A DNA stretch of 64,000 nt from Thermosipho sp. (in: thermotogales) (GTDB taxonomy: Bacteria; Thermotogota; Thermotogae; Thermotogales; Fervidobacteriaceae), in the NCBI GenBank assembly GCA_017656345.1, contig JACDNZ010000011.1, positions 1-64,000 on the forward strand, written 5' to 3'. The notes beneath the pieces were generated by a model, which saw nothing but the letters and a program-made list of their open reading frames with translations, made no database searches and had not been told where the DNA came from. Made by a program: the position numbers and the translations under genes. Positions 1 through 64,000 of this stretch are shown here, one piece after another (the first letter of the stretch is position 1; every line of letters begins with the position of its first letter).

Positions 1-253
1 TTTCTCCAAGATTGTAAAGAGAAATTTGAGAAAGTAGTGGGTCATCACCTGAAACATAGAAAAAATTATATTTTTTTGCATTGATTAGCAAATATGTTGT
101 TTTTCCAACACCTCTTGGACCATATAGCAATATTCCTCTTTCGTTTTCTGTTTTTACTAGTTTTTCAAAATATAATCTTTTTCTGTCAGGAAGGGCACTT
201 ACCATCCTTTCTTTTCTTGACTCTAGTCTTTCAATTATTTCAATCATGTCCAT
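1..253 (-). CDS. AAA ATPase, DUF4143-type (N-terminal part, runs off the window)
   Basis: The reverse strand from 253 reads MDMIEIIERLESRKERM and is open to the window edge (84 residues visible). Around residue 44-52 it has a Walker A motif, GPRGVGKTT, after a short hydrophobic strand. This layout is typical of the AAA_14/DUF4143 ATPases common in Thermotogales and archaea, whose cellular role is mostly unknown. The start at 253 is supported by AAGGTGGG six bases upstream; an in-frame ATG at 247 is the alternative. Only the N-terminal nucleotide-binding part can be seen, so the family call depends on the P-loop and its sequence context. The gene is divergent from the metallopeptidase-like gene at 472. 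Confidence 0.65.
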   Translation of the reverse strand, partial: MDMIEIIERLESRKERMVSALPDRKRLYFEKLVKTENERGILLYGPRGVGKTTYLLINAKKYNFFYVSGDDPLLSQISLYNLGE

Positions 254-301
254 TAATATCCCACCTTTCGTTTTATTTTAGAACAATTATACCATATATT
301 A

Positions 302-391
302 GTTTTAAAACAAAACGAATAATGAAAATAATCTCAAAAATAGTTTTGCATCAAAACGATTTTGAATGAAATTCGTTTCAAAGTAAAACGA
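302..391. promoter_or_regulatory. Cluster of AAACGA half-sites between divergent genes
   Basis: The 218-base divergent intergenic region contains AAACGA at 313, 354 and 386 on the plus strand and the reverse complement TCGTTT at 373, plus a GTTTTAAAAC palindrome at 302-311. The pairs 354/373 and 373/386 are inverted. This looks like a multi-site operator for a DNA-binding protein, but no regulator can be named and no clear -35/-10 pair was identified. Confidence 0.35.
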
Positions 392-471
392 TAAATCAAA
401 CCTGATGATTTGTGGTTTTATCTTGTATGATAAAATTGGATTGTAAAAGTATGTAAAAAAGGAGTGAGTTT

Positions 472-1452
472 GTGAAACGTGTAGTTGCTGTAGTTGATAA
501 AGGGACAAATTATGTTTTTCATATTCTTGCAGTATCCGGTGTAAATTTTTACAGTGATTATACTGAAAAATACTCAAAAACTTTAAAAGACGAGCATTTA
601 GATTTTCTTAAACAACATAGGAAGCTTCTTAGTTTTCAAAATGGACAAGTATCTGAACTTGTAGACCCTATAATTTTCTTTCCAGCATACCTTAATCTTG
701 ATTCTCAAGAGGAAATTAAGGAGTATTTTAATCTATTATTAAATGCTTTAATTAAAGATGAAACACCTTTTATTAAAAAGTATCATGATTATATAAAGAA
801 AAGAACGCTCTGGATTCCTGAAATTAATTCAGTGTGGTTTGAGAAAATAAAAGATAAAGTTTTCCTTATTGAAAAACTTGGAGAAATTTATGTAGAAAAT
901 TTTCAAACGTATGAAACAGAAGTATGGCTGAAAGAAAAAGAAAAGCTAGAAGAAGTGGCAAAAACTATAAATCAAAAACTTGAAAAGTTAAATCTTATAG
1001 AGCGCTGGGAAAAACTGGTAGGAATTGATTTTAAAGTACCTGAATATCAGATAGTTCTTGTTTCAGCAATAAAGAATGGTCCCAATGCTAACTCTTTAGG
1101 ATATGATAGAAATGTTTTTTACTCGGGTAATGACTTTGAATGGACAATTGATTTTATAAGTCACGAAGTTGGAACTCACATTATGTTTGATAGTTCAAAA
1201 ACATTTATGAAGGAGATGTTTTTAGATACAAACACTCCTATGGATGATAAAGCACAAAAATTCCAGCGCTTTTATAAAACTTACGAATGTCTTGCACAGT
1301 TTTATAACACCAAAATATTGGGAGAAGGACTTAGTTATAATCTTTTGAATTTTGAATCTGACAAATACTTAAGCTTTTATCATAAATTGTACGAATCAGG
1401 AACAAGGTCATACGATAAATTACTTAAAGCTGCTATTGAGGCTTTGAAATAA
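472..1452 (+). CDS. DUF1704/MATCAP-like putative metallopeptidase (HExxxH)
   Basis: A 326-residue soluble protein with no signal peptide. It carries HEVGTH at residues 231-236, an HExxxH motif rather than the usual HExxH. A second element, YECLAQF at 271-277, aligns by eye with the QEGLA motif of DUF1704 proteins. In that family, which includes the eukaryotic tubulin tyrosine carboxypeptidase MATCAP, HExxxH and the downstream Glu bind and activate zinc. The equivalents here are H231, E232, H236 and E272. The QEGLA sequence itself is degenerate, so this is a divergent member. Its substrate is unknown. The GTG start at 472 follows AAGGAGTGAGTTT. The gene stands alone, divergent from the ATPase and convergent with the M48 protease. 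Confidence 0.55.
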   Translation: MKRVVAVVDKGTNYVFHILAVSGVNFYSDYTEKYSKTLKDEHLDFLKQHRKLLSFQNGQVSELVDPIIFFPAYLNLDSQEEIKEYFNLLLNALIKDETPFIKKYHDYIKKRTLWIPEINSVWFEKIKDKVFLIEKLGEIYVENFQTYETEVWLKEKEKLEEVAKTINQKLEKLNLIERWEKLVGIDFKVPEYQIVLVSAIKNGPNANSLGYDRNVFYSGNDFEWTIDFISHEVGTHIMFDSSKTFMKEMFLDTNTPMDDKAQKFQRFYKTYECLAQFYNTKILGEGLSYNLLNFESDKYLSFYHKLYESGTRSYDKLLKAAIEALK

Positions 1453-1485
1453 GATAATTTGTTTATGTTATTAAATAAAATGCTT

Positions 1486-2712
1486 TTATTTTCCTTGCTC
1501 AGATAATTTTTTAATCCTTTCTTCAGGTGAGGGATGACTATAGTACCATATCTTATATATAGGTAAAGGATTTAAGTTTGATAGATTTTCTTTTACAATT
1601 CTTTTTAAACCTGAAATCATATATTCAGGTGTTCCAAGTAGTTTTGCAGAATAATTATCTGCTTCATATTCAAACTTTCTTTGAAGATAGTTAAGAATTG
1701 GAGTAATGAAGTACAGTATTGATGTTATAAATAAAAAAGCATATATGAATAACGAATATGGTTTGCTTACATCAAATACATGTTGATTTTTAATAAAGTT
1801 GTACACAACATTTGTTAGGTAGAACATTGAGGTATAAAAGATGAAAGAAATAATCAGAAGTTTTGGAATATGCTTTTTTGTATTGTGTCCCAGTTCATGT
1901 CCAATTATTGCAAGGATTTCTTCTTCAGGATAATTTAGGATTGTATCATAAAGTACCAGTCTTCTTGATTTTCCAATACCGGTTAAGTATGCATTTTGCT
2001 TTTTTGTTCGTTTTGATGCATCCATAACGAATATTTTTGATACTTTGAAGTTAGCGTCTTTGAATAATTTGTTTATCTTTTTCTTTAACTGCTCATCTTC
2101 AAGTGGGGTAAATTTATTAAATAAAGGTGCAAAGAAAATTGGAAATATCCAGGTTAAAAATACCTGAAATAAAACAACCACTAAAGATACCTTCCACCAC
2201 CAGTTTTGATCGATACTTAATACCCATACAAGTAGTGAAAGAAGGGGAGCAAATAATACAATGTAAAGTATTAAGTTTTTAATTGTATCGGAGATAAATG
2301 TTTTACCTGTCATTGTATTAAAACCGTATTTTTCTTCAATTACAAATGTAGAATATATTTTTAATGGAAGAGTAATAATAAAATTAATTAACCAGTATAA
2401 TCCGAAGAATAAGAGTCCCTGTAGAATAATAGAATTTGTGAATCTTGAGACTAATTTTTCAAGATAAGGGAATCCCCAGATTATAAATATTAAGGTAGTG
2501 GTTAAAGTAATAATTGTTTTTACTATTTTTACTTGAGTGGTATCTTTTAAATATCTTTTTGATTTTTCAAAATCTTTTTGAGAAATTTTATCTTTTAAAA
2601 CTTCTGGGATTTTAGAAGCTGGATTTGTTGAATATTGCATATTCCAGGTGTTTAAAACTAAATCCCATAAAGATTCTAAAATAACAACGATGAGAAATAA
2701 AATGTAGAACAT
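1486..2712 (-). CDS. M48 family metallopeptidase, Ste24/CAAX protease 1 type
   Basis: A 408-residue integral membrane zinc protease. The N-terminal half has several hydrophobic helices of the Peptidase_M48_N type. The catalytic HELGH lies at residues 272-276, and the third zinc ligand is in EYEAD, E350. Length and order match Ste24/CAAX prenyl protease 1 homologues. Bacteria lack CAAX prenylation, so the protein probably acts in membrane protein quality control like HtpX; that role is inferred from the family. The ATG start at 2712 is preceded by a GGAGGG site (CCCTCC on the plus strand near 2722). It converges with the gene ending at 1452. Confidence 0.85.
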   Translation of the reverse strand: MFYILFLIVVILESLWDLVLNTWNMQYSTNPASKIPEVLKDKISQKDFEKSKRYLKDTTQVKIVKTIITLTTTLIFIIWGFPYLEKLVSRFTNSIILQGLLFFGLYWLINFIITLPLKIYSTFVIEEKYGFNTMTGKTFISDTIKNLILYIVLFAPLLSLLVWVLSIDQNWWWKVSLVVVLFQVFLTWIFPIFFAPLFNKFTPLEDEQLKKKINKLFKDANFKVSKIFVMDASKRTKKQNAYLTGIGKSRRLVLYDTILNYPEEEILAIIGHELGHNTKKHIPKLLIISFIFYTSMFYLTNVVYNFIKNQHVFDVSKPYSLFIYAFLFITSILYFITPILNYLQRKFEYEADNYSAKLLGTPEYMISGLKRIVKENLSNLNPLPIYKIWYYSHPSPEERIKKLSEQGK

Positions 2713-2971
2713 TTTTTAATCCCTCCAATAGCTTATTTTAATTTTTTGATGCATTTTGCTACATCATTTTATCATATCACTTATGACTTATGTTTACAAT
2801 ATTTTTGATTTATAGACTGGTATATAAAGCTTTTTGAATATAATGATATAATGAAAAAAGAGTTGAAAGAGTTAAACAAAAGTATCAGAAAATTACTATA
2901 AAAATACTGGCAATAATTTATCTATTCATCTTTTTGAAATTAATTGATGGTTATATTTGGAAGGTGAAAGT

Positions 2972-4471
2972 TTGAGTGAATATAAACAATATTTAAAATT
3001 AACTTCAAAACAGGCAGGTTTAACTTTTGGAACAAGAGTAATAGGATACATTTTAGGCTTTTTCTTGCAGGCTATCTTTGCAAAGCTTCTTGGTTCAGAT
3101 AAATATGGTTTGTATGCTTTGGGCTTTAGTTTAGCAAGCATGGGTGTAATGTTTACAAATTTTGGTATGACATCAAGTATGCAGAGATTTTTGGGTGAGT
3201 ATTTTGCTAAAAAGGAAAAAGAAAAGATTAAATCTCTTATTTCTTCAGGATTTTTAATAGTTACAACTTTGAATATTTTAGTGTTTATTTTAATGTATGT
3301 TTTTAAGGAGTATATTTCTATAAATATTTTCAAAGAACCTAGGTTAACAGGTTACTTCATATATTTCGAGTATATATTATTAGTTTTATCGTATGTTAAC
3401 TTACTGAATGGTATATATATAGGCTTTAAAATTCCTTCTGTTTTTACCTTTAACAAGGAAATAATTGAAAGAATGTTAAGAATTATTATTTTCCTATCAT
3501 TATATGTACTTGGCATTAAATTTTTTGGAGCAGTATTTTCGACGCTAATATCGAGTTTGCTTTTGCTGGTAATATTAATAGTATATTTGGTAAAAAAATA
3601 TGGGCAATATTTTAAATTCAAAATTCCTGAGAGAAAATTAACAAAGAAGGTATTAAGTTTTTCAACTAACATGTTTTTCGTTAGATTTTCGTATTTTTTA
3701 ATGTCCCAAATAAATATTTTAATTGTAGGGAGTTATTTGGAATCATCTAAGGTGGGAATATATAGTATAAGCAATACGATTGCCGCGTTATCGGTTTTCT
3801 TTTTAACAAGTTTTAATTCGATATTTGGTACAGTAATATCAGAGTTGTATCACAGTAAGAAATATGAGGTTTTAGATAAATTGTATTCCACAATTGTTAG
3901 AATTATCATAGTTTTAACCACTCCACTTACAATATGGATGGTGTTTTATTCGAAAGAAATTTTAATGTTTTTTGGAAAAGATTATGCAGAAGGTATGTGG
4001 GTGTTGATATTTTTAGCATTGGGGCAATATGTAAATGCATTTGTTGGTTCAAATGGCTTAATGCTAGCAATGACTAAACATCAAAGGATAGAGTTGTATA
4101 ATGGTATAGCAATTGCTACTTTGAATGTTGTTTTAAATATATTATTAATCCCAAAATATGGAATAGTAGGGTCGGCAATTGCTGGAACAATTGCAATAAC
4201 AAGTATTAATATTCTAAAAAGTGTAGAAGTGTATTTTTTACTTGGTTATTTTCCATACAGAAAACTTACAAAACCGCTTTCTTCGGCATTACTTGTTGTT
4301 TTAATACTGTTTCTGTTTAAAACCTTCTATATAAACTTCAATATACTTTTTGTAGCATCAATGCTTGGGGTAATATACTTGGCGTATTTAGGAATAATTA
4401 CATTATCTGGTTGGGAAGAAGATGACAAAGATTTAATAAGAGCTTTGGTAAGAAGAATAAAAAGAAAATAG
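2972..4471 (+). CDS. Polysaccharide flippase, Wzx/MATE-like (oligosaccharide translocase)
   Basis: About 499 residues with 12-14 predicted hydrophobic segments and an N-terminus (KQAGLTFGTRVIGYILGF) typical of the polysaccharide_synt/Wzx branch of the MOP flippase superfamily. Such proteins move lipid-linked glycans across the cytoplasmic membrane. The open frame extends to a TTG at 2957, but GGAAGGTGA lies just after that codon and 4-5 bases before the TTG at 2972, so 2972 is chosen. TATAAT-like sequences at 2839 and 2847 may be the promoter. Glycosyltransferases and WecB at 14-18 kb are plausible partners. The stop codon lies inside a terminator hairpin shared with the convergent gene. Confidence 0.8.
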   Translation: MSEYKQYLKLTSKQAGLTFGTRVIGYILGFFLQAIFAKLLGSDKYGLYALGFSLASMGVMFTNFGMTSSMQRFLGEYFAKKEKEKIKSLISSGFLIVTTLNILVFILMYVFKEYISINIFKEPRLTGYFIYFEYILLVLSYVNLLNGIYIGFKIPSVFTFNKEIIERMLRIIIFLSLYVLGIKFFGAVFSTLISSLLLLVILIVYLVKKYGQYFKFKIPERKLTKKVLSFSTNMFFVRFSYFLMSQINILIVGSYLESSKVGIYSISNTIAALSVFFLTSFNSIFGTVISELYHSKKYEVLDKLYSTIVRIIIVLTTPLTIWMVFYSKEILMFFGKDYAEGMWVLIFLALGQYVNAFVGSNGLMLAMTKHQRIELYNGIAIATLNVVLNILLIPKYGIVGSAIAGTIAITSINILKSVEVYFLLGYFPYRKLTKPLSSALLVVLILFLFKTFYINFNILFVASMLGVIYLAYLGIITLSGWEEDDKDLIRALVRRIKRK

Positions 4472-4489
4472 GAGCCTGAGGCTCCTATT
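4467..4489. terminator. Bidirectional terminator embedding both stop codons
   Basis: A perfect 10-bp stem, AATAGGAGCC (4467-4476) with GGCTCCTATT (4480-4489), and a TGA loop. A T-run follows on the plus strand and an A-run precedes the stem, so it can work both ways. The TAG of the flippase (4469-4471) and the TAG of the minus-strand phosphodiesterase (4485-4487) are symmetric parts of the stem. Confidence 0.85.
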
Positions 4490-5828
4490 TTTTATATAAT
4501 CCATAGTATTCTAAAATGAACTTGTGTACATCTGTAATTTCATTTGGAACATTTTTTAACGTACTTAATATCATGCCATATTGTGAATGATTAGCATCAT
4601 CTGGTCCTGTATCGTTTTCGTGAAGCCAAATAGTTTTGTTGCCAACTGTACCCATTGAACGCCAATCAAGGTTTCCAAAGTATACAATTAAATCGGGAGA
4701 TATATTTTTGGTAGTTTCATAGATTTCTTCAGGTTTAAAACATACAGTTCCAATGTTGTTACCATATTCATCTGTAATTTCGGATAACTCCTTTATAAGC
4801 TGGTTTCTGAAGTTTTCATATTCTTCTTTCGGAATTATACCGTTAGGTTCTCTACCCTTTACATTGAAGAAAATTCTTCCGTAATATCCACCCATACCCC
4901 AAACTTTTGTTTTTTCCCAATCAATTTTTCCTTCAGCGATTAATTTACCAATACGAGTAGGTTTTTCAGGTTTTTCTTTTAGAACAAGGTAGCCTTTTTG
5001 AATTAACCAATCGTTAATTGCAATACCACCTTCCATTTTTTTAATTCCATGGTCTGAAGCTATAAGTATATCTACGTTATCAGGAAGGATGTTTAACAAT
5101 TCTCCGATTTTTGTATCAATAAATTTGTAATAGTCTTTAATAGCACTTACAAACTTACTGTTTGGATCGTGTTTAAAATGAGTCTTATCGTGGTATGCCC
5201 AAAATGCATGATGTATTCTATCTATGCCCATAACAACCATCATAAAGAAATCCCATTCTTTTTCAACAACTAGATGTTTTGCTACTTCAAATCTTTTTTC
5301 TTCCATTGAGTATAGCTCTTTTAAAAGTCTTTCTTTATCATTACTTCTAAAGTTATCAACATCGAACATGTAATCTCCAACCCAGGATTCAATTTCTTTT
5401 TTTAATTCTTTTGGATATGTATACTCAGATTTTGTGCTTGGTGTCAAAAAACTTGTAACTAAGTATCCATTAATTGGTTTTGGAGGATAGGTTAGAGGAA
5501 CACCTAATACAATTGATTTAAGGTTATTTTCACCTAATATTTCCCATACAGTTTTTTCCTTTATCATTTTTGAATTTGCAAAAGTAACAGAATCGTATGA
5601 ATAATCTTTCCTGTTTCTAAAACCATATATTCCTAATGTTCCAGGATCTTTTCCTGTCATCATTGACATCCATGCAGGTACAGTAATAGGTGGTATGGTC
5701 GATTTTAAAGAACCATAACTACCCTTGAGAGCTATTTTTCTAATGTTTGGGAGTTCATCGAAAAACTCTTCAAATGTGAGTTTTGGATCAGCACAATCGA
5801 GGCCAATAACTACCATTTTTTTTGCCAT
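4485..5828 (-). CDS. Alkaline phosphatase superfamily phosphodiesterase / nucleotide pyrophosphatase
   Basis: 447 residues, cytoplasmic. The N-terminal VVIGLDCADP supplies a metal-binding Asp (D11). PPITVPAWMSMMTG contains the likely Thr nucleophile, T49. A later IASDHGIKKMEGG has the second metal-binding Asp-His pair. This is the type I phosphodiesterase/nucleotide pyrophosphatase (ENPP-like) fold. It is the last gene of the PAPS-synthesis operon, 12 bases after the small RHH-like gene, so its substrate may be APS, PAPS or a related nucleotide; that is inference from context. ATG start at 5828 with AAGGAGATG upstream. A sulfatase role is less likely because no C/SxPxR motif is present. Confidence 0.75.
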   Translation of the reverse strand: MAKKMVVIGLDCADPKLTFEEFFDELPNIRKIALKGSYGSLKSTIPPITVPAWMSMMTGKDPGTLGIYGFRNRKDYSYDSVTFANSKMIKEKTVWEILGENNLKSIVLGVPLTYPPKPINGYLVTSFLTPSTKSEYTYPKELKKEIESWVGDYMFDVDNFRSNDKERLLKELYSMEEKRFEVAKHLVVEKEWDFFMMVVMGIDRIHHAFWAYHDKTHFKHDPNSKFVSAIKDYYKFIDTKIGELLNILPDNVDILIASDHGIKKMEGGIAINDWLIQKGYLVLKEKPEKPTRIGKLIAEGKIDWEKTKVWGMGGYYGRIFFNVKGREPNGIIPKEEYENFRNQLIKELSEITDEYGNNIGTVCFKPEEIYETTKNISPDLIVYFGNLDWRSMGTVGNKTIWLHENDTGPDDANHSQYGMILSTLKNVPNEITDVHKFILEYYGLYKK

Positions 5829-5840
5829 ATTTACATCTCC

Positions 5841-6050
5841 TTAATCTAAATAACCTAAATCTCTTAGTCTTTTTTTGATTATTTCTTCTTCTTCCTCACT
5901 AAAAACCTGCTCTTCACCTTCGTTTTTATCTTCTAATACTTCTTTCAAAACAAATTCAACATATTCATCAACTGTTTCAAATCCGTATTCTTCCAGGACT
6001 TTTTCAATTTTTTCATATAATTCATCTGAAATTTTAATTTCTTTTGCCAT
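5841..6050 (-). CDS. Small ribbon-helix-helix-like protein with LGYLD tail
   Basis: 69 residues. The N-terminal part (EIKISDELYEKIEKVLEEYG, then VDEYVEFVLKEVL) has the strand-helix-helix pattern of CopG/Arc DNA-binding proteins. A strongly acidic linker follows, and the protein ends in IIKKRLRDLGYLD. A paralogue with the same tail (IRKRLRNLGYLD) is encoded at 11212-11442 near the start of the same operon. The fold suggests a dimeric regulator. The conserved tail suggests a binding or docking element; neither function is demonstrated. Located 13 bases downstream of cysN and 12 bases upstream of the phosphodiesterase gene, with an AGGAGG-type site. Confidence 0.7.
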   Translation of the reverse strand: MAKEIKISDELYEKIEKVLEEYGFETVDEYVEFVLKEVLEDKNEGEEQVFSEEEEEIIKKRLRDLGYLD

Positions 6051-6063
6051 ATATACCCCTCCT

Positions 6064-7866
6064 TTACCAAGGTTTAAATATTATTCCTTTTTCTTGTAGT
6101 TCTGACTTAATAATATTCATTGCAGCTTCTGTGTTTTCAAAATCGTAAATGTGTAAATCAGGTTTTATATCTGTGGTTATTTCTTCTCCAATCCATATTA
6201 CTTCAATTAAGTCAGGATCGATGACAGTCTTTATTATATCTAAATCATTATTATTCAATTCAATTGCTGTGACGATTAATATCATACCGGAATCTAAAAG
6301 AATATGGGCAACTTCAGCCATTCTTCTGACATGTTCTTCTCTGTTTACAATTTTTGGGTCTTCTTGATTGTGTATATCTGCATCAATTCCATGTATTACA
6401 TTACCAATTCCAAGATAGTAAACAAATTTACCATCGTTAAATAATCTTCTTTCAAGTGATCTTGCAATGTCTTTTCTTCCTTCTCCTTCCTTGCCAGTTA
6501 TTAAAAGTAATATGGATTTCTGGGAATATTTTTCTGCACGTTCCTCCCTGCTTATACCACTTTTAATCCATTTATAGTTTCTCAAAAATACCTTTTCTCT
6601 TAAACCAGATTGTTCGTCAGGAATATTTTCTACAATTATACCTCCGCCAGAGATTTCATAGTTATCAACAATTACAAATCTCGAAGTTTGTTGAATTTCA
6701 TGTGAGAGATCAAATGCAATTGGTTTTTCCGTTTTTATTATCACTTCTGCTACATCGTGCCTATCTATTCTATTCTTTTCCATTCTATTTAATGTTGAGG
6801 CATCTAAAACCATGTTAATTTTGTCTATTTTACATCTGACCCTTGCAGTACCAAGTTTTAACCAGTATTCTTTTCCTTTAACCATAGCATCTCTACCAAG
6901 CCAGAATAAATTAGCTTTGAATTTTTTTGAAGTGTAAGGTTTTTTCTCACCATTTTTTGTTGCTATTTCTCCTCTGGTGACATATATTTGTTCTTCTAAA
7001 GTAAAGCCACAATGTTGTCCAGCTGTTTTTTCAGTTTGGGGTGGTTTGTTGAATTCTTCAATGGTTTTGACCTTTGTTTTTTTACCAGAAGGATAAAAGA
7101 TAATTTCATCCCCTACTTTAATTTTCCCGGTTTCAATTGTACCTGCAACTATTCTTCTATTATCTCCACTCTTAGTAAATTTATAAACTCCTTGTACAGG
7201 CATTCTAAATGGTTTGTCTTCTGGAATCTTTTCAGGTTCAAATAAGTCTAAAATTTCTAATACTGTTGGCCCATTATACCAGGGCATATTTTTTGATGGG
7301 AAAGCAATATTATCTCCTTGAAAACCTGATACAGGTAGAAATGCTTTTGGTGTGACTTGTATATTTTTCAAAAATTCAGAATACTCTTCAACTATTTTTT
7401 CGTATTTTTCCCTGTCGTATCCTATTAAATCCATTTTATTTACAAGTACGGCAATTTGTTTAATACCAAGCATTGATACTAAATACCCATGTCTTTTTGA
7501 ATTTTCTTTTACACCTTCAGATGCATCAATAACAAGTAGTGCAGCTTCTGCGTGAGATGCACCTGTAACCATATTTTTTAAAAATTCAATATGCCCTGGT
7601 GCATCTATAATTATGTAGTTTCTCTTTTTTGTTTTGAAAAAAACTCTTGCAGCATCTATTGTAATACCTTGTGCTTGTTCATCTTTTAAGGCGTCAATTA
7701 AGAACGCATATTCAAATGGTTTTGAATTTCGCCTACAATTTTCTTTTACTTGTTCAAGCTTTCCTTCTGGTAAAGAATCTGTATCTGCAAGTAACCTTCC
7801 AATAATTGTACTTTTTCCATGATCAACATGTCCTACAAAAACTAGACTCATATCTTGTTTTTCCAT
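6064..7866 (-). CDS. cysN: Sulfate adenylyltransferase large subunit CysN fused to a degenerate APS kinase domain
   Basis: 600 residues. Residues 1 to about 430 form the CysN GTPase and its beta-barrel domains, with P-loop [14 protein letters not shown] and NKMD. With CysD this uses GTP hydrolysis to drive ATP plus sulfate to APS. Residues from about 450 to 600 align with APS kinase as in CysNC/NodQ fusions, but the P-loop is GKEGEGRKD (458-466) instead of GLSGSGKST, and the DGD motif has become GIG. The C-terminal domain is therefore probably catalytically inactive. An intact separate CysC is encoded at 10593-11198 in the same operon. ATG start at 7866 follows GGGGG six bases upstream; cysD ends 18 bases before. 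Confidence 0.9.
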
Positions 7867-7884
7867 TTTAATCCCCCTTTTTTA

Positions 7885-8766
7885 TCACATATATCCTTCT
7901 TTTCTTAATTCTTCAAGTCCACCGCCATCTTCTTTGTCCTGCGCTCTTCCAGAACGTTCTGCAATATTTTTTAATTTTCCACTTTCAAGTTCGAAAATTA
8001 TATCATCCAAAGTTTTTGCATCAGAATCGATTGGGAATGTACAGGGATAACAACCTAGTGATCTGAATCTTTTACCATTCCCTCTATCAAAATACATAGG
8101 AATTACAGGAATATTTTCGCGCTTGATATATTTCCAGATATCCAGTTCAGTCCAATCGAGTAGTGGGTGGATTCTAACATGTGTACCAGGTGCAAAGTCA
8201 GTTTTATAGTGATTCCAGAATTCTGGTGGTTGATCTGCTATATTCCAAAGATTTTCTTGATCACGTGGTGAAAAATATCTTTCTTTTGATCTTGATCCCT
8301 CTTCATCTGCCCTTACTCCGACAATAACCCCTGTAAAAGGTTCTCTGTTGGGATCTGGTTCATATTTTCCCGTTGCATGATTTAATCTATATCTTGTCCA
8401 GGTGCCATCTAATGTATGTTTCAAGGCTTCTGTTTTTAATCTTCTACAACATTCGAGTCTTGTAGCATTACCATCAGGAAATGTATGTTTTAATCTTAGA
8501 GCTTCGGTATTTTGGCCATAAATCATATCGAGATTCCATTCCATAGCAAGTTTGTCCCTATATTTAATCATTTCGGGGTATTTATAACCAGTATCAATAT
8601 GAACAAGTGGAAAAGGAACATGTCCAAAGAAAGCTTTCCTCGCAAGCCAGAGAAGGACAGTACTATCTTTTCCAATTGACCAAAGCATGCAAAGATTTTT
8701 AAAGTTTGCGTAGGCTTCTCTCAAAATGTGAACACTTATTGCTTCAAGTCTGTCTAGTCTGTCCAT
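7885..8766 (-). CDS. cysD: Sulfate adenylyltransferase small subunit CysD
   Basis: 293 residues of the PAPS-reductase/ATP-sulfurylase PP-loop ATPase family. The PP-loop SIGKDS is at residues 30-35, with [40 protein letters not shown] and [15 protein letters not shown], all CysD hallmarks that separate it from CysH reductases. It forms the ATP sulfurylase heterodimer with CysN, encoded 18 bases downstream. Length is normal for the family (about 300). The ATG start at 8766 has GAGGGG six bases upstream. It is a mid-operon gene. Confidence 0.93.
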
Positions 8767-8776
8767 TTTTCCCCTC

Positions 8777-9220
8777 CTAACTTATTATAGTTACTTTTAC
8801 TTTATATCTTTTCGATATTTCTTCAAGTATATGCTTTACAATATTCCAGTATGGATTGTAACCTTTGGATAGTGGAACAATGATTTCTTTTATTCTTTCA
8901 GTTGCAATCTTTTCTTCGAGTATTTTTTTAATATTTCCATCAGCTTCTTTTAATACAATATTTGGTTTTATGCTCTTTGCAAATTTTATCCATATTTCTC
9001 TTAATTGTTTTAAATTATTTATCAATACATTTTTAAGAGTATCAACTGTTGATGAACCAAGCCAACCATTGCTTATTAAAATTTCTGCTGCAAGTGAGAT
9101 GATATTTTCATCTATAACCAGATAAAATGTTGGATTATCATATTTTTTTATAATTTTTTTCAACAATTTTTTGTCTTTTTTCATGTCTAATATTAAAACA
9201 ATTGTGTTTTCATTTTCCAC
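8777..9220 (-). CDS. Unrecognised alpha/beta protein in the PAPS operon
   Basis: About 147 residues, no signal peptide and no clear membrane segment. Alternating hydrophobic strands ([31 protein letters not shown]) and amphipathic helices suggest a Rossmann-like fold, somewhat like universal stress proteins, but no motif allows a family call. It lies between the SLC13 permease and cysD with 10-12 base gaps, so it is probably linked to sulfate uptake or activation. The frame extends to a GTG at 9229, but AAGGAG is immediately next to that codon and eight bases from the GTG at 9220, so 9220 is preferred. Confidence 0.65.
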
Positions 9221-9232
9221 TTTGAACACTCC

Positions 9233-10588
9233 TTAATATAATAATGGCCAATAAAATAAATAAATTAGGATTGTTAAAGCTATGGCTGATAGATTTAGTA
9301 TTATACCAAATTTAAAAGTGTCACTTGTAGAAATATAGTTTGTTGATGACATTATTGCTATAGCTGGTGTACTCATGGGCATTGTAAAAGCATTTCCTGC
9401 TGACAATACTACACTTAAAACCAATAATTCAGGTTTTATGTTAGCAATGATTCCAGTAGATAATACTACAGGCAAAATTAATGCTACGACGGCTGTATTG
9501 CTCATGAATTCTGTAAGAAGTGTTGAAATAAATATTATTATGATTACAAAAAGTATAGAGTTTGATATATTTAATTTGCTCATAAGCCAATTTGTGACAC
9601 CAGTGTCTGCTAAAGCACTTCCGAGAACGATAGCTCCCCCGTACATTAATATTACACCCCAATTAACATCTTTTTCAACTTCATTCCAGGATATTAAGTT
9701 GAAGATAAATAAGATAATTACTGACGCAATTGCAATATTTGCAATTCCTAAACTTGTTCCAAAAAAGATCCAGGCAAATATGGTAATGATTACAATTAAA
9801 GATATGTATTTCTCTCTTTTGGTGAATTTACCTAATTCCTCATTTTTAATCTTTAGTATTTCAAGTCCTTTTGATATATCAATTGTTTTTGGAGTAAGTT
9901 TTATAAGTATAATTGTAGAGATTAAAATAAGCCCAACAACTACTGGAAAAGATGATAAAATCCATTTGGAAAAAGATATTTCTTTTCCTGTAAAATTTTT
10001 CAACATTTCAATTCCTAAAGGTGCTCTAGCACCACCAAGAAAGCTTGTATTTGAACCAATAATAGCACCCCACATAGGTGCAAGTGCTAAAAATTTTAAA
10101 TAGGTTTCTGAACCTTCCTGTTCGTACAGTGATGAACCAATTTCTAAAACGATAGGCATCAATATTGCTGCAACGGCATGACCTGAAGTAAAGACTGAAA
10201 AAAAGGCTGCTAAATATAACAAACTTAATATAAGTGATAGAGGTGTTTTACCGAAATATCTTAGAAATCTAAGTGCAATCCTTCTGCTCAACCCACTTCT
10301 ATTCATTGCTGATGCAATTATCAATGAACCAAGTATAAAAAACACGGCGGTATTACCAAATTTCGAGTATATAGATGATGTGCTCATGATTCCGAGTAAT
10401 GGAAAGGCTATTATACCCAGTAAACTTGTAATCATTAAGGGAACAAATTTTGTAGCCCACCAAAGTAGTGAAACAAGAAATATCGAGAGAGCTTTGTATG
10501 CTTCTCTACTTAAACCTTCAGGTGGTTGAGTTATAAATGGTAGAAGGAACAAAAGTATAGATACTAAAAAGATGATTTTTCTTTTCAA
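9233..10588 (-). CDS. SLC13/DASS-type anion permease, probable sulfate transporter
   Basis: 451 residues with about 11-12 hydrophobic segments. Features of the divalent anion:Na+ symporter (SLC13/ArsB-NhaD) superfamily are visible: an N-terminal hydrophobic pair, two related halves, TEFMSNTAVVALILPV and GNAFTMPMSTPAIAIMSS (the SNT-type substrate and Na+ motif). Family members move sulfate or dicarboxylates. Its place between cysC and cysD makes sulfate the best guess. TTG start at 10588 with AAGGTGATATT upstream. It follows cysC by four bases, so translation is probably coupled. Confidence 0.82.
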   Translation of the reverse strand: MKRKIIFLVSILLFLLPFITQPPEGLSREAYKALSIFLVSLLWWATKFVPLMITSLLGIIAFPLLGIMSTSSIYSKFGNTAVFFILGSLIIASAMNRSGLSRRIALRFLRYFGKTPLSLILSLLYLAAFFSVFTSGHAVAAILMPIVLEIGSSLYEQEGSETYLKFLALAPMWGAIIGSNTSFLGGARAPLGIEMLKNFTGKEISFSKWILSSFPVVVGLILISTIILIKLTPKTIDISKGLEILKIKNEELGKFTKREKYISLIVIITIFAWIFFGTSLGIANIAIASVIILFIFNLISWNEVEKDVNWGVILMYGGAIVLGSALADTGVTNWLMSKLNISNSILFVIIIIFISTLLTEFMSNTAVVALILPVVLSTGIIANIKPELLVLSVVLSAGNAFTMPMSTPAIAIMSSTNYISTSDTFKFGIILNLSAIALTILIYLFYWPLLY

Positions 10589-10592
10589 AATA

Positions 10593-11198
10593 TCACCTTA
10601 TTAATTTCTTATCTTTCAAGTAATTTATAACTTTATCTACTGATTCTTTTATTGTTTCTTTTTCAGTATTTAAAATTAGCTCAGGGTTTTCGGGTTCTTC
10701 ATAAGGTGAAGAAATACCGGTAAAATCTTTGATCAAACCTTCCCTTGCTTTTTTGTATAAACCTTTTACATCTCTTTTTTCGCAAGCTTCCAGTGAGCAT
10801 TTAACATATATTTCAATAAATCTTCCTTCAGGGATTAATTTTCTTGCATTATTTCTATCTTCTCTAAAAGGGGATATAAAAGTAACCAAGGTAATTATGC
10901 CAGCATCTTGAAATAATTTGGCAACTTCAGATATTCTTCTTATATTTTCTTTTCTATCCTCCTTTGAGAACCCTAAGTCGCTATTCAAACCGTGTCTTAT
11001 ATTGTCACCATCAAGAAGATACGTTGCATATCCCATTGAATTTAGAACATATTCAACTTCATTTGCAATTGTGGATTTCCCGGAACCTGAAAGGCCGGTA
11101 AACCACAAAACCAGGCCTTTTTGGTTTAGAACTTTTTCTCTATCTTCCCTTTTTATTTTTGTATGTTGCCATTTTACATTTGGAGATTTTTGTTGCAC
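10593..11198 (-). CDS. cysC: Adenylylsulfate kinase CysC
   Basis: 201 residues. It phosphorylates APS to PAPS with ATP. Walker A GLSGSGKST is at residues 35-43 and DGDNIRHGLNSDLGFS starts at 63. FTGISSPYEEPENPEL near the C-terminus is the APS-binding and lid region. All key residues seem intact, unlike the kinase-like domain fused to CysN downstream, so this is probably the working kinase. GTG start at 11198 with GGGGGG seven bases upstream. It lies 13 bases after the RHH-like gene and 4 before the permease. Confidence 0.93.
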   Translation of the reverse strand: MQQKSPNVKWQHTKIKREDREKVLNQKGLVLWFTGLSGSGKSTIANEVEYVLNSMGYATYLLDGDNIRHGLNSDLGFSKEDRKENIRRISEVAKLFQDAGIITLVTFISPFREDRNNARKLIPEGRFIEIYVKCSLEACEKRDVKGLYKKAREGLIKDFTGISSPYEEPENPELILNTEKETIKESVDKVINYLKDKKLIR

Positions 11199-11211
11199 TT
11201 TATTCCCCCCA

Positions 11212-11442
11212 TTAATCTAAATAACCTAAATTTCTTAGTCTTTTCCTTATTAATTCTAATTCTTCTTCTGTAAGTTCTTCGATTTCATTTTCATTTATTT
11301 GACTGGGTTCGCTTGCTGATACCAAGTCTCTTAATACATAAACTACAAAATCGGTTACACTACTATAACCTGTTCCTTCGATTAGTTTTTTTAATTTTTC
11401 ATATAAAGGTCTTGGTATTTTTATTGTTACTTTGTCAGACAT
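11212..11442 (-). CDS. Small ribbon-helix-helix-like protein with LGYLD tail (paralogue)
   Basis: 76 residues from the ATG at 11442. MSDKVTIKIPRPLYEKLKKL and the following GYSSVTDFVVYVLRDLV match the strand-helix-helix layout of CopG-type proteins. A variable acidic linker leads to ELIRKRLRNLGYLD, almost identical to the tail of the protein at 5841-6050. The longer frame to 11499 is rejected because AGGGGG stands six bases before 11442. The start overlaps the PHP gene's stop by eight bases, which suggests coupled translation. DNA binding is inferred from the fold; the tail has no assigned function. Confidence 0.7.
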   Translation of the reverse strand: MSDKVTIKIPRPLYEKLKKLIEGTGYSSVTDFVVYVLRDLVSASEPSQINENEIEELTEEELELIRKRLRNLGYLD

Positions 11443-12259
11443 GATTAACCCCCTTACATATAAAATCGTAAATTTCTGAAAAGGGTATATCCAATCCAAG
11501 AAGAATATCTGGTTTATTCTTGCCGTGGAAATCAGAACCTGCGGTTTTTATAAGTTCAAATTTTTTTGCAAGATAATTATACTCATTAACCATTTTTTCA
11601 GTATGCTGGGAATAATACACTTCTATTCCATCAAGTCCATATGACTTCAGTTTTTTAACCAAATTTTCAAGTTCGACTCCTGAAAGTTTTGTTTGATATG
11701 GATGAGCCATAACAGCAATTCCACCAGCTTCATGAATTAATTCGATTGCCTTTTTTGGGTCAAGTCTTTTTTTATCCATGTATAAAGGAGCCCCTTTTTT
11801 TAAATATTTGTCGAATGCTTCTTGGTACGTATTTACATATCCTTTTTTGACCATCAGACTTGCAAAATGAGGTCTCCCTATTAGTTCTCCCTTTGCCTCT
11901 ACAAGTAGTTCTTCAAGTGTGATATGAAAACCAAATTCTTCGAATTTTTCAAGCATTTTTTTATTTCTTTCTTTTCTATATTCCTGCAGTTCTTTCAAAG
12001 TTTTATTTAATGTTTTATTGTTTATATCGATACCATAACCTAAAATATGTAGTGTACTCGGGAATTCTGCGCTAATTTCAACCCCGGGAATAAGTACGAC
12101 TTCAATAGGAATTTCAGAAAGTTCTTTAATTCCATCCAAAGTGTCATGATCAGTAATGGAGATAATGTCAATATTTTGCTCTAAAGATAGATTAATAATT
12201 TCTTTAGGAGTATAGGTGCCATCCGAACCAGTTGAGTGTACATGGAGGTCTATTTTCAA
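11435..12259 (-). CDS. PHP-domain phosphoesterase, YciV/TrpH type (possible PAP phosphatase)
   Basis: 274 residues. MKIDLHVHSTGSDGTYTP at the N-terminus, SITDHDT, PGVEIS, MAHPYQ and AGSDFHG are the metal-binding motifs of the PHP family. YciV/RnaAM-type members hydrolyse 3',5'-bisphosphonucleotides such as pAp. PAP is the by-product of every PAPS-consuming transfer, so a PAP-recycling role in this operon is a natural inference. The frame extends to a GTG at 12268, but AAAGGGTG lies directly on that codon and six bases before the TTG at 12259, which also gives the usual family N-terminus. It is the first gene of the PAPS operon. Confidence 0.8.
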   Translation of the reverse strand: MKIDLHVHSTGSDGTYTPKEIINLSLEQNIDIISITDHDTLDGIKELSEIPIEVVLIPGVEISAEFPSTLHILGYGIDINNKTLNKTLKELQEYRKERNKKMLEKFEEFGFHITLEELLVEAKGELIGRPHFASLMVKKGYVNTYQEAFDKYLKKGAPLYMDKKRLDPKKAIELIHEAGGIAVMAHPYQTKLSGVELENLVKKLKSYGLDGIEVYYSQHTEKMVNEYNYLAKKFELIKTAGSDFHGKNKPDILLGLDIPFSEIYDFICKGVNHV

Positions 12260-12278
12260 GATTTTCACCCTTTCTACA

Positions 12279-12290
12279 CTCCAATTGGAG
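12279..12290. promoter_or_regulatory. Perfect palindrome CTCCAATTGGAG in the PAPS-operon leader
   Basis: A 12-bp perfect palindrome about 3-14 bases downstream of the transcription start predicted from the promoter at 12300-12327. Its position suits a repressor operator for the sulfate operon. The binding protein is unknown; the RHH-like proteins of the operon are candidates by context only. Confidence 0.4.
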
Positions 12291-12299
12291 CCTAATAAT

Positions 12300-12327
12300 A
12301 TTATATCAGAGTTAATAAAATTATCAA
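12300..12327 (-). promoter_or_regulatory. Promoter of the PAPS operon
   Basis: On the minus strand TTGATA (12322-12327) is separated by 16 bases from a perfect TATAAT (12300-12305). Transcription would begin near 12293, about 34 bases before the TTG start at 12259. Confidence 0.7.
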
Positions 12328-12488
12328 ATTATTTTTCTTCATTTCATTTTTGTGATTATTGAATAATTATCATTGGTTACTTTTTTAGTAAATTTTGCTT
12401 TAATTAATCCGGTATTTTTAAAAATAAAATTTTGATAGTATAATAAAATTTGAATGTAATTAATATGTAATAGTTGGGAGGAAAGACG

Positions 12489-13814
12489 TTGAATATACTA
12501 ATTATAACTATTGATACTTTAAGATACGATTATGTTGGTTATTCAAGAAATTACAGAGATAGCTTTACACCAGTTTTGGATGAAGTTTCCCGGGAAGGAT
12601 TAACATATAAATTTGCTTTTAGTTCTGGGACAAGTACTCCTTTTTCATTCCCTGGTATATTATCTTCTGTTTATTCTATGCAATCAAAAAAATTAGGTGT
12701 TAAAGGTTCACCACTTACTTTTGCTGAATATTTAAAAGAAAAAGATTATTTTACTTTAGGTTTTAATGGGGGTAATATTTATGTTTCTAATTTGTATGAC
12801 TATGACCGTGGGCTGGATTATCTATTCAAAAGCTTTTCAAGAAGTGAGTCCTCTGGTAAGAAAAAAAAGTTGAAAAAAATTTTAAAGAATTTGCATTTAT
12901 ATAATTTGGTGATTAAATTGTTTAATTATAAAACCAAAATAGACAATTTGAAGAAAGTGTTATTGAATAAACCTGTAATTTACAGAGCTCAGGATCAAAT
13001 TAGAGATTTCTTAGATATAGTAAAAGAAAATAGACATAAGAAATTTTTTGCATTTATCAATTTCATGGAAGTTCACGGCCCTTATTTGGGATTGTGGAAA
13101 GAATCATTAAAAGAACGGTTTTTAATTGATAAACTGACCAGAGAAAGAATGTTGCAAGATAAGTTTGAATTGTTGGAGTTAAATAAATATTTGTATATTC
13201 GTGGTTTGCAATTAGTAGATCAACAAATAGGTTATCTTCTAAATTCTTTAGATACAATGGGAATTTTAGAAGATACTTTGGTAGTTATTACTTCAGATCA
13301 CGGTGAGGAATTTTTAGAACATGGAAATTATGACCATCTTCCTAAACCATATGATGAATTGATAAGAGTTCCTCTGATAATAATGGTAAAAAACGAAAGA
13401 TTTAGTTTAGAGGAAAAAAATTTAGAATCTGAAAAGTTAGTTTCACTAGTTGATTTGGTACCTTCAATATCGAGATATTTGTTTAGAAAAATACCAAAAG
13501 AATTTGTAGGAAAAGATACCATATTAGGTGGAAAAGAATATAGAAAATATGTATATAGTGAAGGGTACAGGATTAAAAATGGAATAAGGCATGATGCTAC
13601 GAAAAAAGGAACACATAATTGGTGTATAAGAACGAAAAAGGTAAAATATATGGAATTAGATGGAAAAAAATATCTATTTAATTTAGAAAATGATTCAGGA
13701 GAACAAGAACCTGTAATAATTAATAACAAAGAAGAATTGAGTTCAGAAATGAGAGACTATATAAAAGCATTTAATAGAGAAATATTACAGTACAAAGTAA
13801 AAACTAGAACTTAA
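12489..13814 (+). CDS. Sulfatase-like protein of the alkaline phosphatase superfamily
   Basis: About 441 residues. MNILIITIDTLRYDYVGYSR provides the first metal-binding Asp residues, INFMEVHGPY the middle motif and ITSDHGEEFLEHG the second Asp-His pair. The canonical sulfatase C/SxPxR formylglycine motif is missing. The equivalent position reads GTSTPFSFPG, with Thr50 or a neighbouring Ser as likely nucleophile, as in many archaeal sulfatase-like proteins. It may be a phosphodiesterase or phospho-/sulfotransferase acting on surface glycans. The frame reaches a TTG at 12474, but GGGAGGA lies just inside it and six bases before the TTG at 12489. It is divergent from the PAPS operon and precedes glycosyltransferases. 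Confidence 0.75.
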   Translation: MNILIITIDTLRYDYVGYSRNYRDSFTPVLDEVSREGLTYKFAFSSGTSTPFSFPGILSSVYSMQSKKLGVKGSPLTFAEYLKEKDYFTLGFNGGNIYVSNLYDYDRGLDYLFKSFSRSESSGKKKKLKKILKNLHLYNLVIKLFNYKTKIDNLKKVLLNKPVIYRAQDQIRDFLDIVKENRHKKFFAFINFMEVHGPYLGLWKESLKERFLIDKLTRERMLQDKFELLELNKYLYIRGLQLVDQQIGYLLNSLDTMGILEDTLVVITSDHGEEFLEHGNYDHLPKPYDELIRVPLIIMVKNERFSLEEKNLESEKLVSLVDLVPSISRYLFRKIPKEFVGKDTILGGKEYRKYVYSEGYRIKNGIRHDATKKGTHNWCIRTKKVKYMELDGKKYLFNLENDSGEQEPVIINNKEELSSEMRDYIKAFNREILQYKVKTRT

Positions 13815-13972
13815 TTAAATTAAAAGTGTTTTCGGATTCAGAATTGTTGTAATGTTTATATTAAAGTGATTGCAAATTGAAAGCATTACTTTGGAGAATT
13901 AAAAATTTTAAAAGATTGGTTATATAGGTAATGTTAGAATTGGTTTTATATATATTTTTAAGAGGTGAAAAG

Positions 13973-15166
13973 GTGAAAGTATTAGTATTAACAAATTTGT
14001 TTCCAGTGGCTTCAAATAGAAATTCGGGTATTTTTATTACTAACAGATTGAAAGAATATGTTAATTTTGATGTCTTTTACGATGCAGTTTCTCTAACATA
14101 CAAGGATGGTTTTTCGATTCGAATTGTAAAGAAAATATTAAACAGAGAATTTAATGAGCCATTAGAAGAAATAAATGGTGTTAATTATATAACTTTTGAA
14201 TGGAATATTGTAAAAAAATTATTTTATAATTTAGGGGCAATAAATTTGTCAAAAGCTATATATCGGGATATTAAAAAGAAACTCAATATAGAACAATATG
14301 ATATAATCCATGCCCATGGGATGTATGGTGATATTCCTGGTGGAGTAGTAGCTAAATTTATTGCAAAAGAATTTAAAAAGCCTTATATAGTTACCATGCA
14401 TGGAAGTGATATTAATTACAATATGGAAAAGAATGCGGAAATATATTTAGATGTATTAGAAAATGCTTCGAAATGTATTTTTGTTTCAAATGCACTTCTT
14501 GATAAAGCCAAATCATATGGTTATTCTGGCGAAAATGCTGTAGTAATTCCAAATGGGTATGATCCAGAAGTTTTTTATCGAATGGATAAGAGAAAAGTTA
14601 GAAAAGAGTTAGGGATATATAAAGAAGGATATAATTATGTTGGTTTTGTAGGAAATCTGATTCCTATAAAAAGAGCAGATACATTTGATGAAATATTTAG
14701 AGATATTTTCAAACAATTATCAAACACAAAATTTATAATAGTTGGCGATGGTTTTTTGAGAGAAGAAATTGAAAAGAAAACAAAGGATTTGGATATAATC
14801 TTTACTGGTAGATTATCTCAGAAAGAAGTGGCAAAATGGATGAATGCAATGGATGTAATGGTATTACCAAGTAGAGATGAAGGATTTGGAGCAGTGGTAA
14901 TTGAAGCACAAGCTTGTGGGACTTGTGTTGTGGGGAGTAGTAATGGGGGAATACCTGAAGCAATTGGGTTTGAAGAATATATTATCGAAGAGGGAGATAA
15001 TTTTGAAAAAAGATTTGCAACAAAGATAGTTGAAATATTAAGAGAGGGTTATGATCCAAAAAAATTAATTGAAAGATCAAAAAAGTTTACATGGAAAAGA
15101 ATTGTGGAAAAAGAAGTAGAAGTATATAAAAAAGCAATTTTTAAGAATGTCAATATTAAGCAATAA
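13973..15166 (+). CDS. Glycosyltransferase family 4 (GT-B fold)
   Basis: 398 residues. The N-terminal nucleotide-like fold (VKVLVLTNLFPVASNRNSG), HAHGMYGDIPGG, TMHGSDINYN and the C-terminal DEGFGAVVIEAQACG carrying the E-x7-E motif define a retaining GT4 glycosyltransferase. It would transfer a sugar from a nucleotide donor to a growing glycan at the inner face of the membrane. The frame is open to an ATG at 13931, but AGAGGTG stands five bases before the GTG at 13973, and that start gives the normal family N-terminus. It is in the surface-polysaccharide region. Confidence 0.85.
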   Translation: MKVLVLTNLFPVASNRNSGIFITNRLKEYVNFDVFYDAVSLTYKDGFSIRIVKKILNREFNEPLEEINGVNYITFEWNIVKKLFYNLGAINLSKAIYRDIKKKLNIEQYDIIHAHGMYGDIPGGVVAKFIAKEFKKPYIVTMHGSDINYNMEKNAEIYLDVLENASKCIFVSNALLDKAKSYGYSGENAVVIPNGYDPEVFYRMDKRKVRKELGIYKEGYNYVGFVGNLIPIKRADTFDEIFRDIFKQLSNTKFIIVGDGFLREEIEKKTKDLDIIFTGRLSQKEVAKWMNAMDVMVLPSRDEGFGAVVIEAQACGTCVVGSSNGGIPEAIGFEEYIIEEGDNFEKRFATKIVEILREGYDPKKLIERSKKFTWKRIVEKEVEVYKKAIFKNVNIKQ

Positions 15167-15523
15167 TATATAACTCTTCATAGGAAAATGTAGAAATAGT
15201 AAAATATACAATAGTTTTTGAAGTTTGGCTTTTGAAAAAAGCATATTTATTCTCAACAATTTAAGTGGAGTATATATATTGGGAGAAATTGAGATTAAAT
15301 TTAAAAAAGTGGATAAAATAATATAGGAATTAATTTTGTTAAAATCTCCTATTAGTGCTCATTTTTGATGGGAAAGGTGCTGTGTAAAGAGTTCTTTTCA
15401 ATGAGAATAATGATTTCCAAAAATTATATAATGTTATATATGATTTAAGCAAGGTAGGTTATGATAACATAGTGGAGATATTAGTTACCTTGAGGTGAGT
15501 TAAAAAAGTGGGAGGGATAAAAA
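15167..15523 (+). other. 357-base gap, possible protein-coding relic
   Basis: No intact gene is visible. Around 15350-15495 one plus-strand frame reads LLLVLIFDGKGAV, a stop, then RVLFNENNDFQKLYNVIYDL and on to a stop close to 15497, which looks like a decayed gene end or fragment. It was not matched to a family. A GGGAGG site at the 3' end serves the glycosyltransferase at 15524. Confidence 0.25.
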
Positions 15524-16612
15524 TTGAAGGTATTTATATTAGGTTATACGCATTCTAAAAATGATAAAAGAGTTTTTAGAACTGTTGAGACATTATCAAA
15601 AAGGCATAAAATAATATACCAATATTGGACTGATAAAGATGAGAGATCATATACTGAAAACAATGTTACTTACATTCCAATCAAATATACGAAGAATCTC
15701 CAAACTAATTATTTAGTAAAATTAAAAAATAGAAAAGATTTGGATGAAAAGATTTTAAAAATGGTTGAAGTTTTTGATTATGATGCTATATACTTTCATC
15801 ATTTTTTACCCACGAAGCCATTGAAGCCTTTTAAAATAGCGAAGAAAAGAGGAAAAATGATAATTTATGATATCCATGAATATCACCCAGAAAACTTTTT
15901 AAATTTCTTTAAAGGTATAGCAAAGGTGTTAAAAGAAAAAATAATGTGGAATATTTTTAAAAAGCAGTTAGAATTATCTGATAAACTTATATTTGTGTCA
16001 AAAGAAATACAAGAAGAAATTTTTAAAATAACTGGGATAGATAAGGCTTATATGGTTATTCCAAATTATGCCAGTATTTCGATTAGTTCTAAAAATAAGA
16101 AAAAAGAAATCTCATTTGTTGGAAAAACAGACAGAAATTTTGAAAGTGAAAAGGAAATATTAAAAGAACTAATTAATTTAGGGTTTAGTTTCAAAATTAT
16201 AGGTATGGATTCAAAGGTCTTTAAAGGAGTACCACATGAATATACTTCTTTTCTACCATATAAAGACATGATGAAAGAACTTTCGAAATCTGCTTTTTCT
16301 TTAATTTCATATTTGCCATTTGGTACTGATATAAAAAATTATGTTTATTCGCTCCCTCATAAATTTTTTGATTCGATTGCCGCAGGAACACCAGTTATAG
16401 TAAAGAATTCATTTATTTCTATGGCAAAAGAAGTTAAAAAATATGGAATTGGTGTTGTAATTAATCCTTCAAATGTTGAAGAATCAGTAAAAAAGATTCT
16501 TGACGCGTATGAAAATTATAATGTTATTCAAGAAAATATCAAAAAATATAAACATTTATTTATCTGGAATGAAGAAAAAGAAAAAGAATTTGTTGATTTT
16601 GTGGTTCAATAA
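15524..16612 (+). CDS. Glycosyltransferase (GT4-like)
   Basis: 362 residues. The N-terminus MKVFILGYTHSKNDKRVFR, the central YDIHEYHPEN and the C-terminal region around SLPHKFFDSIAAGTPVIV resemble GT-B glycosyltransferases of the GT4 type found in polysaccharide clusters. A clean E-x7-E motif is not apparent, so the enzyme class is less certain than for its neighbour. TTG start at 15524 with GGGAGGG upstream. Its 3' end abuts the truncated minus-strand glycosyltransferase pseudogene, suggesting that this gene or the junction was formed by a rearrangement. Confidence 0.72.
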   Translation: MKVFILGYTHSKNDKRVFRTVETLSKRHKIIYQYWTDKDERSYTENNVTYIPIKYTKNLQTNYLVKLKNRKDLDEKILKMVEVFDYDAIYFHHFLPTKPLKPFKIAKKRGKMIIYDIHEYHPENFLNFFKGIAKVLKEKIMWNIFKKQLELSDKLIFVSKEIQEEIFKITGIDKAYMVIPNYASISISSKNKKKEISFVGKTDRNFESEKEILKELINLGFSFKIIGMDSKVFKGVPHEYTSFLPYKDMMKELSKSAFSLISYLPFGTDIKNYVYSLPHKFFDSIAAGTPVIVKNSFISMAKEVKKYGIGVVINPSNVEESVKKILDAYENYNVIQENIKKYKHLFIWNEEKEKEFVDFVVQ

Positions 16613-16899
16613 AACTTTAAGTGTTCTTTGCAATTATTTAAAATGTTCATCCGATGGTAAATATTTTTCAATTCTTTTTTATATTCTCTAGTTTTTATTA
16701 TTTTGAAAATAACATTATCTTTTGCAAAATTACGATTTTTTAATTCATACCAATTGTTTTGTAAGGGATGAGAATAAATTCCAGCAGCTATTGTTACCTT
16801 ATAATTTTTTACAAATCACTTTGCTAGTTCAAAATGTCCTGATTCAGCTTCACTTAATTTAGAGACTTTTGCATAATGATTTAATATTAAAATATTCAC
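16606..16899 (-). pseudogene. Glycosyltransferase pseudogene (WbuB-like N-terminus only)
   Basis: Reading from a GTG at 16899 gives VNILILNHYAKVSKLSEAES, then GHFELAK, an in-frame TGA (16816-16818), then FVKNYKVTIAAGIYSHPLQN and on to a stop at 16606. The pattern matches the N-terminus of WbuB-type GT4 enzymes, where a Trp usually stands at the TGA position (LAREWVKRG-like). The damage is therefore a probable TGG-to-TGA nonsense change plus loss of about three quarters of the gene at the 3' end. The start overlaps the wecB stop in a GTGA arrangement, showing that it was once the second gene of a wecB operon. Confidence 0.72.
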
Positions 16900-17963
16900 T
16901 TTTCACCACATTTAATGAGAATTTCAACAATTTGTTTTCCAGCGTTACCATGCCCATATAGGCCTTCTGGATAACTTTCATTACATCCTTTAAAAGTTTG
17001 TTCGTATAGATTATTTTCATCTGCCAGAACATTCCATTTTGCTTTTATCAATTCTCTCCATCCTGTATCTGGCATTAACACTATTGCCTGTTTTTTTGCA
17101 AAATAGGCTTCTTTTTGTAATCCACCACTATCTGTTATTACTTTCCAGGATTTTTTAACTAGTCCCATTAAATTTAGATAATCTATTGGTTCTATAACGA
17201 CTAAATCTTCCAGATATTTTTCAATGTTAAATTCAGTTATTCTTTTTCTTGTTCTTGGATGTATAGGAAAAACAATTGTTTTTTCTTTTGCAATTTTATT
17301 TAAATTTTCAAGTATTCTTTTTAATTTCTCTTTATTATCAACATTAAAATCTCTATGAAGAGTTAAAAGAATAAATTCATTCTCTTTTAAATTTAGTTTT
17401 TTAAATATATCAAATTTAAAGGACTTTTCCATTAAAAGAAATAAATCATACATTACATCTCCAACAAAATATACTCCATCAGTTATTCCTTCTTTTTTTA
17501 AGTTGTCAACTGCAAGCATAGAAGGACAAAACAAATATTTTGAAATTCTATCAGTTAGAACTCTATTTATTTCCTCTGGCATATCTTTTGGCTCTTGTCT
17601 TATACCAGCTTCTATATGTGCTACAGGTATTTTTAATTTTGCACCAACTATTGCACCTGCAAGCGTTGTATTTGTATCACCATATACTAAAATCAGATCA
17701 GGTTTTTCTTTTAAAACAACTCTTTCAAATTCAATCATTATTTTCCCTGTCATTTCTCCATGTGTTCCAGAACCAACGTTTAAAAAATAATCAGGGTTTC
17801 TAATACCTAGTTCTTCAAAAAATATATCGGACATATTAAAATCATAATGTTGACCTGAATGAACGAGTACTTCTTTTATATTTTCTTTTTCCCTTAATTC
17901 TTTATTAATTACTGCTTCTTTTATAAATTGTGGCCTTGCTCCTACTAAGGATATTATTTTCAT
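16896..17963 (-). CDS. wecB: UDP-N-acetylglucosamine 2-epimerase (non-hydrolysing)
   Basis: 355 residues. MKIISLVGARPQFIKEAVI at the N-terminus, LVHSGQHYDFNMSD, VYGDTNTTLAGAIVGAK, AHIEAGIR, HPRTRKRI and TDSGGLQKEAYF are the family signatures. It interconverts UDP-GlcNAc and UDP-ManNAc, giving a precursor for surface polysaccharide. It is cytoplasmic and of normal length. ATG start at 17963 with AGGAG seven bases upstream. It was formerly followed by a glycosyltransferase, now a pseudogene, whose start overlaps its stop. Confidence 0.9.
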   Translation of the reverse strand: MKIISLVGARPQFIKEAVINKELREKENIKEVLVHSGQHYDFNMSDIFFEELGIRNPDYFLNVGSGTHGEMTGKIMIEFERVVLKEKPDLILVYGDTNTTLAGAIVGAKLKIPVAHIEAGIRQEPKDMPEEINRVLTDRISKYLFCPSMLAVDNLKKEGITDGVYFVGDVMYDLFLLMEKSFKFDIFKKLNLKENEFILLTLHRDFNVDNKEKLKRILENLNKIAKEKTIVFPIHPRTRKRITEFNIEKYLEDLVVIEPIDYLNLMGLVKKSWKVITDSGGLQKEAYFAKKQAIVLMPDTGWRELIKAKWNVLADENNLYEQTFKGCNESYPEGLYGHGNAGKQIVEILIKCGEK

Positions 17964-18023
17964 ACCTTACTCCTTTCTGAGTTTTGTCTTAACAAGTTAA
18001 TTTATATGATAAATGCTAAAAAA

Positions 18024-18029
18024 ATTATA
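18024..18029 (-). promoter_or_regulatory. Extended -10 element of the wecB promoter
   Basis: The minus strand reads TGATATAAT, an extended -10 (TGn plus TATAAT), about 60 bases before the wecB ATG. The -35 region 17 bases further upstream is weak (TTTATA). Confidence 0.45.
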
Positions 18030-18124
18030 TCACATACTAATTAAGATATAAATAAAGAAACAGTACTTACTTCACATGTTTAAAAAAAACAGACTTTTGA
18101 AATTCTTCAGTAAAATACTTTGTC

Positions 18125-18215
18125 TAATTTTGGAATAATTTACCGCAGCTGTCACAAAATGTAGACACTTGTCACATAAGTCACAAATGTCAAAAATAAT
18201 ATTCCAAATTTTGTA
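18125..18215. repeat. Helically phased GTCACA repeats flanked by inverted repeats
   Basis: Units beginning at 18151 (GTCACAAAAT), 18161 (GTAGACACTT), 18171 (GTCACATAA), 18180 (GTCACAAAT) and 18189-18190 (GTCAAAAAT) follow each other every 9-10 bases, one DNA turn. They are flanked by AATTTTGGAATA on the left and TATTCCAAATTTT on the right, which are near-perfect inverted repeats. The block lies between wecB and the L21 operon promoter. It resembles an iteron or cooperative regulator-binding array; no binding protein is known. Confidence 0.5.
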
Positions 18216-18401
18216 TTTGAGCTTGTTTTACAAATTAGATAATGATGATATACTTTAACTAGTACGAAATAATTCTTTATTCATAAGAAAATTCGAAATT
18301 TCTTTTTTTGAAATAAGGATTTGAAATTAAAAGTAGATGTTTCTGTTAAGTCTTTAGCAAAATAACATTAACAGAAATTTTTCATTTTAAATTTTTAAAA
18401 A

Positions 18402-18410
18402 TGGTAAAAT
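18402..18410 (+). promoter_or_regulatory. Extended -10 promoter of the L21 operon
   Basis: TGGTAAAAT is an extended -10 (TGG plus TAAAAT, 18405-18410). No good -35 is seen. Initiation near 18417 would give a leader of about 90 bases that contains the hairpin at 18431-18469. Confidence 0.5.
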
Positions 18411-18430
18411 ACTATGGGTTATCATACGCC

Positions 18431-18469
18431 TGGAACGTGTCTCAAACGCCAGAAAGGCTACATGTTCCA
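18431..18469 (+). ncRNA. Structured leader hairpin upstream of L21
   Basis: TGGAACGTGT (18431-18440) pairs over ten positions, one of them G-U, with ACATGTTCCA (18460-18469). The enclosed loop holds a smaller GCC/GGC stem (18448-18450 with 18456-18458). It lies in the untranslated leader 40 bases before the L21 start. Ribosomal protein leaders, including an L21 leader known from Firmicutes, often mediate autoregulation, so this is a candidate of that kind. Homology to the described L21 leader was not tested. Confidence 0.5.
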
Positions 18470-18508
18470 GCGGGTGTTTATTTCAAAAATCTTGAGGAGG
18501 TGAAGTTT

Positions 18509-18829
18509 GTGTACGCTATTGTAGAAAGCGGTGGAAAACAGTTTCGCGTTGAGCCTGGAAAAGTTTTCTTCACAGAAAGACTAGTTGGAAAAGCAGAAGG
18601 AGAAGCAGTAACATTTGATAAAGTTATTATGGTCAAAACAGATGATGGAAAAACACTGATTGGAAAACCTTATCTTGATAACGTTGAAATTACCGGAACA
18701 ATTGTTGAACATGGTAGAGCAAGGAAGATTATTGTAGGTAAATTCAGACCAAGAAAGAACTATAGAAGAATCAAAGGCCATAGACAATGGTACACCGCAG
18801 TAAAAATTGAGAAAATTGAGGTAAAATGA
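18509..18829 (+). CDS. rplU: 50S ribosomal protein L21
   Basis: 106 residues starting [16 protein letters not shown], with [17 protein letters not shown] near the C-terminus, the L21 signature. It binds 23S rRNA and contacts L20. The open frame continues upstream to 18401, but that would cover the promoter. GAGGAGGTGAA eight bases before the GTG at 18509 fixes the start, and the protein then has the family's usual length. It is the first gene of the operon with prp, rpmA, ribU, rplM and rpsI. Confidence 0.95.
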
Positions 18830-19134
18830 TTAAGTGCACCTTTTTCAAACATGGGTTTTTTGAAAAGTTTACAATAACGGGTCATTCGTTATTTGATAAA
18901 AAAGGGAAAGATATTATTTGTGCAGCAGTAAGTACTGTTTCGCAGCATACAGCCCGATTTTTAGCAAAAAAAGGTGCAAAGGTAAAAATAAAAGAGGGGT
19001 ATTTGAAGGTTGATAATATAAGAAACGATGAGAATTCACAGTTATTTGTTGAAGAACTTTTGGAGACTTTAAGAGATTTAGAAGAGCAATATAGTAAATT
19101 CATAAAAGTGGAGGTGAAGAATGATGAGAATTGA
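18826..19134 (+). CDS. prp: Ribosomal-processing cysteine protease Prp (YsxB family)
   Basis: 102 residues. GHSLF near residue 19 and [12 protein letters not shown] near residue 32 hold the catalytic His and Cys of the Prp family. Prp removes the N-terminal extension of L27 in bacteria whose L27 is made as a precursor, and rpmA directly downstream does encode an extension. The start overlaps the L21 stop (ATGA) and the end overlaps the rpmA start, the conserved rplU-prp-rpmA order, so translation is coupled. Confidence 0.9.
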
Positions 19135-19390
19135 CATACAGCTTTTTGCAAAGAGCAGTACAGCCAAAAATGGTCGTGACAGTAATCCAAAATACCTTGG
19201 AATTAAAAGAAGCGATGGTCAAAAAGTTGTAGCAGGAAACATCATTGTAAGACAAAGAGGAACAAAATTCTGGCCTGGTAAAAATGTAGGAATGGGTAGG
19301 GATTTTACTCTTTTTGCACTAAAAGATGGGATTGTGAGATTTGAGGTTAAAAACAACAGAAAATATGTTAATGTTTACGAAGATGAGTAA
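19124..19390 (+). CDS. rpmA: 50S ribosomal protein L27 with Prp-cleaved N-terminal extension
   Basis: 88 residues. [20 protein letters not shown] begins with an extension ending in QLFA, matching the Prp cleavage motif (LQxFA-like). The mature chain should begin just after it and reach the peptidyl-transferase centre. [17 protein letters not shown] and [12 protein letters not shown] are L27 signatures. Two ATGs occur at 19121 and 19124; GGAGGTG is four and seven bases away respectively, so 19124 is preferred. It overlaps the end of prp. Confidence 0.94.
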
Positions 19391-19401
19391 TAGGTGAGAC
19401 T

Positions 19402-19935
19402 ATGACTAACGCAAAACGCGTAGCTATTATTGGAGTTTTTTCAGCACTTGCATTTGTGATTATGTATTTAGAAATACCATTTTTTCCAGCAGTAAACTTT
19501 TTAAAATACGATCCAAGTGATATAATGGCCCTTTTAATTGCGTTTATTTATTCACCAGGAATTGGAGTTTTAGTTCTTGCGATAAAAGATATATTGTTCT
19601 ATTTATTTAAATCAGGAGATATAGTTGGTATTACTATGAACTTTGTTGCAGGTGCTTTGTTCATATTACCAGCAGCTATAATTTACGCAAAAAAGGGAAG
19701 AGCAAGAGAAATATTTGGATACATTGTTGGAATTGCAGCAGCAACAGGTGGAATGACACTTTTAAATATAGTAGTTGTTCCATTTTATTGGAAGGTACCA
19801 CTTGAAACAGTATTTAAGTTACTTCCATGGATAATAGGTTTCAATGCAATAAAATTCACAATAGATTCGGTAGTAAACTATATTATTCATAGACGTGTGA
19901 AAGATATTTTAGAACCGAACGAAGAGAGAATCTAA
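19402..19935 (+). CDS. ribU: ECF transporter S component, riboflavin-specific (RibU)
   Basis: 177 residues with five or six hydrophobic helices. The N-terminus [20 protein letters not shown], then [14 protein letters not shown] and [19 protein letters not shown], match RibU, the riboflavin-binding S subunit that works with the shared EcfA-A'-T energising module encoded elsewhere. In Thermotoga maritima the structurally known RibU gene also lies between rpmA and rplM, which supports the call. It sits 12 bases after rpmA and 17 before rplM, with ribosomal-operon spacing. Confidence 0.85.
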
Positions 19936-19951
19936 GGAGGGAGGAATAACA

Positions 19952-20401
19952 ATGGCTAGAACTTTGCCTATACAGAAAACAACATTTTTAAAGAAAGAAG
20001 AAGTTCAAAGAGATTGGTATATAGTAGATGCGAAAGGTCAAACTCTTGGAAGACTTGCAACAAGAATTGCATTGGTGTTAATGGGGAAAAATAAACCAAA
20101 CTGGACACCACATATAGATTGTGGAAACTTTGTTGTAGTGGTTAATGCTGATAAAATCAAACTTACAGGAAAGAAAATGGATCAGAAAAAATATTACAGA
20201 CACACAGGATATCCAGGTGGTATTAAAGAATTTACAGCAAGACAACTTCTACAAAGAAATCCTGAAAAGTTAATTCAACTTGCAGTAAAAAGAATGCTTC
20301 CAAAGACAATTCTTGGAAGAAGAGCTCTTAAAAGACTTAAAATATATGCTGGTCCTGAACATCCACACCAAGCACAAAAACCAGTTGAATTGAACGTTTA
20401 A
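19952..20401 (+). CDS. rplM: 50S ribosomal protein L13
   Basis: 149 residues of normal length. [40 protein letters not shown] and [19 protein letters not shown] are L13 signatures. It is an early-assembly 23S rRNA binding protein. It carries an N-terminal extension ([19 protein letters not shown]) of about 20 residues compared with E. coli, as in Thermotogales. AAGGAGGGAGGAATAACA precedes the ATG. It is followed by rpsI after 18 bases, the universal rplM-rpsI pair. Confidence 0.96.
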
Positions 20402-20419
20402 TAAGGAGGGATAGAAGAG

Positions 20420-20818
20420 ATGGCAGAATACTACATGGGAACAGGGAGAAGAAAAACCTCTGTTGCAAGAGTATATTTAAAAGAAGGTAATGGAAAAGTT
20501 GTAGTTAATGATAAAGAATATGAAGATTTAAATGGTTACCTTAAAAATTCCGTATGGACTCTTCATGCAATGGAACCTTTAAAAGTTACCGGACTTGAAG
20601 GTTCATTTGATATGATTATTAGAGTTAATGGTGGAGGAAAATCCGGACAAGCTGGAGCTATCAGACTTGGTATAGCAAGAGCACTTTTACAATATAATGC
20701 TGAACTAAGACCTACTTTAAAGGAAAAAGGTCTTCTCACAAGAGACCCAAGAATGGTAGAAAGAAAGAAATACGGTCTCAAAAAAGCAAGACGTGCTCCT
20801 CAATTCTCCAAACGTTAA
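20420..20818 (+). CDS. rpsI: 30S ribosomal protein S9
   Basis: 132 residues. [20 protein letters not shown] at the start, [19 protein letters not shown] in the middle and the basic C-terminal tail [16 protein letters not shown] are diagnostic; the final Lys-Arg reaches the P-site tRNA. AAGGAGGG precedes the ATG. It is the last gene of the operon; the hairpin at 20852-20872 follows. Confidence 0.96.
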
Positions 20819-20851
20819 TTTTGGCACGCCTTTATTTATATACACAAGCAT

Positions 20852-20872
20852 GTGGCAGCACATTGCTGCCAC
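20852..20872 (+). terminator. Hairpin terminator/attenuator after rpsI
   Basis: GTGGCAGCA (20852-20860) and TGCTGCCAC (20864-20872) form a perfect 9-bp stem with a 3-base loop, followed by an imperfect T-tract (CTTGTTTT). It may let part of the transcription continue into dnaG, which starts 28 bases later and has no obvious promoter of its own. Confidence 0.7.
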
Positions 20873-20900
20873 CTTGTTTTCCTTCTAAAGAGGTGACTCA

Positions 20901-22520
20901 ATGCTTTCAAAAAAAGTAATTGATGAAATTAAATCAAAGGTTGATATCGTTGATGTTATTTCAAGGTATGTTAGCCTTCAAAAGGTTGGAAATAACTATA
21001 GAGCCTTGTGCCCTTTCCACACCGAAACCACTCCATCCTTCTATGTAAATCCATCCTTCAAGACATACCACTGCTTTGGATGTGGTGCGTCTGGGGATGT
21101 AATTAGGTTCTTACAGGAGATTGAGGGTATTTCTTTTATAGAGGCTTTAAGAAGATTAGCAAAAGAAGCGGGTGTAAAAATTGAACTTGATGGTTCATCC
21201 AGCTTTTTAACTCTTTATCTTAAATTTTACAGTCTTTTAAGTGAAGAGTATGAAAAACATCTTGATGAGCAGGCAATTTCTTATTTGAAAGATAGAGGAT
21301 TTAGTGATGATGAGATAAAAAAGTTTGGATTTGGGTTTTCTCCCATAGATTCAGATTTACCTTACAAAATAGCCAGAGAACTTAAAATAAATAACCTTAG
21401 AAAACTGGGATTTTCACATGGTAAAGACCCTTTTTCTGGAAGAATTATTATACCAATAAGGGATGAATTTGGACGGGTTATAGCTTTTGGTGGAAGAATT
21501 CTGGGAGAAGGTCAACCAAAGTATATAAATTCATACGAAACTGAGTTTTTTAAAAAATCGGCAACTTTATTTTTGTTTGATTTTGCAAAGGAAAAAATAA
21601 AAAGTGCTGATTTTGCAGTTATTTGTGAAGGATATTTTGATGCAATGGCATTTCATAGAGCTGGTGTAACTAATGCTGTTGCAACTCTTGGAACAGCATT
21701 TACCAAGTACCATGCAAGAAAACTAAGAAAGTTAACGCAAAATGTTGTATTGTCATTTGATATGGATAATGCAGGTATAAAAGCAGCACTTTTGAGTTTG
21801 AAAATTTTACTTACCATGGATTTCAATGTTATGGTTGTAACCTACGAAGATGATAAAGATCCAGATGAAATATTAAAGACAAAGGGAAGTTCTGCACTTT
21901 TAAATGTACTACAATCAGCGATACCTGCTGAGGTGTTTGTTCCAAAGGCTCTTTCAAAAAGATATGATTTAAACAATTCAAATGCTGCAAATATGTATAT
22001 TAACGAGTTGAAAAATTGGAATGAAATATTTAAAACTGTACCACAAAGGGAAGAAAATTTTAGAAATACAATAAAAGAAATATTGGGGTCTGATTTTTCA
22101 TTTACAAAATCATCATTTTATAAAGTTGAAAGCTCAACAAAACTTCCAACTCTTGAAGATATGCTTGTGTATTTGTATATGAATTTTCCAGAGAGGTTTG
22201 AAATGCTCGATTTTGATGTTACTCTTCTTACCGGGCATGCGAGGAAATTTTTTGAGGATGTGAAGGGAAAGAACTTTTCCTTTGATAATCTGTCTAAAGA
22301 GTTGACCGAATATATTGAGAATGTATTTAAAAAAATGGGCAATACTGAAATTGATGAAGTGTATATTGAGACGATCGAAAAAAAACTCCTTGAAAGAAGT
22401 CTTGAAAAAAGAATCAAGGAGATTGATGGTTATTTGAGTAAGGCATCTGATGAAGAAAAAAAGGTACTTCTTCAGACCAGAATTGAACTTGTAAGGCAAC
22501 TTAAAAATCTTGGGAGGTGA
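20901..22520 (+). CDS. dnaG: DNA primase DnaG
   Basis: 539 residues, somewhat shorter than the E. coli enzyme. The CHC2 zinc finger is at C37, H40, C58 and C61 (CPFH and CFGCG). The TOPRIM core holds [23 protein letters not shown] and DKDPDE, the metal-binding acidic residues. It makes RNA primers on the lagging strand. The C-terminal helicase-interaction region is divergent. ATG start with AGAGGTGA upstream. The rpoD ribosome binding site overlaps its stop codon, so the two form the classical dnaG-rpoD macromolecular-synthesis operon. Confidence 0.95.
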
Positions 22521-22527
22521 ACTCCTG

Positions 22528-23640
22528 ATGGCAAGAAAAAAGGCCGTTCTTGATCCAAGCGATAAGAAAATAAAGGAATTAATTAGAATAGGTAAGGATA
22601 AAGGTTTTGTAACATACGATGATATTGATAGGATGTTTCCGCCAGAAAAGGTGGAAGATTTTGATGGCAATTTACTTGAAAAAGTATACGAAGAACTTGA
22701 GAAAAATGGAATAACAATAACCGATACATCAGGATTAGATACAGATATTAATGTTCAGGATTTTCTTGAGGAATCTCCAAAGTTTTACGATAACATGGCT
22801 CCAAAGGATTTAATAAAGATGTATTTAAGGGATATTGGAAAAATACCTCTTTTAAGTCAGTCCATGGAAAGAGAACTTGCAAGACGTGCTCAAATGGGCG
22901 ATGAGAGAGCAAAACAAAAGCTGGTTGAATCAAATTTAAGACTCGTTGTAAGTATAGCAAAAAGATATGTAGGTAAGGGTCTTTCGTTCCTTGATCTTAT
23001 CCAGGAAGGAAACGTTGGGCTTTTAAAAGCAGTTGAAAAATTTGATTGGAGAAAAGGATACAAATTTTCAACGTATGCTACCTGGTGGATTAGACAGGCA
23101 ATAACGAGGGCTATTGCTGACCAGGCAAGAACAATCAGGGTACCGGTTCATATGGTTGAAACAATAAATAAAATGCAAAAGATTATGAGGGAATATTATC
23201 AAGAACATGGTGAAGAAATTCCAATTGAAGAACTAGCAAGGGCCCTTGATAAACCAGTTGAAAAAGTTGAAGAAATCATGCAAGCTGCAAGGGAAACTAC
23301 CTCGCTTGAAGCTCCTGTTGGTGAAGATGAAGATTCAACAGTAGCAGATTTTGTTGCCGATGAAACAATAGCATCCCCGAAAAAAGAAGCTATGAGAATG
23401 CTTATACGCGAAGAGGTAGAAAAGGTACTTGAAACATTAAATGATAGAGAAAAACTTGTTTTAAAGATGAGATACGGTCTTACTGATGGAAAGGCAAAGA
23501 CACTGGAAGAAGTAGGTCAATATTTTAACGTTACAAGAGAAAGAATAAGACAAATAGAAGTTAAAGCATTGAGAAAGCTAAGACATCCTTCAAGAAGCAG
23601 GTATCTTAAAGTGTTATTTAAAATGCTTGATGAAGATTAA
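22528..23640 (+). CDS. rpoD: RNA polymerase primary sigma factor (SigA/RpoD)
   Basis: 370 residues. Region 1.2 has [17 protein letters not shown], region 2 has [20 protein letters not shown] and [19 protein letters not shown], and region 4.2 has [20 protein letters not shown]. The first 80 residues are a reduced region 1.1. It directs polymerase to housekeeping promoters such as TTGACA/TATAAT. The frame opens at 22510, but GGAGGTGA at 22513-22520 stands seven bases before the ATG at 22528, which is the start. It follows dnaG directly and ends at a strong terminator. Confidence 0.96.
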
Positions 23641-23663
23641 ACCGCACTGGGTGCGGTTTTTTT
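23641..23663 (+). terminator. Rho-independent terminator after rpoD
   Basis: ACCGCAC (23641-23647), loop TGG and GTGCGGT (23651-23657), followed by a run of T, immediately after the rpoD stop codon. Confidence 0.9.
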
Positions 23664-23712
23664 AATTTTAGTGGTAAAATTGATTATTGAATAGCTCTGA
23701 GGGTGGTAAAGT

Positions 23713-26283
23713 ATGATATTTAAGATTTCGTTCAGGAATTTTCTATTGAACTGGAAAATGTCACTTCTTGTAATATTAGGCACAATGATAGCTACAATGC
23801 TTGTTGTAGGAGCCTTGTCATTGAACGACTCTGTAGATGCCTGGTTTGCTCAAAAAATAGTGAAAAATTTTGGCCATATTGATATTGTTGCAAAGGATAA
23901 AAAAGATACATTCTTTTTTCCCCGGGCACTTGATATTGAAAAAACAAGCCAGTATTTTGACCGGTTAAAGAGAGAAGGAGTTGTAAAAGACTATACATAT
24001 GTAGCCCTTGTATCGTCAAGAATAAAGAAAGATGACAGGTTTCTTGATATTTTTGCAATTGGATACGATGAAGGGTTACTTAAGTTTTCAGGTCAAAAGG
24101 TATCGGGCATTGTTATTTCAAAAGATCTTGCAGATGTTTTAAATATTAAAAAAGGTGATTCAATTACCCTTATTACAACAAATGGAAAAAAGGAAATTGT
24201 AATTGATGAGATAGGTTTACAGGAGTTTAATTTCCGTGGAGAAACGGGAATGACAAATGGCTCGATTTTTATGCCCTTTGAAATGTTAAGGGAGCTAAGA
24301 CTTTACACCGGAAAGAATCCAAACACAGTGTTTGCATCTTTAAATGCACCAATAGAAGAGCATGAAATCATAGCACAGAGAATTGAAGATGAAGTAAAGC
24401 TCAGAGTAACTCCTACAAAATATAATTTGAAATATTCAGTTTTAAATAGAGTTATTGGTTATTTGTTCCTTGGATTTAGTGGTTTTGCACTTTTAAGTAG
24501 CTTTCTATTTATTTCTAACTTTTTTGGTGTGCTTGCTGAAGATAGAAGAAATTTACTTGGAACGTTGAGAGCTATAGGTTATTCCAGAAGGAAAATTGCA
24601 GCGATACTATTTATTGAAGGTTTTATATATCTTATGTTTGCAGCTTTTGTGGGGGCAATTTCAGGAATAGGTCTTGGAAGGTATCTTCTATCACTTGTGA
24701 ATAAAATACCTTCACTTGTAGCTTCTGAAACAGCACTTCCTGAAACAATCTATTTTACAATAACTTTTAAGACAGTTGTTCTTGGAATTCTGATTTCGAT
24801 TATTCTACCCATATTTATATTGATGTATAGAAGTGCTTCATTTTCTAAGATATCTCCTGTTGTTCTTCTCTCAAGAGAGGAAATTGTTCCAAAAAGAAAC
24901 TTTTTGTACGCTTTTATAGCCCTTCCGGTTATTTTATATTTTGTAAATCCATATTATTGTTTGGTGTCTCTTGTGGCAATAATTCCGTTATTTATAAAGA
25001 AAGATATAATTCAAGCATTGTCTGGTGCATTTGTAATTTTGATAACTTATTTTCAGATTGGAACTGGTGGTGGCTGGGATTATTTATCAAGAGCAGGATT
25101 GTTTTTGCTCGGAAGTATTTACGTAATCTTTGGGATAGTTCCTTATGTAAAAGCGTATTTTAGAAGATTTAATAATTTATCATCTGTGATTGCACTTTCA
25201 TATATAGATAAGCAAAGATGGCGAAATTTTATAGTTTTTCTAGTATACTCAGTTATCACTCTTGTGATTTTGCTTACAGCCATTTTGCCCACAAGTATAT
25301 TTAATTATATTGACAACAAGATGGATGTTGGAATACTTGGATATAACTTTTTGATCGTTGAAAATCCTTTAAAAACATTTTTCGGTGGGAGTTCATATGA
25401 TAAAGATGAAGAATTTAAATCGTTGTTTGATAACCTTGTAAAGCTACAACTTGTAAATGCAAAATTGGGTGACAGAGATATAGTTGTAGTATTAACGGAT
25501 GAAAATATAGTAAAATCACTAAAAATTAAAGATGTAAAAAATTTGGATAAATTGTTAGATAAAGAAGGAATTGGTAGTAAAGAATTGTTTGATAAAAATA
25601 AAACGTATACAATCCAGATTAAAGGAATTTTACCTGGTATAAGTAAAAAGTTTGATGCAAACTTTTTAGTTAAGGAAACGTACAACCCAAAATCCATGGT
25701 TGTTCCATTTGATGGTATATTTGTATACAATGAAAAGGTTCCAGGGGCACTTCAGGGATATGCGGGTGTTATTACCAACAAGAATCTTGCTCAGAAAGCA
25801 AAAAATATTGTTTATGAAAGACTTGATGGGCCTTTTTATGTTACTGAAGAACTTGATAAAGTATTCAGTAGTGTGAGATATTTTGTAAATATAGCGATTC
25901 AGCTCTTTTACTTTGGGTTTATAAGTGGTTTTTCCGGTCTTACTATTTTGAGTATAAAAAATGTATATTCCAGAAGGAGAATAATAGGTTCGCTCAAAGC
26001 TATAGGGGTTAATAAACAAGAGGTATTTAAATCATTCTTGTTTGAGTCAATATTCATAGTTACAATTGCGATATTAACGGCAATTTCAACGACAACTTTT
26101 ATAACCCTTGATTTTACAAAGTTGATTGTTTCAGAGATTCCAGATTTTAAGATTTATGTTCCATGGAGTCAGGTGCTGCTTATATTAGGTGGTGTATATT
26201 TGATAACTATTATTTTTACAATATATCCCGCGAATCTTGCGCAAAAGGTTGATCCTGCTGAGGCAATAAGAGTTTTTGATTAA
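23713..26283 (+). CDS. ABC transporter permease with two FtsX domains (orphan)
   Basis: 856 residues. There is an N-terminal anchor helix (MSLLVILGTMIATMLVVGAL), a large periplasmic MacB-PCD-like domain, a first FtsX membrane domain around 240-360, a central hydrophobic region, a second extracytoplasmic domain and a final FtsX domain (residues 720-856). The layout is that of the LolC/E- or MacB-related permeases that move lipids, lipoproteins or peptides, or drive extracytoplasmic processes. No ATPase gene is adjacent, so the partner must be encoded elsewhere. The ATG follows GAGGGTGG. An extended -10 TGGTAAAAT at 23672-23680 is a likely promoter. Monocistronic. Confidence 0.82.
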   Translation: MIFKISFRNFLLNWKMSLLVILGTMIATMLVVGALSLNDSVDAWFAQKIVKNFGHIDIVAKDKKDTFFFPRALDIEKTSQYFDRLKREGVVKDYTYVALVSSRIKKDDRFLDIFAIGYDEGLLKFSGQKVSGIVISKDLADVLNIKKGDSITLITTNGKKEIVIDEIGLQEFNFRGETGMTNGSIFMPFEMLRELRLYTGKNPNTVFASLNAPIEEHEIIAQRIEDEVKLRVTPTKYNLKYSVLNRVIGYLFLGFSGFALLSSFLFISNFFGVLAEDRRNLLGTLRAIGYSRRKIAAILFIEGFIYLMFAAFVGAISGIGLGRYLLSLVNKIPSLVASETALPETIYFTITFKTVVLGILISIILPIFILMYRSASFSKISPVVLLSREEIVPKRNFLYAFIALPVILYFVNPYYCLVSLVAIIPLFIKKDIIQALSGAFVILITYFQIGTGGGWDYLSRAGLFLLGSIYVIFGIVPYVKAYFRRFNNLSSVIALSYIDKQRWRNFIVFLVYSVITLVILLTAILPTSIFNYIDNKMDVGILGYNFLIVENPLKTFFGGSSYDKDEEFKSLFDNLVKLQLVNAKLGDRDIVVVLTDENIVKSLKIKDVKNLDKLLDKEGIGSKELFDKNKTYTIQIKGILPGISKKFDANFLVKETYNPKSMVVPFDGIFVYNEKVPGALQGYAGVITNKNLAQKAKNIVYERLDGPFYVTEELDKVFSSVRYFVNIAIQLFYFGFISGFSGLTILSIKNVYSRRRIIGSLKAIGVNKQEVFKSFLFESIFIVTIAILTAISTTTFITLDFTKLIVSEIPDFKIYVPWSQVLLILGGVYLITIIFTIYPANLAQKVDPAEAIRVFD

Positions 26284-26310
26284 TGCAACAGAGTTTTTAC
26301 ATTAAAAAAA

Positions 26311-26339
26311 TTGACACATTAAAGATGAAAGTGTAAAAT
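26311..26339 (+). promoter_or_regulatory. Consensus promoter of rpmB
   Basis: TTGACA (26311-26316), a 17-base spacer, then TAAAAT (26334-26339) with an upstream TG. It is among the best sigma-A promoters in the window, 58 bases before the L28 start. Confidence 0.8.
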
Positions 26340-26396
26340 ATACTTTGTATCAGAGTATATAATAATAAATAAATAGATAGAAAGGGGAGGAGCAAA

Positions 26397-26615
26397 ATGG
26401 CAAAATGTCAGGTTTGCGGAAAAGGACCCGCTTCTGGTAAAAATGTATCACACTCCAACAGAAGAACAAACAGATGGTTCAAACCAAATCTCCAAAAAGT
26501 TAGGGTATTACTTGATGATGGAAGTGTTAAAAGAATGTGGGTTTGTACAGATTGTTTAAGCGCAGGAAAGGTTAGAAGATACGTAAGTAAATCAAGCGCA
26601 GAGGTGGAGGCATAA
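26397..26615 (+). CDS. rpmB: 50S ribosomal protein L28 (zinc-binding form)
   Basis: 72 residues. [32 protein letters not shown] and [15 protein letters not shown] are L28 signatures. Two CxxC pairs (C4/C7 and the later C-T-D-C) make this the zinc-ribbon form rather than the C-minus form. AAAGGGGAGGAGCAAA precedes the ATG. It is monocistronic between its own promoter and terminator. Confidence 0.95.
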
Positions 26616-26616
26616 T

Positions 26617-26639
26617 AAGCGGGGTTTCCCGCTTTTTTT
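26617..26639 (+). terminator. Terminator after rpmB
   Basis: AAGCGGG (26617-26623), loop GTTT and CCCGCTT (26628-26634), running into seven T. It begins one base after the L28 stop codon. Confidence 0.88.
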
Positions 26640-26643
26640 ATAT

Positions 26644-27003
26644 ATGATTAAAGTTAGAAAGTGGTATTTGATTTTAAATTACATACAACTTTTTATAGTT
26701 TTATCCATTGTTTTATATTTCCTGAAACTTCCCATTTCTATATATTTATTTTCTCTCCTGCTATTTTCCTCTCTTATTTCAATTAGCTTGTTTTTGGAAG
26801 CAATCTCATTTAAAATGTATGTTTTTGATGATAATTTAGTTTTTTCGTGTATTTTTTATGAGAAAGTTATTCATATATCTGAGATAGAGGATTTTAATAT
26901 AAACTTTTTACATGGTAAAATTAAACTTAAAGATAAAGTTATTGTTGTTCCACCAGTTAAGGGGGGAGATTTACGGAAAGTAGAAGAACTTTTGCAGAAA
27001 TAG
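26644..27003 (+). CDS. Small two-helix membrane protein, family unknown
   Basis: 119 residues. Two hydrophobic segments near residues 10-32 and 33-55 are followed by a soluble C-terminal domain of beta strands ending in VIVVPPVKGGDLRKVEELLQ, somewhat like bacterial PH-like (YdbS/PH) proteins, but the family is not certain. It starts only a few bases after the rpmB terminator's T-run and has no clear Shine-Dalgarno sequence. Its last 30 codons overlap the N-terminal coding of alanine racemase in the -1 frame, and it contains GGGGGGA exactly where that frame opens. Confidence 0.55.
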   Translation: MIKVRKWYLILNYIQLFIVLSIVLYFLKLPISIYLFSLLLFSSLISISLFLEAISFKMYVFDDNLVFSCIFYEKVIHISEIEDFNINFLHGKIKLKDKVIVVPPVKGGDLRKVEELLQK

Positions 27004-28061
27004 ATATCAGAAACTATCTTTCAAATCTAAGATATTTTCAAAAAAAATGTGCCCCTGCAAAGGTAATGCCAGTTGTAAAAGCAGATGCATATGGTCATGG
27101 AGCAATAATGCTCTCAAAAGCTGCAGAAAAAATGGGGATTGATTATCTTGCGGTTGCTTTTTTAGAGGAAGCGTTGGAACTTAGAAGAAATGGAATTAGA
27201 ACAAAAATTCTTGTTTTTAATTATGTAGAAAAAGATTATGTAAGACTTGCTGTTGATAACAAGATAACATTAACCATGTTATCTTGGGAGCAGCTTGAAG
27301 ATTATAAAGATTTAAATGAAAAACCTGTTGTTCATATAAATATTGATACCGGTATGAATAGAGTTGGTATTAAACCAGAATATGCAAAGAAATATTACGA
27401 AAAACTTTTGGAGTATGGATTCGAAGTTGAGGGGATTTACACTCATTTTGCTGTGGCTGATTCGTTAAGAAATGAGAATATTGAATTTACAAAAAAACAA
27501 TATCAACAATTTTCTTCAGTTGATATTGATGTTCCAATTAAACATGTGTGTAATAGTGGGGCTTCAATTTCAGGTGTTGTACCATATCATAACTATGTTA
27601 GGGTTGGAATTGCAAGTTATGGGCTTATGCCAAGTAATGAGGTTTATGATACAAATCTGAAACCTGTTCTTTCCTGGAAATCTGTTGTTTCACATGTAAA
27701 ATATATAGAAAAAGGTGAAAGTATAAGTTATGGTAGGACATTTATCGCAGATAAAAAGATAAAAGTTGCAACAATTCCAGTTGGCTATGCTGATGGATAC
27801 TGGAGACATCTTTCAAATATTGGGCAGGTATTAATTAATGGAAAAAGGCGAAAAATACTGGGAAGGGTGTGTATGGATCAATTTGTTGTGGAAGCTGATG
27901 AAAATGTAAAAATTGGGGATGAAGTAGTACTTATTGGAAAACAGGGGAATGAACATATAACCGCTGAAGAGATAGCTGATAAAGTTGGAACAATCAACTA
28001 TGAGGTTACCTGTAGGATTTCTAAAAGGGTGCCGAGAAAATATAAAGGGGTGGAACTTTGA
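26973..28061 (+). CDS. alr: Alanine racemase, start codon not canonical
   Basis: PLP-dependent enzyme making D-alanine for peptidoglycan. VVKADAYGHG carries the PLP lysine; YGRTF, VGYADGY and GRVCMDQF are further family motifs. The first ATG in frame is 27066, but that would put the lysine at residue 5. The same frame upstream codes for ESRRTFAEIDIRNYLSNLRY, the normal racemase N-terminus, and has no ATG, GTG or TTG before a TAA at 26958. An ACG at 26973, four bases after GGGGGGAG, would give the lysine position 36, as expected. A noncanonical start, a -1 shift on GGGGGGA from the upstream gene, or a sequence error could each explain this. Confidence 0.85.
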   Translation, partial: TESRRTFAEIDIRNYLSNLRYFQKKCAPAKVMPVVKADAYGHGAIMLSKAAEKMGIDYLAVAFLEEALELRRNGIRTKILVFNYVEKDYVRLAVDNKITLTMLSWEQLEDYKDLNEKPVVHINIDTGMNRVGIKPEYAKKYYEKLLEYGFEVEGIYTHFAVADSLRNENIEFTKKQYQQFSSVDIDVPIKHVCNSGASISGVVPYHNYVRVGIASYGLMPSNEVYDTNLKPVLSWKSVVSHVKYIEKGESISYGRTFIADKKIKVATIPVGYADGYWRHLSNIGQVLINGKRRKILGRVCMDQFVVEADENVKIGDEVVLIGKQGNEHITAEEIADKVGTINYEVTCRISKRVPRKYKGVEL

Positions 28062-29071
28062 AATTACCAAAAGAATTAGTTGAAAAATTTAGGGAACCTT
28101 TCATTTCAGAACTTGGTGATTATGTTGGTAGTGAGGTTGAGCTTGTTGTAAAAGTTAAAAGTAAAAGACTTCTTGAAAATAAAAATGGACAAAAATATTT
28201 ACTTTTAACTTTTGAAGATAAAACTGGTACTCTTCGAGCGATTGATTGGTTTAATGCAGAAACCAATGATTCCAAGGTTGATATTGGTGATGTTGTAAGA
28301 ACACATGGAAAGATAGTGATATTTGAAGGAAGGCTCCAATTTAATCTTCTTCAAGATTCTCCAGTGATAGTTTTAAAAGATGATGAATATAGTTATGAGA
28401 GGTTTGTGAATGAGTCAAAAAGATCAGTAGATGAGATTATGAACGAGATATACGATATCATTGAATCAGTTGAAAATAAAATTTTAAAGCGACTTCTTGA
28501 AGAATTTTTTAAGAATGATAAAGAATTTCTTGAAAAATTTAAAAATTCACCAGCTGGTGCAAAAGTACATCACAACTACGTAGGTGGTCTTGCGGAACAT
28601 TCATCAACTGTGGCAAAACTTGTTGATGGAGTTGTAAAAAATTACCCTTCTCTTGATAGAGATCTCCTTATAACTGGTGCTTTACTTCATGATATTGGGA
28701 AAATAAACGATTATAAAATTACATCTAAAGGTATAGAAGTTACAACTGAAGGGGAATTAATTGGACATATTGTTTCGGGATACGAGATGATTAGAAGGAA
28801 ATTAAGAAAAATAAATGCACCTGAGAAAATTTCGAATAGACTTTTGCACATGGTTTTGTCACATCATGGAGAACTTGAATGGGGGTCGCCAGTTGTTCCA
28901 AAGACTCCTGAGGCATATGTTCTTCATATGGTGGAAAACATGGATTCAAAACTTAACAGGATATTTTCTATTAAAGAGAGGGAGCTCGAAGGAAATCCAG
29001 AAAAAAGCTGGAGTGAGTATGACCCCAATCTTGGAAGAAGATTTCTATTAAAACATGAATTAGAGGAATGA
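28058..29071 (+). CDS. YhaM-family 3'-5' exoribonuclease (OB fold plus HD domain)
   Basis: 337 residues. An N-terminal OB-fold region (VELVVKVKSKRLLE through RLQFNLLQ) precedes an HD hydrolase domain with VHHNYVGGLAEHS, ALLHDIGKI and LSHHGELEWGSP as metal ligands. This arrangement is that of YhaM/CBF1-type 3'-5' exonucleases, which act on RNA and ssDNA. TTG start at 28058 overlaps the alr stop (TTGA), with AAGGGGTGG upstream, so the genes are translationally coupled. topA follows 13 bases later. Confidence 0.85.
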   Translation: MKLPKELVEKFREPFISELGDYVGSEVELVVKVKSKRLLENKNGQKYLLLTFEDKTGTLRAIDWFNAETNDSKVDIGDVVRTHGKIVIFEGRLQFNLLQDSPVIVLKDDEYSYERFVNESKRSVDEIMNEIYDIIESVENKILKRLLEEFFKNDKEFLEKFKNSPAGAKVHHNYVGGLAEHSSTVAKLVDGVVKNYPSLDRDLLITGALLHDIGKINDYKITSKGIEVTTEGELIGHIVSGYEMIRRKLRKINAPEKISNRLLHMVLSHHGELEWGSPVVPKTPEAYVLHMVENMDSKLNRIFSIKERELEGNPEKSWSEYDPNLGRRFLLKHELEE

Positions 29072-29084
29072 AAGGGGAAATAAC

Positions 29085-31184
29085 GTGGCGAAAAAGATAA
29101 TAATCGTTGAGTCGCCGGCAAAGGCAAAGACAATAGAAAAAATTCTTGGAAAAGATTACAAGGTGATCTCATCGAAAGGTCATATAAGGGATTTACCGCA
29201 AAAGAAATTTGGGGTTGATTTAAAAAATTTTAAGCCAGAATTTGAGATAATTCCCGGTAAGGAGAAAGTTGTTGAAGAGATAAAAAAAGTTATAAAGGAT
29301 AAAGAGGTTCTCCTTGCATCGGATATGGATAGAGAAGGAGAAGCAATTGCCTGGCATCTTTCAGAGATTTTAGGGTTAAAAGGCAAAAATAGGATAATTT
29401 TTGCAGAAATTACTCCAAATACAATTAGAAAATCTGTTGAACATCCAAGAGAGATAGATTTAAATAAAGTAAATGCACAGCTTGCGAGAAGAATACTTGA
29501 TAGGATAGTTGGCTACAAAATTAGTCCTCTTTTATGGAAAATCATTAAAGGTGCAATGAGTGCAGGAAGGGTTCAATCAGCTGCACTCAAAATTATTTGT
29601 GACAGAGAAAGAGAACGATTTTTATTTGTACCAAAAGAGTTTTACAAGGTGGCTATAAAGCTAAGAGATTTTGATTTGAAAGCAAATCTTTACAGTGTCT
29701 CTGGGAAGAAAATAAAACAAGAAAATGTAGACAAAAAAATAGCCGATGATATAAAAGAAAATGTAAAAAGTGTTATCCTTATGGATATAAAAGAAAAGGA
29801 AACAAAAAAGACACCACCTCTTCCATATATAACAAGTACCTTGCAACAAGATGCTGCAAATAAATTAGGATTTCCTGTTTCAAAAACAATGAAAATAGCT
29901 CAAGCATTATATGAAGGTATAGATACCCCGGAAGGTCACATTGCCTTTATTACATATATGCGAACTGATTCTACACGAGTCTCAGAAGAAGCAGTTGATA
30001 TGACGAAGAAATTTATTGAAGGAACGTTTGGTAAGGAATATATAGGTGGAAAAGTAAAAAGAAGAAAAAGTTCTTCAAAAGTCCAGGATGCGCATGAAGC
30101 GATAAGACCTGTAAATGTTGAAATAACACCCGAAAAGGCTGTAAAACTTTTATCAAAAGATTATTATAAGCTTTACAAGCTCATCTGGGAACGCTTTGTT
30201 GCATCACAAATGAAACATTCAGTGTACAAAGAAAAAACTTATATATTTAAAGAGGGAAAGTATGAATTTAGAAGTACTGTTTTGAAGTTAATGTTCGATG
30301 GGTTTGAAAAAGTGCTTTCATCAGGTCAAAAAGAAGGAAAGGAAGTAGAGCTTGAAATAAATAAAGAGTATTCTCTTGAAAAAGTAATAGCTGAAAAAGA
30401 TACAACTAAACCACCTGCAAGATTTACTGAAGCAAGTCTTGTCAAGACACTTGAAGCAGAGGGTATTGGAAGACCAAGTACCTATGCGACAATTATTACA
30501 ACACTTCAGCAGAGAAAATATGTTGTAAAACAAAGAAGGGAGCTTATCCCAACACTTCTCGGTTTTGTTGTAGAGGATTTCTTGACAAAGAAATTCCCGG
30601 AAATAGTTGATAAAAAATTTACAGCGTTGATGGAAGAAGAACTTGATAAAATTGAATCTGGTGAAAAACAATGGAAAGAAGTTTTAGATGAGTTTTATAC
30701 TGAGTTTTCAAAATATTTGAATGATGCTAAGACCAAGTTTTATTCAATAAATTATAAAACGGATTTAGAATGTGATAATTGTGAAGGTGAATTTTATAAT
30801 TTAAAAATTGGAAAGTATGGTTTATATTTAAACTGTGAAAAATGTGGTACTAATAAAAGTATTGATAGTACAATTAATGCAGTTCAAATTGAAGATAAAG
30901 TGTATATATCAAAAGTTTTAGAAGAGCATGAAAAACATAACATAGCGGAAGATTCCTGTCCGAAATGTGGAGGACATCTTACCAGGAAAAAAGGAAAATA
31001 TGGTTATTATTTTAAATGTGATTCATGTGATTTTACCGTGTCGGGTTATAAAATAGCTCGTGGTAAATGTCCAGAATGTGGAGCACTTGTAGTTTTGAAG
31101 AAAAGTAAGAAAGGTAAAAACTACTGGGCTTGTATTAACCCTGAGTGTAATTATATGTCATGGAATGAACCAAAAGAAAAATAA
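29085..31184 (+). CDS. topA: DNA topoisomerase I
   Basis: 699 residues. The N-terminal TOPRIM domain has IIVESPAKAKTIEK and ASDMDREGEAIAWHL. The active-site Tyr is Y291 in FITYMRTDSTR. GRPSTYATIITTLQQRKYV belongs to the gate domain. The C-terminus holds three zinc-ribbon repeats, each with CxxC pairs (from about residues 565, 625 and 663). It relaxes negative supercoils. GTG start with AAAGGGG upstream. Last gene of the alr-yhaM-topA run, ending at a bidirectional terminator. Confidence 0.95.
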   Translation: MAKKIIIVESPAKAKTIEKILGKDYKVISSKGHIRDLPQKKFGVDLKNFKPEFEIIPGKEKVVEEIKKVIKDKEVLLASDMDREGEAIAWHLSEILGLKGKNRIIFAEITPNTIRKSVEHPREIDLNKVNAQLARRILDRIVGYKISPLLWKIIKGAMSAGRVQSAALKIICDRERERFLFVPKEFYKVAIKLRDFDLKANLYSVSGKKIKQENVDKKIADDIKENVKSVILMDIKEKETKKTPPLPYITSTLQQDAANKLGFPVSKTMKIAQALYEGIDTPEGHIAFITYMRTDSTRVSEEAVDMTKKFIEGTFGKEYIGGKVKRRKSSSKVQDAHEAIRPVNVEITPEKAVKLLSKDYYKLYKLIWERFVASQMKHSVYKEKTYIFKEGKYEFRSTVLKLMFDGFEKVLSSGQKEGKEVELEINKEYSLEKVIAEKDTTKPPARFTEASLVKTLEAEGIGRPSTYATIITTLQQRKYVVKQRRELIPTLLGFVVEDFLTKKFPEIVDKKFTALMEEELDKIESGEKQWKEVLDEFYTEFSKYLNDAKTKFYSINYKTDLECDNCEGEFYNLKIGKYGLYLNCEKCGTNKSIDSTINAVQIEDKVYISKVLEEHEKHNIAEDSCPKCGGHLTRKKGKYGYYFKCDSCDFTVSGYKIARGKCPECGALVVLKKSKKGKNYWACINPECNYMSWNEPKEK

Positions 31185-31210
31185 AAGGCCTTGCGAAAAG
31201 CAAGACCTTT
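31184..31210. terminator. Bidirectional terminator between topA and ferritin-like gene
   Basis: AAAGGCCTTGC (31184-31194), loop GAAAA and GCAAGACCTTT (31200-31210) form an 11-position stem with one mismatch, with T-rich sequence following on both strands. Confidence 0.82.
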
Positions 31211-31215
31211 TTCTT

Positions 31216-31692
31216 TTATATCATACTTCCTTCGCTGAACATATCAAAACTATCTTCATCATTTAGTTTCATTGTAAGTTTTTTGAGGTGCTTTTTTTCT
31301 TCTTCAATGATTTTTTCAAGTAGTTTCAATTCCGGAATAAGCGCCTGAATGTCTGTATAGAATATTATTGAATCTTTTTCAACTTCAATAGCTTTTTTAA
31401 GAGCATCTCTTAATGTTGATGGAATACTATCATCATTTAATTTTGGGAAGATTATCTCTTGAGCATATGTTGTTGCATATCCAATTTCCTCTTCATTTAG
31501 GTTTCCAAGATTTTTGTCTTCATATTCTTTTATAATTTCTTCAAAAGTTTTTGCATGTGTTCTTTCATCGTTTGCAAGTTCTTCAAAAAGTGCTCTAACT
31601 TTATCTGACGATTTTTGAGCAAGTTTTGTGTAGTATGAATAACCGGCTCCTTCTATCTTTAAAGCAACCCCCAATAGTTCGGTGATGGTCAT
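31216..31692 (-). CDS. Ferritin-like (rubrerythrin-type) diiron protein
   Basis: 158 residues, a four-helix bundle. ALKIEGAGYSYYTKLA, LANDERTHAKTFEEI, AIEVEKDSIIFYTDI and IIEEEKKHLKKL give the E...ExxH...E...ExxH diiron ligand pattern. It lacks the C-terminal rubredoxin domain of rubrerythrins. Such proteins in anaerobes handle peroxide or iron. ATG start at 31692 with AAGGGGGTGA upstream. Monocistronic and convergent with topA. Confidence 0.82.
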   Translation of the reverse strand: MTITELLGVALKIEGAGYSYYTKLAQKSSDKVRALFEELANDERTHAKTFEEIIKEYEDKNLGNLNEEEIGYATTYAQEIIFPKLNDDSIPSTLRDALKKAIEVEKDSIIFYTDIQALIPELKLLEKIIEEEKKHLKKLTMKLNDEDSFDMFSEGSMI

Positions 31693-31773
31693 TTTTTCAC
31701 CCCCTTCTTTGTTAATTATATCACGAATAGATTTATAAAAAGATTTGTTATATAATTTTTTAGAGGTGGTTTA

Positions 31774-32271
31774 ATGTTAGATATATTTTTTTCATTTGTG
31801 AAAATAGGTTTTTTTGCTTTTGGTGGTGGCTGGTCAGTAATTGGTTTAATACAGGATATGGTCATTTCAAATGGCTGGTTAACTGCTGAGCAGTTTAAAG
31901 AAGTAATATCACTTGCACAAATGACCCCAGGACCTGTTTTATTAAATACAGCCACGTACGTTGGTCTTAAGTTGTACGGAGTATGGGGGGCAATATTAAA
32001 TTCCTTTGCGATTCTTGTTGCTCCTATAGTTTTTACTTCTATCTTTTTTTATTTTAGAGAAAAACTTGCAAAAAATAAGAATCTAATTATGTCTCTAAGA
32101 TTTGGAATAACTTTTCTTGTTTTTTTAACGTTTCAATCTCTTGCATTAAAAATTGACAACGTATATCAGGTGATTCTTGCGTTTTTGACTTTTATGCTGT
32201 TTATCAAGACTAAGATAAATCCAATATATATAATTTTACTCTCAGGTGTAGTAGGAATGCTTGTTTTGTAA
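31774..32271 (+). CDS. Short-chain chromate transporter ChrA-family protein
   Basis: 165 residues with four or five hydrophobic helices. FVKIGFFAFGGGWSVIGLIQ, GWLTAEQF, SLAQMTPGPVLLNTATYVGL are the chromate_transp signature. Half-size (SCHR) proteins usually come as adjacent pairs that pack in opposite orientation, but no second copy is seen here. Many such proteins are not involved in chromate and their substrate is unknown. AGAGGTGG precedes the ATG. Confidence 0.8.
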   Translation: MLDIFFSFVKIGFFAFGGGWSVIGLIQDMVISNGWLTAEQFKEVISLAQMTPGPVLLNTATYVGLKLYGVWGAILNSFAILVAPIVFTSIFFYFREKLAKNKNLIMSLRFGITFLVFLTFQSLALKIDNVYQVILAFLTFMLFIKTKINPIYIILLSGVVGMLVL

Positions 32272-32307
32272 ATGTCAGAAGCATATAAATAAATTTTATA
32301 TAAAAAT

Positions 32308-32336
32308 CCCCTCCAATTGGTATAAGCCTGGAGGGG
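32308..32336. terminator. Hairpin between chrA-like and SLBB genes
   Basis: CCCCTCC (32308-32314) and GGAGGGG (32330-32336) pair across a 15-base loop, followed by ATAAATTTTTTTT. It separates two convergent genes and can end transcription on the plus strand. Confidence 0.65.
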
Positions 32337-32393
32337 ATAAATTTTTTTTAACATAGAAACGAAGTTTGTCATAAATATTACTTATTTAAAACA

Positions 32394-35165
32394 CTAGTTA
32401 CCAGCGATATTGTTATACAACCCTGAAATATTGTTATAGAAATCAATCATGGAATTTATAACAGGTATCCAATCGAGAGCTGTTTTGAAAGCATCTGCTG
32501 GAACATACACAATATCTCCAGGTTCAACTTTTGGGTTTTCGACTATATTTCCACCTTTTATTGCACCACTTAGATTTACTTTTATTGCTTCTCCGTTTAC
32601 ACCACCTTTGTACAGGTATACTGAAGAAGGAGCTGCTTTTGCGCTAAAGTAACCAGCAGAAATTATTGCTTCAAGTACAGTGGTCCCTTCATTTACAGAG
32701 ATAATACCGGGTTTGTTGACTTCTCCAAGGACATAAGCGATATTTTGTGGGGCATCAATTATTTTAATAATGTCTCCGGGATGTATGTTATACGAAAGTG
32801 TATATTCGATGTTAGAAATATCTACAGTTTTCTCCACACCGTTTTTGATAATTTTTGCGAATTTATATGCTTTACTTGTGGAAATTTTGCTGATTATTTC
32901 ATACAAAGTGGTGTTTTCTTTATCTAAATAAATCATATTTGGTTTCCCATTTGCATCCACTACAAACACATAATTTTTAGTATCAATATTAAATAAAATG
33001 GTACTTCCCTTTTTTAAGGTTATGTTGGAATATTCATCCCACGTAAAAGTAGTTATGGTGGAATCATCAAGAATTGTTACTGTTCTACTTATACCTTCTT
33101 TTATACCACCAATTTTTGCAAGAAGTGTTTTAAAATCAAATGTTTCAGAGTTTTTAAATTGTACGATAGTATTTGGCATATTTTTGCCAAATACATATAC
33201 GTAATTTGGCTCTTTTTCAGTTACAAATACAAAATCATTGTTTTGAAGTTCTGCATTTTCTTCTCCACTATATACTTTTTGAGCATCAAGTTCTTTTACT
33301 ATAACACCGTTTCTTATAATGTAAACTTTTTCAGATGTGTAGTACATATCTGGACCGATTATAAGGCCTCCAAGTTTTCCAAAAAGGTTCCTAAGATCAG
33401 CCGTTTCATCATAGTTAAATGAAACTCTTCCAGTTTGTTTTAGATATCCCATTGCAGTTACATAAATTGGTTTTTTAAGGTTTACATTTAAAATTGCTCC
33501 TTTTTCAATTGGAATATCTTCTTTAAAATTCAATTTCTTACCGTTTAAAGTAATTGATTCAATTTTTCTATAGTCTGAAAGGCCAACTTTTGCAAGAATT
33601 TTTTGAAGTGTGATTTCTTCGTTGTATTCAAAGGTTATATATGCTGAAACATCTCCTGTGATGTAAACAGCGTTTGTTTGAGCATTTTTAATAACTATAG
33701 TATCGTATCTTTCAAGAGGTATATTGATATTCTCATAAATCAAAGTGTCAATGCTAAAGTTTTCTATCTTTCCATTTCTAATTAATATCACTTCTTCAAT
33801 TGTTTCAGGTTGATTGATTCCAAGTTTTTTGATAAGGTATGAAAGGGTCCTTGGTTCTTTATATGAAAGTATGAAATTTCCACCATTTTGTCCTACTACG
33901 TTTACGACAAATGGTTCATATGTAATTTGAACGATGTCTCCATTTTTAAGTATATAATCGCTATCTCCGAAAATTACGTCTTTAATATTTATTTTTATTT
34001 CATTATTAATAACTGCAACTCCTTCATTTTCTATATCTTCATTTGGAATACCTACTTTTGCAAGGAGGATTTTCAAAGTTTTTTCTTCATCAGGTAATAG
34101 TTCAATTTTCCCTTTCTTGTTTGCATAGCCCTGGACGTATACATAAAATTCTGGGTATTTTTGTATATTTACTATTGTCCCTATTGGGAACACTGTATCT
34201 TTTTCAAGGATATCTTTTTCATATTGATATTGTTTTCCATCTGGAGTGGTAACTATTATCTTTTCAACGTACTCTTTTTGATCATCGGGAATTCCTCCTG
34301 CTTTTGCAAGAAGAAGTTTTAAGGATATTTCTTCATCGACATTAAAGGATTTTAATCCAGGATTTGTTACAAACCCAATTATATAAGCATATTTTTCTTT
34401 TCTTTTTGGAATGTAGATCTTTGTTCCAAGAACTAATGTAATATCAGTTTTACCTGATATTATATCTTCAAGATTTACCGTTTTTAAAGTATTTCCCATA
34501 TATATTTTTGCATTTTCTATTTCAGCTACTTTTTCATCAATAGGTCCAAGTTTTAAAAGAATTGAACTTAAAGAAAGATTGGGTTCGTAAGGGATTTCTA
34601 ATGTATATGCTCCCATAACTTGAATGGTTTTGTCTTTTGAAAAAGGTGGCAGGTAAATTATGTCCCCTTCTTTTAATAATACGTCGTTATCAAATTTACC
34701 TTCATAAAAATATGGAATAAGATCTACAGAGATTACCTGGTTTCCTCTTTTTATTTGAATATTTTCAAAATCAACTTCAAAACTTTTTGAAATACCTAAA
34801 AATGATAGTAACTTTGTTAATGTCATATTCGGGTATATAGATATATCAAATGTTTTATTAATAGCTCCTTGCAGGAAAACTAACATAGGGGCATAGTCAA
34901 CCACATAAACAGTAATAATCGGGTCTTTGACTATTTTTTCAGCGTAAGGCTTTAAAAGTTCTGCAATTTCATCGACTGTTTTTCCGGCAACTTTTATATT
35001 TCCTGCATATGGATAAGGAATTGTTCCGTCGAATGCGACTTTGACAGTTCTTGATAGATCAGGATGGTTTAATATTTCAATTGAAATAGTATCTCCGATT
35101 CTTACATTATAAGAAAACACACTGATCAGAAATAGTAAAAATACCAGAGCTAATAATTTCTTCAT
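32394..35165 (-). CDS. Polysaccharide export protein with ten SLBB-like repeats
   Basis: 923 residues with a signal peptide (KKLLALVFLLFLISVFSYN) and no lipobox Cys. The N-terminal poly_export domain (VRIGDTISIEILNHPDLSRT through DPIITVYVVDY) is followed by about ten SLBB-like beta-grasp repeats of 70-90 residues, each with a YxxGxV-like strand and a LLAKxGI helix. E. coli Wza has only two or three SLBB domains, so this protein could form a very long channel or stalk, perhaps reaching the toga. The C-terminus is hydrophobic and amphipathic (VINSMIDFYNNISG). It is divergent from the Wzz/autokinase gene, its likely partner in export. Confidence 0.85.
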   Translation of the reverse strand: MKKLLALVFLLFLISVFSYNVRIGDTISIEILNHPDLSRTVKVAFDGTIPYPYAGNIKVAGKTVDEIAELLKPYAEKIVKDPIITVYVVDYAPMLVFLQGAINKTFDISIYPNMTLTKLLSFLGISKSFEVDFENIQIKRGNQVISVDLIPYFYEGKFDNDVLLKEGDIIYLPPFSKDKTIQVMGAYTLEIPYEPNLSLSSILLKLGPIDEKVAEIENAKIYMGNTLKTVNLEDIISGKTDITLVLGTKIYIPKRKEKYAYIIGFVTNPGLKSFNVDEEISLKLLLAKAGGIPDDQKEYVEKIIVTTPDGKQYQYEKDILEKDTVFPIGTIVNIQKYPEFYVYVQGYANKKGKIELLPDEEKTLKILLAKVGIPNEDIENEGVAVINNEIKINIKDVIFGDSDYILKNGDIVQITYEPFVVNVVGQNGGNFILSYKEPRTLSYLIKKLGINQPETIEEVILIRNGKIENFSIDTLIYENINIPLERYDTIVIKNAQTNAVYITGDVSAYITFEYNEEITLQKILAKVGLSDYRKIESITLNGKKLNFKEDIPIEKGAILNVNLKKPIYVTAMGYLKQTGRVSFNYDETADLRNLFGKLGGLIIGPDMYYTSEKVYIIRNGVIVKELDAQKVYSGEENAELQNNDFVFVTEKEPNYVYVFGKNMPNTIVQFKNSETFDFKTLLAKIGGIKEGISRTVTILDDSTITTFTWDEYSNITLKKGSTILFNIDTKNYVFVVDANGKPNMIYLDKENTTLYEIISKISTSKAYKFAKIIKNGVEKTVDISNIEYTLSYNIHPGDIIKIIDAPQNIAYVLGEVNKPGIISVNEGTTVLEAIISAGYFSAKAAPSSVYLYKGGVNGEAIKVNLSGAIKGGNIVENPKVEPGDIVYVPADAFKTALDWIPVINSMIDFYNNISGLYNNIAGN

Positions 35166-35232
35166 AGGATACCCTCCTATATGAAAATTTTTTATTATTT
35201 TTTGCGAGTAAAGACCTTAAATAACCGCTTAT

Positions 35233-35257
35233 ATTATATCATAATGTATGATATAAT
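35233..35257. promoter_or_regulatory. Symmetric divergent promoter palindrome
   Basis: ATTATATCATA, spacer ATG, TATGATATAAT: a perfect 11-bp inverted repeat midway between the SLBB and autokinase genes. Each arm contains a TATAAT for one strand (plus 35252-35257, minus 35233-35238), so both -10 boxes are built into a single palindrome. The -35 regions are weak. The symmetry suggests that one factor could control export and chain-length genes together. Confidence 0.55.
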
Positions 35258-35292
35258 TATTGGCGAAAAACACAGTGAAATGGGGGAGTTAG

Positions 35293-37461
35293 ATGGATAG
35301 AGAATTTTTACATGAAGAAGAACTAACTCTGGAAGATATCTTGCATATTTTCAAAAAAAGATTCTGGGTATTTTTCATTACAGTATTTTTAACAGTAACA
35401 TTTGTCGTTATATATCTTTTATTTGCTACACCTATATATGAAGCAAGTGTGACACTAAAAATTGAGCCACAAACTCAGGCATCGCTTACGGATATATTTA
35501 CCCAGCAAATTACATCGAGTCGTCCAGATATTTCAACAGAGATTGAACTTATAAAAAGTAGAAGAAATCTGGAAAAAGTGGTTGATGAACTTAATTTAGT
35601 GGAATATTTTAAAAACAAATCTCAAAAAGAGGATGTTGAAATTTCAAAGTATGATGTTATTGAAATTTTAAATAATATGATTTCAATATCCCCCGTGAAA
35701 GATACTAAAATAGTTAAGATATCCGTGCAAAGTGAAGATCCAGTACTTGCAAAGAATATTGCTAATAAGCTGGCAGAAGTATACAATGATTTTTTAAAAA
35801 CACTTTCGAAAAACGAATTTACCGTTAGAAGACAATTTATTGAAGAACAAATTCCAAAGATTGAAGCTGATTTGAAATACGCAGAAGAAAACTTGAGGAA
35901 ATTTAAAGAAGAAAATAATGTATTTCTACTTGATGAGGAAGCAAAAAATATTTTGTCTTTTCTTTTAGAATACGATAGTCAGATAAATTCATATAATTTA
36001 CAAATTCAAGAGAATAAAGCCACAATAGATGCATTAAATGAATTATTGAAAAAAGTTGATGAAAAAATCATTTCTTCAGAAACAATCACAACAAATCCGG
36101 TTGTTGATCAATTAAAATCAAAATTAATCGAATATCGAATTCAACTTGCCGGTTTAACAAGGATTTATTCTGAAAGTGATCCGAAAATTTTAGAATTAAA
36201 AGATAAAATTTCTGAAACTGAAAAGCTTTTAAAGAATGAAGTAGCAAAAATTGTTACTTCCCAGGTTGAAACAATTAATCCAGCATATCAGGATCTTTAT
36301 GCACAGTTAATTGAAGCGCAGTATAGAGGTGAAGTATTGAACTCAATTGTTTCTTCTCTTGAAAGACTTAGAAGTATATACCAGGAGAAGCTTTCAAAAC
36401 TTCCATTGTTGGAACAAAAATTGCTTGAACTTGAAAGGGATTTAAAAGTGAAAGAAAATCTTTACACTTTGCTTTTGGAAAAATTAGAAGAAACAAAAAT
36501 TTCTGAAGCCGGTGTCGTGGGAACGGCAACTTTAGTTGATACAGCAATTGTTCCAGAAAAACCAGTGAAACCTAATAAAAAACTTACTCTTGCAATTGGA
36601 GGAGTTCTTGGTATATTTCTTGGTATTCTTTTTGTGTTTATTTTTGAATATGCTGATAAAAGTATTAAGGATGAAGAAGAACTTAAAAGAATCTCAAAAG
36701 GCAGAATTATACTTGGAAGAATACCAAAATTTGAAATTGACGAAAGTATGAAAAATCCAGAACTTATCGTTTTAAATAAGCCAACATCTCCTCATTCTGA
36801 ATCTTTCAAACTTCTTGCAACAAATATAAATTATTCTGCAACTCCAGAACCAGAAATTATATCGATAACCAGCGCAGGACCTGGTGAAGGTAAAACAATA
36901 ACTGCTGCAAATCTTGCAATTTCATATGCTCAAAATGGTAGAAAAACACTTCTTTTAGATCTTGATATGAGGAGACCCAGAGTAGAGAAAGTGCTTGGTA
37001 TCGAAAGAAAAAATATTGGTTTTGTAAATCATATTTTAAAAGATGTTTCGATGGAAAAGATTACCCAGGAATATATGGATAATCTGGATATTATACCTGT
37101 TGGACCACTTCCTCCAAACCCAACTGCTCTTCTTACTTCAAAGAAATTTGAAGAGTTTATCGAGAAGATAAAAGAAAAATATGAAAAAATAGTTATCGAT
37201 TTACCACCTATTCTTGTAGCCGCTGATCCATTAATTGCTTCAAAACATACTGACGGGATGATTCTAGTTGTTAGAGCTGGTCAAACTCACAAACATTCTT
37301 TGAGAGTTGCTATTGAAAATATTGAAGCATCAGATACAAAACTTTTGGGACTTGTAATTAATGATATTGATGAAAAAACTTCAAGTTATTACTATTATTA
37401 TTACTACTATTATTACACCGAAGAAGGAAAAAAGAAAAAAACAAGAAAACGTAAAAAGTAG
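35293..37461 (+). CDS. Wzz/BY-type tyrosine autokinase (polysaccharide co-polymerase)
   Basis: 722 residues. A Wzz domain with two membrane helices (residues about 25-47 and 433-454) encloses a long extracytoplasmic coiled-coil region. The cytoplasmic BY-kinase has Walker A AGPGEGKT (528-535), Walker A' LDLDMRRP (555-562) and VIDLPPILVAADP. The C-terminus has ten consecutive tyrosines (699-708) before a Lys/Arg-rich end, the autophosphorylation cluster. It controls polymer length and export. ATG start with GGGGGAG upstream. The PHP-type phosphatase gene follows after 23 bases, and the SLBB exporter is divergent. Confidence 0.92.
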   Translation: MDREFLHEEELTLEDILHIFKKRFWVFFITVFLTVTFVVIYLLFATPIYEASVTLKIEPQTQASLTDIFTQQITSSRPDISTEIELIKSRRNLEKVVDELNLVEYFKNKSQKEDVEISKYDVIEILNNMISISPVKDTKIVKISVQSEDPVLAKNIANKLAEVYNDFLKTLSKNEFTVRRQFIEEQIPKIEADLKYAEENLRKFKEENNVFLLDEEAKNILSFLLEYDSQINSYNLQIQENKATIDALNELLKKVDEKIISSETITTNPVVDQLKSKLIEYRIQLAGLTRIYSESDPKILELKDKISETEKLLKNEVAKIVTSQVETINPAYQDLYAQLIEAQYRGEVLNSIVSSLERLRSIYQEKLSKLPLLEQKLLELERDLKVKENLYTLLLEKLEETKISEAGVVGTATLVDTAIVPEKPVKPNKKLTLAIGGVLGIFLGILFVFIFEYADKSIKDEEELKRISKGRIILGRIPKFEIDESMKNPELIVLNKPTSPHSESFKLLATNINYSATPEPEIISITSAGPGEGKTITAANLAISYAQNGRKTLLLDLDMRRPRVEKVLGIERKNIGFVNHILKDVSMEKITQEYMDNLDIIPVGPLPPNPTALLTSKKFEEFIEKIKEKYEKIVIDLPPILVAADPLIASKHTDGMILVVRAGQTHKHSLRVAIENIEASDTKLLGLVINDIDEKTSSYYYYYYYYYYTEEGKKKKTRKRKK

Positions 37462-37484
37462 TTTGAGGGATAGGGGGATTTTAA

Positions 37485-38099
37485 ATGATAGATGTTCATA
37501 CCCACATTTTACCGCGGGTTGATGATGGTTTAAAAGATGAAAGTGAAGTCTTTAAGGTGCTTGAAAAGTATAAAGAACATGGAATTGATACGGTTATATT
37601 TACGCCCCATATAAATCATCCCACTATAAAAACTGATATTTCAAAAATAAAAAGTACATATGAAAACTTAGAGCCAAAATTTAAGGAGTTGGGTATTAAG
37701 ACCTTTCTTGGAAGTGAATTTTATCTTACACCTAAAATTGATAATTTTATACCAATCAGGGATTATTTCTTACTGGTAGAGCTTCCAAAAGAAACATTTC
37801 CTCTTTATCTTTTAGACAAAATTTTTGAGTTGCAACTTGAGGGGTATGAAATTATACTTGCACATGTTGAAAGATATAAATGGTTGATTGATAATATACC
37901 TTTGATAGAAAGATTAAAAGCAATGGATGTTTATTTTCAAATGAATCTTGAAAGTTTAGAAAGTGACAGGTTTTTTATAAAAAATGGTCTTGTTGAATTT
38001 ATAGGTACGGACTATCATGGAGATGGTGAACCAGATTTTTCTTTATTTGAAAAGTACAGAGATATAGTGGAAAAAGGAAAAAGAATTTTAGGACTTTAA
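37485..38099 (+). CDS. PHP-type protein tyrosine phosphatase (CpsB/YwqE family)
   Basis: 204 residues. MIDVHTHILPRVDDGLKDE at the N-terminus, FTPHINHP, GSEFYL, LAHVERY and GTDYHGDGEP hold the metal ligands of the CpsB/CapC/YwqE family. It removes phosphate from the tyrosine cluster of the autokinase encoded just upstream and so resets polysaccharide assembly. The family is slightly shorter here than the 250 residues usual in Firmicutes. Ends at the terminator at 38137. Confidence 0.9.
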   Translation: MIDVHTHILPRVDDGLKDESEVFKVLEKYKEHGIDTVIFTPHINHPTIKTDISKIKSTYENLEPKFKELGIKTFLGSEFYLTPKIDNFIPIRDYFLLVELPKETFPLYLLDKIFELQLEGYEIILAHVERYKWLIDNIPLIERLKAMDVYFQMNLESLESDRFFIKNGLVEFIGTDYHGDGEPDFSLFEKYRDIVEKGKRILGL

Positions 38100-38136
38100 A
38101 AACTTTTTTATACCTTTGTTAGATATAGAATTTTCC

Positions 38137-38159
38137 TCCCCCAAATTTCATATGGGGGA
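38137..38159 (+). terminator. Terminator after the phosphatase gene
   Basis: TCCCCCA (38137-38143) and TGGGGGA (38153-38159) with a 9-base loop, followed by TTTTATATTT. Confidence 0.8.
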
Positions 38160-38232
38160 TTTTATATTTAATTGGTTTTACTTAGTACTGCGTATGAAAG
38201 TGTAAAAAATTTATAAGTTATTGCATAGTGTA

Positions 38233-38261
38233 TGGAACTGCTAATTTTATGAGCAGTTTCA
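38233..38261 (+). promoter_or_regulatory. Leader hairpin before the HExxH gene
   Basis: TGGAACTGCT (near 38233-38242) pairs with AGCAGTTTCA (38252-38261), one G-T pair, and is followed by TTTTTAAT. It could be a second terminator or an attenuator 33 bases before the ATG at 38295. Confidence 0.5.
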
Positions 38262-38294
38262 TTTTTAATATAAATAGATTGGAGGGATTAAAAG

Positions 38295-39536
38295 ATGGTA
38301 TTAAACAAAAAAGAAGATATAACGAAAACTTTGAAAATGGTATATGAAAAAATTAATAGTGGGGTATTAGAAAGTTATTGGACGGGGTTTAAGCCACTTC
38401 CAATAGCTTTTTATAATAATTCCCACGTTTACATTATTGGGCTTGATGAATTACCCAAGGGGTTTAACAAAGAAGGTGAAATTTTTGTTGGTGACTGGGA
38501 TAATAGATTTATTGGGAATACTTCAATTAAGTTTCAGGAAAATTATATTGGTATATGGGATTTATCAACTATCGAAGAATTTACAACTTTTTCAGAGTTT
38601 TATTCCAAGATAGTTCATGAAATTTTCCATGGTTTTCAGTTGTCAAATAATGATAAAAGGTTTGCAAATGAATTCTTAGCATTTCAATATCCATTTACAG
38701 TTGAAAATATAGCATTGAGAATTAAAGAAAGAGAGTATCTTTTAAAAAGTGTATTTGAAGACGAAAAGGATATAAAAGAGAACTACATGAAAAAATTTAT
38801 CTCGTGCAGGGAGAAAAGAAGAAGTATTATAAAAGAATTTTTGGACTATGAGCTTGGACTAGAAAGTATTGAGGGGACAGCAACTTATGTTGAATATAGA
38901 GCATTATTTGATGAAAGTCGCCTCCCTAAAAAATATCTTATTTCAATGTTTGGTAAGGATTTAATAAAAGTAACGGATTTAAGTAAATTTAGAATGAGCT
39001 GTTATTCACCTGGTATGTATATTTCCCTGCTGCTTGATTATGTAAAACCAGATTGGAAAAAAGAATACACTTATGAAAATAAATATATTTATGATTATTT
39101 TGTTGATGTTGTATCGTTAGAATTTGAAAATATCGAAATTGACGATCAAACGATAAATCTTGCTCGTGAGGCTGTTGAAAAGCGTAAAAAAGAATTAGAC
39201 AAAGTGTTTGAAGAATTTGAAACAAGTAGTAAGTATAAAGTTGTGTTAATGGGAAAATTCAATTTAGCAGGATTTGACCCAATGAACATTTTGAAAAGGG
39301 AAAATATGCTTTTACATAAAAATTTTCTGAAATTTACTGATGGTGAAAATACTTATTTTGTAAAAGGTCCAGTAGTATCTGAATTTGAAGACGAAATATG
39401 GCAATATAGTAAGATAATTTTCTATTCAAGTAAAAAACCTGTATTGAAAGATGATAACATTGTATTTGTTGAAGAAATCGGAACAATTAATGGTAAATTA
39501 ATCGAAAAAGATAGAGCTTTTTTAATAAAACTTTGA
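38295..39536 (+). CDS. Unrecognised protein with gluzincin-like HExxH motif
   Basis: 413 residues, no signal peptide and no membrane helix. IVHEIFHGFQL (H108, E109, H112) followed by ESIEGTATYVEY with E193 is the HExxH...E layout of gluzincin metallopeptidases. The rest does not match a family known to me. The C-terminal 100 residues look like a separate beta-rich domain. ATG start with GGAGGG upstream. It follows the exopolysaccharide control genes but is separated from them by a terminator, so a functional link is only positional. Confidence 0.6.
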   Translation: MVLNKKEDITKTLKMVYEKINSGVLESYWTGFKPLPIAFYNNSHVYIIGLDELPKGFNKEGEIFVGDWDNRFIGNTSIKFQENYIGIWDLSTIEEFTTFSEFYSKIVHEIFHGFQLSNNDKRFANEFLAFQYPFTVENIALRIKEREYLLKSVFEDEKDIKENYMKKFISCREKRRSIIKEFLDYELGLESIEGTATYVEYRALFDESRLPKKYLISMFGKDLIKVTDLSKFRMSCYSPGMYISLLLDYVKPDWKKEYTYENKYIYDYFVDVVSLEFENIEIDDQTINLAREAVEKRKKELDKVFEEFETSSKYKVVLMGKFNLAGFDPMNILKRENMLLHKNFLKFTDGENTYFVKGPVVSEFEDEIWQYSKIIFYSSKKPVLKDDNIVFVEEIGTINGKLIEKDRAFLIKL

Positions 39537-39550
39537 AATTCAATAAAAAT

Positions 39551-39574
39551 GGAGAGGGGGAGGTTCCCCCCTCC
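39551..39574. terminator. Bidirectional G/C-rich terminator
   Basis: GGAGAGGGGG (39551-39560) pairs with CCCCCCTCC (39566-39574), leaving one bulged A. It lies between the convergent genes ending at 39536 and 39580. Confidence 0.75.
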
Positions 39575-39579
39575 GATAA

Positions 39580-39771
39580 TTAATTCAAAATGATGGGGGT
39601 TTTTTGATTTAAATCAAGTGAAAAGATTTCTTCTACGATATCATCCGGAATTTCTACATCTAATTCACTCATTATTGAAAAAACAAGTTCAATGATCTCT
39701 GCTTTTTTATCATCACTAACCTCAGATGTTTCGATAAGTTCCATTAAAAGTTTAATTATTTCTTTAATCAT
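39580..39771 (-). CDS. Small acidic hypothetical protein
   Basis: 63 residues, rich in Glu, Asp and Ile: MIKEIIKLLMELIETSEVSD, then two predicted amphipathic helices (AEIIELVFSIMSEL and DDIVEEIFSL). The ATG at 39771 has GAAGGGAG upstream, and a terminator follows its stop, so it is probably a real gene. No family is recognised. A small protein-interaction or antitoxin-like role cannot be judged from the sequence. Confidence 0.5.
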   Translation of the reverse strand: MIKEIIKLLMELIETSEVSDDKKAEIIELVFSIMSELDVEIPDDIVEEIFSLDLNQKTPIILN

Positions 39772-40357
39772 GATTTTTCTCCCTTCTTTATATAGTTTAT
39801 TTTTTGATTGAGTAAAAATGTTTGTTATTTTCTTATTTTTTATTTTTTCTGTTTCTTCCTCCTTTCCTTTGGATATCGTTGATAAATTTCCTCTATATTC
39901 AGTAATTTTAAAAGAGATAACTTACCAGATAAAATAAACATGTTTTAGTGTTTAAATTTTCATTTTTTTTTTGGAAATTGATGCTTTAGTTAGATTGATC
40001 TCTGTGTTAAATTTAATGAATTTTTATTTTTAGTAAGATACACTTCCAAAAAATTTCATTTTCAAAATTTTAATTGCCTCTATATATATATATCTACGTG
40101 AGGTTGGGCATTTAACTGTATTGTTACTAAAATTTACCAAACGGTTACATATATTAGTAGGAAAAGTCTTTGAATGTGGTATTATTCCTGACAAACAAAC
40201 ATATTTTCTCAATTAGATATAATTGTAATATTATTTTGATAAAATAAATAAAACAATTTTATATAAATTATGTAAGAAAATATCTTAAATATGCCTGTTT
40301 ACGAACAATTAATAAATAATATTCATCAATTTTTTTCGATGAGCTCTTAAACAAAAC
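39772..40357. other. 586-base region without an intact gene
   Basis: Very AT-rich, with a (TA)n run near 40081-40092. One plus-strand frame is open without a start from about 39999 to 40216 and contains REVGHLTVLLLKFTKRLHIL and VGKVFECGIIPDKQ. This may be a gene relic, perhaps of a mobile element, but it is not matched to a family. A minus-strand ORF over the same bases is the weaker alternative. No RNA gene was seen. Confidence 0.3.
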
Positions 40358-41449
40358 TTAAAAATTAAAGCTTCCAATAACCTTTTTAATAATTGGATCG
40401 GTTATTACATATGAGTTATTTGTTTTTGAGATATAACCCATTTTTATAAGATGATTTAAAGTTCGACTAAAGGATGAATTCGTCAATTTCTTCTTTTCAC
40501 TATATTCAACAGCTTTTTTAATAGCACTCCAGTTATTTATACCCCGGGATATTGCTTTAAGTATGTAAATATATCTTTGACTTAAATTGGATAAATTTTT
40601 TATTTCATTATGTACTATGTTGGAGGCTATTTCTAGAGTTTTTTTCATAGCTTCGTTCCAGTTGCCTTTTAGGTCAATTAAACTTTTTCCAAAGTAAACA
40701 AGCCAGCCAACAATGCCATCAAGAATATCCACCGCTTTTCTTATCTCTTTTTCACTATATTTGAAACCAACTTCTTCAAAGCCTTTTTTTAGAAAATTCA
40801 GGCTTTTCTCATATTCAAATGGTTCGAGGATTATTTCTCTCATATATCTTCCATATAAAGGAGATTTTGCATTCTCGATTCCAACAAATTCTCTAAGAAT
40901 CCCCGCTTCTGAACCTGTAAGTATAATTTTAAGTGCTTTAAAATTATCATATGCATATCCGAAAATTTCGGGGAATGATATTCCATGAGCTTTTCTAAAA
41001 AATCTTAGATTTTGTGCCTCATCAAATATCAAAAATATGTGTTTTTTCCTTTTGAAAGCCCAATTATCGATGGCATCCAGTATTTCAATTATTCCTTCTT
41101 CGGAATGTTTTTTTATCTCAATACTGTTTCCTGCAACAGATATACTTTTTAAGTTATTGAATATTTTTATCAGAGTGGAATATCTCTTGGAGAAGGAATA
41201 AAATACTTTTTCAAGAGTTGAAACAAAGTCTTTTATACTAACACCGGTAGATGAAAATCTACGACAATCAATAAAAATTCCTCTTACGTCTGGTAAGTTC
41301 AAAAATACTTTTACAAGAGAAGTTTTTCCAACTCTTCTTACCCCCAAAAGTAACGAAATAGGTGTATCGGTATTTTTAAGCTTGACTAGTTCATTTTCTC
41401 TATCAAATAAATCCTCTACTTTTGTTTTTGGAAAGGGATCAAAAAGCAA
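40358..41449 (-). CDS. Archaeal-type AAA ATPase (ATPase_2 family)
   Basis: About 363 residues. Walker A GVRRVGKTS, Walker B IFLIFDEAQNLRFF, a sensor-like ILTGSEAGIL and a C-terminal winged-helix region (RTLNHLIKMGYISKTNN) match the archaeal ATPase family (PF01637-like). These proteins are widespread in archaea and Thermotogales and their function is unclear; lateral transfer is plausible. The frame reaches a GTG at 41458, but GGGGGGTGA is on that codon and 5-6 bases before the TTG at 41449, so the TTG is chosen. Confidence 0.8.
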   Translation of the reverse strand: MLFDPFPKTKVEDLFDRENELVKLKNTDTPISLLLGVRRVGKTSLVKVFLNLPDVRGIFIDCRRFSSTGVSIKDFVSTLEKVFYSFSKRYSTLIKIFNNLKSISVAGNSIEIKKHSEEGIIEILDAIDNWAFKRKKHIFLIFDEAQNLRFFRKAHGISFPEIFGYAYDNFKALKIILTGSEAGILREFVGIENAKSPLYGRYMREIILEPFEYEKSLNFLKKGFEEVGFKYSEKEIRKAVDILDGIVGWLVYFGKSLIDLKGNWNEAMKKTLEIASNIVHNEIKNLSNLSQRYIYILKAISRGINNWSAIKKAVEYSEKKKLTNSSFSRTLNHLIKMGYISKTNNSYVITDPIIKKVIGSFNF

Positions 41450-41515
41450 AAGTGTCACCCCCCGGAATCATCAATGAAGATGTTATACCATGTTGTAATA
41501 TTAAAGAAGTTTACT

Positions 41516-42253
41516 TTAAATTTTTTCTGCAAGAATAATTATTCTTGGAGAATTTGGAGTGAAGTTTTCTTTTTTCCAACTTCCATATACCTGTTTTATA
41601 ATTAATCCTGCTTCATTTAATAGTTTATTTATTTCTGTAAGATTATATATCCTCATGCTATATTCAAATTCTCTTCTTTTGCCGTTTCGAATAATTATTC
41701 TTCTTATGTTTAAATAACCATTTAAAGGATCAAAAGCGGGAATATCTATCATCATGTCTTTGTCAACTTCAAAAACTGAATCACTAAATTTTGTAGCTCT
41801 TGAGTCTCTATTTGGTATATCAAAAAGAAATTTCCCATTCTTTTTTAAAAGGTTGGATACGTTTTTAAGGACAAGCTGGTTTTCTTCTTCACTGAAGTAT
41901 CCGAATGAAGTGAAAAGAAGAAGTGCTACATCAAATTCTTCTTTATATTCAAGTTTCCTTATATCTTTTTTTAGAAAATTGACATTTGTTTTTTGGTCCT
42001 TTGCTTTTTGTATTGCAAGACTTAAAAATTCATCCATTATGTCCACACCTGTTACATCAAATCCCAATTTTGAAAGTTCAACGGCGTGCCTTCCAAATCC
42101 ACATGCGAGATCGATAATTTTTTCATTTCCCTGAAGTTTTAAAATAGAAAGTATGTTCTCTACTTCTAACTTTGTTCTTTCTTCTGTAAGAAATTTTGAG
42201 TAGAAATGCATATAATCATCTACTTTAAAAACTTCTTCGATGTTAAATCTCAT
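41516..42253 (-). CDS. SAM-dependent class I methyltransferase
   Basis: 245 residues. IIDLACGFGRHAVELSKLGF is motif I of the Rossmann-fold methyltransferases, with VTGVDIMDEFL, FDVALLLFTSFGYF and GKFLFDIPN as later motifs. The substrate is not evident. ATG start at 42253 after GGGGGATTTGT. It stands alone between the ATPase and the DUF1175 operon, transcribed in the same direction, with a 177-base gap upstream. Confidence 0.85.
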   Translation of the reverse strand: MRFNIEEVFKVDDYMHFYSKFLTEERTKLEVENILSILKLQGNEKIIDLACGFGRHAVELSKLGFDVTGVDIMDEFLSLAIQKAKDQKTNVNFLKKDIRKLEYKEEFDVALLLFTSFGYFSEEENQLVLKNVSNLLKKNGKFLFDIPNRDSRATKFSDSVFEVDKDMMIDIPAFDPLNGYLNIRRIIIRNGKRREFEYSMRIYNLTEINKLLNEAGLIIKQVYGSWKKENFTPNSPRIIILAEKI

Positions 42254-42430
42254 ACAAATCCCCCTTTGACCTTAATTTTTTCAAGGATTTCGAGTAATTA
42301 TAGCATGAAAATAAAGGTTGTTTGTTAAAGAAATGAAATTCAACCATTTAAAGATATGGTAGTATTTCTTGAGGAAAATGGAAGATATTTAAGAATTGGG
42401 TGGAAGTAATCAAGGCAAGTTTTTAAAATA

Positions 42431-43093
42431 CTAGTAGGAAAGTATTTTTAATCTAAAGTATCCAAGAAAACTTGGATTTAAACTGATAGGCCTCCACGCC
42501 ATATCTGAATACATCATATTTTTAAAAGTAACGTACCTTATTTCGCCTTCCGGGCCTGTATGATAAACAAAACCGTTCCCCGTATATATCATTACGTGAT
42601 ATGGAAATTCCGGGTCTTCTGGATGAAAATAAAAAACTAAGTCACCAGGTTTTGCATATGCTCTTTCTTTAGATATAAATTCGGTGTTGAAGTATAAAAG
42701 ATTATATGCATCAACATAACTGATGTAACTTTTGCCATTAAAGAATATATTAACCCCCAGTGGTGTATCCGGATAGTTATACTTTTTGACATCTTCGAAG
42801 ATGGGACCGCTATATTTAGTTTTTTCAAACCAGCTTTTATCGTGTTTTTTTAGACTTTCTTTTATGCAATAGAATACAAAACCTGAACAATCTTTTGTTT
42901 TAAATGTTGGGTGTTCATTATCAACATTGTCAAGTGCTATGGAAACAAACCATAGTCTGAAGTTTATGGAATCATTTACATCCAATATCATTTCATTTGG
43001 GAAAACTTTGTTACTCAATCCAATGGGAAATAATAAAGTTTGGCAGATTACCGTCAAAAGCAGAAAGAAAATCGTCAACTTCTTTTCTCTCAT
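42431..43093 (-). CDS. DUF1175 family secreted protein (YfaT-like)
   Basis: 220 residues with a signal peptide (KKLTIFFLLLTVICQTLL). KTKDCSGFVFYCI and PYHVMIYTGNGF give a Cys and a His arranged as in NlpC/P60-like cysteine hydrolases, and the whole matches DUF1175 (E. coli YfaT). In enterobacteria this family is encoded next to the alpha-2-macroglobulin YfaS, as here. It probably acts in the periplasm. Its first 83 bases overlap the 3' end of the upstream metallopeptidase gene in another frame; the overlap codes for the signal peptide. Confidence 0.8.
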   Translation of the reverse strand: MREKKLTIFFLLLTVICQTLLFPIGLSNKVFPNEMILDVNDSINFRLWFVSIALDNVDNEHPTFKTKDCSGFVFYCIKESLKKHDKSWFEKTKYSGPIFEDVKKYNYPDTPLGVNIFFNGKSYISYVDAYNLLYFNTEFISKERAYAKPGDLVFYFHPEDPEFPYHVMIYTGNGFVYHTGPEGEIRYVTFKNMMYSDMAWRPISLNPSFLGYFRLKILSY

Positions 43094-43478
43094 ATTCTTT
43101 CAACCACCAATATATCAACCCTTCCTGATATTTTTCGTCAAGTCCATATAAAATCCAATGAAGTAATTCATGTAAAAGTACCTTTTCGTATACACCTTTT
43201 CTTTTTAAAATGTGTATAGGCTGCAAAATGATTGTAAAGTCAAAATATACTCCACCGATGTCATATGGCATACCTGTTAATTCGTAAAATTCATACAGGT
43301 TGCTGGCTTCATATATATAAACTGGAGTTGAGGGAATTGTTAGACTTGCTTCTTCAAGAAAATAATTTAGTTTTTCCCATACAGTATATGGTAAAGTGAA
43401 GCTATTTATTTCCAGTGGAACTGTGAAACTATTTAATGTTAAAGGTATCAACATTACCAAAAGCAAAAGTATCTTCAT
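43011..43478 (-). CDS. Secreted HExxH putative metallopeptidase in the macroglobulin operon
   Basis: About 155 residues from the ATG at 43478. MKILLLLVMLIPLTLNSFTV is a signal peptide, and LLHELLHWILYGLDEKYQEG holds the HExxH motif and a possible third ligand (E of EGLIYWW). No family name can be given. It lies between a bacterial alpha-2-macroglobulin and DUF1175. The open frame extends to 43523, but that would put 15 residues before the signal peptide. The gene overlaps its upstream neighbour by 50 bases and its downstream neighbour by 83 bases. Confidence 0.65.
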   Translation of the reverse strand: MKILLLLVMLIPLTLNSFTVPLEINSFTLPYTVWEKLNYFLEEASLTIPSTPVYIYEASNLYEFYELTGMPYDIGGVYFDFTIILQPIHILKRKGVYEKVLLHELLHWILYGLDEKYQEGLIYWWLKEYERKEVDDFLSAFDGNLPNFIISHWIE

Positions 43479-46400
43479 AGTACATGTTGTAAACGTATGT
43501 TGGTCTTTTAATAAATGTTCCATTGTGTGTTACCCTCCAATAGTAAGTAAGTACTCCAGGGGTTAGATATCTAATAAAGAACGCTACCTTTTCTTTTTTT
43601 AATTCTCTGTAGCTATACCAAATATTGTCATATTTGTACCAGCTATAAGAGAATTTGCTGTAATAATCTGGTTGTTTTTCACTATAATTTTCGATTACCT
43701 GAGCGCATGCTGGTAAATACTCTTCCACAACAAGAAATTCCCCTGTTCCGTCAATGGTTATTGTTGTTTTTAGGAAATCGCCTTTATGAATTGAAAAATC
43801 ATCATTGCTTTTCAGTGTGATCGTATAATATCCTGATTTAAAGCTATAATCGTTACCTGCAAATTTAAATGGGCCTTGAACTATGAGTTTGTTTTCTTTA
43901 AACAGAATTGGAGTACCTTCAGTAATTATCTCAGAAATTTCGACAGGTATTTCAGAATAAATTGTTGGTGTAGTAGAGAGTGAAATATCAACTGGGATAT
44001 ATCTAGTATTAAGTGGCAGGAAAACGTCTACAAATTTATCTTCAAATGGTACTTCATATCTTTTGTAAAGCTCACTTTTTATTTCTATACCATTTGAAAT
44101 ATTTTGATGATATAGCTTTTCAGTTGCTTCAACTTCAACGTACCCATTTCCTTTAACTAAAGTCATGTTACCCATTTTTTCAACTGAAAGATTACTTTTA
44201 AAGTTTTTGCTTTCAAGAATTGCCAGAACCGAGAAAGCAGAGTCTTTTGTTGAATACCAGAATGGTCCTTTTTTAGAGTTTAAAAGATAGTTGACCATTT
44301 TGTCTCTTAAATCCAGATATTTGTTATGTCTTGTAAGAGTTCTAATTGCTGCACTGGTGAGATGGATTGATGAATAAAATCCTTTTCCCTTAATATATGC
44401 TTTATCTATTGATTCTGTTGCTATTTCTTTTATTTTTTCGGGAGACGTGTATACAATATCTAATATATCCTTACTTTCAAAATCAATTTTTACACCATAG
44501 AGGCTTAAAACAAATACAGAATATCCTGTTAATTTTTGCTTTTTGAGATATTCAATTGCGTCGTTTACTGCAACGTCTGGATAATAATATCCAAGTTTTT
44601 TAGCGTAATAAAGGCCTTCAAGCACATAAGATGTCATAAAAACATCACTTTCGTCGTTAATCCACCATCCCCATCCACCGTCTCTATGTTGAAATTTCAA
44701 AAGTCTTTGAAGCCCTTTTAAAATGATATCGTCAAGGTCTGGATATTCAATAAAAGATTTTGCAATTAACGCAGGATAAAATGAACTCATTGTTTGTTCC
44801 GTACAACCATATGGGTATCTGATAAGTGCCTTTATTGACGGCTCGAGTAAATCTTTTAAGCTATTTATTATTCTTATATTTTCATCTTCTTTAAAACTCT
44901 TTTCACCGGTTATTTTAACTATTTTGCTTACATTTTTTTCAATGTATATTGGATAAACCGGAATTGAAAGTTTTAATCCATCATAATTATCTGTCATAGA
45001 CGCTTCTGCCGTTATTTCTAGTGTTCCCTCTTTAAAGTCTTTTAGAATAAAAGGTATTTTTAGATCATTTTCAATTTCAAATGTTCCATTTTGAAAATTT
45101 AAAGTTCCATTATTTGTTTTCAAACTTACCGTGACTTTTCCAGAAGTTTCGGTATAATTTTTGACGTATAATAGTCCAGTTACTTTGTCACCAGTAGTTA
45201 AAAATTCAGGGATGAAAAGTTTTACTTCAAATGGCTTTGTAACTACAAATGTTGCAGTTCCTTCTGCAATATAATCTTTTGAGATTTCATATGCGGTAAC
45301 TCTCCATTTGGTAATACTATCTGGACTTTTAAATGAAAATTCATTTTCGTATAGATTGGGGTTCCAGTATGCAGTTTCCGGAAAATATTCTCTTATTCTT
45401 CTTTTTTCAGCTTCTTTTGTTGAGGCAAAAATATGACTTTCCTTTGTGGTTTCGAATTGAGAAAGAAAGTTGAAATAAACATATTTTGATGACTTGTATA
45501 TTTCAAAAGGCGGGTAATAAATTGTTGGGTATAAACTTTCAATTACCGACTTTGATTCGGAAAGCGTGTATAATCCTTCATCAACTATACTGACTATCTT
45601 TAAAGAATTTGAATTCGGAAATTGTACTTCTACAATTTCACCAGGTTTATATTGTTTTTTATTGATTTTAATGTTTAATTTCTTAACTCTGTCATGGTTT
45701 ATTTTTATTGCCATTCTATCGTATAATTTGTTTCCAAGGAATTCGATAAAATATGTAGATGAGATTTCATCATCTGGTATCTTTATGGTAAATTCTTTTA
45801 CATTATCTATTAGTTTAATATCCTGAATCTCAGAACCACCAATAACCAGTATTCCAACATCCTGTTTTGGATCTATTTTTATATTTAAACTTTCGCCAAT
45901 ATTTATTTCATTCTTGTTTGAGGAAATAATCTCATTTTTACTTCTTACAAAACTTTCGTATATGGTTTTTGATTCCTTACCAAACTTTACGACAACTTTC
46001 CAGATATTTTCCGGTATTTCTATATTTGCTTTACCATCCAAAACTTCAAAGAATATATCTTTGTCGTTAAGGGTAATAATTCCCACACCTTTTAGTGGAT
46101 GCCCTGAAAGATCAGTAATATAAAGGGTTAAAATTCCATCTTTAAGTTCGCCATCAATGTTTACATTGTCGGCTTTTACATCAATGTATATATTCTTATC
46201 GTATTGTTTACCCGAATCATCTACAACCAGTGCCTGAATTCTGTAGAATCCTTTTTCTTTTAAATAAATGTTATAAACAGCTTCTCCTTTATCATCAGTT
46301 ACAGCTTTATATTTATTTATTAGGGTTGAATAATTAAAAGTGTAGAATAAAATCTCTGCGTTTTTTACTGGGTCTCCGTTAAGATAGGTAGCTTTTAATT

Positions 46401-47332
46401 TAACGTTTAAAGTATTACCGGCAATTATTTGTGTGGCGTTAGCAGTCAGTGAAATGGTATATGTAGGCTTTGTGTAATCCTGAATTAAAAGATAATATAT
46501 ACCAAGGGGACTATCATTTTCATATACAATTATTGTATAGTTACCGGTTATTATTTCTTCAGTAGTTTTATAGTCAAAGGAAAATCCACCAAGTTCATCC
46601 GTGGAAAAATCTTTAGAAAAGATTACATTATTAAAAGGATCCTTCAGAACTATTTTTGAAGTTGATGAATATGGAATATATCTATCGTTTTTTCTTTTAA
46701 AAAGATTTATCCTGAAATGAATTAAATCTCCTGGTTTGTATATTGGTTTATCGGTAAATATTAGAGCCTTTTTTTCTGGATATGCGTTCCACCCTCCGTA
46801 GTTGGAAAGGAATACTACGTTATTATCAACAAAAAATGGAGTTTTGGAATATTTGTTTTTTGTTTGGAATTTAAAAATGGGGCCTTGCAAAGTTTTTTTG
46901 ATTAATTTGTCGTAATAGTAGCATTTATCCACAAATTTCTGATTTTTAAGATCATATATTGCAAAATAAAGTTTATCTTTTGAGGAAGCAACGAAAGCTT
47001 CAAAGTGGGTCAAAAAAAAATAACCTGGTTGCAGAATTTTTTGTCCCCTTAAGAATAATAAAATACGCACCCGGAATATCTGGTAGTTCAATGGAATACA
47101 TCTCGTCTTTAATTTTTTTGAGTGAATAATCTACCATATTTCCTGAACCAAGTATTCCATTTAGAATGCTTTGTGAAAGCTTAAAATAATAAATCTGTAC
47201 TGAAAATTTTTCATCTGTGGAAAAATAAACGGTATTTTTAGGATAAACGAGTACATTTTCTGTTCTAAAGTATATGTATGAGAATGACAATATTGAAATT
47301 AAAATTAATAAACAAATAATTAACTTTTTCAT
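43429..47332 (-). CDS. Bacterial alpha-2-macroglobulin (YfaS-like), frame broken at a T9 run
   Basis: Read together, about 1300 residues. The first ORF (47332-47000) gives the signal peptide KKLIICLLILISILSFSYIY and the first domain. The second (47091-43429) carries MG domains, the bait region and the thioester motif YGCTEQT (Cys codon 44805-44803) with terpenoid-cyclase-like repeats after it. The first ORF ends NSATRLFFFDPL. The second enters at GYFFLTHFEAFVASS, so the two join if one T is lost from the nine T at 47012-47020 (coding strand). This may be transcriptional slippage, a natural mutation or a sequencing error. Bacterial macroglobulins trap foreign proteases in the periplasm. Confidence 0.8.
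47012..47020 (-). other. T9 frameshift/slippage site in the macroglobulin gene
   Basis: On the coding strand TTA is followed by nine T and GACCCA. Losing one T joins the signal-peptide ORF to the main ORF exactly at matching residues (RLFF with LTHFEAF). Homopolymers of this length are known sites of polymerase slippage. Confidence 0.6.
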
Positions 47333-47458
47333 AAAATCACCCCGTTCAGGTTTAATTTATCTTGCATACGGAAATAGTTTTTCCATGTTAATTATATCAA
47401 AAAGCAAGTAACATAAAAAATGGATAAATTTTATTAAATGACATTCGATGGACTCAAA

Positions 47459-47486
47459 TTGAAATAATGTATTATAATAATATTAT
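47459..47486 (+). promoter_or_regulatory. Probable copB promoter
   Basis: TTGAAA (47459-47464), a 16-base spacer and TATTAT (47481-47486), 39 bases before the CopB start. An overlapping TATAAT lies at 47473. No CsoR- or CopY-type operator was recognised. Confidence 0.4.
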
Positions 47487-47524
47487 ATCCGTAAGGTTAG
47501 AGTTGTAAAAAAGGGGGTTGGAAA

Positions 47525-49567
47525 ATGTTAAAAAAACAACTTTCAACCGGGGAAAATAGTGACAAGAATAACAATTCTTTCGAGGAAAAAGTGGATCACG
47601 ATCATAAAAAGCGCCACAATCATCATGAACATATGGTGGCAGATTTTAAAAAAAGATTCTGGATATCTTTAATTTTGACAATTCCAGTTTTATTTCTTTC
47701 TCCAATGCTCCAGAAGTTGTTTGGAATTTCAAAAATAGTAAGTTTTCCAGGAGATTTATATGTTCTTTTTGGTTTATCTACTATAATTTACTTCTATGGT
47801 GGTTACCCGTTTTTAAAAGGTTTTGTTAAAGAGATAAAATCAAAAATGCCAGGGATGATGACGTTAATTGCTATTGCTATCAGTACAGCGTATATTTACA
47901 GTAGTACCGTTGTGTTTGGACTAAAAGGAGTAATTTTTTTCTGGGAGCTTGCAACTTTAATTGATATTATGTTGTTAGGTCATTGGGTCGAAATGAGGGC
48001 AATTATGGGCGCTTCAAGGGCGTTAGAAGAACTTGCAAAATTAATGCCATCCAATGCGCACAAAGTTATGCAAGATGGTACATTGAAGGATGTTCCACTT
48101 CAGGAATTAAAACCAGGTGATGTTGTTGTGGTAAAACCTGGTGAAAAAATACCAGCTGATGGAATAGTAATAGAGGGAGAAAGTTTTGTTAACGAGTCGA
48201 TGTTAACTGGAGAAAGTAACCCAATTTCCAAAAAACAAAATGATCTTGTAATAGGTGGTTCAATAAACGGGGATGGCTCGCTTAAAGTAGAAGTTAAAAA
48301 AACGGGAAAAGATTCGTATCTTTCGCAGGTAATAGAACTTGTTAAAGAAGCGCAAGAAAGTAAATCTAAAACACAGGACCTCGCAAATAGAGCAGCCGTA
48401 TGGCTTACACTTCTTGCATTATCTGGTGGTGCTATTACATTCCTTGTATGGACTTTACTAATGGGAAAAAGTTTCGCTTTTGCGCTTGAAAGAACCGTCA
48501 CAGTGATGGTTATTACCTGTCCGCATGCACTTGGCCTTGCAGTTCCGCTTGTTGTAGCTGTTTCAACTGCTATTTCTGCAAAGAATGGACTTCTTATTAG
48601 AGATCGTAGAGCATTTGAAAAAGCAAAGGATATTCAGGCAATTGTTTTTGATAAAACGGGTACTTTAACTGAGGGCAAGTTTGGAGTTACCGATGTTGTA
48701 AAACTTTCTGATGATTTGACGGAGGATGAGATATTAAATTATGCAGCTTCGGTTGAGTTGCATTCTGAACATCCTATTGCAAAGTCAATCACAGAAGCTG
48801 CAAAAGAGCGTATGAAAGTGGAAGAATTTAAAGCAATTCCCGGGAAAGGTGCAGAAGGTAAGGTAAACGGAAAACACGTTATGGTTGTTAGTCCGGGATA
48901 TTTAAAAGAGAACAACATTAAGATAAAAAATGAAAAAATACAGAAATTATTATCAGAGGGAAAAACAGTTGTTTATGTTTTAATTGATTCAGAAATCAAA
49001 GGGGCAATTGCCCTTGCGGATATAATACGAGAAGAATCAAAAGAGGCAATTTCAAAATTAAAAAGTATGGGGATAAAATGTATGATGCTTACGGGGGATA
49101 ATGAGCAGGTTGCAAAATGGGTTGCTGATGAAATAGGTCTTGATGAATATTTTGCAGAAGTTTTGCCGCATGAAAAAGCCCAAAAGATAAAAGAGATTCA
49201 ATCAAGAAATTTAATTGTTGCAATGACTGGAGATGGTGTTAATGATGCACCTGCATTGGTACAGGCTGATGTTGGAATTGCTATAGGTGCTGGAACAGAT
49301 GTTGCTGTTGAATCTGCTGATATTGTTCTAGTTAGGAACGATCCAAGAGATGTAGTAGCAATTATTGAACTTGCCAAAAATACGTATAAAAAGATGGTTG
49401 AAAATTTATTGTGGGCAACTGGATATAATGCATTTGCAATTCCCCTTGCAGCAGGTGTTTTATATAGCTGGGGAATACTATTAAGTCCAGCAATTGGAGC
49501 GGTTTTTATGTCGTTGAGTACAGTTATTGTTGCAATAAACGCAAAACTTTTAAAGCTGAAACATTAA
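47525..49567 (+). CDS. copB: P-type ATPase, CopB-type copper exporter (CPH motif)
   Basis: 680 residues. A His-rich N-terminus (DHDHKKRHNHHEH) replaces the HMA domain. Membrane helices are followed by the actuator TGES, the transport motif TCPHALGLAVPL (C332-P333-H334), the phosphorylation site DKTGT, and TGDGVNDAPALVQADVGIA in the hinge. CPH-type P1B-3 pumps export copper, Cu(I) or Cu(II), or silver. ATG start with GGGGGTTGG upstream. It converges with the ZntA-type ATPase, and a strong hairpin lies between them. Confidence 0.9.
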   Translation: MLKKQLSTGENSDKNNNSFEEKVDHDHKKRHNHHEHMVADFKKRFWISLILTIPVLFLSPMLQKLFGISKIVSFPGDLYVLFGLSTIIYFYGGYPFLKGFVKEIKSKMPGMMTLIAIAISTAYIYSSTVVFGLKGVIFFWELATLIDIMLLGHWVEMRAIMGASRALEELAKLMPSNAHKVMQDGTLKDVPLQELKPGDVVVVKPGEKIPADGIVIEGESFVNESMLTGESNPISKKQNDLVIGGSINGDGSLKVEVKKTGKDSYLSQVIELVKEAQESKSKTQDLANRAAVWLTLLALSGGAITFLVWTLLMGKSFAFALERTVTVMVITCPHALGLAVPLVVAVSTAISAKNGLLIRDRRAFEKAKDIQAIVFDKTGTLTEGKFGVTDVVKLSDDLTEDEILNYAASVELHSEHPIAKSITEAAKERMKVEEFKAIPGKGAEGKVNGKHVMVVSPGYLKENNIKIKNEKIQKLLSEGKTVVYVLIDSEIKGAIALADIIREESKEAISKLKSMGIKCMMLTGDNEQVAKWVADEIGLDEYFAEVLPHEKAQKIKEIQSRNLIVAMTGDGVNDAPALVQADVGIAIGAGTDVAVESADIVLVRNDPRDVVAIIELAKNTYKKMVENLLWATGYNAFAIPLAAGVLYSWGILLSPAIGAVFMSLSTVIVAINAKLLKLKH

Positions 49568-49570
49568 AAA

Positions 49571-49593
49571 CAGCCGGGGAGAATCCCCGGCTG
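49571..49593 (-). terminator. Strong terminator between the two P-type ATPase genes
   Basis: CAGCCGGGGA (49571-49580), loop GAA and TCCCCGGCTG (49584-49593): a perfect 10-bp stem. A T-run follows on the minus strand, so it mainly ends the ZntA-type gene; on the plus strand the downstream tract is poor. Confidence 0.85.
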
Positions 49594-49601
49594 GTATATG
49601 A

Positions 49602-51689
49602 TTACCTTCTTTTCTTTAAAATTCTCAATGAATTAAAAATCGCAATAAGTGTTACACCAACATCTGCAAATACTGCTCCCCACATGTTAACAAGTCCCAG
49701 AGCACCTAAGGCTAAAAATAAGATCTTAACTCCTAAGACAAATATTATATTTTGCCATGTGATCTTTAAAGTTTTTCTAGATATTTCAATTGAATCAATT
49801 AGTTTTGAGATATCATCGTCCATTATAACCACATCAGCTGCTTCAATTGCTGCATCAGAACCCAGACCTCCCATAGCAATTCCTACGTCAGCTCTTGTTA
49901 GAACTGGAGCGTCGTTGATTCCATCACCAACAAATGCTGTTGAAGTACCGTTGTTGTGTTTTTCGAAAAATTTAACTTTATCACCAGGAAGAAGTTCGGA
50001 ATAATATTCATCTATACCAACTTTTTTAGCAACTTCTCTAGCAACTTTTTCGCTATCACCAGTTAACATAACAGTTTTTCGAATACCAAGTTTTTTTAGC
50101 TTCTTAATAGTGTCTGATACTCCGGGTTTTATTTTGTCTGATATACCAATATAACCAGCAAATTTTCCATTGACTGCTACAAAAACGATTGTACCGTTAA
50201 AGTCAATTTCAGGAGTTTGAATGTTATATTTCTCCATTAATTTTTTGTTACCAACTAAAACATTTTTCCCATCTATTTTTGCTTTAATTCCATGTCCTGC
50301 AATTTCTTCGTAGTCTTCAATTTTATTTTCATCGATTTTATTTCCGTATTTTCTTTTTATAGATTCAGCTATAGGATGATTTGAGTGTTTTTCAGCGTAA
50401 GCAGCTATTTCAAGTACATCTTCTTTACTTAACCCATTAAATTCTTTAATTTCAACTACTTCAAAGACTCCTTCTGTTAAAGTACCAGTTTTGTCAAAGA
50501 TTATAGTATCTAAATTTTTAAGTACTTCAAGATAATTTCCACCTTTTACAAGAACTCCATGTTTGGATAAGCTACCTACACCTGCAAAGTATCCAAGAGG
50601 AATTGATACAACAAGACCACATGGGCACGAAATAACGAGGAAGATGAGAGCTCTATAAAGCCAATCACTAAATGGAGCACCTGTTAATAATGGTGGTAAT
50701 GTTGCAAGCATAACTGCTAAAAATACAACAACCGGGGTATAGTATTTTGCAAATTTAGTAATGAGTTTTTCGGTTTTAGCTTTTTTAGCTGCAGCATTTT
50801 CGACCATATCGAGAATTTTTGATATAGTTGATTCAAAGTATTCTTTTTCAACTTTAATAACTACAAGACCGTTTAAATTTATGAAACCACTCATAACCTC
50901 ATCATTTTCTTTAATAGTTTTTGGTATTGATTCTCCAGTTAACGCAGAAGTATCCACCATGGAACTACCTTTTATGACCACACCGTCTAAAGGTATTCTT
51001 TCACCAGGTTTTACAACAATTAAATCTCCTTTTTTAACATCTTCAGGAGATACTCTGATTTCTTTACCATCTTTAAGAAGATTGGCATAATCGGGTCTTA
51101 TATCAAGTAATGCTTTGATTGATCTTTTTGAATTATCTACGGCAATGTTTTGTAATAATTCACCAAATTCATAGAATAACATTACACCAACTGCTTCAGG
51201 ATACTCACCAATTGAGAATGCCCCAATCGTAGCTATGCTCATCAAAAAGTTTTCATCAAAAATATTGCCTTTGATAATATTTTTAAGAAAACGCGTTAAA
51301 ACTTTACCACCAGAAATCAAATAAGCTGCGATGAATAGCATTATTTTTAAAGAGAAAGGTTCATTTACGAATAAAGCAGTAACAAAAATTGCCAGTCCTG
51401 AAAATAGTTTAATAATTTCAAGCTTTCTATTAAAAAAATCTTCATCATTATGATCGTGTGAGGTTTTGTTATTTTTATCAAGTACCTCAATGTCTGGTTC
51501 AATCTTTTTTACTAAATGTTTTATCTCTTCAAGTTTTACTTCATCATCAACATCAACAACCAGTGTTTTTTTGATAAAGTTAAGCGAAACATTTTCTACT
51601 CCTTCAAGTTTTTTTACGTTTTCTTCAATTTTTGCTGCACAACTAGGACAATCCAGACCTTCCAGAACAAATTCCTTCTTTTTTGCCAT
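49602..51689 (-). CDS. P-type ATPase, Zn/Cd/Pb exporter (CPC motif)
   Basis: 695 residues. The N-terminal HMA domain has GLDCPSCAAKIEE with metal-binding C14 and C17. A short His/Asp-rich linker (SHDHNDED) follows. The actuator has TGES, the transport motif is CPC at 355-357 (SCPCGLVVSIPLG), the phosphorylation site is DKTGT, and the hinge is VGDGINDAPVLTRADVGIA. CPC plus HMA with a KMLxxDG-free hinge fits P1B-2 (ZntA/CadA). The gene lies downstream of an operator that matches the one before the ArsR-type regulator gene. Confidence 0.88.
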   Translation of the reverse strand: MAKKKEFVLEGLDCPSCAAKIEENVKKLEGVENVSLNFIKKTLVVDVDDEVKLEEIKHLVKKIEPDIEVLDKNNKTSHDHNDEDFFNRKLEIIKLFSGLAIFVTALFVNEPFSLKIMLFIAAYLISGGKVLTRFLKNIIKGNIFDENFLMSIATIGAFSIGEYPEAVGVMLFYEFGELLQNIAVDNSKRSIKALLDIRPDYANLLKDGKEIRVSPEDVKKGDLIVVKPGERIPLDGVVIKGSSMVDTSALTGESIPKTIKENDEVMSGFINLNGLVVIKVEKEYFESTISKILDMVENAAAKKAKTEKLITKFAKYYTPVVVFLAVMLATLPPLLTGAPFSDWLYRALIFLVISCPCGLVVSIPLGYFAGVGSLSKHGVLVKGGNYLEVLKNLDTIIFDKTGTLTEGVFEVVEIKEFNGLSKEDVLEIAAYAEKHSNHPIAESIKRKYGNKIDENKIEDYEEIAGHGIKAKIDGKNVLVGNKKLMEKYNIQTPEIDFNGTIVFVAVNGKFAGYIGISDKIKPGVSDTIKKLKKLGIRKTVMLTGDSEKVAREVAKKVGIDEYYSELLPGDKVKFFEKHNNGTSTAFVGDGINDAPVLTRADVGIAMGGLGSDAAIEAADVVIMDDDISKLIDSIEISRKTLKITWQNIIFVLGVKILFLALGALGLVNMWGAVFADVGVTLIAIFNSLRILKKRR

Positions 51690-51712
51690 GTTTTATCCTC
51701 CTTGAATTATCA

Positions 51713-51734
51713 TGAATATTTGAACAAATATTCA
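51713..51734. promoter_or_regulatory. ArsR/CadC-type operator before the Zn/Cd ATPase gene
   Basis: TGAATATTT (51713-51721), spacer GAAC, AAATATTCA (51726-51734): a perfect 9-bp inverted repeat just upstream of the ATPase ribosome binding site. It also contains ATTTGAA-N6-TTCA (51718-51734), the arrangement found again at the regulator's own promoter. Confidence 0.7.
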
Positions 51735-51759
51735 ATCATGTGTTAAAAAAAGAATAAAA

Positions 51760-52134
51760 TTATCCTTCTGTAATATGTGAAAAACCTACGTCAAGAATTT
51801 CTTTTACGTGTTCATCATTTAATGAATAATAAACTACTTTTCCTTCTTTTCTGTATTTTACTAAATCAGCTTGTCTTAAAATTCTAAGTTGATGTGAAAT
51901 TGCTGAGGGAGTTTTTTTGAGCACAGTTGAAAGATCGCATACACACATTTCATCAACCTGTAATAGTGCGTATAGAATTTTCATTCTTGTGTTATCACCC
52001 ATAATTTTAAATAAATCAGCGAGTTTATTTAGTGTATTTTCATCCGGAGTGTTTTCTCGAACTTTTTTAATAATATCTTCATGTATTTCTATTGTTTGAC
52101 AAACTTCAATTACATCATTTTTGTCTTTTTTCAT
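51760..52134 (-). CDS. ArsR-family metal-responsive repressor, CadC/SmtB type
   Basis: About 124 residues. KLADLFKIMGDNTRMKILYA, the CadC-type metal site MCVCDLS, the recognition helix TPSAISHQLRILR and the wing KEGKVVYYSLNDEHV are all present. A Cys near the N-terminus (EVCQT) completes the metal site typical of CadC, which binds Cd, Pb or Zn. The C-terminal DEHVKEIL...H region could form an alpha-5 zinc site. The frame opens at 52155, but only the ATG at 52134 has a binding site (GATGGTGAT). It very likely represses itself and the adjacent ATPase gene. Confidence 0.88.
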   Translation of the reverse strand: MKKDKNDVIEVCQTIEIHEDIIKKVRENTPDENTLNKLADLFKIMGDNTRMKILYALLQVDEMCVCDLSTVLKKTPSAISHQLRILRQADLVKYRKEGKVVYYSLNDEHVKEILDVGFSHITEG

Positions 52135-52153
52135 GTTATCACCATCTTTTAAC

Positions 52154-52204
52154 ATTTGAATAATTGTTCATATATAGTATAACATATTTTTGTTGTAAGG
52201 TCAA
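52154..52204 (-). promoter_or_regulatory. Promoter and operator of the ArsR-type gene
   Basis: Minus strand: TTGACC (52199-52204), 17-base spacer, TATACT (52176-52181). Immediately downstream ATTTGAA (52154-52160), N6, TTCATAT (52167-52173) forms an imperfect palindrome with the same half-sites as the operator at 51713-51734. This supports autoregulation. Confidence 0.72.
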
Positions 52205-52370
52205 TAAAAAATGTTTATGATTCATTTTTTTGTTTATTAAAGGAATAGTTCGATTAATATAAAAATGACTTATCAAAAAATTGGAAATTGTTGTTAGAAA
52301 TGATATTTTTTATGTTAAAATTATATGTTAATAAATTTGAAATATTATTTTCAATATTAGGGGGGATACA

Positions 52371-54077
52371 ATGAAAAAGTATGTTAGGTGGGTAATATTG
52401 ATAGTGTTTTTTTGGATTTTGTTGGGATGTACAAATTCAACACCACAAATTCCTCAAAACCATCCACCTGAACTTACAATTTTGACACCGACGAATGGTA
52501 CTACTGATGTACCTTTAGATTTTGTTTTAAAGTGGGAGTGTACTGATCCAGATGGAGATGATTTAGTATATGATATTTATCTTGGCACCAGTAATCCACC
52601 TCCACTTTTATTGAATGATTATTCGTATGAAAATTATGCTGTAACACATTTACAATCATTAACAACATATTATTGGAAGATAGTTGCAAAAGATAGTAAA
52701 GGCGGAGTAACGGAAGGTCCCATTTGGAGTTTTACTACCTTGAATAATCCACCATTTCATCCAGCGCCCTATTTTCCTCTGAATGGTGCAATTGATATAG
52801 ATACTGATGTGACGTTAAGTTGGAGTTGTATGGATATTGATGGAGATTCTTTAACTTATGATGTTTATTTTGGAAAGGAAGCGACACCCCCGCTTGTTGC
52901 GACTGATCTTACGGTTAAAAATTATGATGTAAAAAATCTTGAACCAAAAACAGTTTATTATTGGAAAATAGTTGCTAAAGATGGTAAAGGTGGAGTAGCA
53001 GAAGGTGGACCATGGTATTTCACAACGTGCCTCCTTAAATGGAGTTTTTTAACCAATGGTTCTATTCATTCTTCACCGGCAGTAGGTTCAGATGGAACTA
53101 TTTATATTGGAAGTTACGATAATTATTTATATGCTATAAATCCAGATGGTACATTGAAATGGAAATTTCAAACGGGTGATGATATAAATTCATCTCCTGT
53201 AATTGGTTCGGATGGAACAATTTATATTGGAAGTAACGATGATTATTTATATGCTATAAATCCAGATGGCACACTAAAATGGAAGTATCTAACTGGTGGG
53301 AATATAAATTCGCTGGCAATTGGAATTGATGGAACAATTTATATTGGAAATTTCGATAAAAATCTGTACGCCATAAATCCAGATGGTACATTAAAGTGGA
53401 AATATTTAACGTTGGGAAATTTGTTCTCATCACCTGCAATAACTTCAGATGGAACTATTTATATTGGGAGTAACGACAATAATTTATATGCCATAAATCC
53501 AAATGGTACATTAAAATGGAAATATCTAACAGGTGGAGATTTATTCTCATCACCTGCAATAGGTTCAGATGGAACTATTTATATTGGGAGTAAGGATAAT
53601 TATTTATATGCGATAAATCCGGATGGCACACACAAATGGAGATTTTTGACAGGAGGAGGAATTTTTTCTTCACCGGTCTTAGATAGCAATGGTAATGTTT
53701 ATATAGGAAGTGCAGATAATTATTTATATGCAATAAATTCATCGGGGATTATGAAGTGGAGATATCAAACAGGTGGAAGTGTATATACCACACCGTTAAT
53801 AGGTAGCGATGGTACAATATATTTTGGTAGTTATGATAAATATTTTTATGCACTAAACCCAGATGGAACGTTAAAGTGGAAATATTTAACAAACGAGAAT
53901 GTAAATGGTTGGCTTTATTATTCCTCTCCCGCAATAAGCAACGATGGAACAGTTATTTATATAGGGGCCTACAATGGTATTTTGTATGCTCTTTATGATG
54001 AAACAGGAGGTTTAAATAATTCTTCATGGCCGAAGATTTACCACGATAATTTGAATACTGGAAATATTAACTATTAA
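52371..54077 (+). CDS. Lipoprotein with two Fn3-like domains and an eight-blade PQQ-like propeller
   Basis: 568 residues. The signal peptide ends in the lipobox LLGC (Cys20). Two related beta-sandwich domains (about residues 33-120 and 125-215) share the pattern CTDPDGDDLVYDIYLG and CMDIDGDSLTYDVYFG, with likely calcium-binding Asp loops. From residue 222 eight repeats of 40 residues (SSPAIGSDGTIYIGS, LYAINPDGTLKWKYLTGG) form a PQQ/BamB-like propeller. It is probably surface-exposed or periplasmic and may bind protein or carbohydrate. The catalytic residues of quinoprotein dehydrogenases are not evident. Preceded by GGGGGG and ended by a terminator. Confidence 0.85.
   Translation: MKKYVRWVILIVFFWILLGCTNSTPQIPQNHPPELTILTPTNGTTDVPLDFVLKWECTDPDGDDLVYDIYLGTSNPPPLLLNDYSYENYAVTHLQSLTTYYWKIVAKDSKGGVTEGPIWSFTTLNNPPFHPAPYFPLNGAIDIDTDVTLSWSCMDIDGDSLTYDVYFGKEATPPLVATDLTVKNYDVKNLEPKTVYYWKIVAKDGKGGVAEGGPWYFTTCLLKWSFLTNGSIHSSPAVGSDGTIYIGSYDNYLYAINPDGTLKWKFQTGDDINSSPVIGSDGTIYIGSNDDYLYAINPDGTLKWKYLTGGNINSLAIGIDGTIYIGNFDKNLYAINPDGTLKWKYLTLGNLFSSPAITSDGTIYIGSNDNNLYAINPNGTLKWKYLTGGDLFSSPAIGSDGTIYIGSKDNYLYAINPDGTHKWRFLTGGGIFSSPVLDSNGNVYIGSADNYLYAINSSGIMKWRYQTGGSVYTTPLIGSDGTIYFGSYDKYFYALNPDGTLKWKYLTNENVNGWLYYSSPAISNDGTVIYIGAYNGILYALYDETGGLNNSSWPKIYHDNLNTGNINY
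53034..54013 (+). repeat. Eight tandem 120-base repeats encoding propeller blades
   Basis: DNA repeats of about 120 bases are visible as recurring GATGGAACTATTTATATTGG-like blocks near 53092, 53212, 53326, 53446, 53566, 53686, 53806 and 53941. Units 4 and 5 are the most alike, suggesting recent duplication or recombination within the gene. Confidence 0.75.
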
Positions 54078-54108
54078 AGTTTGAATAAATTTTGGTGAAA
54101 TAAAAAAC

Positions 54109-54128
54109 ATGGCTCCATTTGGAGCCAT
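54109..54128. terminator. Bidirectional terminator
   Basis: ATGGCTCC (54109-54116), loop ATTT, GGAGCCAT (54121-54128), preceded by AAAAAA and followed by ATTTTATT. It separates the lipoprotein gene from the end of the ornithine operon. Confidence 0.85.
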
Positions 54129-54161
54129 ATTTTATTGGAATTTTTGGGATTTTGTTTGAAA

Positions 54162-56351
54162 CTATTTGTTTTCTTCTTTTAGTTTTTTCACTATAAATGA
54201 TGCAACGTGGATTCCTTTTGTTCCTCTTCCAAAACCAGCGTCAAGTCCGTTTTCAATTGCAAGGTCGTTATTTATTTGGGTTCCACCGGCAATGATAAGA
54301 ATTTTGTCTCTGATTCCTTTTTCAATGGCAAGTTCGTGGAGACGTTGCATATTTTTTATATGAACGTCATTATGTGTAATAATCATGGAAGCAAGAATAG
54401 CTTTTGCACCCGTTTCAATTGCAGCATCGATAAGTTTTTCTGGTGGAACACTGGTTCCAAGGTATGTATATTTTATTCCATATTTTTCAATTCCACCATG
54501 TTTTATATCAAGGATTTCTCTTAAACCGACAGAATGTTCATCGTTTCCAACGGTTCCGGCAACAACATGAATTGGGTTATTTTTTACATATTCAAATATT
54601 TCATCTTCGGGTAAGGTTTCAGGTTTTTTTGGAAGTTCAAGTTTGTCAACTTCAATTTCAAAAGGTACTTTAGCTTTAACTTCTATATATGTACCCTCAG
54701 CAGGATGAAGAACGGTTTTGTGAATAATTGTTGGTTCTTCCAATCCAAGTTTTTCACAGAGGGCTATGGCGGCAGCTTCAGCTAATTCTTCTGGCAGAGC
54801 AAATGTCATGTCCATCTGGATCCAGCCGTCTGCAAACCATTCAACTTCAGGCTTTATTACATTTCTTTTTTTCATATCTCTTATTTTTTCAAGCCTGATA
54901 TTTACGTTATCTGTTTCATCAAGTTCGTCTATAAATTGTATTTTTTCAGGGTTATGGAATGTACAACCACCAATAAGATCACATGGCTTTTCAATACCTT
55001 CTGGGAGATTATTATATCCGAAATGTTCACAAACAGGTGCCATATAATCTTCGTCTCTTGGGGCGACTGTTCCTGCGGCTATTTCACCATCTTTTTTTCT
55101 AGCTATTCCATCTCCCATTCTTTCGGGATAATATCCATTATCCACAAACATGCCAGCTTCTAATGCTTCAAAATATCCACCCATATCCAGTATTTCTTCA
55201 AGCATCAAAATTGCACGCATTTTCAGCTCTCTTACTTTTTCTCTAATTTCTTTTTCATCAATCTTTACATATTTTTTCATTCCATCAAGTGCGATGAGTG
55301 TATGTTTCGCTGTTTCAACACCGCGTATAGAGTTAACATGCCAAGGTACATTTCTTCCTTCATCTGGTGTAATTGTTGATTGAAGATCAGCAGATGTAAG
55401 TCTTGAGATAAGGGTATTTAAAACGTGTATTCTTGTTGCATCAAATAGATCAGATTCAATATATCTTGTATTCATCTGGGCTCTAAATTTAAAACCATCA
55501 AATAATTCTCTTAAAGCAACAGCATATGGTAAATTGTATCTAAATTCTGGCATTGGTGAAACGACTGGAGGAACAGTTGAGAGTGCTATATATTCTTTTT
55601 TCATGCCGGCTTTTAATGAATACATACAATTAATACCGTGTTGAACGAGAAGTTCAGGCATAACGGTCCAGGCAAGTTTTGCCGATGCATTTGCGTTATG
55701 AGCACCATCTATTTGTAACATACCAGCAAATGCCATTATCCTTTTTGCAACAGCAGCATCAACAAAAGAACGTATTGGATTTATGCCCCTGTATAACACA
55801 TTATATTGAGGATCTTGATGAGCACCATTAACACCTTCTTCTGCAAACAGAACAGCAATTTCCGGCCCGGCTACACCTGAAACATAGCTGTGGAAATTAA
55901 TTGGACGTCCAACTTCTTCTTCTATTAAATCAAGTGCTTTTCTTGTTGCACGAAGTTGCTTTCTTGTTATTGGTATTCCACCAATACCCTCTGGTGTTCC
56001 TTCTATAAGGCCATCATAGTGAGATTGTCCCAGTGTCCTGATTACCATTATATGATCTGCACCGTGCCAGGCGGCCATTCTCATTCTTCTAATATCGTCT
56101 TCAAACCTTCCAGATGCAATTTCAGAGGTTATTACAACCTCAGGTTGTGGATCTATACCACCAAAATAGTGTGCAGCGGGGAGTGGAACGGAATTTTTTA
56201 AATTCTCACTGACCTGATGATATTCATATTCGCCTATTTTAGTACCTTCTGGAAGTTTCTTTCTCCATGTCCATCCACGTCTTTTTGGCCTATATTTATC
56301 GAGATCTTTTAGAATTTCGTCTATGTTAATTGGTTTTTTTGGATCAAGCAT
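54162..56351 (-). CDS. oraE: D-ornithine 4,5-aminomutase large subunit OraE (KamE)
   Basis: 729 residues. It catalyses the B12- and PLP-dependent conversion of D-ornithine to 2,4-diaminopentanoate. The N-terminal TIM-barrel region has PAAHYFGGIDPQPEVVITSE and QIDGAHNANASAKLAW. The C-terminal Rossmann domain has the base-off cobalamin motif DEHSVG (D604, H606) and a Lys 11 residues after the His (K617 in LDIKHGG), which corresponds to the PLP lysine of the clostridial enzyme. The length fits the known subunit. The ATG at 56351 overlaps the oraS stop by eight bases. Last gene of its operon. Confidence 0.93.
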   Translation of the reverse strand: MLDPKKPINIDEILKDLDKYRPKRRGWTWRKKLPEGTKIGEYEYHQVSENLKNSVPLPAAHYFGGIDPQPEVVITSEIASGRFEDDIRRMRMAAWHGADHIMVIRTLGQSHYDGLIEGTPEGIGGIPITRKQLRATRKALDLIEEEVGRPINFHSYVSGVAGPEIAVLFAEEGVNGAHQDPQYNVLYRGINPIRSFVDAAVAKRIMAFAGMLQIDGAHNANASAKLAWTVMPELLVQHGINCMYSLKAGMKKEYIALSTVPPVVSPMPEFRYNLPYAVALRELFDGFKFRAQMNTRYIESDLFDATRIHVLNTLISRLTSADLQSTITPDEGRNVPWHVNSIRGVETAKHTLIALDGMKKYVKIDEKEIREKVRELKMRAILMLEEILDMGGYFEALEAGMFVDNGYYPERMGDGIARKKDGEIAAGTVAPRDEDYMAPVCEHFGYNNLPEGIEKPCDLIGGCTFHNPEKIQFIDELDETDNVNIRLEKIRDMKKRNVIKPEVEWFADGWIQMDMTFALPEELAEAAAIALCEKLGLEEPTIIHKTVLHPAEGTYIEVKAKVPFEIEVDKLELPKKPETLPEDEIFEYVKNNPIHVVAGTVGNDEHSVGLREILDIKHGGIEKYGIKYTYLGTSVPPEKLIDAAIETGAKAILASMIITHNDVHIKNMQRLHELAIEKGIRDKILIIAGGTQINNDLAIENGLDAGFGRGTKGIHVASFIVKKLKEENK

Positions 56352-56718
56352 TTTTGTTCACCCCTTTAAAGATCCTATCCACATCATCCCAGTATTTTCC
56401 TGAGATGAGTTCTCTACCAGCTTGTAAAATATCAAGATTTTTTTCCTTTGCAATTCTCCATACAATATGACCAGCACCTTTTGAAAGAAGGCCCCTCTGG
56501 AAGATCATGTCTACAAGTTTCCCAGCTTCTATACTGTTGAATCCCATTCTTAAAAGAACTGATCTTTCAACGGATGGTGATGTATGAGTTTCAGCGAGTT
56601 TTATCAAAGGATCAACTACTTTTTCAACAAGATGCCAGAAATATTGGTTTAATTCAGCGTCTGTCATTTTTTGCAAATGTTTACTTCTTTCCTGGAAATC
56701 ATCTTTTCTTGGTTTCAA
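56344..56718 (-). CDS. oraS: D-ornithine 4,5-aminomutase small subunit OraS (KamD)
   Basis: 124 residues, close to the 121 of the clostridial subunit. RSKHLQKMTDAELNQYFWHL, ETHTSPSVERSVLLRMGF and KGAGHIVWRIAKEKNLDI are typical. It forms the alpha-beta heterodimer with OraE and is needed for activity. The open frame extends to 56745, but GGAGGTGA lies five bases before the TTG at 56718 and inside the ortB 3' end, so 56718 is the start. Coupled to both neighbours. Confidence 0.9.
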   Translation of the reverse strand: MKPRKDDFQERSKHLQKMTDAELNQYFWHLVEKVVDPLIKLAETHTSPSVERSVLLRMGFNSIEAGKLVDMIFQRGLLSKGAGHIVWRIAKEKNLDILQAGRELISGKYWDDVDRIFKGVNKNA

Positions 56719-56719
56719 T

Positions 56720-58138
56720 TTATTCACCTCCGAGAAGTTCTTCAATAAATTGTTTTATTTTTTCTTCTGTTGTGTTAGTATCTTCTGCCATGAATTTTAT
56801 TTCGTCTTCTGTAAAGTTCTTTTTATTGTACCTTTTTATAATTTCTTTCACATAACTTTTTCTTACATTGTCCATGTTGAACTCGATGTATCCAATTTGA
56901 GAAGGATGTTCAGGAATAACTATTCTTTTTCCAGGTAAATCTTCTTTGATTGGATCCCCTCTTTTTATTTCCATCCCCATTTTTCTCGCAAAAGTAAGTT
57001 GTGCAGATGGAAGTTTACCTGCACCAGTGTATTCAGTTTCATTAACAACGATAACTTTATCATCATCCATTTCAAGTGCAAGTGCAAAAGCTGCCGCAAG
57101 TGATGTATTTCCTGCGGGTCCTCTTTGCATTCCTTCAAGCTGTGCAAGCATTTCAGTTATATAGAAAACTTCCCCCTGAGTAACTAAAAGATATCTGTCC
57201 ATATAACGAAGTGCCCTTGCGGCATTTTTGGGTACATCTGATCTATCTGGGAATGTTGCAAATGGGATGCCAAAACCTGTATGTCCTGTTGTAAAGTATT
57301 TTTTATTAAAATCATTATCACTTGCCATATGAAGTCCTTTTAAATTTACACTTGCTGCTACAACCTGTGTGTTGGTTGCGCCTGCTTTTTTTAGTCCCCT
57401 TGCAGTTCCAGTTAAAATTCCCCCTCCAGCGTGTGTAATTACAACTATATCCGGGTATTTTCCCGTTAAATCTTTTGTTTGCTGAGCAATCTCGAATCCA
57501 AGTGTTTCAACACCTGCTATTGCATATGGTGTGTAAAGTGAAGCGTTGAAAAATCCAGTTTCTTCTAAAAGAACAAGAGTGTAGTAAAAAAGTTCTGGGC
57601 CAACGGTTAGCTGTACAACTTCTGCTCCATATGCTTCACAAGCTCTTCCCTTTTCTAAAATTTCGGGTTGACCTATCCACCTGCTGTCATAACATTCTTG
57701 TGTGATAATACATTTAAGTCCTCTTTTTGCTGCTTGTGATGCAACTGCTGCACCATAGTTCCCACTTGTTGCAGCAATAACTCCTTTATAGCCATTTTTT
57801 TGTGCGTGATACACACTAACAGATGCACGTCTATCTTTGTAACTTCCTGAAGGATTTGTCGCTTCATCCTTTATAAATATTCTTGCACCTTTTCCTTTTG
57901 GAGCAATTTTTTTGATAAGGCGATTTATTTGTTTGAGTTCTACAAGAGGTGTATTTCCAACGCCTGTTTCTTCCTGTATTTCTCTTACTTTTTCAAGGGT
58001 ATAGCCAACTTCTTTCATCATTTTTTCATAATCAAAAACAAGATCTGAGCTCATGAATTTTTCATAATCTATTCCAACAGCCTTTTTCATTATTTCATTT
58101 TTTCTGGCCATGACTGCATCATATGATAAATCACGCAT
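56720..58138 (-). CDS. ortB: 2-amino-4-oxopentanoate thiolase, beta subunit OrtB
   Basis: 472 residues of the fold-type II PLP (threonine synthase-like) family. NPSGSYKDRRAS carries the PLP lysine K101, ATSGNYGAAVASQAAKRG the phosphate-binding turn, and AGGGILTGTARGLKK the glycine loop. With OrtA it cleaves 2-amino-4-oxopentanoate with CoA to acetyl-CoA and alanine. A GTG at 58147 is possible, but AGAAGGTG then overlaps it; the ATG at 58138, six bases downstream, is preferred. It overlaps ortA by eight bases. Confidence 0.92.
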   Translation of the reverse strand: MRDLSYDAVMARKNEIMKKAVGIDYEKFMSSDLVFDYEKMMKEVGYTLEKVREIQEETGVGNTPLVELKQINRLIKKIAPKGKGARIFIKDEATNPSGSYKDRRASVSVYHAQKNGYKGVIAATSGNYGAAVASQAAKRGLKCIITQECYDSRWIGQPEILEKGRACEAYGAEVVQLTVGPELFYYTLVLLEETGFFNASLYTPYAIAGVETLGFEIAQQTKDLTGKYPDIVVITHAGGGILTGTARGLKKAGATNTQVVAASVNLKGLHMASDNDFNKKYFTTGHTGFGIPFATFPDRSDVPKNAARALRYMDRYLLVTQGEVFYITEMLAQLEGMQRGPAGNTSLAAAFALALEMDDDKVIVVNETEYTGAGKLPSAQLTFARKMGMEIKRGDPIKEDLPGKRIVIPEHPSQIGYIEFNMDNVRKSYVKEIIKRYNKKNFTEDEIKFMAEDTNTTEEKIKQFIEELLGGE

Positions 58139-58439
58139 TACTATCACCTTCTAATATCTTTCGAAGTTCAATTCCAACTGTCATAAGTTCGGGAACAGGT
58201 TCGCCAAAATTATGTTCATATTTTGGGTTAATTGCTACAAGTTTTCCAGAAACTTTTCTACCAATCAACGTTTCAATTTCTACTTCTTCACCTATTTCAG
58301 CAGTGTCATTTAAAAGGAATCCTTTTACTCTCATTTGTAAAGGAACCTTTTTTGTGTCATCTGGAAGTGGAGCGGTTCTTTCCTCGGGTTTTAAAAGAGT
58401 TTTTTGTATTTGAACCCAATCTCCCTTTTTGGCTTTCAT
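58131..58439 (-). CDS. ortA: 2-amino-4-oxopentanoate thiolase, alpha subunit OrtA
   Basis: 102 residues. GDWVQIQKTLLKPEERTAPL and the later NPKYEHNFGEPVPELMTVGI, with an SH3-like KGFLLNDTAEIGEEVEIET region, match OrtA, the small subunit of the ornithine-pathway thiolase. ATG at 58439 with GAGGTGA upstream, nine bases after ord. Same operon order as in Clostridium sticklandii. Confidence 0.9.
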   Translation of the reverse strand: MKAKKGDWVQIQKTLLKPEERTAPLPDDTKKVPLQMRVKGFLLNDTAEIGEEVEIETLIGRKVSGKLVAINPKYEHNFGEPVPELMTVGIELRKILEGDSNA

Positions 58440-58448
58440 TTTTTCACC

Positions 58449-59456
58449 TCATTTAATTGACAAAATTGATCTTGGAACTGGAAGATCAGCCATTGTCTTA
58501 AGTCCGGGTTGTGCTTCAATTACAATGGGTATCATATTCGTTGCTATTGCAATTGTTGCTTTCCCACCAGGGATTTCAGGTTTTATTGCGAGATTAATAT
58601 CGGGATCACCGTAAATTTCAATGTAGTCTCCTGTTTCAACCCCTTCAAGATGTGGATGAATTTGTTGTGGATGTTGCATTTCAATGACTACTTCATCTCC
58701 AATGTAAGCTTTGGCTGAGTGATTACATCCTGCAACCATTCCAGGTTCGACTTTTACAACTGGTGTTTCTCTATGTACATTTGAAATTATTGGTTTTCTT
58801 TCCTCTTTAATATCTGTGATATTCCAACCAAGTGCTTTTGCTATCATCCTAATACTTTGAGGAAAGCCTATATGTCCAACGATTTTTCCACTCTTTATCC
58901 CTTCTTCAAATTCTTCCGGGGTTGTTCCAACACCTTGTGTTTCCATAACAGTTTTTCCAAATGGGGAGAGATCATTTATTCTTCTTGCAACGATTTTGTT
59001 TACCTTATTACATACTCCTGTAAGTGCAATGATGAGTGTATCAAGAACAAAACCAGGATTTACACCAGTTCCAAGGATTGTTACACCGTATCTCTTCGCA
59101 AGACTGTCCATATAAATGGCTTCTTCTTCATGTGAATCAAATGGGTAAGCCATTTCTTCGGCAATTGTGATTACATTACAATGGTTTTTGACAGCATATT
59201 CTATTTGAGGAAGTACATCTTTTACGAAAGATGATGTTGCAATTACGACAAGGTCGGGGTTTGTTTTTTCAATTATTTCTTTATCTTTTGAGACTAAGAT
59301 CCCTGTATTTTGTGTTTCTACTATTTCACCAACATCTTTACCCATATATTCGGGATTTAAATCAATTGCTCCAACAAGTTTCATAGAACTACTTTCAATA
59401 ATATTTTTTGCAATGCCTCTTCCCATTGCGCCTAATCCCCAGCTAACTATTCTCAT
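58449..59456 (-). CDS. ord: 2,4-diaminopentanoate dehydrogenase
   Basis: 335 residues. [20 protein letters not shown] holds the GxGxxG dinucleotide-binding motif (DapB-like Rossmann fold). [20 protein letters not shown] and [18 protein letters not shown] are conserved in the family. It oxidatively deaminates 2,4-diaminopentanoate to 2-amino-4-oxopentanoate with NAD(P)+. The frame is open to 59504, but AGGAGG stands nine bases before the ATG at 59456, which begins the Rossmann fold. First gene of the ornithine operon; no ornithine racemase gene is next to it. Confidence 0.93.
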
Positions 59457-59717
59457 ATGTTTTAACCTCCTTATTTTTCTAGTCTTCAAACTTAATGTTA
59501 TCATGTATTTTAAAAGTTTTCCATCTTGTTTAAATTCAATTAATTTTGCGTAAAATTAATAAAGTGTAAAAAATATCATTATACACATTTTTATAAAAGT
59601 ATGCATTAGTATGCGTTCAAATATAAATTTTTAATTTTAGTTAGTTTAACAAACTATTTGGTTTTTGAAGGGTAAAAGATGTATAATATTTTTAAATGTA
59701 AATAAAGGAGGGACAAT

Positions 59718-61706
59718 ATGAAAAAACTTGTAATATCTGATTTATTAAAATTTACCTTTTTATCCGGCCTTTCTTTTTCACCAGATGGGAGATTTTTGGG
59801 TTTTGTTGTCCACAAAATGGATGAAGAAGAAAATAAATATTTATCTAACATTTGGCTTTACAATGTAGAAAATGGGAAAACATTTCAACTTACATCGTTT
59901 GGACAGGAGAGTAGTTTTATCTGGCTTGATGATGAAATGATTCTTTTTTCGGAAATAAGAGATGAAAAAGATAAGAAAAGAAGGGAAAATGGGGAAATCT
60001 TTACTGTATTTTACAAAATCAACGTTAATGGAGGAGAAGCACAAAAAGCTTTTGAGGTACCATTTTTTGTTAGAAAAATAGAAAAATTAGATGATGATTC
60101 TTTTGTTTTACTTGTTACATATGATAAAAAAATGCCAGATTTTTCGAAGATGGATGAAAATGAAAAACGGGAAACATTAAAAAGAATAAAAGAGGAAGAG
60201 GACTATGAGGTTTTAGATGAAATACCATTTTGGTTTAATGGAAGTGGTTTTACAAATAAAAAGAGGGCGAGGTTGTATTTATTCAATGTAAAAGAAAAAA
60301 GCTTTACTCCTATTACAGATGAACTTACAAATGTAGGGCATTTTAATGTAGATGAAGGTAAAAAGAAGATTTTATTTGTATCTAATAGATACGAAAATAA
60401 AATGGAAATAAGATCAGATTTGTATGTATATGATATTGGAAACAAAAAACTTGAAAAATTAACACATGAAGAACCATTTAGATATACTTATGCATATTTT
60501 CTGGAAGATTCGATTATTTTTGCTGGAAGTAACATGAAAAACTTTGGAATAAATGAAAATCCAAAGTTTTATCTTTTAAATCCAGATACTAAAGAAGTCA
60601 AACTTCTAACTCCTGACTTTGATTTAAGTGTGTGGAATAGTGTGGGTACGGATTGCAGGTTTGGCTCAAATAAACTTGCCAAAGTTGATGGAAAATTTTT
60701 GTATTTTATTACAACAGAGTGGAATAGTTCATATTTAAATAGAATTGATAAAAATGGAAAGATAGAAAGATTAACAAAAAAAGGTGGATCAATTGATGGT
60801 TTTGATGTAAAAGATGGGAAGATTTATTTTGTAGGATTAAAGGATTACAAATTACAGGAGATATATAATCATGAAGAAAAGCAAATCACAACTTTTAATG
60901 AGTGGGTTATAAAAGAAAGGAAAATATCCAAGCCTGAAAGGTTTACATTTCTTGCAGATGATGGGACAGAACTTGAAGGCTGGATAATTAAACCTGTTGA
61001 TTTTGATGAGAATAAAAAATATCCGGCAATTTTAGATATCCATGGTGGGCCAAAGACTGTATATGGTGAAGTATTTTTCCATGAAATGCAGGTTTGGGCA
61101 AATGAAGGATATGTTGTAATGTTTTCAAATCCTCGTGGAAGTGATGGGAGAGGAAATAAATTTGCAGATATAAGGGGAAAATATGGAACAATAGATTATG
61201 AAGATTTAATGAAATTTGTTGATGAAGCACTAAAAAGATATCCATTTATTGATGAAAATAGACTGGGAGTAACCGGGGGATCATACGGTGGCTTTATGAC
61301 CAATTGGATTATTGGTCATACCAACAGATTTAAAGCAGCGGTTTCACAGAGAAGTATTGCCAACTGGATTTCAAAGTTTGGAACAACTGATATTGGTTAT
61401 TATTTTGTTGAAGATCAACAAAGTGCAACCCCTTGGAATGATTTTGAAAAACTTTGGTGGCATTCACCTATGAAGTATGCTGACAAAGTTAAAACTCCAA
61501 CACTATTTATCCATTCTGATGAGGATTATAGATGTTGGCTTCCCGAAGGAATCCAGATGTTTACCTCTCTTAAATATTTTGGTGTTGATGCTCGACTTGT
61601 CATATTTAAAGGGGAGAATCATGAATTAAGTAGAGGTGGAAAACCAAAACATAGAATGAGAAGGCTTAAAGAAATTACAGATTGGTTTAATAAATATCTA
61701 AAGTAA
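59718..61706 (+). CDS. S9 family prolyl oligopeptidase / acylaminoacyl-peptidase
   Basis: 662 residues, no signal peptide. An N-terminal seven-bladed propeller-like half (WD/DPP-like strands) is followed by the alpha/beta-hydrolase domain. GGSYGGFM holds Ser522, HSDEDYRCW Asp603 and GENHELSRGG His635. The sequence after the Ser and the RGGKPKHR end fit the acylaminoacyl-peptidase branch of archaeal and Thermotogales S9C enzymes. It probably degrades peptides in the cytoplasm. AAGGAGGG precedes the ATG; TATAAT at 59682 with TTGGTT 18 bases upstream is a likely promoter. Confidence 0.88.
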   Translation: MKKLVISDLLKFTFLSGLSFSPDGRFLGFVVHKMDEEENKYLSNIWLYNVENGKTFQLTSFGQESSFIWLDDEMILFSEIRDEKDKKRRENGEIFTVFYKINVNGGEAQKAFEVPFFVRKIEKLDDDSFVLLVTYDKKMPDFSKMDENEKRETLKRIKEEEDYEVLDEIPFWFNGSGFTNKKRARLYLFNVKEKSFTPITDELTNVGHFNVDEGKKKILFVSNRYENKMEIRSDLYVYDIGNKKLEKLTHEEPFRYTYAYFLEDSIIFAGSNMKNFGINENPKFYLLNPDTKEVKLLTPDFDLSVWNSVGTDCRFGSNKLAKVDGKFLYFITTEWNSSYLNRIDKNGKIERLTKKGGSIDGFDVKDGKIYFVGLKDYKLQEIYNHEEKQITTFNEWVIKERKISKPERFTFLADDGTELEGWIIKPVDFDENKKYPAILDIHGGPKTVYGEVFFHEMQVWANEGYVVMFSNPRGSDGRGNKFADIRGKYGTIDYEDLMKFVDEALKRYPFIDENRLGVTGGSYGGFMTNWIIGHTNRFKAAVSQRSIANWISKFGTTDIGYYFVEDQQSATPWNDFEKLWWHSPMKYADKVKTPTLFIHSDEDYRCWLPEGIQMFTSLKYFGVDARLVIFKGENHELSRGGKPKHRMRRLKEITDWFNKYLK

Positions 61707-61725
61707 ATTTGAATATTAAACAACA

Positions 61726-61769
61726 AAACGCCCCCAATCAATTTAACTATACATTTTGGGGGCGTTTTT
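61726..61769. terminator. Bidirectional terminator
   Basis: AAAACGCCCCCAA (61726-61738) and TTGGGGGCGTTTT (61757-61769): a perfect 13-bp stem with an 18-base loop between convergent genes; T-runs end both arms. Confidence 0.88.
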
Positions 61770-61792
61770 GATTTAAGTCATTTGAAAGAATT

Positions 61793-63712
61793 TTAATGAA
61801 CGATTTTTCTAGGATAAATCTCAAATTCGTCTAGAATTTTGTAAGTTTTAACAAGTTCATAATTTTCTTCTTTTCCTACAGCTTTTACTACAAAATGTAT
61901 ACTGTTGTTTTCAACAGTTCCTACAACGTAATGTAAATATCCAGCGGCTGCAGCTTTTGAAAAAGGAAGGTACGATGCAGCGTTTGAATATAATCCATAT
62001 CCTAGTGGAGCACCCCCACCACCAGTTGTAATGTACATCACTCCATCTTTTAGAAACCTTTCATAATGGTGGATGTGGCCGTTAAATACAGCAGAGACCT
62101 TATATTTTACAAAAAGATTATGCCATTCTTCTCTAAATTGTTGACCTCTATCCTTTACATTTGAAAAGAATGGGTGGTGGAACAACACAATTATATAAGG
62201 TTTATCAGTATTTTTTAAATCATTTTCCAACCATTTTGTTTGAAAAATGCTTGCAGCAGTGTTTTCTTGAATATCACTATCAAGGACAATATAATGTACT
62301 GGGCCAATATCAAAAGAATACCATTGTTTAAGGAAATCTCCTCCGCCTTTTCTGGGTGGCATAAAAGCTTGATAATAATATTCGGTATTATGTTCATGGT
62401 TTCCTAACACAGGGAAAACAGGTGAAGTTGAGAAAAGAGAGTGTCCTGTGTCAAAAAATACATTCCACTCAAACAATTGAGGCCCACTTTCAACAAGGTC
62501 ACCTGTGTGAAGAACAAATAGAGCATTTTCTTTTGACAATTCATCACATATAATTTTATGCCTATCTGTGTTTGTACGTGTATCACCGTAAACAAGAAAT
62601 TTATATTTTTCATTTCCAGCTGTTTTAAAAGATATTTGTTCTTTTAGTGAGGTTCCAGCAAGAATGGTTGCGCTATAAGTTGTGGATGGGGTTAGATTAT
62701 CTATTTTTATTATATGAAAGGTATCGATGAGATTGTCTATTATTTTTTGATTGTTAACAAGTATTGCAGCTGTGCCTGGTTTATTTGTTTTAAACCCTAC
62801 GTATATGCTACTTGTTGAAAGACCAGTGAGGTATGGTTTCCAAAGAAATTCAAGCTTTTCTGGAATTTTAAGTATAATTTTGTCCTGAGTAAAACTTTCA
62901 ATTTCTAAATCTTCATTTAATACCTGATAGTTGTATTTACCCTCTGGGGCAGAAAAGTAAATTTCTCCATTTTTATTACTGGTTGATACATCAATAGGGG
63001 TATTTTCGTCTAATAAAATTATTTTTACGTTACTGATGGGTTTACCATTGTTATCCTGAACCAAGAGTTTATTTTGCTGATCAATAAGATTTAATTTTTC
63101 TTTTAAACTATGTATGTCTTTATCTACGATAATATCAAAATCAAATTTTGAATAGTTTTCTTCATGGGTAGGTGTTCTTGATAAAATCATGAGAGCTCCT
63201 ATCCTGTACATTGATAGTGAGTTTGGAAAAACAATAGCATACGCAATGTGTCTACACTGGATAAAATTATAATTTTGTTCTTTTATGAATACCGGTTTTA
63301 CATCACTTTCCTTGAAAAACACTCTCAATTCTTTTGATTCTTTTGAAAGTACGTTTACATGTATTCCGTTTTGTGTTAAAGAATATTCGATGGTTACCTC
63401 TTTATCCCCATTTGTTCCATATGCTACTATTTTTTCGGCATTTACTGTTTTAACCTTTGTTATTGTTACTTTCTTTTTATCGAGGGTAAAATACATATTA
63501 TAAATTGCATCGTACATGGTGTCTTTTGTTGCAAGATTCTCAAGAAGACCTTCGTTGCTTATAGAAGCGATAATTTTATTATTTGATAATATAGAACTTC
63601 CATTTTCTATATATGGAGTCATTCCTTTAAATGTTATGGAAGAGAATGAAAGTAGAGAAAATATTAAGAAAAATAATGTAAGAAATTTCGGGTATGGAGA
63701 ACATTTTTTCAT
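61793..63712 (-). CDS. Secreted metallophosphoesterase, purple acid phosphatase-like
   Basis: 639 residues. The signal peptide is KFLTLFFLIFSLLSFSSI. The first half has an unassigned beta domain, a carboxypeptidase-regulatory-like segment (VQDNNGKPISNVKIILLDEN) and an Fn3-like domain near residues 295-370. The catalytic calcineurin-like domain has YGDTRTNTDRH, LHTGDLVESG, VLGNHEHN, LFHHPFFS and FNGHIHHYERF, with all metal ligands present. Fn3 followed by a phosphoesterase domain is the purple acid phosphatase layout. It probably releases phosphate from organic esters outside the cell. ATG start with GGAGGT upstream. Confidence 0.87.
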   Translation of the reverse strand: MKKCSPYPKFLTLFFLIFSLLSFSSITFKGMTPYIENGSSILSNNKIIASISNEGLLENLATKDTMYDAIYNMYFTLDKKKVTITKVKTVNAEKIVAYGTNGDKEVTIEYSLTQNGIHVNVLSKESKELRVFFKESDVKPVFIKEQNYNFIQCRHIAYAIVFPNSLSMYRIGALMILSRTPTHEENYSKFDFDIIVDKDIHSLKEKLNLIDQQNKLLVQDNNGKPISNVKIILLDENTPIDVSTSNKNGEIYFSAPEGKYNYQVLNEDLEIESFTQDKIILKIPEKLEFLWKPYLTGLSTSSIYVGFKTNKPGTAAILVNNQKIIDNLIDTFHIIKIDNLTPSTTYSATILAGTSLKEQISFKTAGNEKYKFLVYGDTRTNTDRHKIICDELSKENALFVLHTGDLVESGPQLFEWNVFFDTGHSLFSTSPVFPVLGNHEHNTEYYYQAFMPPRKGGGDFLKQWYSFDIGPVHYIVLDSDIQENTAASIFQTKWLENDLKNTDKPYIIVLFHHPFFSNVKDRGQQFREEWHNLFVKYKVSAVFNGHIHHYERFLKDGVMYITTGGGGAPLGYGLYSNAASYLPFSKAAAAGYLHYVVGTVENNSIHFVVKAVGKEENYELVKTYKILDEFEIYPRKIVH

Positions 63713-63964
63713 ATTAATACCTCCTTCAAATTCAGCTTATCAGATTATTATAACACTATATAAAGCCGATTTGTTAAAAATTAAAAATTAAAAATCAATT
63801 AGTTAATGATGAGGTTTAAAAAGATATAATGAGGATACAACTTGATGAATAATGTGATATGATATGTGTATAAGTTGTTATAGAAATACAAAGGAATTTA
63901 AAAAAGTTTGAAATAGGATGTGTTTTTCCTTTTTGATAAAATAAATTTAGAGGGGGGAAAAATA

Positions 63965-64000
63965 GTGAAAAAAATTTTAAAATGGACATTTATCTTCATA
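63965..64000 (+). CDS. Start of a gene with signal-peptide-like N-terminus (partial)
   Basis: GTG at 63965 opens VKKILKWTFIFI and runs off the window. GAGGGGGG lies eight to ten bases upstream, a strong binding site. The Lys-Lys start and hydrophobic run suggest a secreted or membrane protein. Nothing else can be said. Confidence 0.55.
   Translation, partial: MKKILKWTFIFI

Follow-up and report, generated by a model that had tools for sequence, protein, structure and literature searches.

Where does translation of an alanine racemase gene begin when none of the usual start codons precedes the conserved N-terminus that it encodes? This question is raised by alr in the window, the whole 64,000-nt stretch of Thermosipho sp. 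DNA analyzed here, for which the initial annotation had reported no ATG, GTG or TTG between an upstream in-frame stop and an ATG at 27066, and had left a choice between initiation at an ACG codon, a -1 frameshift out of the upstream gene, and an error or natural indel in a run of six G residues.

The alr reading frame and its product

26973..28061, + strand: alr, alanine racemase; 362 aa if begun at the ACG at 26973, with the protein (M)ESRRTFAEID...
27066..27068, + strand: Met32 of alr, the earliest canonical ATG in frame; invariant in nine species as an internal residue, and an unlikely start

The open frame 26961-28061 encodes a full alanine racemase, matching TIGR00492 with 352 bits (cut-off 168) over profile positions 1-367 of 369, with both Pfam domains, Ala_racemase_N and Ala_racemase_C (PF01168 and PF00842), present in the product. 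The TIGR00492 match opens at the RRTFAEI block of the Alr N-terminus. In sequence, domains and length the Thermosipho protein is like the ordinary bacterial alanine racemase of this family, from which it differs only in its start codon and in the overlap of its gene with the gene upstream. Besides alr, the genome contains two PF01168 matches, one Orr-like (ornithine racemase) and one a short protein that we read as YggS-like; because the only full-length paralogue is the Orr-like one, alr is the sole canonical alanine racemase gene of the genome, and it is presumably essential. Each of the 20 genomes of the family that we compared has an orthologue, at 62-85% identity.

Upstream, the alr frame is bounded by the stop TAA 26958-26960, after which it continues GGG GGG AGA TTT ACG GAA AGT AGA AGA ACT TTT GCA GAA ATA GAT. 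Reading onward from this stop confirmed that ATG, GTG and TTG are all missing from the frame before ATG 27066, and that a start there would, as initially stated, delete the conserved N-terminus, at a cost of 31 conserved residues.

A conserved ACG codon behind a strong Shine-Dalgarno sequence

26973..26975, + strand: predicted ACG start codon of alr; ACG in 9/9 species of genera g1, g4 and g5
26958..26966, + strand: putative Shine-Dalgarno sequence TAAGGGGGG, about 7 nt before the ACG; it includes TAA 26958-26960 and the run of six G

To place the start codon in its evolutionary setting, we compared the 20 genomes of the family, which fall into genera g1 to g5, with g1, g4 and g5 making up a Thermosipho-like clade. 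The codon aligned with 26973 is ACG in all nine species of g1 (the genus of the window, four species), g5 (four) and g4 (one), whereas the sister genera g2 and g3 have a canonical start at this position in 11 of 11 species (ATG in seven, GTG in four). This comparison strongly supports initiation at ACG 26973, the first of the options put forward initially. No ATG, GTG or TTG lies at or upstream of the conserved N-terminus in the window, in its g1 relatives or in L011; an in-frame upstream ATG occurs in three g5 species and a TTG in L012, the single g4 species, both of them ill placed relative to the Shine-Dalgarno (SD) sequence. When Alr loci were collected from named records, all but one of 78 had a canonical start ahead of the conserved N-terminus; the exception is a Thermosipho MAG, itself one of the nine ACG species. 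The lack of a canonical start at alr in the window is thus more than a chance finding. One change is enough to account for the ACG rows in a tree of Alr built by maximum likelihood (support 72/41, with a long branch for the g4 row), and the ACG would most simply have arisen once, from an ATG or GTG start in a Thermosipho-like ancestor, and been kept thereafter.

Coding conservation sets in precisely at the ACG. The nine species agree in all 12 nucleotides of codons 1-4 of alr (ACG GAA AGT AGA), and the codons at -1 and -2 vary freely, including a TAA in L007. This invariance does not stem from a lack of divergence, since, of the 46 two-fold C/T sites that encode an invariant residue, not one is C throughout the nine species, four-fold sites are unchanged in only two of 69 cases, and ACG fills no invariant Thr column of Alr other than the start column; in G010, ACG accounts for 11% of Thr codons. 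Past the overlap with the upstream gene, codons 12-31 have 13 variable first positions, 4 variable second positions and 17 variable third positions, the pattern of protein-coding sequence, and many solved Alr chains align over their first ten residues with the N-terminal segment of the Thermosipho protein. On comparative grounds, the N-terminus ahead of Met32 thus belongs to the enzyme.

The G-rich run that precedes the codon has a counterpart in every ACG species. TAAGGGGGG, a strong SD at normal spacing, matches TAAGGAGG in full once one G-U wobble against the anti-SD is accepted, and a G-rich SD stands at normal distance before the ACG in all nine species, with the variants GGGAGGGG in L006 and GGGGAGGGG in L007 and a perfect AGGAGG in L012. 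The initial annotation had described GGGGGGA as a slippery run, and G GGG GGA is indeed present in the upstream frame at 26961-26967, but we identify the G-run as the ribosome-binding site, not as a slip site.

Translation of alr very probably starts at ACG 26973-26975. By strong comparative evidence, which bears on its position, its conservation, its SD and the overlap with the upstream gene, the ACG appears to be a real conserved feature, and from this we infer that initiation itself takes place there. In the mechanism that we propose, the strong SD TAAGGGGGG, about 7 nt upstream of the ACG, would place the 30S subunit, the ordinary initiator tRNA (anticodon CAU) would pair with ACG despite the mismatch at the middle base, and the Alr protein would begin (f)Met-Glu-Ser-Arg-Arg. 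An initiator-like tRNA with anticodon CGU was considered and rejected, since the initiator seen in 1.6 Mb of G010 and 0.8 Mb of G006 is the ordinary one (CAU, with GGG/CCC in the anticodon stem), and the tRNA-Thr(CGT) there is ordinary too.

The overlapping upstream gene and competing readings of the locus

26644..27003, + strand: small membrane-protein ORF upstream of alr, 119 aa
26973..27003, + strand: dual-coding overlap; alr frame ACG GAA AGT AGA, upstream frame (TTA) CGG AAA GTA GAA GAA
26617..26634, + strand: hairpin resembling a terminator, located after rpmB and just before the membrane-protein and alr genes; weak, with one found against 0.8 expected by chance

The upstream ORF, which matched no Pfam or NCBIfam profile, runs in another frame and overlaps the ACG-begun alr by 31 nt. 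Across the family, a homologue of this membrane-protein gene sits between rpmB and alr. Overlap with alr is present in all nine ACG species and in no others; in the eleven species with ATG or GTG, a gap of 21-121 nt separates the end of the homologue from alr. The upstream gene of L012 is in the +2 frame on entering alr and stops 11 nt past the alr start. The association between ACG and overlap counts as one evolutionary contrast. At the junction of the two genes, no RNA structure was found beyond chance, and a scan for promoters gave matches at chance level.

What the ACG might do for the cell is less firmly indicated than its use. It most likely would give low-level, IF3-sensitive translation of an essential enzyme, and this translation may be coupled to, or interfere with, that of the membrane-protein gene upstream, which crosses the alr start with its last codons. 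The low efficiency, the IF3 sensitivity and the coupling are properties that we infer, and we regard this regulatory part of the explanation as close to evenly balanced between true and false.

A variant of this explanation, compatible with initiation at ACG, holds that the codon is a genuine start without regulatory meaning, kept only through the overlapping upstream Arg codon CGG while the strong SD makes a poor codon good enough. We would give this variant somewhat less than an even chance. The genera with overlap are precisely those with ACG, the invariant first codons of alr fall in the dual-coding stretch, and a C-to-T change from ACG to ATG would turn the upstream Arg into Trp in g1 and g5, all of which speak for a constraint exerted by the upstream protein. 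In L012, however, the overlap is in another frame and the change to ATG would leave the upstream residue unaltered (TAC to TAT), yet ACG is kept all the same; moreover, the upstream Arg does not look ancestral, because the non-overlapping homologues of the upstream protein in g2 and g3 end differently. The single case of L012 favors selection on, or tolerance of, the ACG itself. The chance of a C being kept at such synonymous sites is about 0.3, and because retention by chance is this frequent (~30%), we put regulation forward as a hypothesis.

For part of g5, the start could instead be an in-frame ATG two codons before the ACG, which would there be merely a Thr codon. Three of the four g5 species (L008, L009 and L010) do read GGGGGG ATG GGT/TTT ACG, but their ATG abuts the G-run without spacing, while the ACG lies at normal distance; the fourth species, L011, has ATA in place of the ATG, and the ACG is invariant in g5 although Thr codons elsewhere vary. 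This reading is improbable, and ACG remains our preferred start in g5 as well.

Initiation at ATG 27066, yielding a shorter active Alr, has in its favor that this is the first canonical in-frame start and that the presumed PLP lysine would be retained. The 31 residues that would be lost evolve as protein-coding sequence, however, and include the first part of TIGR00492 and of most of the matched solved Alr chains, and Met32 is internal in the clade, with the sister genera starting upstream of it at ATG or GTG. We consider such a start highly improbable.

The second of the options raised initially, a -1 shift on G GGG GGA that would fuse the upstream membrane protein to Alr as a membrane-anchored product, is scarcely credible and was rejected. 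A check of orthologues for the G-run and the frame relation showed that the heptamer stands in the proper phase in the window, in L005 and in g5, where a -1 shift would enter alr, but is absent from L006 and L007. A slippery heptamer in the upstream frame is thus not conserved, nor is an unbroken frame relation, given that L007 has a TAA directly before the ACG and that the upstream frame of L012 is +2, from which a -1 shift cannot reach alr. Additionally, the sequence downstream shows no stable stimulatory structure (fold z-score -0.26), and the sister genera make plain Alr from ATG or GTG. The remaining option, a sequencing or assembly error or natural indel (an indel in the run of G, or a T of the start codon given as C), was likewise rejected as negligible, for although the draft assembly behind the window is in 88 contigs and errors are common in homopolymers, eight other species, in independent genomes that include two single-contig assemblies, share the ACG with differing upstream sequences.

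Near-cognate starts in the family and in known systems

Conserved non-canonical start codons of bacteria that have been well characterized are few (infC and sigR), and start switches to codons outside ATG, GTG and TTG are very rare, with two to CUG and one to AUU from 61,358 ancestral AUG starts (PMC5622118). By its comparative features, sigR of Streptomyces is the nearest documented case to alr. Its GTC start is conserved in 32 of 34 species behind the strong, likewise conserved SD AGGAGGTG (Feeney et al., 2017, PMC5472188); GTC is absent in sister genera, which have ATG there, the gene was misannotated, and repression by IF3 has been shown by experiment (PMC5472188). Like sigR, alr has a clade-conserved non-canonical start, a strong SD, sister genera with a canonical codon, and a start that would be missed by annotation restricted to ATG, GTG and TTG. 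In contrast to this sigma factor with its GTC start and its experimentally shown repression, alr encodes a biosynthetic enzyme, would start at ACG and overlaps an upstream gene.

The AUU or AUC start of infC, the gene for IF3, offers a second parallel, being near-cognate, long conserved and preceded by a strong SD, as proposed for alr. It differs in that infC is autoregulated by its own product and has a third-base mismatch, whereas the ACG of alr mismatches at the middle base; to our knowledge, Alr has no known link to initiation fidelity. The ACG starts of eukaryotes, viruses and chloroplasts use this codon as a weak initiator, as we propose for alr, but involve different initiation machinery or editing, and we know of no ACG-to-AUG editing of the chloroplast kind in bacteria. 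In chloroplasts, ACG is converted to AUG by C-to-U editing (PMC9845219). A search of the open-licence literature turned up no paper describing an ACG start, be it for alr or for any gene of Thermosipho. The alr start would therefore be of a known kind, a non-canonical start, with an unusual codon, gene and overlap arrangement.

To assess how widespread such starts are in the family, we surveyed about 690 filtered gene pairs between the 1.6 Mb of G010 and the 0.8 Mb of G006, together with 35 pairs between the window and G010. In this survey alr was the only gene for which homology and SD pointed to ACG, and ATT or ATA starts were indicated for a few genes, namely mnmL/ytqA, pth, psuG (in G010) and one further gene. 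As a positive control served infC, which in the ACG clade starts at ATT or ATC (L234-L242; for example, TGA ATT ATC GAT AAG in L239).

If true, the ACG start would offer an unusually clear natural example of initiation with a middle-base mismatch, kept by nine species from three genera on a sole and presumably essential enzyme, and standard annotation, which admits only ATG, GTG and TTG, would misplace or truncate Alr throughout the Thermosipho-like clade. Together with the ATT and ATA starts, the ACG of alr would make start-codon stringency in Thermotogota directly testable. A more far-reaching idea, which we hold to be doubtful, is that the ACG on the sole alanine racemase is a regulatory device, in which an inefficient, IF3-sensitive start inside a membrane-protein gene would set the D-alanine supply for the cell wall, and that alr would join mnmL/ytqA (ATT), pth (ATA/ATT) and infC (ATT/ATC) in an IF3-responsive set of genes missed by gene finders.

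The other candidates differ in their distribution. In mnmL/ytqA, encoding a tRNA-modification radical SAM protein (TIGR01212), ATT stands behind GGAGGT in all 16 genomes read, which cover every genus of the family (e.g., L215:15326 in G006; L253-L269), often directly after an in-frame stop, and this ATT is probably a near-cognate start conserved family-wide. The gene for peptidyl-tRNA hydrolase, pth, appears to start at ATA or ATT in the g1 and g5 species read and at TTG in g4 (L122:14422-14982 in G010; L273-L281), at the same codon in the three genera and behind AGGAGG or a variant of it. Further candidate ATT starts belong to a psuG-like gene and to the gene of a protein of about 520 aa (L176:11328-12224 and L129:16783-18351, respectively, in G010), the latter being a candidate in both G010 and G006, and to a site-2-protease-like gene of G006 (L229:10537-12036). 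Finally, at G010:C1 1356637-1358937 (L181), adjoining open frames match consecutive parts of single G006 genes and look like disrupted genes.
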